A DNA stretch of 40,890 bases from the NCBI GenBank assembly GCA_902727915.1, contig CACVAU010000019.1:1-40890 (forward strand), given 5' to 3'. Positions within the stretch are counted from its first letter, which is position 1, and each line of letters begins with the position of its first letter. This stretch comes from an uncultured Sulfurovum sp. Its GTDB lineage: Bacteria > Campylobacterota > Campylobacteria > Campylobacterales > Sulfurovaceae. Under the pieces are notes generated by a model. That model was given only the letters and a program-made list of their open reading frames with translations. It made no database searches and had not been told where the DNA came from. Below, piece by piece: positions 1 to 40,890 of the stretch. A program made the translations under genes and the position numbers.

Positions 1-9
1 TAAAATATA

Positions 10-28
10 AATGCAATTTATTTGCATT
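10..28. promoter_or_regulatory. 7-bp inverted repeat upstream of the His-rich gene
   Basis: AATGCAA and TTGCATT face each other across a 5-base AT spacer, about 65 bases before the promoter of the His-rich metal-binding gene. A metal-sensing repressor would be a natural ligand given that gene, but the sequence does not match a Fur, Zur or NikR box that I can name. Possible operator only. Confidence 0.3.
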
Positions 29-90
29 AATTTGATTGAAGATTCCCCTAAAACATAAATGATTTTTATTTATTTTATGATTCAATTTAA

Positions 91-119
91 TTGACCTATA
101 ATATCTCCTATGATATAAA
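91..119 (+). promoter_or_regulatory. sigma-70-type promoter of the His-rich gene
   Basis: TTGACC at 91-96, a 17-base spacer, then TATAAA at 114-119 with an extended -10 TG at 111-112. The start codon at 152 follows with a ribosome binding site (AAAGGA, 139-144) seven bases before it. The -35 box is unusually good for this window, where most promoters show only a -10. Confidence 0.65.
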
Positions 120-151
120 TTAACTCATATTAACAGATAAAGGAATAGATT

Positions 152-505
152 ATGAGTGAAAATAAATGTACAATACACGAAAATCATGAGCATGAACATG
201 GTGAAAACTGTGGTCATGTAAAGGTAAAACATGGTGACCATTATGACTACTTGCATGATGGACATCTACATCATAAGCATGAGAATCATTACGATGAGCA
301 TGTTTTAGATGTGAATGAAACAAATCCTGATAGCTGTAATCCTGTGGCTGATGATACTTGTGGTGAGCATGTACATGGTCCAGATTGTGGGCATGAAGCT
401 GTGCCTCATGGAGATCATGTTGATTATATTGTCAATGGACGTTTGCATCATCCACATGGTGACCATTGTGATGATCATGGCCCTGTGGAAATCATAAAAA
501 ATTAA
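152..505 (+). CDS. His-rich, Cys-containing metal-binding protein with an internal duplication
   Basis: This is a soluble 117-residue protein with no signal peptide or membrane segment, extremely rich in His (about 30 residues) with Asp, Glu and six Cys. A 24-residue unit occurs twice, at residues 20-43 and 79-102. Each unit begins with CGH, has HGDH and then DY in the middle, and ends with LHHxH. This composition suggests zinc, nickel or copper binding in the cytoplasm, as a buffer or chaperone; the metal is not determinable here. The ATG at 152 has AAAGGA seven bases upstream. The gene stands alone behind its own promoter, with a hairpin after it. A NicO-type metal transporter lies 2.7 kb away on the other strand, which fits metal handling but proves nothing. 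Small His-rich proteins of this repeat type are usually annotated as hypothetical. Confidence 0.8.
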   Translation: MSENKCTIHENHEHEHGENCGHVKVKHGDHYDYLHDGHLHHKHENHYDEHVLDVNETNPDSCNPVADDTCGEHVHGPDCGHEAVPHGDHVDYIVNGRLHHPHGDHCDDHGPVEIIKN

Positions 506-552
506 GCTTAGCAAGTTTTTTAACTTGCTACAAGAAGTAACAGGTCTAAGCT
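505..552. terminator. nested hairpins between convergent genes
   Basis: An inner perfect stem TAGCAAGTT/AACTTGCTA (509-517, 522-530) with a TTTT loop sits inside an outer AGCTTAG/CTAAGCT pair (505-511, 546-552). Read on the minus strand the structure is followed by a T-rich run (complement of 496-502), so it can terminate the leftward metallo-hydrolase transcript. It also lies directly after the stop of the rightward His-rich gene. Confidence 0.55.
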
Positions 553-579
553 AAAAATAAAGACCAAACCTTCCTAGCG

Positions 580-1626
580 TTAACTTCTACTCATATATCG
601 CTCACCAATCTCTAAAAACTGTATTTTCTCATCTCTAACATATTTCATCAACGCTTTAGGTGCTTCGCCCATAGGTTCATCGGTTAAGTCAAACGTTCCA
701 TAGTGCATTGGTATCATCTCTCTAGCTCCTAAATCATTAAAAGCTTGAAGTGCTTCTTCTGGATTCATGTGCATTTCTTTCATAATTTCTCTTGGTTCAT
801 ACGCACCTATAGGTAAGATTGCCTTATCTATATCAAAAAGTTCAGCTATATCTTTAAAATGAGAAGAGTACGCTGTATCTCCAGCAAAATAAATGGTCTC
901 TTTTTGTGTTTTAATGACAAAACTCCCCCATAAAACTTCGTTCGTATCAGATAAAGTACGTCTATGCCAATGATGAGATGGTAAAAAATAGACTTCAAAA
1001 TCTTCATCTACCTCATACTTTTGAAACCATCCAGCCTCTTGCGTTCTGATTGTTTGGTTGTACCCTTTTATTGTCTCACTCATATTTAGAGGTATTAATG
1101 CTTTTGCATCATTAAAATGCTTAACCGTATCTGCATCTAGGTGATCAAAATGTCCATGACTTACCAGTATATAATGAGGCTTTAACTCCTCCATAGAAAT
1201 AGGAAGTTTAGTATGTCTTGTTATAAAAGGAGGTGCTGTCAAGCAAGGGTCTGTAATCATCCGTTTACCATTCACTTGAATGAGAAATGTTGCATGACCT
1301 AGCCAACAAATGAAGTCCTCTTTTGTGTTTAAAAGCTTTTTGTCTTCTATGACTTTCATCTTAAAAGTATCATTCTTTTTTTCTGCTTGATAAGGATTGT
1401 CTCTAAATAATTTTGAGTGTAATACCTCCATTAAGCTTCTTGGTTTTTTATCTCTAGGATAAAGGTTTTCAAACAAACCATTTTGCATAATGTTTCCAGA
1501 AAAATCAGCTTTAATAGTTTGTAAGTAATTATTTTTAATTCGTTTTAAATTTTTAGCCTGAACAAAATTTGTAGAGAAAAGTTTTGTTAACATTAAAAAC
1601 TTCATAAAACCTCTTCTCGTGAGCAT
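580..1626 (-). CDS. exported MBL-fold metallo-hydrolase, UlaG / NAPE-PLD-like
   Basis: This 348-residue metallo-beta-lactamase-fold protein is of the UlaG / N-acyl-phosphatidylethanolamine phospholipase D-like group. The N-terminus carries RRGF before a hydrophobic stretch, resembling a twin-arginine export signal, so it probably acts in the periplasm. Metal ligands are visible: HGHFDHLD (His157, His159, Asp161, His162), an SHHWH segment near 218-221, AGD with Asp250, and MHYG with His308. The substrate cannot be read from sequence; phosphodiesters or lactones are typical for the group. Its start codon lies one base after the stop of the upstream outer-membrane-like gene at 1628, so the two are co-transcribed and probably translationally coupled. 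It is convergent with the His-rich gene. Confidence 0.85.
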   Translation of the reverse strand: MLTRRGFMKFLMLTKLFSTNFVQAKNLKRIKNNYLQTIKADFSGNIMQNGLFENLYPRDKKPRSLMEVLHSKLFRDNPYQAEKKNDTFKMKVIEDKKLLNTKEDFICWLGHATFLIQVNGKRMITDPCLTAPPFITRHTKLPISMEELKPHYILVSHGHFDHLDADTVKHFNDAKALIPLNMSETIKGYNQTIRTQEAGWFQKYEVDEDFEVYFLPSHHWHRRTLSDTNEVLWGSFVIKTQKETIYFAGDTAYSSHFKDIAELFDIDKAILPIGAYEPREIMKEMHMNPEEALQAFNDLGAREMIPMHYGTFDLTDEPMGEAPKALMKYVRDEKIQFLEIGERYMSRS

Positions 1627-1627
1627 A

Positions 1628-2188
1628 TTAAAAAGTATACCCTACATGTAGCGCCCCAAAAGGAATCAGGTTTGGTACATCATAGGTAGTTTGATTGACA
1701 ACATTGGAACCAGATACTTTGTTACTGTAACCAACGCCACCCCAAAGTTTTGCATAAGTATGCTCACCTAATAAAAACTTATAACCACCATACCCCATTA
1801 ACATCATAGAGTCATACTTTTCTTTTGAACCATTGAGTGTCAACTCATATTCTTGTAGTGCTAACTGACCCCCTATAAACCAACCTGACAAATCAGCTTG
1901 TTGATAGCTGTCGACAAACAGACCTATTCCTTGGTTAAGCCTAACATCCCAACCTTTGTCTTTGTTTTTAGAGTGCATATCAACAAAAGCATCTGGAAAG
2001 TCCATCGCATAAACGCCTATACCAAACTCCATATGAGGAACTTCTTCAAAACTCTTTTTTAAATGAAGCGCATAGCCATCAAAAGCAAAGGTAGCTGGAT
2101 CAGTTTCAATAGAAAAGCTCTCTTTTGCTTGTAGTGTTATCGTACTTAAAGAGAGTAGAAGTGTTGTAAGAAAGATTTTTGTTTTCAA
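1628..2188 (-). CDS. secreted outer-membrane-like protein of unknown function
   Basis: This is a 186-residue protein with a Sec signal peptide (KTK, then a hydrophobic run ending in LQA near residue 21) and alternating polar/aromatic strands. It ends in HVGYTF, a terminal Phe typical of small outer-membrane beta-barrels. I do not recognise a named family. The start is TTG at 2188, supported by AAAGGA seven bases upstream and by the signal peptide beginning exactly there. It is the first gene of a two-gene operon with the MBL hydrolase, whose start is one base beyond its stop. A palindrome encloses its promoter and ribosome binding site (2191-2227), suggesting regulation. Confidence 0.7.
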   Translation of the reverse strand: MKTKIFLTTLLLSLSTITLQAKESFSIETDPATFAFDGYALHLKKSFEEVPHMEFGIGVYAMDFPDAFVDMHSKNKDKGWDVRLNQGIGLFVDSYQQADLSGWFIGGQLALQEYELTLNGSKEKYDSMMLMGYGGYKFLLGEHTYAKLWGGVGYSNKVSGSNVVNQTTYDVPNLIPFGALHVGYTF

Positions 2189-2190
2189 GG

Positions 2191-2227
2191 TTAATCCTTT
2201 AATTTTTGACCATTATAAAAGGATTAA
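2191..2227 (-). promoter_or_regulatory. 10-bp inverted repeat around the -10 box and overlapping the RBS
   Basis: TTAATCCTTT (2191-2200) and AAAGGATTAA (2218-2227) are perfect inverted repeats 17 bases apart. On the minus strand the space between them holds TATAAT (complement of 2212-2217), and the downstream arm contains the AAAGGA ribosome binding site for the TTG start at 2188. The palindrome could be an operator or, if transcription starts further upstream, a hairpin hiding the ribosome binding site. Confidence 0.5.
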
Positions 2228-2261
2228 AACTCTAAAAGTATCGGAAAAGTACTAAGTTGTA

Positions 2262-3122
2262 TCAGTTTTGTAGACGGTACGCTTTTGGGGTCATGCCATA
2301 CATCTTTTTAAACTGTGCACCAAACCAAGAAGAGGTACTGTAACCACAGGTTGTAGCAATAGAGACAATCGAGTTATTAGAATTTCGTAACAATATTGCA
2401 GCCTGTTCAAGTCGTTTAGAGTTTAACCACTCTTTGGGTTGCATCCCAAAATGGTTTAGCATAAAAAGACGAAGTTCATTTTTTGTCACTCTAGCGATTT
2501 TACACATGTCATCAATATTTTGGATTAAATCAAGATTGGCTTCTAAAATGTATTTTATTCTATTTTTACTAGAGGATTCAATGGCATTTAAGTAAGCAAG
2601 AAATTTTTCGGCATCTTGCTCTAAAACATGTAAAAATATCTCCTCAATTTTTAACTTAATAATCTCATTTTTTCGTGTAAGCTCTTGGTTCATATAGAGT
2701 TGACATGAGTCTATGAGAGACTTTAAAAACTTGTTAGAGCGAAAAGTGACAATATTGAGCCTATGATTAGGTTGAGGCTCAATTGAATACTTTTGAATAA
2801 AGCTCAGCATAAAAGCATCGTCAAAATAGACCATAATGGCTTCAAAGTTTCCATCGTCACTGACTACTTCACTCATAAGGTAGTTACCTTGTGTTAAAAA
2901 AAAGAGTTCATTTTCTCGAAGTACTATCTCCTTCTCTTGTGTCTTTAGTACCTTTGTCCCCTTAAGCAAAAATATCATTACATGTGTTGTATTTCGTACA
3001 GCCACACACTCCTGATTTCGTCGGCTTGAGTATGCAAGTGTAAATACTGAGTCCGAACTAATAACATTATGAGGTTTATCTTCTAAAAAGTAGTTGGGCA
3101 CTATATAAGTCATAAGTGCCAT
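2262..3122 (-). CDS. AraC-family transcriptional regulator
   Basis: This 286-residue regulator has an N-terminal cupin-like sensory half (about residues 15-120) and a C-terminal pair of AraC helix-turn-helix motifs (about 185-286). The second motif includes SIATTCGYSTSSWFGAQFKK and ends with MTPKAYR, the classic family signature. The N-terminal half resembles the ExsA-like group. Targets are unknown; the neighbouring outer-membrane/hydrolase operon (downstream) and the NicO transporter (upstream, same strand) are candidates. No strong Shine-Dalgarno precedes the ATG at 3122, and an in-frame ATG at 3113 is an alternative start. Confidence 0.9.
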   Translation of the reverse strand: MALMTYIVPNYFLEDKPHNVISSDSVFTLAYSSRRNQECVAVRNTTHVMIFLLKGTKVLKTQEKEIVLRENELFFLTQGNYLMSEVVSDDGNFEAIMVYFDDAFMLSFIQKYSIEPQPNHRLNIVTFRSNKFLKSLIDSCQLYMNQELTRKNEIIKLKIEEIFLHVLEQDAEKFLAYLNAIESSSKNRIKYILEANLDLIQNIDDMCKIARVTKNELRLFMLNHFGMQPKEWLNSKRLEQAAILLRNSNNSIVSIATTCGYSTSSWFGAQFKKMYGMTPKAYRLQN

Positions 3123-3190
3123 TGTAACGAATTATTTTTAAGTGTTTAAGCGTTCTAATCTTATCTATAGTTTATGGGGCTTAGCCTAGT

Positions 3191-4648
3191 TTAGGCTGCC
3201 ACAAGGAGTAAGACCCCTAAGCCAAAAATAAATACTAAGCTTCCATAGTCTAAAATCTTACGTAGTCGGTCACTTCCCATAGAAGTTTTTCGCATTTTTA
3301 AAGAGAGATAAGCAGCAATAAAAATAATAAGACTCATCCCAATACTCATAAAGATAGCAGAAAGTAACCCCACCCAATAAACCCCTAAACTAAGGGTAAA
3401 AATGAAAATGGTAATGGTTCCTGGACAAGGAACAATTCCAGCAGAGAGAATGACCCCAATGTCCGTTGATTCACTTTGACAAGCACCACAACCACAACTG
3501 TGTTCATGAGGCTCTTCCTTTTTACTTTGCGACCATGCAAAAGTTTGAGGAGCTGTTTTGGGTGTGTTTTGTGACCAAGTAGCAACAGTTGGTTTTGATT
3601 TTGCTCGTTTAGGAATACGTTTATAGAGTAAATAGAGGGCAATTAAGATAATAATAACAGCACTTATTTGGGTGGTTATGGTTTCAATGTTGCTAAAGTG
3701 TATGTCCATATAGGTATTTAAAACATAATAAATAGTAAAAGTTAAAAAAAATGCTGAAAAAGTATGTACTATCCCAATGAGTGAAGCGACAGAAAAGGCT
3801 TTAGTGACAGAGCGATTGTTTCCTAAAAAGTACGCAGCCACCAAACTTTTTCCATGTCCCGGTCCTATGGCATGGATAATTCCATAAAGCAGTGAAAAGA
3901 ATAACAACCAGAAATAGGCTTTAGGACTTTGGTTTTCTTTAATGTCTTCTAAAAGCGTAACGAGTTTTTCTTTTGTCTGCGTAAGTTGTTGACTTAACCA
4001 GCCTAAAATACCATTTAATTGCGTTGTATTTTGAGTTTGAGGAAGGACAGATTCTAATGAAGTTAGAGGAGCTTGTTCATTGGGTGTGATTTGAAAAGAG
4101 GCACTGTTGTCTAAAAGAACGGTGCTATTTTTATCTTCTGCTAAGATAGCTTGTGTGATGTGAGCAATTTTAAAAGAGAAAAAAGAGCCTTTGTCGAAAA
4201 AAGTTAAGTAAAGGAGATGGTCTTTTTTTGGGTTTAAATTGATATTTAGTGTGTAGGAAAATCGTAAAATATTGTTATGAAAAGAGGTTTGTTCATTACT
4301 TGGTGTATGTGTTAAGTAGGCTAACTCTGAATAGTCTTGTGTGGCAGGAACATATTTTATATGGCTTAAATATTGTTCTGTTTCAAGATACTCCATAATC
4401 ATTTCATGGATATTAGCTATTTCGTTGTGGTCTAAATGTTTATTGCCGTTTTCATCATATTCTAGTAGAGTTTCAGCACTAAATTTTTTGCTAAAGTCCC
4501 AATGAATATCCAGTGTCATTGTCTCATTAGTATGTGACTCATTGACAGAAACTTTGATAAATTGTGTTGAGTCTCCACAGAGAGTACAGGCATGGAGTGA
4601 ATTGAAATGGGTGATAATTAGTAGTAAAATGATGCTTAGTTGTTTCAT
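3191..4648 (-). CDS. DUF1007-NicO fusion: nickel/cobalt-type metal transporter
   Basis: This 485-residue inner-membrane protein has a signal peptide ending near residue 20 (LHA before CTLC), a periplasmic DUF1007-type domain (about 25-190) and a NicO/RcnA-type membrane domain (about 245-485, six or so hydrophobic helices). The DUF1007 part contains an EF-hand-like acidic loop (DENGNKHLDHNE). Transporter motifs include HAIGPGHGKS in an early helix and GIVPCPGT in a later one. A cytoplasmic or loop segment with HEHSCGCGAC is a likely metal-sampling site. Such fusions are annotated as nickel/cobalt exporters or metal permeases; the direction and metal are not settled by sequence. It is divergent from the ABC exporter at 4767, with an AT-rich promoter region between. 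Confidence 0.85.
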   Translation of the reverse strand: MKQLSIILLLIITHFNSLHACTLCGDSTQFIKVSVNESHTNETMTLDIHWDFSKKFSAETLLEYDENGNKHLDHNEIANIHEMIMEYLETEQYLSHIKYVPATQDYSELAYLTHTPSNEQTSFHNNILRFSYTLNINLNPKKDHLLYLTFFDKGSFFSFKIAHITQAILAEDKNSTVLLDNSASFQITPNEQAPLTSLESVLPQTQNTTQLNGILGWLSQQLTQTKEKLVTLLEDIKENQSPKAYFWLLFFSLLYGIIHAIGPGHGKSLVAAYFLGNNRSVTKAFSVASLIGIVHTFSAFFLTFTIYYVLNTYMDIHFSNIETITTQISAVIIILIALYLLYKRIPKRAKSKPTVATWSQNTPKTAPQTFAWSQSKKEEPHEHSCGCGACQSESTDIGVILSAGIVPCPGTITIFIFTLSLGVYWVGLLSAIFMSIGMSLIIFIAAYLSLKMRKTSMGSDRLRKILDYGSLVFIFGLGVLLLVAA

Positions 4649-4766
4649 GCTTCTAGGTTCTGCCTTTTGTAAAATTAGATTATATACCTTTACTGATGTA
4701 TTTTTCCCAAAAAATTAAAAAATATACATACGTAACTTTATAGAGAGTTCTGATATATTGTTTTTT

Positions 4767-6449
4767 ATGATAAATATACAAAATATATTCAAAGAAATTA
4801 TAAAACATAAAAAACATCTGCTTTTGGCAAACAGTGTGGCTATTGTTTCTACTTTAATTGTCCTTCCTGTTGCATTATTACTTCCTTTACTGATTGATGA
4901 ATTGATTTTGGGTCAAGGGGGTTCAATAATGAATACCATTGATGCTTTCATAAATGTTTCGGAGCCGATGTATTATATTCTTATTGTTTTGTTAGTGACA
5001 ATCGGACTTAAAGCCTTGGGTTTACTGCTTTCACTTTTACACATACGAATTTTTACCAAAATTTCTAAAGAAGTCACCTATACCATTCGGAAAAGACTAC
5101 TCAATCATCTACAAGTGGTTTCTATGAGAGAGTATGACTTATTAGGTTCGGGTGCCGTCTCATCTAAGATTATTACCGATGTGGAAACAGTGGATAAGTT
5201 TATTGCCTCCTCTGTTGGAGAAGTAGTGGTTGAGTTATTGACTTTAATTAGTGTTGCCATTGTCTTAATGTTTTTAAATTGGCAGTTGGCGTTGGTAATT
5301 TTATTTTTAAACCCTCTTACAATTTTTATCTTTTTACGCTCGTTTAGAAATGTGGCAAAGATGAAAAAGCGCGAAAATGAATCCATTGAGACTTTTCAAA
5401 ATACCTTAACTGAGAGTTTAGAACTTTATAATCAAATACGGGTACAAAATAGGGAAAAATATTTTTTAGAAACGGTAGACAATCAAGCCAAAGAGATACG
5501 TGATAAGTCTTATCTTTTTGGATTAAAAAGTGAGGTAACCTTAGAGTTTTCAAGATTGTTGACGTTTTATTCTCATGATATTTTTAAAGCCTTAGGCATT
5601 TTTATGGTTTTAATTGGTTCTTTAACCATTGGAACGATGTTGGCTATTTTTTCGTATGCTTGGATATTAATGCGTCCTGTTGACAAGTTACTTAATTTTA
5701 TTCATCTTTATTTCAATGCCCAAAGTGCCATTGAGCGTTTGAATCAAATTTTGCTTTTAGAAAAAGAACCTTATTATGAAGCAAAAATTGACCCTTTTAT
5801 GGATAAAGCATCGGCTTCCATTCGTTTAGAAGATCTTTCTTTTACTTATGATGGGGTAACAGAAGTTTTAAATAAGATTAATTTGGAGATAAAAGAGGGT
5901 GAAAAAGTTGCCATTATTGGTAAAACAGGCTCAGGTAAAAGTACTCTTGCTCAGATTTTAATAGGATTATATCCCATTAGTTCAGGAAAGATTTTTTATA
6001 ATAATCATGAAGTCAAAGAGATAGGCTATGAAGCGATACGGAAGCATGTAGGCTTTGTATTACAAGCCCCTTTAATGTTCAATAATACCTTACGTTTTAA
6101 TTTGACATTGGGTAAAACGTATAAAGATGAAGCCATTTATGAAGCCTTAAAAATAGCACAACTTTACGAATTTGTTTATGCCTTAGACGATAGGCTTGAA
6201 ACCATTGTTGGAAAGAATGGAACAAAACTCTCTGGAGGACAACGACAACGTTTATCCATAGCCAGAGTATTACTAGACAATCCCAAAGTGATAATCTTTG
6301 ACGAATCTACCTCCTCACTGGATAGTGAAACAGAAGATAAATTGTTAAAAGCTTTGGATATTTATGTTAAAGATAAAACAGTCATTACCATTGCCCATCG
6401 AAAAAGTAGCATTGAGAGGGCAGATAGAATTATTGATTTGAATAGCTAA
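4767..6449 (+). CDS. ABC transporter, fused permease and ATPase (exporter type)
   Basis: This is a half-size ABC exporter of about 560 residues. The N-terminal type-1 exporter membrane domain (about residues 10-310, six helices) is followed by a nucleotide-binding domain. Motifs in order are Walker A GKTGSGKST, the signature LSGGQRQR, Walker B VIIFDESTSS and the H-loop IAHRK. There is no C39 peptidase domain. I prefer ATG at 4767; an in-frame TTG at 4758 would add three residues. Substrate unknown. Its last 17 codons reappear at 8860 and, decayed, at 10351, and its stop overlaps the remnant tail of a replication-like gene on the other strand. The convergent RiPP genes end within 40 bases, so export of that peptide is conceivable, but the repeats indicate the exporter was there before the cassette. 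Confidence 0.88.
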   Translation: MINIQNIFKEIIKHKKHLLLANSVAIVSTLIVLPVALLLPLLIDELILGQGGSIMNTIDAFINVSEPMYYILIVLLVTIGLKALGLLLSLLHIRIFTKISKEVTYTIRKRLLNHLQVVSMREYDLLGSGAVSSKIITDVETVDKFIASSVGEVVVELLTLISVAIVLMFLNWQLALVILFLNPLTIFIFLRSFRNVAKMKKRENESIETFQNTLTESLELYNQIRVQNREKYFLETVDNQAKEIRDKSYLFGLKSEVTLEFSRLLTFYSHDIFKALGIFMVLIGSLTIGTMLAIFSYAWILMRPVDKLLNFIHLYFNAQSAIERLNQILLLEKEPYYEAKIDPFMDKASASIRLEDLSFTYDGVTEVLNKINLEIKEGEKVAIIGKTGSGKSTLAQILIGLYPISSGKIFYNNHEVKEIGYEAIRKHVGFVLQAPLMFNNTLRFNLTLGKTYKDEAIYEALKIAQLYEFVYALDDRLETIVGKNGTKLSGGQRQRLSIARVLLDNPKVIIFDESTSSLDSETEDKLLKALDIYVKDKTVITIAHRKSSIERADRIIDLNS

Positions 6450-6486
6450 AAGCTCTCAAACAATGTAATAATCCTATCTTTAATTT
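6396..6486 (+). repeat. 91-bp direct repeat, left copy (ABC 3' end plus tail of rep-like gene)
   Basis: This segment matches 8860-8950 without gaps; I count 86 of 91 identical bases. It consists of the last 54 bases of the ABC exporter gene, followed by about 37 bases equivalent to the 3' end of the replication-like gene at 8910-9740. The two copies bracket the RiPP cassette, whose last stop codon (6485-6487) sits exactly on the inner edge of this copy. Confidence 0.92.
6446..6486 (-). pseudogene. remnant 3' tail of a replication-like gene
   Basis: Read leftward, these bases encode IKDRIITLFESF and then TAG, matching IKDRIIGLFERF at the end of the intact gene at 8910-9740. Nothing upstream of it belongs to that gene here, because the RiPP cassette begins at the boundary. 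It is a trace of the original convergent neighbour of the ABC exporter, or of recombination with a second copy. Confidence 0.75.
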
Positions 6487-7171
6487 AAAAAATCTTAGGA
6501 TATTTAAAACTTCTATCTTTTTCAAAGTCATATCCTAAAAATTGAACGATTCCTTTTCCAGTTGAACTATTAGATAAGTAGTGAGGTTTATTGTTAGTAT
6601 ATATTTTATTTATTTTTTGATGTATTTCTTTTCTAATTTTTTGGTAAAACTCATTATTCAAATTCTTATTTCTTTCAAATGTTTTGTCTGCTTGAAATGA
6701 TAGTATTGTAATTTCACTCCTTCTAATATGGTTAGGATGATTAGGAGTTATTAAAACTGGATACCATAATTCTCCATTAAAACTAAATTTAAAATCTTTA
6801 TGGTTTAAATTTTTAGTAGCATTTTTGACCCATTCTTTTTTATCTTTTTTATGTAAACTTTTAATTATTTTGTACCATAACTCATCAAATAGTAAAGTTT
6901 TTGTATCTATATCAAAAATCGCAATAAATGTTGAGAATTTTTTCTCGTTATCAGAAATGTCATCTAATAAAAAATTAGACATTTCGCTTAAATCATTAGC
7001 TAAATGAGTGATTGAGTCTTCACTTATATCTTTGTATAGACCAGTATACATATAGTTTTTATTAAATGATATTTTTCCATAAATACAAGGAAAATTTTTG
7101 TTGTTAAATGTATTGAAAATTTTTTGATATATTTTAGGGTTTTGTTTTTTAATCTTATTAATACTAATCAT
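6485..7171 (-). CDS. YqcI/YcgG-family protein, putative haem-dependent N-hydroxylase acting on a RiPP
   Basis: This 228-residue soluble protein carries the conserved segments of the YqcI/YcgG family: FPCIYGKISF near residue 28, FSTFIAIF, an LW...L...D...W block, FKFSFNGELW, and TPNHPNHIRRSE with a following FQ. Members with known roles include GntA, the haem-dependent N-hydroxylase of guanitoxin biosynthesis. The arginine N-hydroxylase DcsA is, as I recall, of the same family. Such enzymes oxidise guanidine nitrogens. Its ATG overlaps the TAA of the radical SAM gene (TAATG), so the two are translationally coupled, and the precursor peptide upstream ends in Arg. Hydroxylation of that guanidine is therefore a plausible but untested role. 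The stop lies at the edge of the 91-bp repeat. It shares the low G+C of the maturase gene. Confidence 0.8.
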   Translation of the reverse strand: MISINKIKKQNPKIYQKIFNTFNNKNFPCIYGKISFNKNYMYTGLYKDISEDSITHLANDLSEMSNFLLDDISDNEKKFSTFIAIFDIDTKTLLFDELWYKIIKSLHKKDKKEWVKNATKNLNHKDFKFSFNGELWYPVLITPNHPNHIRRSEITILSFQADKTFERNKNLNNEFYQKIRKEIHQKINKIYTNNKPHYLSNSSTGKGIVQFLGYDFEKDRSFKYPKIF

Positions 7172-8463
7172 TAGAATATATCTAATAAATTTTCATTTTT
7201 TTCCATTAACTCAAGATATATTTCAAGAGAAATTTTAAAATCATTTTTAAAGCTATTACACTTTATTGTAGCTTTATTTTTATCTAGTTTACCATTTGTA
7301 ATAAATGAAGCATAGCACATTTCACAGTAATTATATGCAACACATTGATTACAGTCATTAGATTTAAAGTTTTCATATTCTTTAAGAAAGTTATTACTAG
7401 TTTTTAAAATTTCTTCATTATTAAGTTTAGTAATTCCCATATTCTCAATTCTTTCACAAAATTGGACATTACCATCTGTTCTAACATAAGTCCTATTACT
7501 AAAGGGAATACATTTTACTTTTCTATCATGAGCTTTATCACCAATAAGTCTATATTTTATTTTAGATATTAAATCTCCAAAATATTTATATTGAATAGGA
7601 TTGTTTAAAATATCTTTTGTATATATTAAGTTTAATATATAGTCTTTTGTAAATTCATTTTTTCTAAAATTTGATAAAGTTTTAAATTTTTGTATTTGGT
7701 CAGAAAATCTAACATTTGTATTTTTAATTAATTTATTTTGAGAAAAAAACTTATTTATAGGTTCAATCTCAGCTGTATCATTAACCACACAAGTTGTTTG
7801 TATATACTTATTATAATAAGTATGATTAGAAGAGTTAATAAGTTCAAGATTCTTCATAATTGTGTCATGTGTTTTCTTTTTATTGTTATCTAATCTATAT
7901 TTATCATGTGTTGTTTTATCTCCATCTAGACTTACCGTAATTAAAAAGTTATTTTCAATTAGAAAGTCTATTTTATCTTTTGTGAGTAAGACACCATTCG
8001 TTGTAAAAGAAAATTTAATATTTTTATTGAATAGTGTTTTCGCATAGTTTGTAACTTCAATAATAAATTTAAAATTTAAAAGAGGTTCCCCTCCATAGAA
8101 TACAATAAAAGCTTCGTTATCACTTACTCTACTTCTAAAATTATCTATGGCTTTAAATGCTGTATCTACTTCCATCTTTAAAGTTCCATGACTTCTTTCA
8201 TTTTCATAATCTTCATCAAATACACAATAAGAGCATCTAAGATTACATTGTTCTGTTATCTCTAATACTAATGTTTTTGCTTCATTTATTACTTTTTTAT
8301 TATGTTGTAATGGTATTAAAGATTGTTTTTCTGTATTAGTTTCAATATCTTGGATAGTGATATTATCTAAGTCTGATTGACTACTTATCTCATAGATTTC
8401 ATTTGAAAAGCCATCAAACAAATAGTATTTCTGATTAAAAGTGATTATTTTTAAGATATTCAT
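7171..8463 (-). CDS. radical SAM/SPASM peptide maturase
   Basis: This 430-residue enzyme has an N-terminal region of about 60 residues rich in beta-type pattern (YYLFDGFSNEIYEI) like that seen in other peptide maturases. The radical SAM core follows, with CNLRCSYC (Cys73, Cys77, Cys80) and the GGEP motif, then a C-terminal SPASM domain with at least six Cys. The SPASM Cys are in KCIPF, QFCERI, CNQC, YCEMC and KCNSF, enough for two auxiliary 4Fe-4S clusters. SPASM maturases install thioether or carbon-carbon cross-links in ribosomal peptides. The precursor gene starts 132 bases upstream (stop 42 bases before this start) and the YqcI/YcgG gene overlaps its stop. Two lines counted by hand at 7561-7680 hold 18 G+C in 120 bases, far below core genes in this window (20 in 60 at 13561-13620), pointing to acquisition. 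Confidence 0.92.
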   Translation of the reverse strand: MNILKIITFNQKYYLFDGFSNEIYEISSQSDLDNITIQDIETNTEKQSLIPLQHNKKVINEAKTLVLEITEQCNLRCSYCVFDEDYENERSHGTLKMEVDTAFKAIDNFRSRVSDNEAFIVFYGGEPLLNFKFIIEVTNYAKTLFNKNIKFSFTTNGVLLTKDKIDFLIENNFLITVSLDGDKTTHDKYRLDNNKKKTHDTIMKNLELINSSNHTYYNKYIQTTCVVNDTAEIEPINKFFSQNKLIKNTNVRFSDQIQKFKTLSNFRKNEFTKDYILNLIYTKDILNNPIQYKYFGDLISKIKYRLIGDKAHDRKVKCIPFSNRTYVRTDGNVQFCERIENMGITKLNNEEILKTSNNFLKEYENFKSNDCNQCVAYNYCEMCYASFITNGKLDKNKATIKCNSFKNDFKISLEIYLELMEKNENLLDIF

Positions 8464-8505
8464 AGTATGTTCATCTTTTATGTGAGAGAGGGGTGATATA
8501 CTCGA

Positions 8506-8595
8506 TTAACGAGCATATCCACCTTGTAAAGTACAAGCCATAGAAACAGTTCCTGTTTTAGGTTTGAAAACCTTTTTAATAACAATCTTTTTCAT
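8506..8595 (-). CDS. RiPP precursor peptide, 29 residues
   Basis: A short reading frame precedes the radical SAM gene in the same direction. The ATG at 8595 has AAAGGA eight to nine bases upstream and a TATAAT -10 box at 8630-8635, so it is a well-formed gene despite its size. The first 13 residues are Lys-rich and alternate with Ile, Val and Phe (a leader-like half). The C-terminal half reads GTVSMACTLQGGYAR. It has one Cys (21), one Tyr (27) and a C-terminal Arg (29). Candidate modification sites are Tyr27-Ala-Arg29 as an aromatic-X-X cyclophane, a Cys21 thioether, and oxidation of the Arg guanidine. No protease gene or double-glycine leader cleavage site is obvious, although Gly-Gly occurs at 25-26. 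I know no named family for this peptide. Confidence 0.8.
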   Translation of the reverse strand: MKKIVIKKVFKPKTGTVSMACTLQGGYAR

Positions 8596-8629
8596 AGTAT
8601 CATTCCTTTTATAAGTTTTAAGATTAAGT

Positions 8630-8635
8630 ATTATA
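8630..8635 (-). promoter_or_regulatory. -10 box of the RiPP operon
   Basis: TATAAT on the minus strand, 35 to 40 bases before the precursor start codon, within very AT-rich DNA. There is no clear -35, as usual in Campylobacterota. One promoter can serve precursor, maturase and YqcI/YcgG gene, since spacing is 42 bases and then an overlap. Confidence 0.6.
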
Positions 8636-8664
8636 GTTTATTAAATATTAAATATATATTAATT

Positions 8665-8789
8665 TTAAAATTTACTTTCATTCTATTCCCATAAAATAGG
8701 ACTTTTATATAGTTAATACTATATTTAAAATATTTAAAAGCCTAGAATATAGGCTTCTGAATATTTATGAATAATTAAAATTTACTTTC
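8665..8789. repeat. 15-bp direct repeat upstream of the RiPP promoter
   Basis: TTAAAATTTACTTTC occurs at 8665-8679 and again at 8775-8789, 110 bases apart, in the non-coding stretch between the RiPP promoter and the right 91-bp repeat. It may be a regulator site or a trace of local duplication. The low-complexity AT context makes chance recurrence possible, though 15 exact bases is long. Confidence 0.5.
8738..8756 (-). terminator. hairpin, probable terminator for the replication-like gene
   Basis: AAGCCTA/TAGGCTT forms a 7-bp stem with a 5-base loop. On the minus strand it is followed by TTAAATATTTT. It lies 150 bases beyond the stop of the leftward replication-like gene and upstream of the RiPP promoter, so it would insulate the cassette. 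Confidence 0.45.
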
Positions 8790-8859
8790 TTTGAATAGAT
8801 TAGTTAAAAGAAGCTTTAAAGCACTTTGTTTGCTAAATAAAAGTTTCATTTAAATTTTT

Positions 8860-8913
8860 CATCGAAAAAGTAGCATTGAAAGGGCAGATAGAATTATTGA
8901 TTTGAATAGCTAA
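8860..8913 (+). pseudogene. remnant 3' end of an ABC exporter gene (second copy)
   Basis: The frame encodes HRKSSIERADRIIDLNS and then TAA, identical in protein to the last 17 residues of the exporter at 4767-6449, with only one silent difference (AGG/GAG region) across these codons. No start or upstream ABC sequence exists here. Confidence 0.85.
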
Positions 8914-8950
8914 AACCTCTCAAACAACCCAATAATCCTATCTTTAATTT
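8860..8950 (+). repeat. 91-bp direct repeat, right copy
   Basis: This is the partner of 6396-6486, with five mismatches and no gaps. Here the replication-like gene on the minus strand is intact and the ABC exporter is reduced to its last 17 codons. Left of 8860 similarity to the ABC gene stops abruptly, which marks the right edge of the RiPP insertion. Confidence 0.92.
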
Positions 8951-9740
8951 CTTCTACCATTGGAGCTTTTTTAGAGGTGTTATCATAGCCATGTTTGTCA
9001 AAAAGTTTTTTAGGTTCAACCATTGTAGAGATACTTCTATTTTTAAACGTATAATAAAACCGTTTTGCTTTAAAATCTATGTCTATCAAGGTATCACAAT
9101 CTTTTTCCAACATCAAACTTTTACCCAACAATTGATGATATTTTGATTCTTTAATGGGCGTAATATAGAAGTTTTTCCACTTTTTAGCCATGGCTGAATA
9201 GATGGCTTCTTTTTGTTCTAAGGTGCTTCTATTTTTGAGCTTTTCACTCCAATGATTTAAATTATTTTTACTGTAGCGAATGTTATTTTTATTACAATAT
9301 TCAAGCCAACTTTTTAAGAGTACGGGTTCATTGTTAACTGTTGGGGTCTTCTCTTTTTTTGTTTTTGCATTCTCTTTTTTTAATATTTTTGGCGTTGTTA
9401 AATTTGTCACTATTTTCCCAAGAAGTTCGCCTACTTTCTTCTTGGTGTAGATAAAAGGCAGTTGAATATATGAGTAATAACCTTTTTGAAGCACAGCGAC
9501 AAATCCCATCTCTTTTAAAAGCCTTTTGGTTTTTTTGACTCGGTCAATTGCCCAATTCATCCCTTTTCTGGTGAATTCATCGGTACATAAAGGTTGATTG
9601 GTTTTTTGCAGTTTGGCTTGATAGGAATAGAAAGTATATAAGGCTAAAAGGTTCGCAAACTCTTTACCTTGACGCATAAATTTCTGCAAAGTATGAGGGT
9701 GAATTACAAGTAGATCTTCGAGGGGTTGTTCTGCTTCCAT
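8910..9740 (-). CDS. winged-helix protein, plasmid/phage replication-initiation-like
   Basis: This is a 276-residue soluble basic protein. Residues about 25-95 have the pattern of a winged helix as in plasmid and phage replication proteins: a helix ending LALYTFYSYQAKLQ, a second with MNWAIDRVKKTKRLLKEMGF and a wing YYSYIQLPF. A charged Lys-rich linker (120-135) follows, then a C-terminal helical region with KSWLEYCNKNNIRY and AMAKKWKNFYITP, similar in layout to DnaD-like or replication-protein tails. I cannot assign a named family. ATG at 9740 has AAAGG upstream. It is followed upstream on the same strand by a small HTH gene and a G-rich repeat, a combination resembling a small replicon or phage-satellite module. 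Its last 12 codons are inside the 91-bp repeat. Confidence 0.55.
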   Translation of the reverse strand: MEAEQPLEDLLVIHPHTLQKFMRQGKEFANLLALYTFYSYQAKLQKTNQPLCTDEFTRKGMNWAIDRVKKTKRLLKEMGFVAVLQKGYYSYIQLPFIYTKKKVGELLGKIVTNLTTPKILKKENAKTKKEKTPTVNNEPVLLKSWLEYCNKNNIRYSKNNLNHWSEKLKNRSTLEQKEAIYSAMAKKWKNFYITPIKESKYHQLLGKSLMLEKDCDTLIDIDFKAKRFYYTFKNRSISTMVEPKKLFDKHGYDNTSKKAPMVEEIKDRIIGLFERF

Positions 9741-9819
9741 TTTTTGCCTTTAGTTGGTTTGTATTTGGAAGTATAACAAGAAATAGATTTTTATATCTTA
9801 AAATATATTTTATTTATAC

Positions 9820-10062
9820 TTATTTTTCTATAAAAGTTCTTAAAATAGATTTAAAGTCATCTGCTTCATCTACTTTTTTCTTTAAGCTAATTGTTTCAAG
9901 ATAAAGTTCAATAGCTTTTTTAAGTTGAAGACTAAGTTTATTTGTAGAGACAGATTGTCGTAAATTACTTTCGCTATAACCTATCTTCTCAGCTAACTCT
10001 TTATAGGTAATTCCCAACTCTTTAGAAACTTGTTTCACCAAATGCATCTCTTTCTCTTCCAA
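9820..10062 (-). CDS. small helix-turn-helix (XRE/Cro-like) DNA-binding protein
   Basis: This protein of about 80 residues contains a helix-turn-helix: LGITYKELAEKIGYSESNLR, with the recognition helix at SESNLRQSV, followed by a helical tail. It resembles short Cro-like regulators carried by plasmids and phages. I place the start at TTG 10062, because AAGGAG lies eight bases before it; a GTG at 10071 overlaps that ribosome binding site and is less likely. A good -10 box lies at 10086-10091 and the G-rich tandem repeat about 100 bases upstream. It probably controls itself and the replication-like gene 79 bases downstream. Confidence 0.7.
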   Translation of the reverse strand: MEEKEMHLVKQVSKELGITYKELAEKIGYSESNLRQSVSTNKLSLQLKKAIELYLETISLKKKVDEADDFKSILRTFIEK

Positions 10063-10085
10063 AACCAGCACTCCTTTTTTAAAAG

Positions 10086-10091
10086 ATTATA
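10086..10091 (-). promoter_or_regulatory. extended -10 box of the HTH gene
   Basis: TGC followed by TATAAT on the minus strand, 24 bases before the preferred TTG start, which gives a very short leader containing AAGGAG. Confidence 0.6.
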
Positions 10092-10160
10092 GCAAAACTC
10101 CTCCTTTTCTGAATAGAGTTTTTAAGTATATTCTTTTCACAAGGTGAGATTTTAAGTATG

Positions 10161-10215
10161 TGGGGTGCTTTTAGGGTGGGGTGGTTTTTGGGGTGGGGTG
10201 GTTTTTGGGGTTTTT
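10161..10215 (+). repeat. G-rich tandem repeat, potential G-quadruplex
   Basis: A 17-base unit GGGGTGGGGTGGTTTTT occurs at 10190-10206, with a one-mismatch copy immediately before it (10173-10189) and a truncated GGGGTTTTT after it (10207-10215). Another GGGG lies at 10162-10165. All guanines are on the plus strand. In DNA that is two-thirds A+T this is a striking exception, with enough G runs for intramolecular quadruplexes. Position beside a replication-like gene and an HTH gene suggests an origin iteron, an operator, or a pausing site. Confidence 0.85.
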
Positions 10216-10350
10216 CTCAAAGTAGTCAATAAAGTAGCCTTATATACCACAAGTTGTTGAAGATGACTTAAGTTTTAAAAAATATCAGTGACATTAAAAG
10301 GCTGAAGAGAATCAAAAAATTAAATATTGATAATGGAGAAGTTGAATACG

Positions 10351-10413
10351 ATTGCCCATAGAAAAAACAGCATTAAAAGAGCAAATTGGGTCATTGATAC
10401 GAATATGCTATAA
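10351..10413 (+). pseudogene. decayed 3' end of an ABC exporter gene (third copy)
   Basis: The frame reads IAHRKNSIKRANWVIDTNML and stop, aligning with IAHRKSSIERADRIIDLNS at the end of the exporter at 6390-6449. Similarity starts near the H-loop and ends at the stop. There is no upstream ABC sequence. It is more diverged than the 8860 copy and lacks the tail of the replication-like gene. Confidence 0.75.
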
Positions 10414-10466
10414 ACGTATGCTAGAATTGGTTCTTAAATATTAAAAATATTATAAAGGAAATATAG

Positions 10467-11825
10467 ATGAATAATGATGTCTATGAAGTAATGATTGTTG
10501 GAGGTGGTATCTCTGGGTCGGCACTATTTTATGAGCTGAGTCACTATACTGATTTAAGTAAAATTGGATTACTTGAAAAATATGAAGAGGTTGCGACCTT
10601 AAATTCTAATGCACGTGCTAACTCCCAAACAATACATTGTGGAGACATCGAAACAAATTACACCTTGGAAAAAGCCAAAAAAGTAAAACGTACAGCCAAG
10701 ATGGTAGAGAAGTATTGTTTACAATATGGCTATGAAGATGAAATTATGTTTAAACATCAAAAAATGGCCATTGGTATTGGTTACAGTGAATGTCGTTTTA
10801 TCATCAACCGTTATAAGGAGTTTAAGTCGCTTTATCCTTATCTTGAATTTTATGATAAAGCAACACTCGAAGAGATAGAACCTAAGCTAATTATGGATAG
10901 TAAAGGGAATGGGCGTGATGAAGAGATTGTGGGGATGGGTGCAAAAGATGAATACACCACCGTAAACTTTAAAGCTTTAAGTCAGACCTTTCTTGAAAAT
11001 GCTAAAAAGAATAAAAGTATTCAAGCTGATATCTTTTTTAATTCTCATGTGGAGAAAATTGAAAAGATAGAGGGCGTTTTTCATATAAATACTAAAGACA
11101 AGAAGACTTATAAGGCAAAAATGGTTATTGTAGATGCTGGAGCGCATAGTTTGTTCTTAGCACATAAAATGGGTTATGGTTTACATTATGGGCAATTACC
11201 AATGGCTGGAAGTTTTTATAAAACAGACAGAGCCATACTAAAAGGAAAAGTCTATATGGTGCAAAACCCTAAACTTCCTTTTGCTGCCTTACATGGTGAC
11301 CCAGATGTGACATTGGATGGGGCAACACGTTTTGGACCGACAGCCTTAGTTTTACCAAAACTAGAACGGTTTAAGCCTGGTACTTACATGGACTTCTTTA
11401 AAACTTTAAAGTTAGATATGAATGTATTTAAAATATTTTATGACCTGTTAAAAGACGGTGATATTCGTAGTTATATTTTGCGTAACTTCCTGTTTGAAGT
11501 TCCTTATTTTGGAAAGAGAGCTTTCTTAAAAGATGCGCAAAAGATTATCCCTTCCTTAACGGTTAATGATATAGAGTATGCTAAAGGTTTTGGTGGAGTT
11601 CGTGGACAGATTTTAGATAAAGAGAACCAAAAATTAATGTTAGGAGAAGCTTCCATAGATACAGGGGATGGAATTATTTTTAACATGACTCCTTCTCCTG
11701 GTGCAACATCTTGTTTGGGAAATGCTCAAAGGGATGTGCAATTAATTTGTGCTTATTTAGATAAAAATTTTGATGAAGAGGCTTTTAATAGAGATTTAGT
11801 AGAAAAGGATAATAACAATGAATAA
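10467..11825 (+). CDS. mqo: malate:quinone oxidoreductase
   Basis: This 452-residue FAD enzyme oxidises malate to oxaloacetate and passes electrons to the quinone pool at the inner face of the membrane, replacing NAD-dependent malate dehydrogenase in the TCA cycle. The FAD-binding motif VGGGISGSALFYEL is at residues 11-24. The strongly conserved stretch SNARANSQTIHCGDIETNYT (47-66) closely matches the Helicobacter pylori enzyme, and GFGGVRGQ near 373 is the C-terminal FAD contact. Length is normal for the short epsilonproteobacterial form. ATG has AAAGGA seven bases upstream. The glycosyltransferase gene overlaps its 3' end by eight bases, so both are in one transcript. It begins 53 bases after the decayed ABC remnant, the right end of the accessory island. 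Confidence 0.93.
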   Translation: MNNDVYEVMIVGGGISGSALFYELSHYTDLSKIGLLEKYEEVATLNSNARANSQTIHCGDIETNYTLEKAKKVKRTAKMVEKYCLQYGYEDEIMFKHQKMAIGIGYSECRFIINRYKEFKSLYPYLEFYDKATLEEIEPKLIMDSKGNGRDEEIVGMGAKDEYTTVNFKALSQTFLENAKKNKSIQADIFFNSHVEKIEKIEGVFHINTKDKKTYKAKMVIVDAGAHSLFLAHKMGYGLHYGQLPMAGSFYKTDRAILKGKVYMVQNPKLPFAALHGDPDVTLDGATRFGPTALVLPKLERFKPGTYMDFFKTLKLDMNVFKIFYDLLKDGDIRSYILRNFLFEVPYFGKRAFLKDAQKIIPSLTVNDIEYAKGFGGVRGQILDKENQKLMLGEASIDTGDGIIFNMTPSPGATSCLGNAQRDVQLICAYLDKNFDEEAFNRDLVEKDNNNE

Positions 11826-12936
11826 GATGCTTTTGATTACAGACCAAGAAGAGTACAGTGAAAATGGTACAGTAACCACACTTTTTGACGGATACCTTAA
11901 ACAATATTGGGAGATTGATATTGTTTATATTACGCCTTATAAACATAGTTTTCAACGTAAAGGTAACCATCTAATTGTTCCTAAGAAGTATCAATATGAA
12001 ATTATGGATTATCTTAGCACAGGGAATGATTTACGACAGTATGATTTTGTCATTGTACGGAATAAGAAAAAAGTACTTGAAAATGTATTAAAACATAAGG
12101 ATACCTATAATTATAAAGTAGGATATAGAATTTCTTATCCAAAACAATACCATAAATTAGAGTTGAATCAATCATTAACACCAAAAGGTATTTATAATCG
12201 TTTTAAATATAGCATGAAGATAAAAAAACGGGATAAACTTGCCAATTCATGTGACTTATTTTTACCAGCTTCACATGAAGCGCATCGAGCATTTTATCCT
12301 GATATTAATGTTAAAAGTTTTCCTCTTTTTATTGGGTTGGATGAAGATAAATTACGAGAGCATCGTGTTACAGAGGGTGAGGTAGTACGCTTTATTAATA
12401 TTGGAACAATGGATGCATTAAGAGAGTTTGATGTGGTGTTAGATGCGTTTGAAAAACTAAATTTCACAAACTGGCATTTGGACATTGTCGTTTCTAACAA
12501 AACGTTTATTCGTAGCCTATTGGCACTTTACCCAAAACTCAAAGATAAAATTACCTTACATGAAGGGGTTCATACTTTAGAAGAGTTAAAAGATGTGATT
12601 AGTCAAAATGATGTAGGTATTGCACTTTTACCTCAAAATGATTTTCATAATACCGTAATTGCGAATAAAGTAATTCGTTATTCAGGTTGTGGTGTACCTT
12701 CTTTTATGATTAATAATGACAAAAATCATTCAGTTTTCTCTGAAAAAGAGGCTTACTTTTCTGATTTTGATGTAGAAAATATCAGTTTAAATCTTGCCAT
12801 TATTATGAAAACTCCTAAAGAGAAACTGTTAGAAAAGGGTAAATATGCTCAAGGAAAACTTTTAAAAGTAGCTAGAAATTATAAAATATTAGCAAAAGAA
12901 TTGGCTGAGGAAATGGATAGAATTGTCGAAGTTTAA
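11818..12936 (+). CDS. glycosyltransferase family 1/4-like protein
   Basis: This 372-residue protein has the two-Rossmann layout of GT-B glycosyltransferases. The donor-binding half carries RFINIGTMDALREFDVVLDA (about 190-210), and DVISQNDVGIALLP followed by VIRYSGCGVPSF lies where the nucleotide-sugar site sits. It has no signal or membrane segment. The ATG lies inside the end of mqo (eight-base overlap), implying coupled translation, although a metabolic link to malate oxidation is not obvious. The sugar and acceptor are unknown; a surface glycan role is the default. Confidence 0.75.
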   Translation: MNKMLLITDQEEYSENGTVTTLFDGYLKQYWEIDIVYITPYKHSFQRKGNHLIVPKKYQYEIMDYLSTGNDLRQYDFVIVRNKKKVLENVLKHKDTYNYKVGYRISYPKQYHKLELNQSLTPKGIYNRFKYSMKIKKRDKLANSCDLFLPASHEAHRAFYPDINVKSFPLFIGLDEDKLREHRVTEGEVVRFINIGTMDALREFDVVLDAFEKLNFTNWHLDIVVSNKTFIRSLLALYPKLKDKITLHEGVHTLEELKDVISQNDVGIALLPQNDFHNTVIANKVIRYSGCGVPSFMINNDKNHSVFSEKEAYFSDFDVENISLNLAIIMKTPKEKLLEKGKYAQGKLLKVARNYKILAKELAEEMDRIVEV

Positions 12937-12993
12937 ACCCCAGTGCCTTTTTGATTTTTTGAGATAAAAGTAAACTTTCTAAAGTTATTAGTG

Positions 12994-12999
12994 TATAAT
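12994..12999 (+). promoter_or_regulatory. -10 box of nrdB
   Basis: TATAAT preceded by GTG, about 100 bases before the nrdB ATG. It implies an untranslated leader of about 90 bases that contains a hairpin (13045-13070). No convincing -35 is visible. Confidence 0.6.
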
Positions 13000-13044
13000 C
13001 GCTTTTATGAAAACTGGCATGATTTATGGTGCTAGTTGTCAAAG

Positions 13045-13070
13045 AAAAAGTGAAATACTTGTCACTTTTT
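13045..13070 (+). promoter_or_regulatory. leader hairpin upstream of nrdB
   Basis: AAAAAGTGA and TCACTTTTT form a perfect 9-bp stem with an 8-base loop, 27 bases before the nrdB start and downstream of its likely promoter. It could be an attenuator, a stability element or the weak terminator of the mqo transcript. No NrdR box is recognisable nearby. Confidence 0.45.
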
Positions 13071-13096
13071 GAGGCTAAATCGAGGACTTAAAAATA

Positions 13097-14116
13097 ATGA
13101 ATAGAAAACAGATATATAACCCCGAATCAAAAGAGAAAACTTCTGAGCGTAAGATTTTTGGAGGAAACCCCACAGGAATTTTTGAATTAAATGATATTAA
13201 GTATCAATGGGCTTACAACCTTTGGGAAGTAATGTTAAACAACACTTGGTTTCCTAAAGAGGTTGACATGACACAAGATGTGGGTGACTATAAACGCTTG
13301 ACAGATGCCGAAAAAAAGGCTTATGATAAGGTTTTAGCACAGTTGATTTTTATGGACTCTCTACAGACAAATAATTTAATTGACAACATCAATCCTTTTA
13401 TTACCTCTCCCGAAGTTAACCTAATTTTAGTTAGACAATCATTTGAAGAAGCTTTACATGCTCAGTCCTATGCTGTAATGGTTGATACTATTTCACAAAA
13501 CTCTGATGAGATTTATGGACTTTGGCGTAATGATATGATGTTAAAAACAAAAAATGATGCCATTGCAAAAGTTTATCAAGAACTTTCTGACAATCCAACT
13601 GACAAAAACATTGTCAAAGCAATGTTTGCCAATCAAATTTTAGAAGGTATTTATTTTTATTCTGGATTTACTTATTTGTATACCTTGGCACGTTCAGGAA
13701 AAATGTTGGGTTCAGCCCAAATGATTCGTTTTATTCAACGTGATGAAGTAACACACTTAGCCTTATTTCAAAATATGATTCGTACGGTTAAAAGAGAGAG
13801 CCCAGAGTTTTTTACCAAAGAGTTTAATGATGAGATTTATGCCATGTTTAGAGAAGCTGTTGAACTTGAAGTAAACTGGGGTAAGTATATTACTCAAGGA
13901 CAGATTTTAGGATTAACGGATAACATTATTGAACAATATATTCAGTACTTGGCAGATGATAGGCTTAAAGCCATTGGTATGGAAAAGATTTATAATGTTG
14001 ACCATCCAATTAAATGGGTAGATGGATTCTCTAAGTTCAATGACCAAAAAACAAACTTTTTTGAGGGTAATGTAACGAATTACTCAAAAGGTAGTTTAGA
14101 CCTAGACGATTTTTAA
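13097..14116 (+). CDS. nrdB: ribonucleotide reductase small subunit (class I, R2)
   Basis: This 339-residue ferritin-like subunit holds the dimetal-tyrosyl cofactor that generates the radical for NDP reduction by NrdA. The ligand set is complete: Asp87 in MDSLQ, Glu118 and His121 in EEALH, Glu183 in LEGIYF, and Glu217 and His220 in DEVTH. Tyr125 sits four residues after His121, the position of the radical tyrosine. The acidic tail SLDLDDF is the peptide that docks on the large subunit. The gene has its own promoter and a hairpin leader. nrdA is not in the window, so the subunits are encoded apart, as is common in this phylum. The nitrilase-family gene follows after five bases. Confidence 0.95.
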
Positions 14117-14121
14117 GCCTT

Positions 14122-14859
14122 ATGGCGAAACATACTTCTAAAAATGGTAACTTTACAGTTGCCACCCTTCAACCCAAAACACGTGCTACTTATGAGGAAA
14201 ATGTTGATTACTTACTTGACTATGTTGAAAACTCTGATGCTGACTTAATTCTTGCTCCTGAACTTTGTTTAACCAATTTTGATTATGAGAATTTTGAAGA
14301 GGCTGCTGCTTTTTATAAGCAGGGGTTAATGGAACTTCTCGTGATGGTTGATTCACAAATTTTGGTTTTAACCATGACCGTTCAAGAAAATGAACATTTT
14401 TATAATAGAGCATTGGTATTGCATAATCATCAAGTATTTCACGAACAAGATAAATCTAAACTTTTTAAATTGGGTAATGAAGATGGATTTTTTGAGGCTG
14501 GTGATAAAAATAAGATTGTTCCGTTTACAATTAATAAAGTGAAATATGCCATTTTAATTTGTTTTGAACTTCGCTTTAAAGAACTTTGGAAACAAATAGA
14601 AGGGGCAGATATTGTTTTAATTCCTGCACGTTGGGGACGAAGTAGAACAGAGCATTTAGAAACACTTTCTCGTGCATTAGCAATTATGAATCAGACTTTT
14701 GTTGTGCTTAGTAATTCGGCTGATGATGACATGGCATTGGCATCAGCCATTATTTCACCTTGGGGAGGTGTTTATGCTGATGATAATGTAGAAGTTCTTG
14801 AGAGAAGCATAGAACTAAAAGATGTTAGGCGTGTACGCCGTTTAATTTCTATGACTTAG
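14122..14859 (+). CDS. carbon-nitrogen hydrolase, nitrilase superfamily
   Basis: This 245-residue cytoplasmic amidase-like protein has the complete nitrilase triad: Glu47 in LAPEL, Lys113 in KSKLF and Cys147 in ILICFELRF. Residues ARWGRSRTEH follow in the position of the substrate-lid strand. It is slightly short for the family. The substrate (an amide, possibly a repair or nitrogen-salvage product) is unknown. It follows nrdB by five bases without a strong ribosome binding site, so it is likely translated by coupling. A hairpin terminator lies three bases after its stop. Confidence 0.88.
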   Translation: MAKHTSKNGNFTVATLQPKTRATYEENVDYLLDYVENSDADLILAPELCLTNFDYENFEEAAAFYKQGLMELLVMVDSQILVLTMTVQENEHFYNRALVLHNHQVFHEQDKSKLFKLGNEDGFFEAGDKNKIVPFTINKVKYAILICFELRFKELWKQIEGADIVLIPARWGRSRTEHLETLSRALAIMNQTFVVLSNSADDDMALASAIISPWGGVYADDNVEVLERSIELKDVRRVRRLISMT

Positions 14860-14861
14860 CA

Positions 14862-14879
14862 TAGCCTTGAAAAAGGCTA
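14862..14879. terminator. bidirectional hairpin between convergent genes
   Basis: TAGCCTT/AAGGCTA, a 7-bp stem with a GAAA loop, lies between the stop of the nitrilase-family gene (14859) and the stop of the cytochrome c peroxidase (14880). The GAAA tetraloop adds stability. There is no long T run on the plus side. Confidence 0.55.
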
Positions 14880-15929
14880 CTAGTTAAAATCTGGTTTTGG
14901 TGTGCTTAAAGTACTCTCTGGAAGTTGAGGATATGTAATGGTTGGTTTTCTACCTTTAAGTGTTTTTAGAAAAGTGACAATTTTATTGGCTTCTTCATTA
15001 CTCAGTGCTACGCCCAATTGTGTGCTTCCCATCTCTTTAACTGAGTCGGCTAAACTCCAAATAGCACCATTGTGAAAATAAGGTGCTGTTTCTGTAATGT
15101 TTCTTAGTGTTGGTACTTTAACCATACCATTTTTATTACCTTTAAAGTCTCCAAGGTTTGCAAATTTATAGGGTTTTACCATTGGGAATGGCATCATTTT
15201 TCCACCCAGTGCTATGCCATTATGACAAGTTGCACACCCTTTGTCCATAAAAATGTTTAAGCCTTCTTTTTGGGCATCATTTAAGGCTTTCGTCTCACCA
15301 TTGAGATAGTCATCAAATTTTGAAGGGGTTACGAGTGTTCTTTCAAACAAACCAATGGTTGCTGTGATGGTTTTAAAGTCAATGCTTACATTGGTATCAT
15401 AGGCATTTCTAAAAGAATTTACATACTCAGGGATAGAGTTGACTCGTTTAATAACAAGCTCTTTGGGGGAAGCCATTTCAGGTTCAGCTTGCATTGGTCC
15501 TTGTGCTTGATCTTCTAAGTTATGGCTTCTACCATCCCAAAATTGTGCATCATAAAAAACAGCGTTGTAGACCGTTGGTGAGTTCAGATGATGTGGGTTG
15601 GCTGTCCATTTATGTCCTACAGCTGCTGCTACACCATCAGCTCCTCCTTGTCCAAGATTATGGCAAGTATTACAAGAGATAATACCACTTTTAGAGAGTC
15701 TTGGTTCAAAATAAAGTTGTTTACCCAATTCAATTTTAGCATCGGTAAGAAGATTATTAGGATCAATAAGCTTTTTAAGGGCTAAGGGATCTTGAGGAAT
15801 ACTTTTAATACCTGATTTATTAATTTTTGAGAGTAAGAGTTCATCCGTAACGGGGGTAGCTGGTGTACTGGCATTTAGGAGTGAAGATAGTAATAGAGAT
15901 AGTGCAATAATGTTGGATGTTTTGAAAAT
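14880..15929 (-). CDS. di-haem cytochrome c peroxidase, apparent ATT start
   Basis: This periplasmic enzyme reduces hydrogen peroxide with electrons from cytochrome c. Two haem c sites are visible, CNTCH and CATCH, with a Met-rich loop after the second and the FHNG segment near the end. The frame stays open well beyond the first in-frame conventional start (TTG at 15728, which would cut into the conserved LGKQLYFEPRLS region). Upstream it encodes a mature N-terminus with DELLLSKINKSGIKSIP and a clean signal peptide FKTSNIIALSLLLSSLLNA. No ATG, GTG or TTG precedes that signal. ATT at 15927-15929 has AAAAGG seven bases upstream and would give 349 residues, normal for the family. An ATT start, a recent start mutation or a sequence error are the alternatives. 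Convergent with the nitrilase-family gene. Confidence 0.85.
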   Translation of the reverse strand: MFKTSNIIALSLLLSSLLNASTPATPVTDELLLSKINKSGIKSIPQDPLALKKLIDPNNLLTDAKIELGKQLYFEPRLSKSGIISCNTCHNLGQGGADGVAAAVGHKWTANPHHLNSPTVYNAVFYDAQFWDGRSHNLEDQAQGPMQAEPEMASPKELVIKRVNSIPEYVNSFRNAYDTNVSIDFKTITATIGLFERTLVTPSKFDDYLNGETKALNDAQKEGLNIFMDKGCATCHNGIALGGKMMPFPMVKPYKFANLGDFKGNKNGMVKVPTLRNITETAPYFHNGAIWSLADSVKEMGSTQLGVALSNEEANKIVTFLKTLKGRKPTITYPQLPESTLSTPKPDFN

Positions 15930-16066
15930 AATAGAGCCTTTTATTTGATAATTTTTACCCAGAAGTATATAGCGATATAACTTATGGTTTTATTAACGAT
16001 TAGTTAAATTATGTTTATTATTATTTTATAGAAAAAAAGATTAATTTAGCTATAAAATTGAAGGAC

Positions 16067-16828
16067 TTAGTGACCTTTATCTTCGAGAACATGAATGTCT
16101 TTGAGGTTTATTTTTTCTTCTTTGATGATATGAGAAGCATAACTTCTGGCTTGTTCATACTCTTGGGTTGCAAAATAGAGTTGTGCAATGTGTTTGTAGT
16201 TGTTTTGGGTAATGTCATGCTCTTCCCCAAAGATTCTTTTATTGATTTTTAGGGCTTTCTTATGATTTGAAATTGCTTGTTGGTTCTTACCTTGTATTTC
16301 ATCTAAAACAGCGAGATTGGTATAAGAGATTGCCATATCAGCTTGTTCTCTTTGAATAATGTTTTGTTTAATTTTTATGGTTTGACCAGTTAAAGCTACG
16401 GCTTTGTTGAGTTCACCCATCGTGGCATGTAAGGTACCTAAGTTATTATAACTCTCTGCTGTACTGCTATTATTTTTACCTAAGGTTCTTTCTCTAATAT
16501 GTAAAGCTTTTGTGAGATAGGCTAGAGCTTTTTGATATTCACGTGTTTGTTTGTAAATAAGCCCTAAGTTATTATAGGAGGTTGCTGTATTTAAATCTTC
16601 TGTACCTAAAACAGATTCTTTAATGGTAATGGATTGCTGATAGTAACTAATGGCTAAACGATAATTTTTTTGACGATAAGCATCTACACCTTTGTTATTG
16701 AGTATATTGGCTTTACGTAAGGATTTTTGTTTTGTTGAAAAATTTGTATTGGGATTAACATTGTTTTTCAATGGGGAACAAGCTGTAAAAAATAGACAGG
16801 TAAGTAGTAGGGTACTTAGATTTTTCAT
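16067..16828 (-). CDS. TPR-repeat lipoprotein
   Basis: This is a 253-residue lipoprotein: the signal peptide ends in FFTACS, with Cys17 as the lipidation site. Five or more tetratricopeptide repeats of the kinesin-light-chain spacing (about 42 residues) follow, with recurring SYNNLGLIY, SYNNLGTLH and SYTNLAVLD motifs. It is probably anchored in the periplasm as a protein-interaction scaffold; partners are unknown. It is transcribed leftward and stands alone between the peroxidase and the heptose genes. Confidence 0.85.
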   Translation of the reverse strand: MKNLSTLLLTCLFFTACSPLKNNVNPNTNFSTKQKSLRKANILNNKGVDAYRQKNYRLAISYYQQSITIKESVLGTEDLNTATSYNNLGLIYKQTREYQKALAYLTKALHIRERTLGKNNSSTAESYNNLGTLHATMGELNKAVALTGQTIKIKQNIIQREQADMAISYTNLAVLDEIQGKNQQAISNHKKALKINKRIFGEEHDITQNNYKHIAQLYFATQEYEQARSYASHIIKEEKINLKDIHVLEDKGH

Positions 16829-16889
16829 GACAATATCCTAGGGTATTTGATGGGTGAGATTATACAATAGGAGTTTGAAAGTAAATTGT

Positions 16890-17573
16890 TTATAATTGAA
16901 GTTTTATTTCATTTTGAGCTTTTGCATAATCATCAGGAATACCAATATCGATAAAGTAATCTTCAAATATTTTGACGGATATTCCCAGTTTTTTAAAATT
17001 TTCTTGCATAAATGCTTCAAATGAAAATTTACTTTCTAAGTCAAAATCGTTAAATATATTTTTATTGACTAAGTAAACACCTCCATTGATATTGCCTTCT
17101 GTTCGATACACCTTTTCAGTAAATGAACTGACTTTTTGTTGTGTATTATTTTCCACACATCCATATCTATCAAAGTGGTGCATTTTTTTTAACGATAAAA
17201 TAATTTTACTATTTGAAGGCAGTGTTAATGTTTGTAAATCTACATTAAAAAAAGTATCTCCATTGAGAATAAAGCATTGTTGATTATTGATTTTTTCAAG
17301 GGCTTTTTTAATGGCACCACCTGTTCCTAGAGGTTCATTTTCTATACTGTAGATAAGTTCTATTTCCCTAAAGTTATTGCCAAAATAGGATTTGATGCTT
17401 TGCCATTGATAACCCACAGATAAAATAACACGTGTTATTTTATTTTTGAGTAAATAGTGTAAGATATATTCTAAAAAGGGCTTCTCTTCTATGGGTGCCA
17501 TGGGCTTAGGTAAATCTGATACAACTGACTTTAATCTTGTGCCTAGACCTCCTGCTAAAATAATTGCTTCCAT
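16890..17573 (-). CDS. hddC: sugar-1-phosphate nucleotidyltransferase, HddC-like
   Basis: This 227-residue enzyme transfers a nucleotide to heptose 1-phosphate to make NDP-D-glycero-D-manno-heptose for surface polysaccharide. The nucleotide-binding motif ILAGGLGTRL is at the N-terminus with KPMAPI after it, LNGDTFF supplies the metal-binding Asp, and GGVYLVNK and DIGIPDDY follow. I chose ATG 17573, because it overlaps the stop of the kinase gene (TAATG) and has GGAGAG six bases upstream; a TTG at 17585 would add four residues. Pairing with an HddA-like kinase favours HddC over other nucleotidyltransferases such as RmlA or GlmU types. Confidence 0.82.
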   Translation of the reverse strand: MEAIILAGGLGTRLKSVVSDLPKPMAPIEEKPFLEYILHYLLKNKITRVILSVGYQWQSIKSYFGNNFREIELIYSIENEPLGTGGAIKKALEKINNQQCFILNGDTFFNVDLQTLTLPSNSKIILSLKKMHHFDRYGCVENNTQQKVSSFTEKVYRTEGNINGGVYLVNKNIFNDFDLESKFSFEAFMQENFKKLGISVKIFEDYFIDIGIPDDYAKAQNEIKLQL

Positions 17574-18595
17574 TAGACTCTCCAACCTTTTGTACCATGT
17601 TGAACAAAATGAAAATTCATGACTTGACCTTGTTCTTGATTAAGCGCGTTAATAAGTTGCAGTTTTTTGGTTGGTTCTACCATGAAAAACATAAATCCAC
17701 CACCACCAGCACCACTTATTTTACCACTGTAAGCAGCATTTTGGATGGCAATATCATAAATTTTGTCTATCTCTTTGTTGGAGATGGCTGTTGAAACTTG
17801 TTTTTTTGATGCCCATGATTTACCTAAAATTTGAGCAAACTTTTTGATATCCCCTTTTAGTAAATATTCTTTCATCAAAGTAGCATCTTTTTTCACGGAA
17901 TGCATGGCATTTAATGATGCTTTATCATTAAGTAAACTTTTTTTCTCTTTTTCTATTTGACTGGCTTCTCTTTGAATGTTTGTAAAATATAAAACCATAG
18001 AGGCTTCAAGCTCATCTATTATCCAGTTTTTGATTCTTAGTGGATTAACAATCACCCTTCTGTCTTGATAAAATTCCATAAAGTTAAAGCCTCCAAACGT
18101 AGCAGCATATTGATCTTGCGCTCCACCAATAATATTGATGTCTTCTCTTTCAATTTCAAAAGCCAGTTTTGCTATATCATATTCACCTAAAGGCAAATTC
18201 AGCCATTCTGTAAATACTTTAATAATGGCAACTACTAAAGTAGAACTTCCTCCTAGACCACTGCCACTGGGTACATCGGAATAGGTTTTGAGTGTAAAAC
18301 TTAGGGCTTCAAGTTTAAAATCTTTGATGATTCGGTTATAAATACCTTTGTATAAATCCATTTCTCCATTAAGAACTAATTTTTTACTGCTTTTGAGTGT
18401 TAGTTTTTCTTTTAAGTCTATGGCTTCAAAACCAATGTTTTGTTCTTCATGTACTTCAAGCGTACAATGTATAAAAAGTGAGATAGAACTGTTTAGTACA
18501 TAGCCTCCAAATTCATTACAGTAGGTATCTAAGTCAGTGCCTCCCCCTGCTAAGCCAATTCGTAAAGGTGCTTTTGATCTGTATATCATTTTCAT
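17573..18595 (-). CDS. hddA: GHMP-family heptose 7-phosphate kinase, HddA-like
   Basis: This kinase of about 340 residues phosphorylates C1 of D-glycero-D-manno-heptose 7-phosphate in the GDP-heptose pathway. The GHMP signature APLRIGLAGGGTDLDTY is at the N-terminus, the phosphate loop PSGSGLGGSSTLVVA near residue 110, and the C-terminal GHMP motif KISGAGGGGFMFF near 305. A longer reading frame begins at 18673, but the extra residues overlap the upstream DUF937 gene and are not family-like, so I start at ATG 18595 (ATG 18589 is equally possible). hddC overlaps its stop. The isomerase gmhA and phosphatase gmhB are not here. It supports the polysaccharide genes downstream. Confidence 0.85.
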   Translation of the reverse strand: MKMIYRSKAPLRIGLAGGGTDLDTYCNEFGGYVLNSSISLFIHCTLEVHEEQNIGFEAIDLKEKLTLKSSKKLVLNGEMDLYKGIYNRIIKDFKLEALSFTLKTYSDVPSGSGLGGSSTLVVAIIKVFTEWLNLPLGEYDIAKLAFEIEREDINIIGGAQDQYAATFGGFNFMEFYQDRRVIVNPLRIKNWIIDELEASMVLYFTNIQREASQIEKEKKSLLNDKASLNAMHSVKKDATLMKEYLLKGDIKKFAQILGKSWASKKQVSTAISNKEIDKIYDIAIQNAAYSGKISGAGGGGFMFFMVEPTKKLQLINALNQEQGQVMNFHFVQHGTKGWRV

Positions 18596-18602
18596 ATCTT
18601 TA

Positions 18603-19151
18603 TTATTTAAAAATAAATTTAGTAGCCATTCCCATAATATCATCAATTGTTGAACCATCATTATCTTGGTCAATAAGTCGACTAAGTAAGTCAGTCATTC
18701 CTGAGCTTTCATTTGATGGTTGAGGGTTGATATTGGGTGCAGACTTTTTAGTTAAAGCACCAATAATCATAGGTGCTAACATGGGCAGAACACTTTTAAT
18801 AATATTTGAACTCATGCCTGTTTCTTGTTCAACATGACGTGCGACTTCTCTTGAATTTTCTTTAGAGCCTGTTAATTCAGCCAAAATATCATTACCCATA
18901 CTTTTAAAATCACCATTATTGACATGGGCTTCAGGTTTATCAAAAATATCGGCATAATTGGTTTGTTCAATATGTTTTACTAGCGTACCTGAATCTTTTT
19001 CACTGTTCAAATTACTTTTAGCACCACCCATTAAAATAGGTGCGAGTTGTCCAATAATTGAACCAGCATCTCCTACATCTATGCCTACTTGTTTAGCAAT
19101 ACTTTTAGTAATTGCAGGGTTGTTAATAATCATCTCAATTAATCCAGCCAT
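18603..19151 (-). CDS. DUF937-family (YidB-like) protein
   Basis: This 182-residue protein has no signal peptide. Two related blocks, about residues 1-45 and 85-135, contain the DUF937 pattern: hydrophobic helices around QLAPILMGGAK and then ILAELTGSKENSREVARHVE with SVLPMLAPMIIGALTKK. A Ser/Asn/Pro-rich linker and an acidic DQDNDGS segment precede the C-terminal helix. Function is unknown for the family. Its stop lies seven bases before the hddA start, so it heads an operon with hddA and hddC. Confidence 0.8.
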   Translation of the reverse strand: MAGLIEMIINNPAITKSIAKQVGIDVGDAGSIIGQLAPILMGGAKSNLNSEKDSGTLVKHIEQTNYADIFDKPEAHVNNGDFKSMGNDILAELTGSKENSREVARHVEQETGMSSNIIKSVLPMLAPMIIGALTKKSAPNINPQPSNESSGMTDLLSRLIDQDNDGSTIDDIMGMATKFIFK

Positions 19152-19329
19152 TCCTGTTCCTTTTTATTAAAATATAATAGATTATACCGAATAATAGTTG
19201 TTTAGTAGTTGTTTTTTATGTTACGAAAAGTTTAGAAAGTTAATTTTATGGATAAGATTTTTTAATCACATTTTAGGTAAAATATTTGGAGAATATAAGG
19301 TATGTGGTGATGAGAAATTGACAACAAAC

Positions 19330-19950
19330 ATGAAGCAAGTGTTAATGGTAGAAGAGATAGAAACAAAGTTTACACTTTATCGTCATGTGAAAGAGGCATT
19401 TTTAGAGGTAAATCGTGAAATTTTTGTGCCTAAAGGTTTTGGTCAAAGAGCTTTTAAACTAGATGCTTTGCCCATGCAACAAAATCAGTGGATTTCTTCT
19501 CCGTTGACTGTTGCCAAAATGACACAATATCTTGAATTAAAAGGGGTAGATTCAATTTTAGAAGTGGGCTGTGGAAGTGGTTATCAGGCTGCTATTCTTT
19601 CTAAACTCTGTCGTCGTGTTTTTACCATTGAACGTATAGATTCCTTGCTTAAAGAGGCAAAAGAGCGCTTTCGTAGTGAAAGTATTACGAATGTTTTTAC
19701 TCGTTTTGATGATGGGCAAAGAGGGTGGAAAGTTTATGCTCCTTTTGAACGAATACTTTTTTCTGCCACAGCAAAAAAGGTTCCTCCTATTCTTTTTGAA
19801 CAGTTAGCTGAGGGAGGAATTTTACTGGCTCCCATAGAAGAAGATGGACTGCAAATTATTACCCGTTATTCTAAAAAAAATGGAAAAATTAGCTCAGAAG
19901 TGATTGAACCTTGTTTCTTTGTTCCCATTGTTGATGGTAGAGTGAAATAG
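19330..19950 (+). CDS. pcm: protein-L-isoaspartate O-methyltransferase
   Basis: This SAM-dependent enzyme of about 206 residues repairs isoaspartyl residues in aged proteins. Motif I is EVGCGSGYQAAIL, with preceding WISSPLTVAKM in the position of the conserved PCMT substrate loop and RFDDGQRGW after it. The C-terminal VDGRVK is short. I start at ATG 19330 (MKQVLMVEEIETKF) by family length. The frame is open back to TTG 19198, but those residues are basic and aromatic-rich and do not look like the family. A TATAAT at 19173-19178 would give a leader of about 145 bases. No strong ribosome binding site is visible at either start. Divergent from the DUF937-hddA-hddC operon. Confidence 0.82.
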   Translation: MKQVLMVEEIETKFTLYRHVKEAFLEVNREIFVPKGFGQRAFKLDALPMQQNQWISSPLTVAKMTQYLELKGVDSILEVGCGSGYQAAILSKLCRRVFTIERIDSLLKEAKERFRSESITNVFTRFDDGQRGWKVYAPFERILFSATAKKVPPILFEQLAEGGILLAPIEEDGLQIITRYSKKNGKISSEVIEPCFFVPIVDGRVK

Positions 19951-20108
19951 CATTGAGGGATGATGGTATTTTAAGCCTTTTTAAAACTCAATACTATTAA
20001 AAATTATTTGTAAATATTAAAATTTAGAAGAAATAAGTAATTATGAGTTTTTTTCTTAAGTATGTTGTAACATTTTTAATAACCTTATTATTAGTTTGAG
20101 TAGAATCT

Positions 20109-20133
20109 ATATACAATTTATTGTATATTTTTC
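20109..20133 (+). terminator. AT-rich hairpin followed by T run
   Basis: ATATACAA/TTGTATAT (8-bp stem, TTTA loop) is followed by TTTTTC on the plus strand. It lies 160 bases beyond pcm and just before the stop of the leftward wzc-like gene, so it could end the pcm transcript. The weak A+T stem keeps confidence low. Confidence 0.4.
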
Positions 20134-20149
20134 ATGTAGTTAATACTTA

Positions 20150-22477
20150 TCAATTTACACCATAACCATACCCATACCCATATCCATAAGAATTATTTTT
20201 TGATTTACTTCTATTGAGAACTAGGGCTACATTTTGTATTTTATTTTTCTTAATGATATTATCAAGACTGGCTAAAAAAGAGACTTTGGAATGATTCTCG
20301 CGTATTACCAGTAGATTTTGATCAGCTATTTTCATAAGAGGAACGGTATCACTTACCAATCCAATGGGTGCTGAGTCAATAAAAATATAGTCATAACGTG
20401 TTTTTAAAATTTCTAAAAGCTCGGTAAGTCGATTAGATAAAATGAGTTCAGAAGGGTTTTTAGGAATTGGTCCTGAACTAATAACATGTAAATTGGTATG
20501 TTTAGTAGCAAAAATAATGTCTTGTATACTGTCTTTACCCATGAGGTAAGTACTCATGCCTTTGTCATTATGAAGCTCAAAATGATGATGTAAGTTAGGG
20601 TTACGTAGATCAAGACTTAAGATAATTGTTTTGTGTCCAGCCATTTGGAAAATAGAGGCAAGGTTAGAGGTGATGGTTGTTTTTCCTTCATTGGCAATGG
20701 TTGAGGTTAAAAGAATTATTTTTGCCTCTTCATGCGCTTCTTTATTGGGTAGATTAGCTCTTAGACTACGATAAGCTTCTGTAAATCTTGATTGTGGATT
20801 TTCATAAATACTTAAGGGTGCTCTTTTAGTAGAAACTTCAGGAATAATACCGAAAATTTCAAATTTACTGAGTGATTGTAAGGTCTCATAGGAAAATATT
20901 TTTTTATTAAGTCCCTGTAGAATGGTAGCGATAATGGTTGCAAATAAAAAACCAATGAGAGGGGCAACAATCATTAAAAGCATTTTTTTGGGCTTAATAG
21001 GTTTGGTATTACTATAAGCTTTATCAATGATTTTATAATCAGAAAGTGTAGAGACAATAAGTAGTTCACTCTCTGTTTTCTTTTTCAAAAGATAGTTATA
21101 CATGTTTGAGCTAACTTCATAGTTTCTATTGATATTAATAAGTTGTTTTTGCTCTTTAGGTAAAGTTTTAATTTTTGCTTCATAAGAAATTTTTTCACTC
21201 TTTATTGAACGACTTTTTTGTAATACTAAAGCTTTAAGATTTTTTAGATTATAGAAAATTTTATTACGTATATTGTATATTTGTTCACGTACGGTAATGA
21301 GTTCAGGATGCTCATTGGTGAGTTCGGTTTGTAAATCACTCTCTTTTAATTGTAGTTCTTGTAAGATGGTTATAAGTTGTAAAGTAGGTCTATCATTGAG
21401 TTCCATTAGTGAGGGTGCAATGGCATCTAAATTATTATTTTTTATGGCAAAACTTAAGAGGTTTCCGATGAGTTTTTGTTTGAGTACGTTTTCTGAAAAT
21501 TTAATTTCTAATTCACTTAATTTTTGAATGTATTTTTTAGCTTGGGTTGATGGTTCAATAATTTTATTTTTACTTTTATATTTTTCCAGCTGACGTTCGG
21601 AAGCTTGTAGGGTTATTTTTATTTTTTCTAGTTGTTCATTAATAAAGCTTAAGACTTTAGAGTTTTGTTCATTTTTAAAGTTGATACTCATTTCAATAAA
21701 GCTTTGAGAGAGTGCATTAACATAGTCATCTGCACGTTGAGGGATGTTGTCCTCAAAGGAAACTTCAATTAAAGGAGCATTGGGGTTGAGTTGTTGTACG
21801 CTTAAGCTTTCTTGAATAATATCATTGTAGATGTCTCGTTTTGTTCCTGACAATATAAAGGTAATGGGTTCGTTAAAATTTTCTGTTTTTTTGATTGTGA
21901 ATTGTGCAAAATCATTTTGAATGACTTTATCATAGTTATGTTTTTTACTGCTATCAAATTCAATATAGGATGGGATGCTAAAAAGTGAAAGAATCCAATC
22001 TTTAATAGAATTATTTACAGAAAGTGTAAAATGGTTTTTATGAGGGTGTAGGGTGATTTTTTTACCAATAAGTTTATTATTAAAGATAGATATTTTTGTG
22101 AGTTCAATGGGAGATGTTTTATACATTTCTATATTTTTATAATTTTCTTTTTTAAAGTATTTAACGGAAAAGTTTATTTTCTCTAAGGCGTTATTTGTAA
22201 TTGAAAAAGTTTGAAGAATTTCTATTTCTTTTTCTACTTTTCCAGTTCCCCCAAAGGACAAAGCACCTAATAAAATGTCATTAGGGATTTTGGGTTTTGA
22301 TTTGGATTTTATCTCCATAATACTGCTTGATAAATAAACAGAGGGTTGAAAATAAAGTGTTAAGAACATCAAGAGCGTAGAGAGTAACATAATGGTTAAA
22401 ATAAACCATTTATATCTTCCTAGTGTAACATAAAGTTTTTCAAAGTTGAGTTCACTGTTATTAATTTTCGTGTTCAT
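20150..22477 (-). CDS. polysaccharide co-polymerase with bacterial tyrosine kinase domain (Wzc-type)
   Basis: This 775-residue inner-membrane protein controls polysaccharide chain length and export. In order it has a cytoplasmic N-terminus, a membrane helix (about 20-40), a large periplasmic Wzz-type domain with coiled-coil segments (about 270-440), a second helix (about 500-525) and a BY-kinase domain. The kinase shows Walker A with NEGKTT (Gly598, Lys599), Walker A' ILSLDLRNP and Walker B YIFIDSAP. The tail is YGYGYGYGYG, a tyrosine cluster that such kinases autophosphorylate. Both parts are fused, as in proteobacterial Wzc. The gene is transcribed away from the wzx-wzy operon, with a shared AT-rich promoter region between. 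No wza homologue is in the window. Confidence 0.9.
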   Translation of the reverse strand: MNTKINNSELNFEKLYVTLGRYKWFILTIMLLSTLLMFLTLYFQPSVYLSSSIMEIKSKSKPKIPNDILLGALSFGGTGKVEKEIEILQTFSITNNALEKINFSVKYFKKENYKNIEMYKTSPIELTKISIFNNKLIGKKITLHPHKNHFTLSVNNSIKDWILSLFSIPSYIEFDSSKKHNYDKVIQNDFAQFTIKKTENFNEPITFILSGTKRDIYNDIIQESLSVQQLNPNAPLIEVSFEDNIPQRADDYVNALSQSFIEMSINFKNEQNSKVLSFINEQLEKIKITLQASERQLEKYKSKNKIIEPSTQAKKYIQKLSELEIKFSENVLKQKLIGNLLSFAIKNNNLDAIAPSLMELNDRPTLQLITILQELQLKESDLQTELTNEHPELITVREQIYNIRNKIFYNLKNLKALVLQKSRSIKSEKISYEAKIKTLPKEQKQLININRNYEVSSNMYNYLLKKKTESELLIVSTLSDYKIIDKAYSNTKPIKPKKMLLMIVAPLIGFLFATIIATILQGLNKKIFSYETLQSLSKFEIFGIIPEVSTKRAPLSIYENPQSRFTEAYRSLRANLPNKEAHEEAKIILLTSTIANEGKTTITSNLASIFQMAGHKTIILSLDLRNPNLHHHFELHNDKGMSTYLMGKDSIQDIIFATKHTNLHVISSGPIPKNPSELILSNRLTELLEILKTRYDYIFIDSAPIGLVSDTVPLMKIADQNLLVIRENHSKVSFLASLDNIIKKNKIQNVALVLNRSKSKNNSYGYGYGYGYGVN

Positions 22478-22670
22478 GAATAGGATTTCCTCAAAGTGTT
22501 AAAGTTTCCAATTAAGTCATTATAAAGATTATTATATCATAATTTATAACATTTTTAAGTGCAAAAATTTATAATACTTTCAAATAATAATTAATTTATA
22601 TAGGTTTTATTTTAATATATAATATGTTAAAATGTTATTTTATATTAAAATTAAAAAATGGAGAATTTGA

Positions 22671-23921
22671 ATGAAGGAGATATTAAAGGGCTCATTGATT
22701 ATTTTTATATTTAAACTCTTTGGTGCTTTTTCTCTTTTTTTAACGTATATTTTAATTCCTAGATATTATGGAGTAGATGCTTTTGGCACATTTAATATCA
22801 TTTTTGGACTTTTAATAATGAGTACGATGATTGCACGCATTGGCTTAGATACCTATGTGTTGAGAATGCTACCGTCATTTGAAATGAATACAGAAAAGAT
22901 TTCTCTTTTTTTAAAAGAAGTTATCAAAATTTTATTATTTTCAAGTTTGCTTGTAAGTCTCATACTTATCATTTTTATGGAAGCCATTAATACCTATCTA
23001 TTGAAGTCTGTTGATGCTACGGTTTATCTTTATGGTTTAGCTTTTATGGTACTTCCTTATACTTTTTTTAATGTTTTCCCAGAAGTGTTTAGAGGTTTTG
23101 AGGATATTAAAATTTACGCTTTCTTTCGAAATTTTTTACAAAATTTTATCTTACTTTTATTGCTTGTAATTAGTATTTATTTTTCGTTAACATACACAGT
23201 GATTGATCTTTTATATATGACTGTTATTATTATTTTTACATCAATTTCACTGCTTGTTTATTTTTTTTTAAAAAAAAGAAATATTAGTATTATGCTGGTG
23301 GGGAGATATGAAGAAAAAATTATAAAGAATTCCTATCCTATGTTTTTAGTTGCTTCTGTTTTGTTGATTATGAGTTATATAGATAATTTTATGATTGCTT
23401 ACTATCTGGATGAATATCAAGTTGGACTTTACAGTGCCTGTATTAATCTTTCAATGATTATTACTTTTATTCCCATGGCGATTGGAGGATATATTTCTCC
23501 TAAAGTTGCTAAGTCATATTCAAATAATGACAAAATAGAAGTAAAAAATATATTTAAAAATTCATTAATAATAATTGTTTTATGCACATTACCAATATTT
23601 GTATGCATGTACTTATATGCTGAAGTGTTATTATCGTTATTTGGTACAGCTTTTACGGTAGCAACGACTACTCTACTCATTGTCAATATAGCCTTTTTAT
23701 CACAAGCCCTTTGTGGTCCAGTTGGTTTTGTCATGAATATGACGGATAACCAACATATATTCATGCGAATCTTAATGATTGCTTTAGTTATTAATATTTG
23801 TTTTAATGGTTTATTAATTCCTATGTATGGCATTAATGGAGCAGGAATAGCGATGCTGTTATCCATGTCCTTTTGGACAATTGGCAGTTTGATTTTTTTA
23901 AAGAAAAAAGACATTATATGA
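22671..23921 (+). CDS. polysaccharide flippase (Wzx-like, MOP superfamily)
   Basis: This 416-residue protein has about twelve hydrophobic helices. The N-terminus shows the MOP-superfamily pattern (FKLFGAFSLFLTYILIPRYY with GVDAFGTFNI next), and basic loops follow on the cytoplasmic side. It flips lipid-linked oligosaccharide units to the periplasm. ATG 22671 has GGAGAA seven bases upstream. It opens a four-gene operon (flippase, polymerase, GT4, GT26) joined by overlaps, and diverges from the wzc-like gene. Confidence 0.85.
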   Translation: MKEILKGSLIIFIFKLFGAFSLFLTYILIPRYYGVDAFGTFNIIFGLLIMSTMIARIGLDTYVLRMLPSFEMNTEKISLFLKEVIKILLFSSLLVSLILIIFMEAINTYLLKSVDATVYLYGLAFMVLPYTFFNVFPEVFRGFEDIKIYAFFRNFLQNFILLLLLVISIYFSLTYTVIDLLYMTVIIIFTSISLLVYFFLKKRNISIMLVGRYEEKIIKNSYPMFLVASVLLIMSYIDNFMIAYYLDEYQVGLYSACINLSMIITFIPMAIGGYISPKVAKSYSNNDKIEVKNIFKNSLIIIVLCTLPIFVCMYLYAEVLLSLFGTAFTVATTTLLIVNIAFLSQALCGPVGFVMNMTDNQHIFMRILMIALVINICFNGLLIPMYGINGAGIAMLLSMSFWTIGSLIFLKKKDII

Positions 23922-25123
23922 GTCTTAATGTAATCCTTTTTTACATCATTGCTTTTCTTGTTTTATATTCAGAACCCATTTCTATTGCTGGTGTAAGTTT
24001 TGGGATACTTTGGAAAATAGTGGCAATCTTTTTACTTTCTTTACCGATTTTATATGAAGCTCTTAAACGAAAAAGAATGGAACTCTTTGCCGTTTTATAC
24101 TTTCTCTTTGCCTTTAAAACACTCTTTTCTTATAGTTCTATGGAGTATCCAATCGAGACGATTACCATGGCTGTTAAGGTGACGATGTTTCCTCTTTTAT
24201 ACCTTTATTTTTTGAAGATAAGAAAGGAGATTTTATTATTTTGGACAAAACATTATGCTTTTGCCATTATTTTGATTTGTATTCCTTATATTTTTGGTTT
24301 TATTGAACCATTAGGAGAAGGATATAATCTTGAAATTTATGGTTTAGATGGTCAATTTGGACTTGTTGGCCCTTTTTTATCTCCTCACGCAGCTTCTATT
24401 TCTTTAGCATTTGCCATGATTGTCATTACTTTATTAATTAACAGTAAGAACAGTAAAAGTATGAATATTTTTTATATTTTAATACTTTTTTTAGGCTTTT
24501 ATGAATTGTTATTGACCTATGTGAGAACAGGTCTTGTCATCTATTTGATGTCCTTAGCTTATGTTTATTTACAAAACTTCAATATGAAAAAGGCTTTTCT
24601 TATCCTCCTCAGTATTATTGTTTTGGTAGTGGGTGCCAATTATATTCTTGAGACCAATAAAGCTGCAAAAATGCGTTTTGAAGACCGAAATAAGTATGTG
24701 AAACAAGATGGTATTGGCTCTGGTCGATTACTCTATTGGAAAGCTTCTGTAGAGAATTGGTTAGATGATGAAAGTATTGTTATTTTGATTGGTTTGGGTG
24801 AAACATATGCAAAAGAGAAGATGGAGCGCTCAGTAGGACTTTATATTTTTGCACATAATGAGTTTTTTCAAATGTTACAACAAGAAGGGCTGATTGGCTT
24901 TATTTTATTTATGAGTTCCTTAATAGCAGTATATCAATATATGAAAAATTATAAATCTTCACAATATTATCAAAGCTCGATGGCTATTTTTATTGGAATG
25001 ATTAGCATGATGATGTTTCAAGGTGGTTTTTATTTTAACATGGCTGTTTTTTTAGCACTTTATTTAGCCTTACAAAAAAAAGATTTAGAAGAAAAATATT
25101 TAGTAGAAAATAATGCTGAGTAA
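23918..25123 (+). CDS. O-antigen polymerase/ligase-family membrane protein (Wzy-like)
   Basis: This is a protein of about 401 residues with ten or more membrane helices and a large periplasmic loop. Sequence hallmarks of the O-antigen ligase/polymerase family include YVRTGLVIY after a helix and HNEFFQMLQQEGLIGFILF near the C-terminus. In a flippase-linked operon it is more likely the polymerase than a lipid-A ligase, but the two cannot be told apart by sequence alone. I chose ATG 23918, where ATGA overlaps the stop of the flippase gene. A longer frame from 23873 lies within the flippase and is unlikely. Confidence 0.82.
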   Translation: MSLNVILFYIIAFLVLYSEPISIAGVSFGILWKIVAIFLLSLPILYEALKRKRMELFAVLYFLFAFKTLFSYSSMEYPIETITMAVKVTMFPLLYLYFLKIRKEILLFWTKHYAFAIILICIPYIFGFIEPLGEGYNLEIYGLDGQFGLVGPFLSPHAASISLAFAMIVITLLINSKNSKSMNIFYILILFLGFYELLLTYVRTGLVIYLMSLAYVYLQNFNMKKAFLILLSIIVLVVGANYILETNKAAKMRFEDRNKYVKQDGIGSGRLLYWKASVENWLDDESIVILIGLGETYAKEKMERSVGLYIFAHNEFFQMLQQEGLIGFILFMSSLIAVYQYMKNYKSSQYYQSSMAIFIGMISMMMFQGGFYFNMAVFLALYLALQKKDLEEKYLVENNAE

Positions 25124-25141
25124 CCAATATGAAAGATAATA

Positions 25142-26224
25142 ATGAAAAATAATATACAAAAAATACTTATTCCCATTCCTAATAAAATACATAAAGGGGG
25201 TATTTGCTCCTATTGGTCAGCAATGATTCATTCTTTTGAAAAATTTTCTGATATTCAATTCAAAGTGATAAAAGTTGGGAATAGAGGAAAGAATATATTT
25301 GGACCACCTTTAGATCAATGGAAGTTTCATAAAGCTTCTACAGCTGATATTGATATGGTTGTTCTCAATCCTACCATAGAAAATAAAGCTTTTTTTAGAG
25401 AAGCATTTTTTGCAAAACAGTTGATTAAAAAAGAGATACCTTTTATTGCTTTTTTTCATGCTTGGAATTTTGATTTTGAAAAAAAGGTTAGTAGTCAATA
25501 TGCAAAATTTTTTTTAAATTCTTATGGACATGCCCTTAAAATTATTACGCTTTCTCAAAGAGCAAAAGAGAAAATAATAGAGTGGGGGTATAAAGGTGAA
25601 GTATTTGTTGAAACAACCATGGTAGATTCAAGATTAATTCAAAATTTTTCTTTTGAAGAAAAAATAACAAATCAAAATTTTAATAAAAAAATACAAATTT
25701 TATTTTTGGCACGTATGGAAAAAGAGAAAGGTATCTTTGAGTTGATTGATGCTTTCCAAAAGTTATATGCTGATTTTAATACAATTGAGTTAGTCCTTGC
25801 TGGTAATGGTACAGCCTATAAAGAGGTTAAAAGCTATGTTTCAACCTTAAAGGGTATTCGTCTAGTGGGTTATGTAGAAGGACTAGAGAAAGAGAAGCTT
25901 TTTAAAGAGAGCGATGTTTATTGTTTACCAAGTTATGGAGAAGGTTTACCTGTTTCTGTTTTGGAGGCTATGGCATTTGGTCTTCCCATTATCACAACAA
26001 GTGTGGGTGGGTTAAAAGATTTTTTTATTGAAAAAAGCATGGGATATACCTCGAAAGTTGAAGATACTAAAGATTTAGAAAAAGTATTAAGAGCCTTATT
26101 AACAAATCATAAGGATATGCGTTCTATTAGTCAATTTAATTTTGAGTATGCTGAAGAATTTTTAATGAGTGATTCAATTTCAAAAGAATTTAATAAATAT
26201 TTTATAAAGAGTAGTATTGAATGA
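25142..26224 (+). CDS. glycosyltransferase family 4
   Basis: This 360-residue GT-B enzyme has the GT4 signature in the C-terminal half: KIQILFLARMEKEKGIFELI (about 180-200), and SYGEGLPVSVLEAMAFGLPI with the paired Glu residues that hold the nucleotide sugar. The N-terminal acceptor half begins with KILIPIPNKIHKGG. It adds a retaining linkage to the repeat unit; the sugar is unknown. It sits 18 bases after the polymerase and overlaps the GT26 gene by four bases (ATGA). Confidence 0.88.
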   Translation: MKNNIQKILIPIPNKIHKGGICSYWSAMIHSFEKFSDIQFKVIKVGNRGKNIFGPPLDQWKFHKASTADIDMVVLNPTIENKAFFREAFFAKQLIKKEIPFIAFFHAWNFDFEKKVSSQYAKFFLNSYGHALKIITLSQRAKEKIIEWGYKGEVFVETTMVDSRLIQNFSFEEKITNQNFNKKIQILFLARMEKEKGIFELIDAFQKLYADFNTIELVLAGNGTAYKEVKSYVSTLKGIRLVGYVEGLEKEKLFKESDVYCLPSYGEGLPVSVLEAMAFGLPIITTSVGGLKDFFIEKSMGYTSKVEDTKDLEKVLRALLTNHKDMRSISQFNFEYAEEFLMSDSISKEFNKYFIKSSIE

Positions 26225-26934
26225 AGAAAATAAAGTTTTTAGGTTTAGAGTTTAACACTTTAACAAAAAGAGATGTATTAAAAGAAGAGGATTTTTTCAA
26301 GTTTATTGTGCCAGTTAATGCTGAAATTATAGTCAAAGCCAATCAACACAGTGCTTTTAAACATATTATCAATCATAATTATGCTACTTTTGATGGACAA
26401 GTTCCCTATTTATTAGCACGGTTACAAAATCCTAAATTAAAATTTGAAAAATTGAGTGGTTCTGATTTGATTTATGATTTTTGCCATATGGCAAGAAATG
26501 AAAAAAGAACCGTATTTTTGTTGGGTGGCTATGAAAAAAGTAACAGAGATGCTGTAAGTATTTTAAGACAAAATTATAATATAGTCATTGATGGATTTTC
26601 ACCAGTATATAAACCGTATCCATTTACAAAGCATCATAATCAAATGATTTTAGATATTCTTAGTCAGGCTAAAGCTGAAATTTTATTTGTAGGTTTTGGT
26701 GCGATGAAACAAGAATTGTGGATTAAAGAACATCAGAATCAATTAGAAAGTATGGGTATTAAGTGGGTTATAGCAAGTGGGGGGACATTTGAATTTGTTT
26801 CAGGAAGAATTAAAAGATCTCCAAAACTTTTACAAAAAGTTGGTTTAGAAGGTCTATTTAGATTTTTGATGGAGCCGAGTAAACAACGCTTTCAAAGATT
26901 AGTAACCAGTTTTAGGATGTTTAAATATTTGTAG
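26221..26934 (+). CDS. WecG/TagA/CpsF-family glycosyltransferase (GT26)
   Basis: This 237-residue peripheral membrane glycosyltransferase is of the N-acetylmannosaminyl/N-acetylglucosaminyl type. Family motifs include FDGQVPYLLARL with its Asp, the Rossmann-like VFLLGGYEKS, IDGFSPVYKPYP, and FVGFGAMKQELWIKEH followed by SGGTFEFVSG and the basic C-terminal tail that binds lipid. It acts early, probably adding the second sugar to the undecaprenyl-linked unit. It is the last gene of the operon, and a strong bidirectional terminator starts at its stop codon. Confidence 0.88.
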   Translation: MKKIKFLGLEFNTLTKRDVLKEEDFFKFIVPVNAEIIVKANQHSAFKHIINHNYATFDGQVPYLLARLQNPKLKFEKLSGSDLIYDFCHMARNEKRTVFLLGGYEKSNRDAVSILRQNYNIVIDGFSPVYKPYPFTKHHNQMILDILSQAKAEILFVGFGAMKQELWIKEHQNQLESMGIKWVIASGGTFEFVSGRIKRSPKLLQKVGLEGLFRFLMEPSKQRFQRLVTSFRMFKYL

Positions 26935-26962
26935 ATTTTTCTCCTTATCTAGGAGAAAAATC
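26934..26962. terminator. strong bidirectional terminator
   Basis: GATTTTTCTCC (26934-26944) and GGAGAAAAATC (26952-26962) form an 11-bp stem with a 7-base loop. T runs are present on both strands within the outer stem. It lies between the convergent GT26 and sugar transferase genes. Confidence 0.85.
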
Positions 26963-26976
26963 AATGGAATACTTAT

Positions 26977-27681
26977 TTACATTCCTCTGCGTTGTAGAAT
27001 CACTTTAATGGTTCTCCATACTACTTTGAATTCAAGTAATAGAGACCATGAGTCTATATAAAGTCTATCATATTTTAGTTTGTTCTTTGCATCTTTAATA
27101 TTTCGCCCATAAGGGTATTGTACTTGTGCCAGTCCTGTGATACCTGGTGCAACGAGATGTCTATCATGGTAATCTGGAATAATGTCTTCATATTCTTTAA
27201 CTAGTATATCCCATTCAGCACGTGGGCCTATAAGGTGCATTTCTCCTTTGAGTATATTAACAAGTTGAGGTAATTCATCAATACGCATCTGTCGCATTGT
27301 GTTTCCAAATGGAAAAATACGAGAATCATTTTCTTGAGTATAGGGGTTAAATTTACTGTTAACATGCATACTTCTAAATTTATAACAAGTAAAGGTTTTA
27401 CCATTTAACCCAATACGTTTTTGTTTAAAAAATATTGGTCCTTTGGACTCTTTTTTAATTCTGTATACCGTGTAAAAAATTACAGGCATAGAGATAATGA
27501 GTAAAATTCCTCCAAGTAAAAAATCAATAGCACGTTTTTGTAAATATTGTAGCTTGGTATAGGTCTTATAACTTTTTTTATTAATAAGTGTATTACTTGG
27601 GCTTATGCTATTTGTTATGGCTGTATTTTTTTGGTATAGAGATATGTTTTTATTTTTATGTTTTGGGATTGAATAAGTCAT
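26977..27681 (-). CDS. undecaprenyl-phosphate sugar phosphotransferase, short form
   Basis: This 234-residue initiating glycosyl-1-phosphate transferase of the WbaP/WcaJ/PglC superfamily has only the catalytic domain. One membrane-embedded helix (about 50-72) is preceded by KRAIDF, followed by GPIFFKQKRIGLNGKTFTCYKF, RQMRIDELPQL with the catalytic Asp-Glu pair, LIGPRAE and APGITGLAQV. It loads the first sugar phosphate on undecaprenyl phosphate for the neighbouring wzx/wzy operon. An unusual 45-residue Ser/Asn/Lys-rich N-terminus precedes the core. It is convergent with that operon and has its own promoter region with a repeated motif (27750-27782). Confidence 0.9.
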   Translation of the reverse strand: MTYSIPKHKNKNISLYQKNTAITNSISPSNTLINKKSYKTYTKLQYLQKRAIDFLLGGILLIISMPVIFYTVYRIKKESKGPIFFKQKRIGLNGKTFTCYKFRSMHVNSKFNPYTQENDSRIFPFGNTMRQMRIDELPQLVNILKGEMHLIGPRAEWDILVKEYEDIIPDYHDRHLVAPGITGLAQVQYPYGRNIKDAKNKLKYDRLYIDSWSLLLEFKVVWRTIKVILQRRGM

Positions 27682-27749
27682 TTTTTTCCTTATAATTCTA
27701 TAAAATATCTTACATTCTAATATATCATAATTTGATTTAAACTATATTA

Positions 27750-27782
27750 AACACTATAGAATATAATTCAACACTATAGAAT
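27750..27782. repeat. 13-bp direct repeat, possible operator
   Basis: AACACTATAGAAT occurs at 27750-27762 and 27770-27782, offset by 20 bases (about two helical turns), 70-100 bases before the sugar transferase start. ATTCTATA, the inverse of part of it, lies at 27695-27702 next to that start. Spacing on one helix face suggests a protein-binding site. Part of the motif also resembles a -10 box. Confidence 0.45.
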
Positions 27783-27885
27783 TATTATCGTGTACTTTGT
27801 TTTTTAATATTATATCTTAATATGATGTAATTTTGTTAAAAGCTTTATTGAAATAAGGGGGATATATTAAAAATTTTAGGAAAAA

Positions 27886-27917
27886 TATATATTTGAGATA
27901 AAAATCTCAAATATATA
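27886..27917 (-). terminator. terminator after rplT
   Basis: TATATATTTGAGAT and ATCTCAAATATATA form a perfect 14-bp stem with an AAAA loop on the plus strand. On the minus strand the structure is followed by a T run. It starts 14 bases beyond the rplT stop. Confidence 0.8.
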
Positions 27918-27931
27918 AGGGAGGATAAAAC

Positions 27932-28288
27932 TTAAGCAGCCAGTGCAGCTTTTGAAGCTTCTGCTACTTTTGTAAATGATTCAGGAGCATTCATTGCCAT
28001 GTCAGCTAGAATTTTTCTGTCAAGTTCAATGTTTGCAACTTTAAGACCATGCATGAATGTTGAGTAATTCATGTCATTCAATCTTGCAGCAGCATTGATT
28101 CTTACAATCCAAAGTCTTCTGAAATCTCTTTTCTTTTGTCTTCTGTCTCTATAAGCATATACTAATGAACGTTCTAATTGCTCTTTAGCTTTTCTAAAGT
28201 GTTTTCTTCTTCCAGAGTAAAATCCTCTGGCTTGTTTTAATAATTTTTTGTGACGACGGGTTCTAACCGTACCTGTTCTTACTCTCAT
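27932..28288 (-). CDS. rplT: 50S ribosomal protein L20
   Basis: This 118-residue protein binds 23S rRNA early in large-subunit assembly. The basic N-terminus ([20 protein letters not shown]) and the motif [23 protein letters not shown] are diagnostic. Full normal length. It follows rpmI, separated by a 116-base structured spacer that may serve in L20 autoregulation. infC, often upstream of this pair, is absent from the window. Confidence 0.97.
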
Positions 28289-28322
28289 TGTATTCCTTTA
28301 CCTAAGTACTATTTTTAGTATT

Positions 28323-28399
28323 GGTGTCATTTATGATGATATAAAATCTAAATGAACTTGTCCTAATCTTTTAGGAGTTATTGCTTTTGATAATGACAC
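28323..28399 (-). ncRNA. structured spacer between rpmI and rplT, candidate ribosomal-protein leader
   Basis: GTGTCATT (28324-28331) and AATGACAC (28392-28399) form an 8-bp outer pairing. It encloses a hairpin TCCTAA/TTAGGA with a TCTT loop (28361-28376) that in the transcript reads the same way. The element lies in the 116-base gap upstream of rplT. L20 represses its own operon by binding mRNA structures in other bacteria; whether this spacer mimics its 23S rRNA site is inference. Confidence 0.45.
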
Positions 28400-28404
28400 T
28401 AAAA

Positions 28405-28596
28405 CTAGTTAATCATTTCTTTAATATTAGCTTCATCTGCTTTACTAACGTATTTTGGACTTCTCATCGCTCTGTGTGAAGCTCCATCAACTTTAGTCAA
28501 AATGTGAGATCTGAAAGCAGTCCCTCTTTTAATTTTACCAGATTTTTTAACTTTAAAACGCTTTACAGCACCTTTAACGCTTTTCATTTTTGGCAT
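28405..28596 (-). CDS. rpmI: 50S ribosomal protein L35
   Basis: This 63-residue basic protein of the large subunit is identified by MPKMKSVKGAVKRFKVKKSG, KRGTAFRSHILTK and a C-terminal helix. Normal length. It is first of the rpmI-rplT pair, with a TATAAT promoter 46-52 bases upstream and an AAAGGA ribosome binding site. Confidence 0.97.
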   Translation of the reverse strand: MPKMKSVKGAVKRFKVKKSGKIKRGTAFRSHILTKVDGASHRAMRSPKYVSKADEANIKEMIN

Positions 28597-28642
28597 GTTT
28601 GTTCCTTTCTATCGTATTTACTCATAGAGAATGAGGTCGCGT

Positions 28643-28648
28643 ATTATA
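28643..28648 (-). promoter_or_regulatory. -10 box of rpmI-rplT
   Basis: TATAAT on the minus strand in the context GATATAATACGCG, 47 bases before the rpmI start codon. A GC-rich discriminator (CGCG) follows, typical of growth-rate-controlled ribosomal promoters. Confidence 0.65.
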
Positions 28649-28757
28649 TCGAGATTATTTTAAAGTGCTTATTTCTATATATTATAATAACATGCGTTAT
28701 AAAGTTCTAGGAGTTTAGAAGTTTATGGCTAAGATAAAATTATTTATCTTAGCTATA

Positions 28758-29291
28758 TTATTTTTCTTGAAGTATCTTAATGCTTTCAACAGCTTTTGAG
28801 ACAGAAATGTTTTCACCTATTCCCAATGCTTTCATACTAGCATTAATATCTTTTTTGAGAATATTAGAACTTCTTCCCACATAAATAGGAACAGCAAAAG
28901 AACGTAATTTAGTACCATAGCCTTTATCTATTTTTGTAAGAAGACGGATATAGTATAAGCCTTCGGTTTGTGCTTTGACTTGAAGATCAATTAAAAAGTT
29001 TTGTTGGTTGGGTTTGATTTCAAAACTTAAATTGTTATCAAACTCTTTTAGGCTACTTAGTTTATTATCAATGCTAATAAGTACAGACAATGTACCATTG
29101 GGAACAGCTGTGGTTAAACTAATGTTGACATCAGAGCTTTCATTGATATCAACTTTTTCAGTACTGTAATTCATGTCTATCGCTGCACCTGGTTTAGAAT
29201 ACTGTTGTAATGTTGAACCTGAAGATATCTCTTGGGCATGTAGTCCTAAAATAAATAATAATGGGCTGAGTAATAGCGTTATTGTTTTCAT
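28758..29291 (-). CDS. secreted protein of unknown function, partner of the metalloprotease lipoprotein
   Basis: This is a 177-residue protein with a Sec signal peptide (KTITLLLSPLLFILGLHA, cleavage before QEISSG). The mature part is strand-rich with an immunoglobulin-like pattern (about 50-140: VNISLTTAVPNGTLSVLISI, then EGLYYIRLLTKI). I recognise no family. It begins eleven bases after the stop of the metalloprotease gene, so the two form an operon. A role as a surface or periplasmic partner is inference. Confidence 0.7.
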   Translation of the reverse strand: MKTITLLLSPLLFILGLHAQEISSGSTLQQYSKPGAAIDMNYSTEKVDINESSDVNISLTTAVPNGTLSVLISIDNKLSSLKEFDNNLSFEIKPNQQNFLIDLQVKAQTEGLYYIRLLTKIDKGYGTKLRSFAVPIYVGRSSNILKKDINASMKALGIGENISVSKAVESIKILQEK

Positions 29292-29302
29292 TGTTTTTCC
29301 TT

Positions 29303-30976
29303 TTATTTGGACTGTGGTCTACGTTCTGGACGACGATGATTATTAAAAATAGGTTTATTTAAACTTTTAGTGACACTACCTATTTGTGGTGCTGTGTTCC
29401 CTTGATCTAAATTAATAACAAAACAACTGTTATTATAAGAATTATCATAGACTTCAAGAATATAATCTTGTGCGTTTAAGTTCATTACTAAGGCATCAGA
29501 ACTTTCTCCTTCTAGTGGAGACATCCCTTTGATATCAAAGGGATAAGTTGTTTCATAAAGAACAATGTCAGGGTCTCCATAAGCTGAACCATAAGGTTTA
29601 GCAGCAAAAGTATAAATACCTTCTGTAGGAATTTTTATTTTAATATAGGTACGGTTTCCCAGTTTATTGTAAACACCATAAAGGTTATTATTACACTGTG
29701 TAATCCATTTACCAACTTCTAGGGTACGATAAAGTGGGGTTGTAAACGTACCATTGGCTGTATTACTACGATAGTCACCATAAGGGTCATGAATGGTATT
29801 GATACGTTCTGATGAGACAACTTGATCAATATTGTCACTGGATGAAGGGTTTTCAGATTTTAATGCATTAATAAAGGTAAAAATACTGGTAAATGCTTTA
29901 GCATTGCGTTCTTTTCCAACCATGGCATTAAAAATGGGTTTAAATCCTAAATTTGCTTGATCAGAGTCTTCATTATTTTGATCGTATAAATCATAAAGAA
30001 TTCTTTGGATTGAGGCTTCTGAAAACCAACCAGGGTTCTCTTTAGGTGCTGTTTCAATGTTCATGAACCAACCCGAAGCTTGGTTAAACCCTGAGGTATC
30101 AAAATAAATAGGATTGTCTGTAGCAATGGCAGACATTGCATTTCCAAAACCCTCACCAAAGGCAACACGAATATCAAGGGCATCACCAGAAGAGTGTCCT
30201 CCTCCTATGCTATCAGAACGTGAAAATTTATCTTCAAAAAAGTGTGCCCATTCATGTATAATAATATGATCATCGTATTCATCTGTATCTGAATTGGCAT
30301 CACCTAATATCCACATATTCCCATCATCTGAAGTATAACTTGACGTAGCAATTTGTCCTAAGGCTGTATCTCCTGCTAGAGAAACATTGTTGACAGACCA
30401 GTTGATTAACAGTTGTGGAAATTTAATGTCTGGACTGGCAAGAATAACTTTCTGCATGACCGTATTGATACTATCTAAAATAGCAAATGGAGCTGCATCT
30501 CTAGGTTGAGCATAGCTTTGTCCATCCCAGCCAGATGCTGCATGGAGATCTCTTACATTTGTATTTTCTCCACTGTTATAGAGTTCACCTTCTATGACAT
30601 ACATGGATTTTTGGTTGGTATTGTCTACCACTGATAAATCCCAAACATTTTCCTTGAACATTCTAGCATAGACACGAATTTTAATGGCTGTGTTTTCGGG
30701 TACTTTCAAGGTGTATTTTCCCTCATGATCACTGCTTGTTTTAGAAAGTACTTGATTGTTTTTATCTAAGGCTTTTATAAGAAGATATTTTCCTGTAGCC
30801 CTATAAGTATTGGCATAGTTAAGCTTTGCTGAACCTGTCATATCGACCTCTACAGGAACCCTATCATAGGTAATGGTTCCCATAATTTTAACCCCTTCAT
30901 TTTCTTGAACAGGATCCATACCCGTACAAGCTGTTATAAACAGGAGAAGAAATAGTGCATGTATTATCTTTAACAT
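29303..30976 (-). CDS. zinc metalloprotease-like lipoprotein
   Basis: This 557-residue lipoprotein has a signal ending in LLFITAC, with Cys17 lipidated. An N-terminal carboxypeptidase-regulatory-like beta domain follows (about 30-110, with DHEGKYTLKVPENTAIKIRV). A central catalytic region carries HEWAH (His241 to His245), followed by a GFGNAMSAIA segment with Glu, the arrangement of a gluzincin. A C-terminal pre-peptidase-like beta domain (about 455-530: GIYTFAAKPYGSAYGDPDIV) is last. It is probably a surface- or periplasm-facing protease; substrate unknown. A basic RRPERRPQSK tail ends the protein. The partner gene follows after eleven bases. Confidence 0.78.
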   Translation of the reverse strand: MLKIIHALFLLLFITACTGMDPVQENEGVKIMGTITYDRVPVEVDMTGSAKLNYANTYRATGKYLLIKALDKNNQVLSKTSSDHEGKYTLKVPENTAIKIRVYARMFKENVWDLSVVDNTNQKSMYVIEGELYNSGENTNVRDLHAASGWDGQSYAQPRDAAPFAILDSINTVMQKVILASPDIKFPQLLINWSVNNVSLAGDTALGQIATSSYTSDDGNMWILGDANSDTDEYDDHIIIHEWAHFFEDKFSRSDSIGGGHSSGDALDIRVAFGEGFGNAMSAIATDNPIYFDTSGFNQASGWFMNIETAPKENPGWFSEASIQRILYDLYDQNNEDSDQANLGFKPIFNAMVGKERNAKAFTSIFTFINALKSENPSSSDNIDQVVSSERINTIHDPYGDYRSNTANGTFTTPLYRTLEVGKWITQCNNNLYGVYNKLGNRTYIKIKIPTEGIYTFAAKPYGSAYGDPDIVLYETTYPFDIKGMSPLEGESSDALVMNLNAQDYILEVYDNSYNNSCFVINLDQGNTAPQIGSVTKSLNKPIFNNHRRPERRPQSK

Positions 30977-31168
30977 TTCAAACCTTTCTTACTTTATAAA
31001 TTGATCTCTTCAAGATAGTTTAGCATAATCTTATCGTAAAAAGATATACTTATTTTTTATTCTTTTTTGTTATTAAATTTATATAAAATAACATCACTAA
31101 TTAAACAACCAATGCTTATCTTAGAGAGAGTAGGTTAAAATACTTTTTGAAGTAGGAAGGTAAAGCAA

Positions 31169-31729
31169 ATGATATATAGACCAATTATCTTGGATGAAGA
31201 GATAAAGTTTTCAAAGAAAAAATTTGTGGTAAGTAAAACAGATGTTGAAGGTAATATTTTGTTTGTTAATCAAAATTTTTGTGATATTACTGGTTACAGA
31301 CAACAAGAGCTAATAGGAGAGCCACATAATGTTCTAAGGCATCCTGATATGCCTAAAGCAATTTTTTACATGATTTGGAAATCACTCTTGGCTGGAATGG
31401 AAGTTTCGGCTATTGTTAAAAATGTTGCTAAGAGTGGAAAGTACTATTGGGTGATTGCTGATTTTTCTATGCAACGGGATAATTATGGTAAGTTAGAAAC
31501 CTTTACTTCTTTTAAGCGTACGGCTCCTAAACATGTAAGTGAAAATATGACGCTTTTGTATCATGGTATGTTGTCTGCTGAGAGAAAAGGTGGATTGGAG
31601 GCTTCCTTACGTTTTTTAGAGATGTTTTTAGAAGAAAAGCAGATGAGTTATAATGAATATTTAGAAGATTTAGTTGAAGAGAAAGGTTTTTTCTCTTCAT
31701 GGGTAAATCGTTTTAAGAGCAAAGACTAA
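31169..31729 (+). CDS. PAS-domain sensor protein, Aer-like, without output domain
   Basis: This 186-residue soluble protein has a PAS domain at residues about 18-115 of the aerotaxis (Aer) type. The segments FVNQNFCDITGY, ELIGEPHNVLRHPDMP and YYWVIADF are the conserved FAD-pocket landmarks. The remaining 60 residues are helical without a recognisable methyl-accepting, kinase or GGDEF domain. Such stand-alone PAS proteins are numerous in Campylobacterota and may report redox or oxygen to chemoreceptors. Its stop overlaps the stop of the NlpC/P60 gene on the other strand. Confidence 0.85.
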   Translation: MIYRPIILDEEIKFSKKKFVVSKTDVEGNILFVNQNFCDITGYRQQELIGEPHNVLRHPDMPKAIFYMIWKSLLAGMEVSAIVKNVAKSGKYYWVIADFSMQRDNYGKLETFTSFKRTAPKHVSENMTLLYHGMLSAERKGGLEASLRFLEMFLEEKQMSYNEYLEDLVEEKGFFSSWVNRFKSKD

Positions 31730-32463
31730 TTAAAAACATTATTTTGTTTTAGCTTAGTATTGAAAGCCAAATTATCATTGTTGTTAATAATGCGTCTGGC
31801 ATAAAGAAACTTATTTTTATAAAATTTCTTTTTTGAGAATGAAGTGATAATCACTTTCTTTTTAGCTGAACTTGCATGAATAAACTTATTGTTTCCTATA
31901 AAAATTCCCACATGATTGACGGTACGTGTAAACTTCTTTTCTGTATCAAAGAAGACCAAATCACCTTTTTCTAAATCTTTAAATGCTATTTTTTTACCAA
32001 CATTTGCTTGATGACCTGAGTAACGAGGTAAAGCAATTCCACTTTTTTTGAATACATATTTGGTAAAACCTGAACAATCAAAAGCACTCGGCCCATTGGC
32101 AGCCCAAATGTATTTAACACCCAAAAAATTTCTAGCTGTTTCTAGTATTTCATCTTCTTTGCTAAAGGCTTCCCATTCTTGAGCTAATTGAAGTGTTGGT
32201 GTTGTTAGTATTGGTTGGGTGTGTTCTACTAGAGGTTGTATTTTATGTTGCTTTTCTTCTTCATGCTCTAGAGATATTTCTCCTCCAAATATGGCTGAAG
32301 CTAAAAGCTTTTCTTTTTTTGAAAGTGTTTTGTTTGTGTCAAGTACGACAATTTCTTTTTTTGTAGGTAGTGGTTTTATGGAGGTTGTTTTCTCAGCAAC
32401 ACAACCCATAAAGAAGATTGGTGCTATTACTAGCAAAGCTGAGAATCCCTTTAAGTTTTTCAT
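31726..32463 (-). CDS. NlpC/P60-family peptidoglycan endopeptidase lipoprotein
   Basis: This is a 245-residue lipoprotein: the signal peptide GFSALLVIAPIFFMGC places lipidated Cys at 21. A low-complexity linker leads to a C-terminal NlpC/P60 cysteine peptidase domain (about 105-235). Catalytic Cys130 is in SAFDCSGFTKYV and His184 in VNHVGIFIG, followed by FIHAS. It cleaves D-gamma-glutamyl-type bonds in peptidoglycan stems. I chose ATG 32463 because it begins the signal peptide and has AAAGGG upstream; an upstream in-frame ATG at 32562 adds residues that are not signal-like. The stop overlaps that of the convergent PAS gene by three bases. Confidence 0.9.
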   Translation of the reverse strand: MKNLKGFSALLVIAPIFFMGCVAEKTTSIKPLPTKKEIVVLDTNKTLSKKEKLLASAIFGGEISLEHEEEKQHKIQPLVEHTQPILTTPTLQLAQEWEAFSKEDEILETARNFLGVKYIWAANGPSAFDCSGFTKYVFKKSGIALPRYSGHQANVGKKIAFKDLEKGDLVFFDTEKKFTRTVNHVGIFIGNNKFIHASSAKKKVIITSFSKKKFYKNKFLYARRIINNNDNLAFNTKLKQNNVFN

Positions 32464-32584
32464 TTTAAATTTCCCTTTTAGTCGATGTTTAGTTTTCCCT
32501 ATCTTTATCGATAAATAAAATTTATAAGAAGATTGTGGAGTAATTGTGTAATTTTTTGTCATAAATGGGAGTAAAATGGATTAA

Positions 32585-32604
32585 TTGTGATAAAATTATC
32601 ACAA
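32585..32604. promoter_or_regulatory. 20-bp palindrome, candidate operator
   Basis: TTGTGATAA and TTATCACAA flank two central bases in the 271-base divergent region between the NlpC/P60 gene and a small lipoprotein gene. The arms resemble CRP/FNR-superfamily half-sites, but the TGTGA/TCACA spacing is eight, not six, so assignment to that family is uncertain. Confidence 0.5.
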
Positions 32605-32701
32605 TAACAGGTTTATTAATGATATTTTACCATATTATATTAAAAACTATTTTTATGTTTTTACATAATTAAATAGAAGTAAGCAACTTAGTTAAAAACG
32701 C

Positions 32702-32707
32702 TATAAT
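32702..32707 (+). promoter_or_regulatory. -10 box of the small lipoprotein gene
   Basis: TATAAT 28 bases before the ATG at 32735, with AAAAGG between them in the right place for a ribosome binding site. Confidence 0.6.
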
Positions 32708-32734
32708 GGTTCCTAAATGTATAAAAGGTAAGTA

Positions 32735-33136
32735 ATGAAAACTTTAAAACTCTTTGTCTTGATTTTTCCCTTACTATATATAGGGTGTGGAGAAAGTGAG
32801 CGTAAAACTTTAGAAACAAGTATCCTAGAAACTAATAGTAATGAAGAAAAAGATTTATTAAAAGAACTTGGTCTTGACCTGCAAAATGAAAAAATAAGTA
32901 TCGACATAAATAAAACAACAAACTTCTTAAAAAAGATGGAAATTGAAATGCATGGTAAAGCTGATGAAATTCAACACAAGATAGAAAAAGCAGATATCAA
33001 CTTTACACGAGACATGGGAATCATTTTAGAAGATGAAAAAATAGGAATTGACCTGAATAAAACAAAAAAAATGTTTCAAGAGATAAATATTCTTATGAAA
33101 GAAGTTCTACTAGATAAAAATAGTAGTAAATCTTAA
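32735..33136 (+). CDS. small lipoprotein with an internal duplication
   Basis: This is a 133-residue lipoprotein (signal ending LLYIGC, Cys18). The mature part is highly charged and contains two aligned 28-residue units, residues 45-72 and 94-121, with 13 identities. Each has an acidic turn, then EKI.ID.NKT and an amphipathic helix. I recognise no family and cannot assign a function. It lies 47 bases upstream of the FTR-rhodanese gene on the same strand, but that gene has its own AAAGGA site. Confidence 0.65.
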   Translation: MKTLKLFVLIFPLLYIGCGESERKTLETSILETNSNEEKDLLKELGLDLQNEKISIDINKTTNFLKKMEIEMHGKADEIQHKIEKADINFTRDMGIILEDEKIGIDLNKTKKMFQEINILMKEVLLDKNSSKS

Positions 33137-33183
33137 CCCTATTATAGTAAACTTCAAATAATATTTGCAGTAAAAGGATAATA

Positions 33184-33921
33184 ATGCAAGCAATTGATAT
33201 GAATTCAGAAGAGTTTCAAACAGAACTTGTAAAAACTGAAAAGTTTGTTGATAAAGTATACGAGAGTAAAGGATGGGTTCCTAATCCAAATGAAGATGTG
33301 AATGAAGGTGTTAGAATGGGACTTGCTAGAAACAAGCTCATTTATGGAAAACGTTTTTGTCCTTGTTTTATGGTAGAAGGTGAAACCAAAGAAGAGCAAA
33401 AAGCAGCAGATAACCGTATTTGTCCTTGTAAACCAGCTATTGAAAAAGAGATTCCAGAAGATGGTATGTGTCATTGTGGGATTTTTTGTACACCAGAATT
33501 TGCAGCAGCTCAAATGAAAAGTGATGAAGTAGAAGAAGTGGTACATGCTCATTCTCGTGGATTAACACAAGATGAAGCAGAAATGCTTGTGGTAAAAGAC
33601 CAACTTGATGGTGATGAGTTAGAAGCATTGATAGAAGCTAGAGAGTTAGGTATGGTTTCTTTTACGCTTATTGATGTAAGAGAACAAATGGAATATAACC
33701 AAGCACATATTGTTGGAACAGATGCACTGGTATCTACGTCAAACTTTTATGCAGGAATTGAAGCATTTAAAGACAAACAAGCTGAACCTATTATTGTTTA
33801 TTGTTTATCAGGTAGTAGATCATACCAAGTACAACAAGCGATGGGTACATTAGGATTTAAAAAAGTTTCTAACCTTGCACATGGTATTGGTAGTTTTAGA
33901 GGTAATACTCAGTCTGTGTAA
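33184..33921 (+). CDS. ferredoxin-thioredoxin reductase catalytic-chain domain fused to a rhodanese domain
   Basis: This is a 245-residue cytoplasmic redox fusion. Residues about 10-110 are the catalytic chain of ferredoxin:thioredoxin reductase: CPC at 59-61, CPC at 80-82 and CHC at 96-98 supply the 4Fe-4S cluster and the redox-active disulfide. Cys102 is extra, and the gap between the last two motifs (13 residues) is longer than in plant-type enzymes. Residues about 125-242 are a rhodanese domain with catalytic Cys207 in YCLSGSRS, preceded by LIDVREQMEY. The fusion suggests electrons from ferredoxin reduce a persulfide or disulfide handled by the rhodanese. AAAGGA precedes the ATG. A terminator follows. 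The variable FTR subunit is not in the window. Confidence 0.9.
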   Translation: MQAIDMNSEEFQTELVKTEKFVDKVYESKGWVPNPNEDVNEGVRMGLARNKLIYGKRFCPCFMVEGETKEEQKAADNRICPCKPAIEKEIPEDGMCHCGIFCTPEFAAAQMKSDEVEEVVHAHSRGLTQDEAEMLVVKDQLDGDELEALIEARELGMVSFTLIDVREQMEYNQAHIVGTDALVSTSNFYAGIEAFKDKQAEPIIVYCLSGSRSYQVQQAMGTLGFKKVSNLAHGIGSFRGNTQSV

Positions 33922-33929
33922 TTTCTTCC

Positions 33930-33954
33930 TTTTGGCTCTTTTTTAGAGCCAAAA
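33930..33954. terminator. bidirectional terminator
   Basis: TTTTGGCTC (33930-33938) and GAGCCAAAA (33946-33954) form a 9-bp stem with a T-rich 7-base loop between the convergent FTR-rhodanese and alpha-2-macroglobulin genes. Confidence 0.85.
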
Positions 33955-33964
33955 TTCTATTTTT

Positions 33965-36900
33965 CTAATTCTTTTTTACAGTGACCGTACGTGCCTCTTT
34001 AGCATAATCACTAATACGTGCATCATACATGGCTTCAGCAATGGTTGCTGGAAGCTTACAAGTCCCAAGGCTACTAGCAAATAGAGGTGTGTAGAGTACT
34101 CCTTGATTTTGTATTGTAACTTCTTTTTTCAATGTTTCATTATATGCTGTTTTCTCTGCCAAATCAATAAAGTGTAAGATACGATCATCTTGTATCTCTT
34201 TGTGTGTTAAGTTAATGTTTTCATTTGGGAAATGGGGTTCATGGTTTGGAATATTGTTGTTAATAATGCTAAGACAAGCAGGGATTTTTTGATTAACAAC
34301 GACATGATTAATTTTTTGATAATTAGCAATGCTTATTTTAGAGAAAATTTTGTCTCCTTGCTTGAGTTTAGCTAAGTCTACTGTTCTACCATCAGCATTG
34401 ACAAACTCTTGTTTGATACTTAACTCTTTTTGTGTTGACAAATCATTTTTGAGTGTTTTAGGAAGATGTTTAACCAATTCAACTGAATAGCTGACATTTG
34501 AGTTAGTAGGACTAAGTTTAATGGTCGAGCTTGTGACTTTGTCTACAGTTAGTAGTTTATTTTGTTTATAATTGAAATTTTTGTTGTTCACGGTGAGATT
34601 AACATCAATTTTACTCTCTTTAGGTTGACCAAGATAAGTACTAACGGCTTTAAGTGCTAAGGCTTTCTCTTGGGTTGAGTAGAGATTAGAGAATTCTTTT
34701 TGAACAATCGCTAAATCATCAGCGTCTTTGTTAAAGTATTTACTTTTGATAATGAAGTGTAGCATCATGTTTCGTACACTTGAGTCAAAGTCTTCATTTT
34801 GAATATTGTAGGATTTATGAGCATAGTCTGAGAGTTTATGTTGGTTTGATTCAAAAAGAGCTTGGGCTTTTTCAGTTTTTCCTGTGGCTTTTAAAATAGC
34901 AGCCATATAGAGTGTGGCTAAGACATCTTTCTGATAAGTTTTTTTCTCATATAACATATTGGCTGTACTTGAAGTGAGCAGTTTGTTATCAGCTAAAATA
35001 TAAGCTGCATAGAGTTGATGTAAGTTACTGTATTCAGCTTGATAAGAATCATTTTCAGAAGCAACTGCATGAAGCATCTTAATGGTATTTTTTTTGAGAT
35101 TTTCTTTTATGGAACCATTGGCTTTATCAATTTCGAGTAGGGTTTGGGCTGTATAGAGAGAAGCATAAGCTAGGACAGAATCTTCTCCTTCCCAGTATTC
35201 AAATTCACCATAATAGTTTTGCATATTATGAAGCTTTTTAATGCCTTGTAAAATAAAGTTTTCACTCTCTTTGATAAGTGTATCTTCTTTTAAAAATGCT
35301 TTTGCATGATGCATGGCAGAAAGTTGAGATGAGGTTTGTTCAGCACAACCATAAGGGTAAGTAATCAAGTATTTTAAGTCGTTTCTTAACGCACCCACTA
35401 GGTTGTTTGAAAGATTAACGTAGGCTTTTGCATTTTTATAGGCTTGTGGAACTTTAAAAGATTGCTTAGTTGAAGCAATACCTTTAAAAGTTTTTGTACT
35501 TAGGGGATAAGGACTGTAAATTGGTAGTTCAAGTGATTTAGAAACCTCTATGTTATCATATTTGCCAAGCAGTGAAATAGTTGCTTTGCCGATACTGTTT
35601 GCTGATAGTTGAGCCATAACAGCTTTAGAGCCATGGGCAGGAATATTAAGTTTTTTCTCTTGAAGCTTCAATGTAATATTCATAGAGTTTACAGAAGCTA
35701 GGGTAATGGTTTTATTGTTTTCGGTACTGTTAAAAATACGTATAGGTACTTCTATTTTATCCCCAACTAATCCATAAAGTGGAAAAGAAGGTTTAATCAT
35801 GATGTCATCTTTGACATTGATATCTTGTGAACTAACACCAATACTGTTTTCATTCATGGCGATGACGACAATAACTGCCTTGCCATTAAACTCTGGAATA
35901 TTAATGTCCAGTTTTTTAGTTTTTTCAGCATTGTCTAAGAGACCTGACCAAATCATAAAAGGTTTAATACGCTTTCCTAAGTCAGGGGCTAAATGTTTTT
36001 GTTTGAGGCTAAGCATATCTCCAGCACCAAAATCGACTAGCGTACCTTGGGCTATGTGACTTAGCAGTTGGTCATAGAGGTCGTGATAACTTAATTGTTG
36101 ATTTGGTTTTTGGTTAAAGTACTTAAAAATTTCGGGCTTTTTTTGTTCAAGTAATTGTAAAATACCTTTGTCGACAACAGAAATAAGTATTTTAGAAGGT
36201 TTAGAGGTTGTAATTTTTAGGGGTAAAACAGTTTTAGATTTTGTAGTTTTACTAACATTGATATCGATTTTTATTTTATGGGCTTCACGGTTAGGCTTAA
36301 CAAATTTATGACCCATAGCCCTAAAAGGGATGAGACCAGAACTTGAATGAGTAGGGCGTATGACCGTAGCATAAACACGGAGACCTCGTTGCATCTCTTC
36401 GGTAATTTTAAAAGGAACTTTAGCTACCCCTTTATTTAACGCTAAAACTTTATAATTGTCAACTTTTTCTCCAGCTAAAGTTAGAAGTAATTGTCCTTTT
36501 AAGATAGGTGATTTTATTTGTACTTCTAGGGTATCACCTTTTTTGTAAAGCTTGTCTTCAAACGTTACTTCAACTGTTTGTAAATTATTTTTAGGGGATA
36601 CATTGGAATAATTAGCCCAAAAGACATCAAATTCTTGCGAAGTTGAATGTCCATTTAAACGATCATGCACTTCTATAATATAGGTACCATTTCTAGTAAT
36701 ACTTCTTGAAAAACTTTCGTTACTGTTAATGCTAAAACGGTCAACTATACTAGTTTCTTTTTCCCAGTTATAATTTCCATCAGCGTAGTCGTAGTGCCAC
36801 TCAACATGTTTAACAATGGCATAAAGTTTACGTTTAATAACTTTAGCTGTTTTAGGGTCAATGAGTACCGTTTTACCCTTTAGTTTTTCTCCTTTTTCAA

Positions 36901-39241
36901 AAGAGTGATGGTTTATTGTTAACCCAACCATACTTTTGTAAGGGTAGATTTTGACTTTTTTATAGGTTGAAATAGGCTGACTGTCATCCATAATGGTTGT
37001 CCCAACCATGGCTTCTAAGATGGAAGGAACTTTTTGTGTTAAAGTATTTTTTAGAATGACGTTATACTTACCTTTATCATCTAAAATAATGTCTTCATTA
37101 TGTTCTAGGTAAGTGCTGATATTTTTTTTAGCTAAAGCATCATTACTGAAGTGATAGTCTTTAAAAGCTTTATGACGGTAATTTATGGGACGTGCATTTA
37201 GGGTTACTTTTCCTTGTAGATTAGACGCAACAGCACCAAATAGGTAAGATGAATGAATGTTCACATTCATGAGTTCATCAATATGATACAGTGTCTTATC
37301 TGTTTCAATTTTATTTTCAATTTTGGGAGGCATAAAGGTTTCAACTTTCATAAGTTGAGAACCAATAAGGTTTTCACCCAAATAGACTTCCAGTTTATAA
37401 TTGCCTGTCTGATCATTGGCATCAAGTTGATGGTTAAAGTCTATAAGACCATAGGCATCAGTATGGTACACTTTTTCATGCACTTTTTTGCCGTATTGTT
37501 CTTTGAAAATGACTTTAACAGGAAGTTTAGACGCTGAAATAAAATCTCTATCTTTGATGCTTAAGAGTGCATTTACTTTTGCTTTTGGACGTACAATTTT
37601 AGATTGAAAATAGACATGTGCTTTAAAGCGTTCAAGATTTTCAGAGAGTTGTTCGATGGAAGGAGAGTTTATACTGTTGTTAAGGGCTAAAAAGTTTTTG
37701 TCTGTAGCTGTTTGAACAATGATTCCTTTGGCAACTTTTTTTAACATCTCTTTGTTGATAATGGCTATGCCATCATTGTTGGTTTTAGCTTTAGCAATGA
37801 GTTCGTTGTTTTCAGCATAAATTTGAACTTCAGCATTGTTCACAGCTTTGGTTTCATCCAAAGATAAAACAGAAACAAAGGCTTGTTCTTTCGCGATAGT
37901 GGCTGTAATTCCAAGGTTGGAAAGAAAAAGAACTTTAGAGGCAGAGCGTTCTTCTTCTTTTTTATTGATAAGTTCTGAATAACGAAGTGTGATTTTATAA
38001 ATACCCACAGCCAAGGCTTTTTTGTTTAAATCAGAGAGTTTAAATTTTTGTTTGAGTAAAGTGTTCTTTTTCTGATTGAGTATCAGTTCTTTAGAGAAAA
38101 TCTCATGAGTATAGGCATCTATATGTTCTTGTTTAGCTTGGTTAAAGTTCATAAAATAACGTAAGTTATCATCCAAAATACGTTCTACAATAAGCGTAGC
38201 TTTGTCAATGTTAATGGAAGAAAATGCAAGTTCACCCTTATTGGAAATATAGGGTTTATCATTGTCAAAAAGAACAACTTTGGCACGGTCACCTGTTTTT
38301 AGTTTGTAGTGAACATTTTCTTTAATTTCACGGTAGTAAGAGGTAAGTCCTGCTTTTAAAATAATATTATATTCTGTGTTTTCTGTAAATTCTTTTGAAG
38401 TGATATCATGATAATAATAGGCATTTTGAATGCCATAACGCTCTCGCATTTTTTGATCAATATAGTCATACTCACTGACTTGAAAATTCTTTATACCGAC
38501 AATTTCGATGCTCTCTTTGGTATGGTCAGTTAAGTCATCATTAACAAAAATACGCAGGGCAAAATCCCCGTTAGCCAGTGAGACCATTTGGGGTGCATCA
38601 GCAATGTTCATGGATGTTTTTTCAGGGTCTAGTTTGATATTTTTGTGTAAAGTATTAAAGCGTTGGGTGTATGTTTCAGGATAGGCAACATTATAAATGG
38701 TTTTTAGTTTATCATTGATATTCAGTTCAATGACATTTGAACCAACCTTTTCATTGAGTTGTAGTATTAAATTTTCTTCACTATGTTCTAAGACTTTGTA
38801 TTTAAGTGAGGTTTTTGAGAGTTTATCTATCTTGATAAGTTGAAGACCTGTAGAAATACTTTTGAGGTCAAGTTTGTCATTAAAACTCAAACGCATGATA
38901 TTTTCATCTTTAAAATAGTGAGCATCCATCAGCTTAAACGCCACGGTATTAAAGATGACATCTTTTCCTTCATAGTTACAACTGTATTGGGTTGATGTTT
39001 GTAGTGCTTGTTGAAGAATTACTTTTAGTTTCTGTCTGGATTCAACTTTATAGGCAGCAGAAATTTTAGGGCTACAATTTAGAAAAGGAGCATGAGTATA
39101 ACCATAGTTTATGTCAAAACTTTCTTCTGTATTGTTGAGTTCAAATGTACTGTTAATGGGTATAGGGGTTTGTATGGGCGTAATATGTGCAAAAAGAAAA
39201 ATGTTTAGAAGTAGAGGTGAAAGGAGAAGAAGTTTTTTCAT
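33965..39241 (-). CDS. bacterial alpha-2-macroglobulin family protein
   Basis: At 1758 residues this is the largest gene here. A Sec signal peptide (KKLLLLSPLLLNIFLFA) lacks a lipobox Cys, unlike the usual lipoprotein form. A long series of MG beta-sandwich domains (about 50-1250) follows, with the MG2-type region near 400-640 and the alpha-2-macroglobulin bait/core region near 1080-1190 (FMIWSGLL, KAVIVVIAMNEN). The thioester motif is YGCAEQTSS, with Cys1299 and Gln1302, then the alpha-toroid domain to about 1590 and a receptor-binding-like end. It traps proteases in the periplasm. The frequent neighbour pbpC (PBP1C) is absent. It may guard against external proteases. Transcribed alone, convergent with the FTR gene. 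Confidence 0.92.
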   Translation of the reverse strand: MKKLLLLSPLLLNIFLFAHITPIQTPIPINSTFELNNTEESFDINYGYTHAPFLNCSPKISAAYKVESRQKLKVILQQALQTSTQYSCNYEGKDVIFNTVAFKLMDAHYFKDENIMRLSFNDKLDLKSISTGLQLIKIDKLSKTSLKYKVLEHSEENLILQLNEKVGSNVIELNINDKLKTIYNVAYPETYTQRFNTLHKNIKLDPEKTSMNIADAPQMVSLANGDFALRIFVNDDLTDHTKESIEIVGIKNFQVSEYDYIDQKMRERYGIQNAYYYHDITSKEFTENTEYNIILKAGLTSYYREIKENVHYKLKTGDRAKVVLFDNDKPYISNKGELAFSSINIDKATLIVERILDDNLRYFMNFNQAKQEHIDAYTHEIFSKELILNQKKNTLLKQKFKLSDLNKKALAVGIYKITLRYSELINKKEEERSASKVLFLSNLGITATIAKEQAFVSVLSLDETKAVNNAEVQIYAENNELIAKAKTNNDGIAIINKEMLKKVAKGIIVQTATDKNFLALNNSINSPSIEQLSENLERFKAHVYFQSKIVRPKAKVNALLSIKDRDFISASKLPVKVIFKEQYGKKVHEKVYHTDAYGLIDFNHQLDANDQTGNYKLEVYLGENLIGSQLMKVETFMPPKIENKIETDKTLYHIDELMNVNIHSSYLFGAVASNLQGKVTLNARPINYRHKAFKDYHFSNDALAKKNISTYLEHNEDIILDDKGKYNVILKNTLTQKVPSILEAMVGTTIMDDSQPISTYKKVKIYPYKSMVGLTINHHSFEKGEKLKGKTVLIDPKTAKVIKRKLYAIVKHVEWHYDYADGNYNWEKETSIVDRFSINSNESFSRSITRNGTYIIEVHDRLNGHSTSQEFDVFWANYSNVSPKNNLQTVEVTFEDKLYKKGDTLEVQIKSPILKGQLLLTLAGEKVDNYKVLALNKGVAKVPFKITEEMQRGLRVYATVIRPTHSSSGLIPFRAMGHKFVKPNREAHKIKIDINVSKTTKSKTVLPLKITTSKPSKILISVVDKGILQLLEQKKPEIFKYFNQKPNQQLSYHDLYDQLLSHIAQGTLVDFGAGDMLSLKQKHLAPDLGKRIKPFMIWSGLLDNAEKTKKLDINIPEFNGKAVIVVIAMNENSIGVSSQDINVKDDIMIKPSFPLYGLVGDKIEVPIRIFNSTENNKTITLASVNSMNITLKLQEKKLNIPAHGSKAVMAQLSANSIGKATISLLGKYDNIEVSKSLELPIYSPYPLSTKTFKGIASTKQSFKVPQAYKNAKAYVNLSNNLVGALRNDLKYLITYPYGCAEQTSSQLSAMHHAKAFLKEDTLIKESENFILQGIKKLHNMQNYYGEFEYWEGEDSVLAYASLYTAQTLLEIDKANGSIKENLKKNTIKMLHAVASENDSYQAEYSNLHQLYAAYILADNKLLTSSTANMLYEKKTYQKDVLATLYMAAILKATGKTEKAQALFESNQHKLSDYAHKSYNIQNEDFDSSVRNMMLHFIIKSKYFNKDADDLAIVQKEFSNLYSTQEKALALKAVSTYLGQPKESKIDVNLTVNNKNFNYKQNKLLTVDKVTSSTIKLSPTNSNVSYSVELVKHLPKTLKNDLSTQKELSIKQEFVNADGRTVDLAKLKQGDKIFSKISIANYQKINHVVVNQKIPACLSIINNNIPNHEPHFPNENINLTHKEIQDDRILHFIDLAEKTAYNETLKKEVTIQNQGVLYTPLFASSLGTCKLPATIAEAMYDARISDYAKEARTVTVKKN

Positions 39242-39346
39242 AATAGACCCTTTTTGTTTATTTTAACGTAAATATATGAAAACAAGTAATCTATGCTCTA
39301 ATTTATGATAGGGTACGCTCTAAAAAATAATATGTAAGGAAAGTCT

Positions 39347-39826
39347 ATGACAAAACTATTAACGTTAACTGCAATGCTTGGAGGTTTACTATTTGTGGGG
39401 TGTAGCACAACGGAACCTAAAAAAATAGAAATAGCAAAAACACCTGATATATATTCGGTTGTTATTAATAAAAGCATTAAAGATTGTAAAGCATATGACA
39501 TCGTGTTAGATGAGAAGCGAACGAATCAATTTATCAGAAGAAGTCCAAAAGTTACCATTGAAAAGGCAGCCAAAGAGACAGCTCAAACGCCAAAAGAACT
39601 TTGTCAGTTTTTTGCAGGTGAGACATCACTTGATAAAATAGAAAAAGTAAAAAAGTTTAGTGCAAGAGTCATTCAAAGTTGTGATGATGTTGGTATTACC
39701 TTACCTAAAGAGGGTATTTATGACAGAGTCAGTAAATTACCATTGGTTGTACTTACAAAAGCTTTAACCATGGAAAATAAAAGTACTTTAGAGGAATGTA
39801 AGTTGATGGAGAAGAAGTATAAGTAG
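39347..39826 (+). CDS. small lipoprotein of unknown function
   Basis: This is a 159-residue lipoprotein: signal LTAMLGGLLFVGC, with Cys19 lipidated. The mature part is helical and basic, with four Cys in separate contexts (KDCKAY, ELCQFF, QSCDDVG, LEECKLM), suggesting two disulfides in the periplasm. I recognise no family. AAGGAA lies upstream of the ATG. It diverges from the alpha-2-macroglobulin gene with about 100 bases between starts, so they may share regulation. Confidence 0.65.
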   Translation: MTKLLTLTAMLGGLLFVGCSTTEPKKIEIAKTPDIYSVVINKSIKDCKAYDIVLDEKRTNQFIRRSPKVTIEKAAKETAQTPKELCQFFAGETSLDKIEKVKKFSARVIQSCDDVGITLPKEGIYDRVSKLPLVVLTKALTMENKSTLEECKLMEKKYK

Positions 39827-39905
39827 TTTTCACTATTGTTTTAGAGGTTGAAGTGTTGTCGTAAGAAGATTACGGTAAAATTTACAAAGTAAAAAGGGAT
39901 GAAAT

Positions 39906-40890
39906 ATGTTAAAAAAAGTAGAGATAACTAATTTTAAAAATTTTAATGAAACATTTACTTTTGATTTAAGTGACACTAAAAATTTTGAATTTAATCAAGA
40001 GGCTGTTAAGGATGGTATCGTTACTAAGGCTCTTGTGTATGGACAAAATGGTTGTGGAAAATCTAACTTGGGACTGGCTATATTTGATATGGTCTCACAC
40101 CTTACAGATAATCAGATTTCAAAAGATAAATATCTTAACTATTTAAATGCTGATAGTGCTGAAACTAGAGCAATTTTTCGGTTTACACTTTTATTTGAAG
40201 GTATAGAAGTTATTTATGAATATGCTAAGAAGGATTATCAGATGTTAATTAGTGAAAAGTTAACAATAGATAATAAAGAAGTTATTTTTATAGATAGAGA
40301 AGAAAGCACAAAATTTAGAGTTGAGTTTGAAGGTGCTGAACATCTTAAGAGTAATGTAGGTGATTCAAATATATCAGTAATATCCTATGTAGCGAAGAAT
40401 ACAATTTTAAATGATAATCTTATAAATAAAGTTTTTAATGATTTTAGAGTTTTTGTAAGTAATATGTTACTATTTAAAAATTTAGATGAAAATCTTTATA
40501 TTGGACAGGAACGAGGACTACAATATGTTGATGATTATATTATTAGAAAAAATAAACTATCTGACTTTGAAAATTTACTTAATAAGATAGGTATTAAATT
40601 TAAATTAAAAAGTAAAGAGATAGATGGCAGAATGGAAATTATTTCAATATTTAAGAATAAAGAAATAGTTTTTGATGAGGTTATCTCATCTGGAACATAT
40701 GCTTTAGGAATATTTTATTTTTGGTATTTAAAAATGCAAGAGAAAAAAATATCATTTGTATTTATAGATGAATTTGATGCTTTTTACCATCATGACTTAT
40801 CAAGATTAGTAATTGAAATGTTAAAAGAGTTAACTGACACACAAATTATATTAACGACGCATAATACATCAAATATATCAAATGATTTAC
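39906..40890 (+). CDS. AAA-family ATPase (AAA_15/AAA_21, RloA/AbiL-like), partial, runs off the window
   Basis: An open frame of 328 codons starts at ATG 39906 (AAGGG seven bases upstream) and has no stop before the window ends. It begins MLKKVEITNFKNF, as in SMC/RecF-like ATPases. Walker A is GQNGCGKSN (Gly46 to Ser53), Walker B is SFVFIDEFDAF with the catalytic Glu, and the H-switch ILTTHNTS is near 320. This is the compact ABC-ATPase fold of single-gene or paired phage-defence proteins (RloA/AbiL, OLD-like and Septu-type). Low G+C (12 in 60 at 40381-40440) fits an acquired gene. The decisive partner (for example RloB-like or a nuclease) would lie beyond the window. Confidence 0.8.
   Translation, partial: MLKKVEITNFKNFNETFTFDLSDTKNFEFNQEAVKDGIVTKALVYGQNGCGKSNLGLAIFDMVSHLTDNQISKDKYLNYLNADSAETRAIFRFTLLFEGIEVIYEYAKKDYQMLISEKLTIDNKEVIFIDREESTKFRVEFEGAEHLKSNVGDSNISVISYVAKNTILNDNLINKVFNDFRVFVSNMLLFKNLDENLYIGQERGLQYVDDYIIRKNKLSDFENLLNKIGIKFKLKSKEIDGRMEIISIFKNKEIVFDEVISSGTYALGIFYFWYLKMQEKKISFVFIDEFDAFYHHDLSRLVIEMLKELTDTQIILTTHNTSNISNDL

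What the first reader, a model, noticed from the sequence alone, without database searches (positions are those of the whole stretch)
6485..8595. Compact RiPP cassette: 29-residue precursor, radical SAM/SPASM maturase and a YqcI/YcgG-family enzyme
Seen: three leftward genes with one promoter, a 42-base gap and a TAATG overlap. The maturase has CNLRCSYC, GGEP and a Cys-rich SPASM domain. The third gene matches the YqcI/YcgG family through FPCIYGK, FKFSFNGELW and TPNHPNHIRRSE. Established: SPASM maturases cross-link ribosomal peptides, and YqcI/YcgG members such as GntA are haem-dependent guanidine N-hydroxylases. Inference: a two-step RiPP combining a radical cross-link with an N-hydroxylation. 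I know of no described pathway with this exact trio.
Basis: partly seen in the sequence, partly recalled or inferred. Interest (0 to 1): 0.92.

Follow-up and report, generated by a model that had tools for sequence, protein, structure and literature searches.

The report
Conserved peptide with two tailoring enzymes
A small, apparently mobile three-gene set encodes a 29-residue peptide whose last nine residues are almost unchanged between distantly related bacteria, next to a radical enzyme and a haem enzyme that probably cross-link it and hydroxylate its final arginine; I could not find this combination described.

The parts
8506..8595 (-). Precursor peptide gene, 29 aa, MKKIVIKKVFKPKTGTVSMACTLQGGYAR; leader about 1-18 and core about 19-29 (boundary inferred)
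   Evidence: coding-like; 7 of 7 loci with a 29-aa ORF ending C-[TS]-[LV]-QGGYAR
7171..8463 (-). Radical SAM/SPASM peptide maturase, 430 aa, with an RRE-like N-terminal region
   Evidence: PF04055; CX3CX2C and seven SPASM Cys invariant in 26 of 26; model pLDDT 87.8, CteB and TigE align from residue 1
6485..7171 (-). YqcI/YcgG-family (AglA-fold) predicted haem guanidine N-hydroxylase, 228 aa
8604..8608 (-). AAGGA, likely ribosome-binding site of the precursor gene
   Evidence: Read from sequence
8630..8635 (-). TATAAT, possible -10 element; not supported by the consensus scan
   Evidence: Read from sequence; scan lists no site here
6396..6486 (.). Left copy of the 91-nt direct repeat (3' end of the ABC gene and first bases beyond it)
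   Evidence: 5 mismatches in 91 by my count; lies inside the 114-nt repeat 6373-6486 (88%)
8860..8950 (.). Right copy of the 91-nt direct repeat (holds the 3' end of ORF 8910-9740)
   Evidence: lies inside the 114-nt repeat 8837-8950

Best explanation
A minimal, horizontally moved RiPP cassette. Shown: a 29-aa peptide gene, a SPASM radical SAM enzyme and an AglA-fold YqcI/YcgG protein stand together in the window and in six genomes of another lineage, and the peptide's last nine residues are almost fixed while residues 2-20 vary. Inferred: residues 1 to about 18 are a leader, with K-x-V-F-x-P-x-x-G as the recognition motif, held by the RRE-like N-terminus of the maturase. The maturase takes a hydrogen atom from the core and closes one cross-link, most likely a thioether from Cys21 to a nearby residue (-2 Da). 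The haem enzyme, with Cys29 as iron ligand and electrons from a host ferredoxin or reductase, then adds a hydroxyl to the guanidine of the C-terminal Arg29 (+16 Da). A host protease and exporter finish the product. A core that hardly changes suggests a fixed job (metal ligand, signal or cofactor-like molecule) rather than a diversifying bacteriocin.
Against: No product, mass shift or activity has been seen. All named maturase profiles shown are far below their cut-offs (best 223 of 500 bits), so the type of cross-link is open. The window core has no acidic residue as used by PapB. The residue at AglA's Arg179 differs and varies (D162; D in 19 of 26), so the substrate may differ too. Leader similarity to a CcpM precursor is not significant (2367 of 5000 shuffles). 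The six relatives come from one order, two share an identical peptide, and the window's nearest relatives could not be read at DNA level. No protease or exporter was found in the cassette.
Confidence: 0.6

Rival explanations
1. Same cassette, but the radical enzyme makes a non-thioether change: a carbon-carbon link at Tyr27 (Tyr-Ala-Arg cyclophane or a Tyr-Arg bond), an epimerisation or another change; Cys21 then serves otherwise, such as metal binding.
For: Tyr27-Ala28-Arg29 is invariant in 7 of 7; cyclophane maturases (YhhB, FxsB, GrrM) also appear among the profiles, at lower scores; no acid in the window core for a PapB-type link.
Against: The nearest profiles are those of thioether or Cys-rich peptide maturases (CcpM, RumMC, PapB), and Cys21 is invariant. 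None of the shown profiles reaches its cut-off, so this is weak either way.
Confidence: 0.3
2. The peptide and maturase form a RiPP, but the haem enzyme works on a small molecule such as free arginine, which is then attached to the peptide or used separately.
For: ChmN oxidises free arginine; the position of AglA's Arg179, which holds the substrate carbonyl, is not conserved.
Against: No ligase gene in the window cassette; strict pairing of haem enzyme and maturase in 6 of 6 genomes; the invariant arginine is already encoded at the peptide's end.
Confidence: 0.12
3. The 29-aa ORF is not the substrate; the enzymes act on another peptide or protein and the ORF is a regulatory or chance frame.
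For: No NCBIfam model matches it; leader resemblance to a CcpM precursor is not significant.
Against: Same length, place and C-terminus in 7 of 7 loci, with mainly synonymous change in the last nine codons; 'QGGYAR stop' occurs in the held 1.66 Mb only in loci of the six genomes (21 rows, overlapping loci included).
Confidence: 0.04

Closest known systems
CcpM, RumMC, PapB and CteB systems (Cys-rich, sactipeptide and ranthipeptide maturases)
   Same: Short leader-core peptide before a SPASM radical SAM enzyme with an N-terminal RRE-like region; nearest named profiles and folds.
   Different: All shown profiles far below cut-off; one Cys and no acid in the window core; no match to a precursor model; a YqcI/YcgG partner in place of the usual neighbours.
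AglA (argolaphos), GntA (guanitoxin) and ChmN (chalkophomycin), YqcI/YcgG haem guanidine N-hydroxylases (PMC12866846, PMC10849742)
   Same: Fold, FPC haem cysteine, substrate-clamp aromatics and glutamine by alignment.
   Different: GntA model 83 bits against a cut-off of 145; the known members in these papers act on free or small-molecule-linked arginine, whereas here the partner gene encodes a ribosomal peptide ending in Arg.
Mycofactocin and PQQ pathways (recalled, no call)
   Same: Short precursor with an invariant core, modified by a SPASM enzyme, giving a fixed small molecule.
   Different: Different core residues, no dedicated chaperone or protease gene here, and a haem enzyme instead.

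Membership tests
RiPP matured by a SPASM radical SAM enzyme | Conserved precursor gene next to the maturase | tested here: met
   29-aa ORF in 7 of 7 loci, core nearly invariant
RiPP matured by a SPASM radical SAM enzyme | CX3CX2C motif and seven-Cys SPASM domain | tested here: met
   Invariant in 26 of 26 aligned maturases
RiPP matured by a SPASM radical SAM enzyme | RRE-like leader-binding domain | tested here: inconclusive
   Model has three strands and three helices at the N-terminus; of the 50 rows listed only CteB and TigE entries align from residue 1
RiPP matured by a SPASM radical SAM enzyme | Enzyme-dependent modification of the core | not testable with these tools
   Needs co-production and mass spectrometry
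CcpM / RumMC / PapB maturase families | NCBIfam equivalog cut-off | tested here: not met
   223 of 500, 166.5 of 720, 141.9 of 340 bits; L125 relative 220, 154 and 143 bits
Sactipeptide or ranthipeptide | Thioether from a core cysteine | not testable with these tools
   Cys21 invariant in 7 of 7; the bond itself cannot be seen
YqcI/YcgG haem enzyme | PF08892 gathering cut-off | tested here: met
   94 bits against 27; six relatives 68.1-94.7 bits
YqcI/YcgG haem enzyme | AglA fold and haem-ligand cysteine in the FPC motif | tested here: met
GntA guanitoxin N-hydroxylase | NF041366 equivalog cut-off of 145 bits | tested here: not met
   83 bits; relatives 58 and 42.5 bits
Guanidine N-hydroxylase (activity) | Oxygen insertion at arginine nitrogen | not testable with these tools
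   Needs enzyme assay
Viperin (antiviral radical SAM) | Viperin architecture without a SPASM domain | tested here: not met
   PADLOC pVip 55.8 bits over residues 67-254 only; a SPASM domain is present

The most novel reading that the evidence does not exclude
A RiPP family probably shared across phyla, with an almost fixed nonapeptide core C-[TS]-[LV]-QGGYAR, in which a YqcI/YcgG haem enzyme N-hydroxylates a peptide-bound C-terminal arginine, so that the finished molecule carries both a radical cross-link and a hydroxyguanidine and serves as a metal ligand, signal or cofactor rather than as a bacteriocin. It would be the first peptide-acting YqcI/YcgG enzyme known to me.
Probability: 0.45. Interest if true: 0.88.

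Novelty: new variant of a known kind. Interest (0 to 1): 0.8.

Why it matters
It joins two enzyme families that none of the searches made here found reported together, and offers a very simple test system: one 29-aa substrate, two enzymes, predicted shifts of -2 and +16 Da. It would extend the YqcI/YcgG family to ribosomal peptides and give a genetically encoded way to place a hydroxyguanidine at a peptide's end. A nearly fixed core in a mobile cassette points to a molecule with a definite but unknown biological role.

Tried and rejected
Precursor of CcpM type: the window peptide matches no NCBIfam model at E up to 10, and its alignment with the L059 CcpM-type precursor is reached by 2367 of 5000 shuffles. 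Antiviral viperin: rejected. Phage origin: no PHROGs match for the haem enzyme; no viral contig encodes a relative of it; the 28 viral hits to the maturase alignment are distant (best segments 20-37% identical); the core DNA pattern has 0 viral matches. Phage records gave 74 maturase matches, all under 60% identity. Plasmids: no match to the haem enzyme; 233 records match the maturase, all under 60% identity. Rfam and tRNA scans were empty.

Searches showed that it has one, only 36-43% identical to the window's. The contig-length comparison informs about close clusters only, and equal length does not prove one contig.

Full report
What is there. The maturase (430 aa) is a radical SAM protein (PF04055, 68 bits) and the third protein (228 aa) belongs to YqcI/YcgG (PF08892, 94 bits, cut-off 27). 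In 26 aligned maturases the CX3CX2C cysteines and the seven SPASM cysteines are invariant. The single promoter is not demonstrated: the consensus scan lists no minus-strand site between 8596 and 8836, although a TATAAT and an AAGGA can be read there.

Is the short ORF a gene? GC by codon position is coding-like (39, 43 and 14%), and its codon score is reached by 16 of 3000 stop-free shuffles. That is modest evidence. The decisive evidence came from relatives.

Relatives. A search of 301 genomes of the order of G001 (the genome behind L005, titled Methylobacter sp. MAG) with a sister-clade maturase, P0055, found six genomes at E 1e-40. I read all six. Each has a 29-aa ORF before the maturase and a PF08892 protein directly after it (68.1-94.7 bits). 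The gap between peptide and maturase is 31, 76, 76, 76, 80 and 177 nt, with start codons that I chose; maturase and haem-enzyme genes overlap in five and are 3 nt apart in one. The maturases are 40-44% and the haem enzymes 36-43% identical to the window's. Two of the six peptides (L122, L123) are identical, so with the window there are six distinct sequences.

The peptide. The seven peptides align without gaps. M1, K7, V9, F10, P12, G15, C21 and Q24-G25-G26-Y27-A28-R29 are invariant. Over all pairs of the six distinct sequences, the last nine codons differ 57 times synonymously and 13 times not; codons 2-20 differ 54 and 137 times. The C-terminal nonapeptide is thus held as protein. 'QGGYAR stop' appears in the 1.66 Mb of held loci only in loci of these six genomes (21 rows, overlapping loci included; the window was not part of that count). 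Arg29 is the only arginine of the window peptide and the only arginine column conserved in all seven.

Reciprocity. In 201 genomes of the family of G1196 the maturase query (P0088, E 1e-40) rings in 6 and PF08892 rings in 6: the same genomes and the same contigs. Elsewhere PF08892 was scarce: over its cut-off in 1 of 369 and 0 of 85 genomes. In the window's own clade the evidence is indirect: 6 of 12 close maturase clusters share the exact length of their longest contig with a YqcI/YcgG cluster; one such contig has 2710 bases, which leaves under 750 beside the two genes. The seven presumed pairs co-diverge (Mantel r 0.96, 10 of 5040 permutations as high). The one organism name given in that clade is 'Campylobacterota bacterium' (P0008, P0028), so the cassette probably spans two phyla. 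The window's own organism is not given.

Mobility. The stretch 6450-8836 has 22.8% GC against 31-34% for most neighbouring stretches (the small HTH gene 29.4%; the precursor itself 31.1%). It lies between two copies of a 91-nt sequence that spans the meeting ends of the ABC transporter gene (4758-6449) and the convergent ORF 8910-9740, as if inserted with a long duplication of its target. In all six relatives the cassette is also lower in GC than the rest of the fetched stretch, from 32.4 against 36.9% (L123) to 31.4 against 45.7% (L125). The neighbouring ORFs differ between loci, except that L122 and L123 share an upstream ORF. I saw no integrase, exporter or protease in the window's cassette. 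In L122-L124 an ORF of 262-301 aa without a Pfam match follows.

Reading. A mobile, minimal RiPP-type cassette whose product has a nearly fixed core. The unit of peptide, maturase and haem enzyme is shown by comparison; the two modifications, the leader boundary and the function are inferred. Literature: searches joining YcgG or YqcI with radical SAM, RiPP or N-hydroxylase, hydroxyarginine with RiPP terms, and N-oxygenase or guanidine with RiPP terms listed no description of such a pathway (I saw listings, and opened only the three papers named). The held library lacks most subscription journals, so this is not proof of novelty.

Noticed in passing
window 6373-6486, 8837-8950, 10347-10413: The 3' end of the ABC transporter gene recurs: once at 88% over 114 nt right of the cassette and once more weakly (76%) at 10347, as if this gene end were a repeated insertion point.
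   Followed up: partly
window 8910-10071: A 276-aa ORF without a clear family and an 83-aa HTH protein (phrog_4779, 50.5 bits) lie between the second and third repeat copies and may be a second inserted module.
   Followed up: partly
L122 3848-4636, L123 3566-4471, L124 2188-3081: An ORF of 262-301 aa, hydrophobic by eye, with no Pfam match, follows the haem-enzyme gene in three of the six relatives; it may be a transporter or a further enzyme.
   Followed up: partly
window 8736-8758: Terminator-like hairpin on the minus strand upstream of the precursor gene, which could shield the cassette from transcription entering from ORF 8910-9740.
   Followed up: no
genome G750 (behind L053, titled Acetobacteraceae MAG): 21 matches to a SPASM-type maturase query in a 2.5-Mb genome, an unusually large number.
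   Followed up: no
window 33965-39241: A 1758-aa protein with bacterial alpha-2-macroglobulin domains.
   Followed up: no
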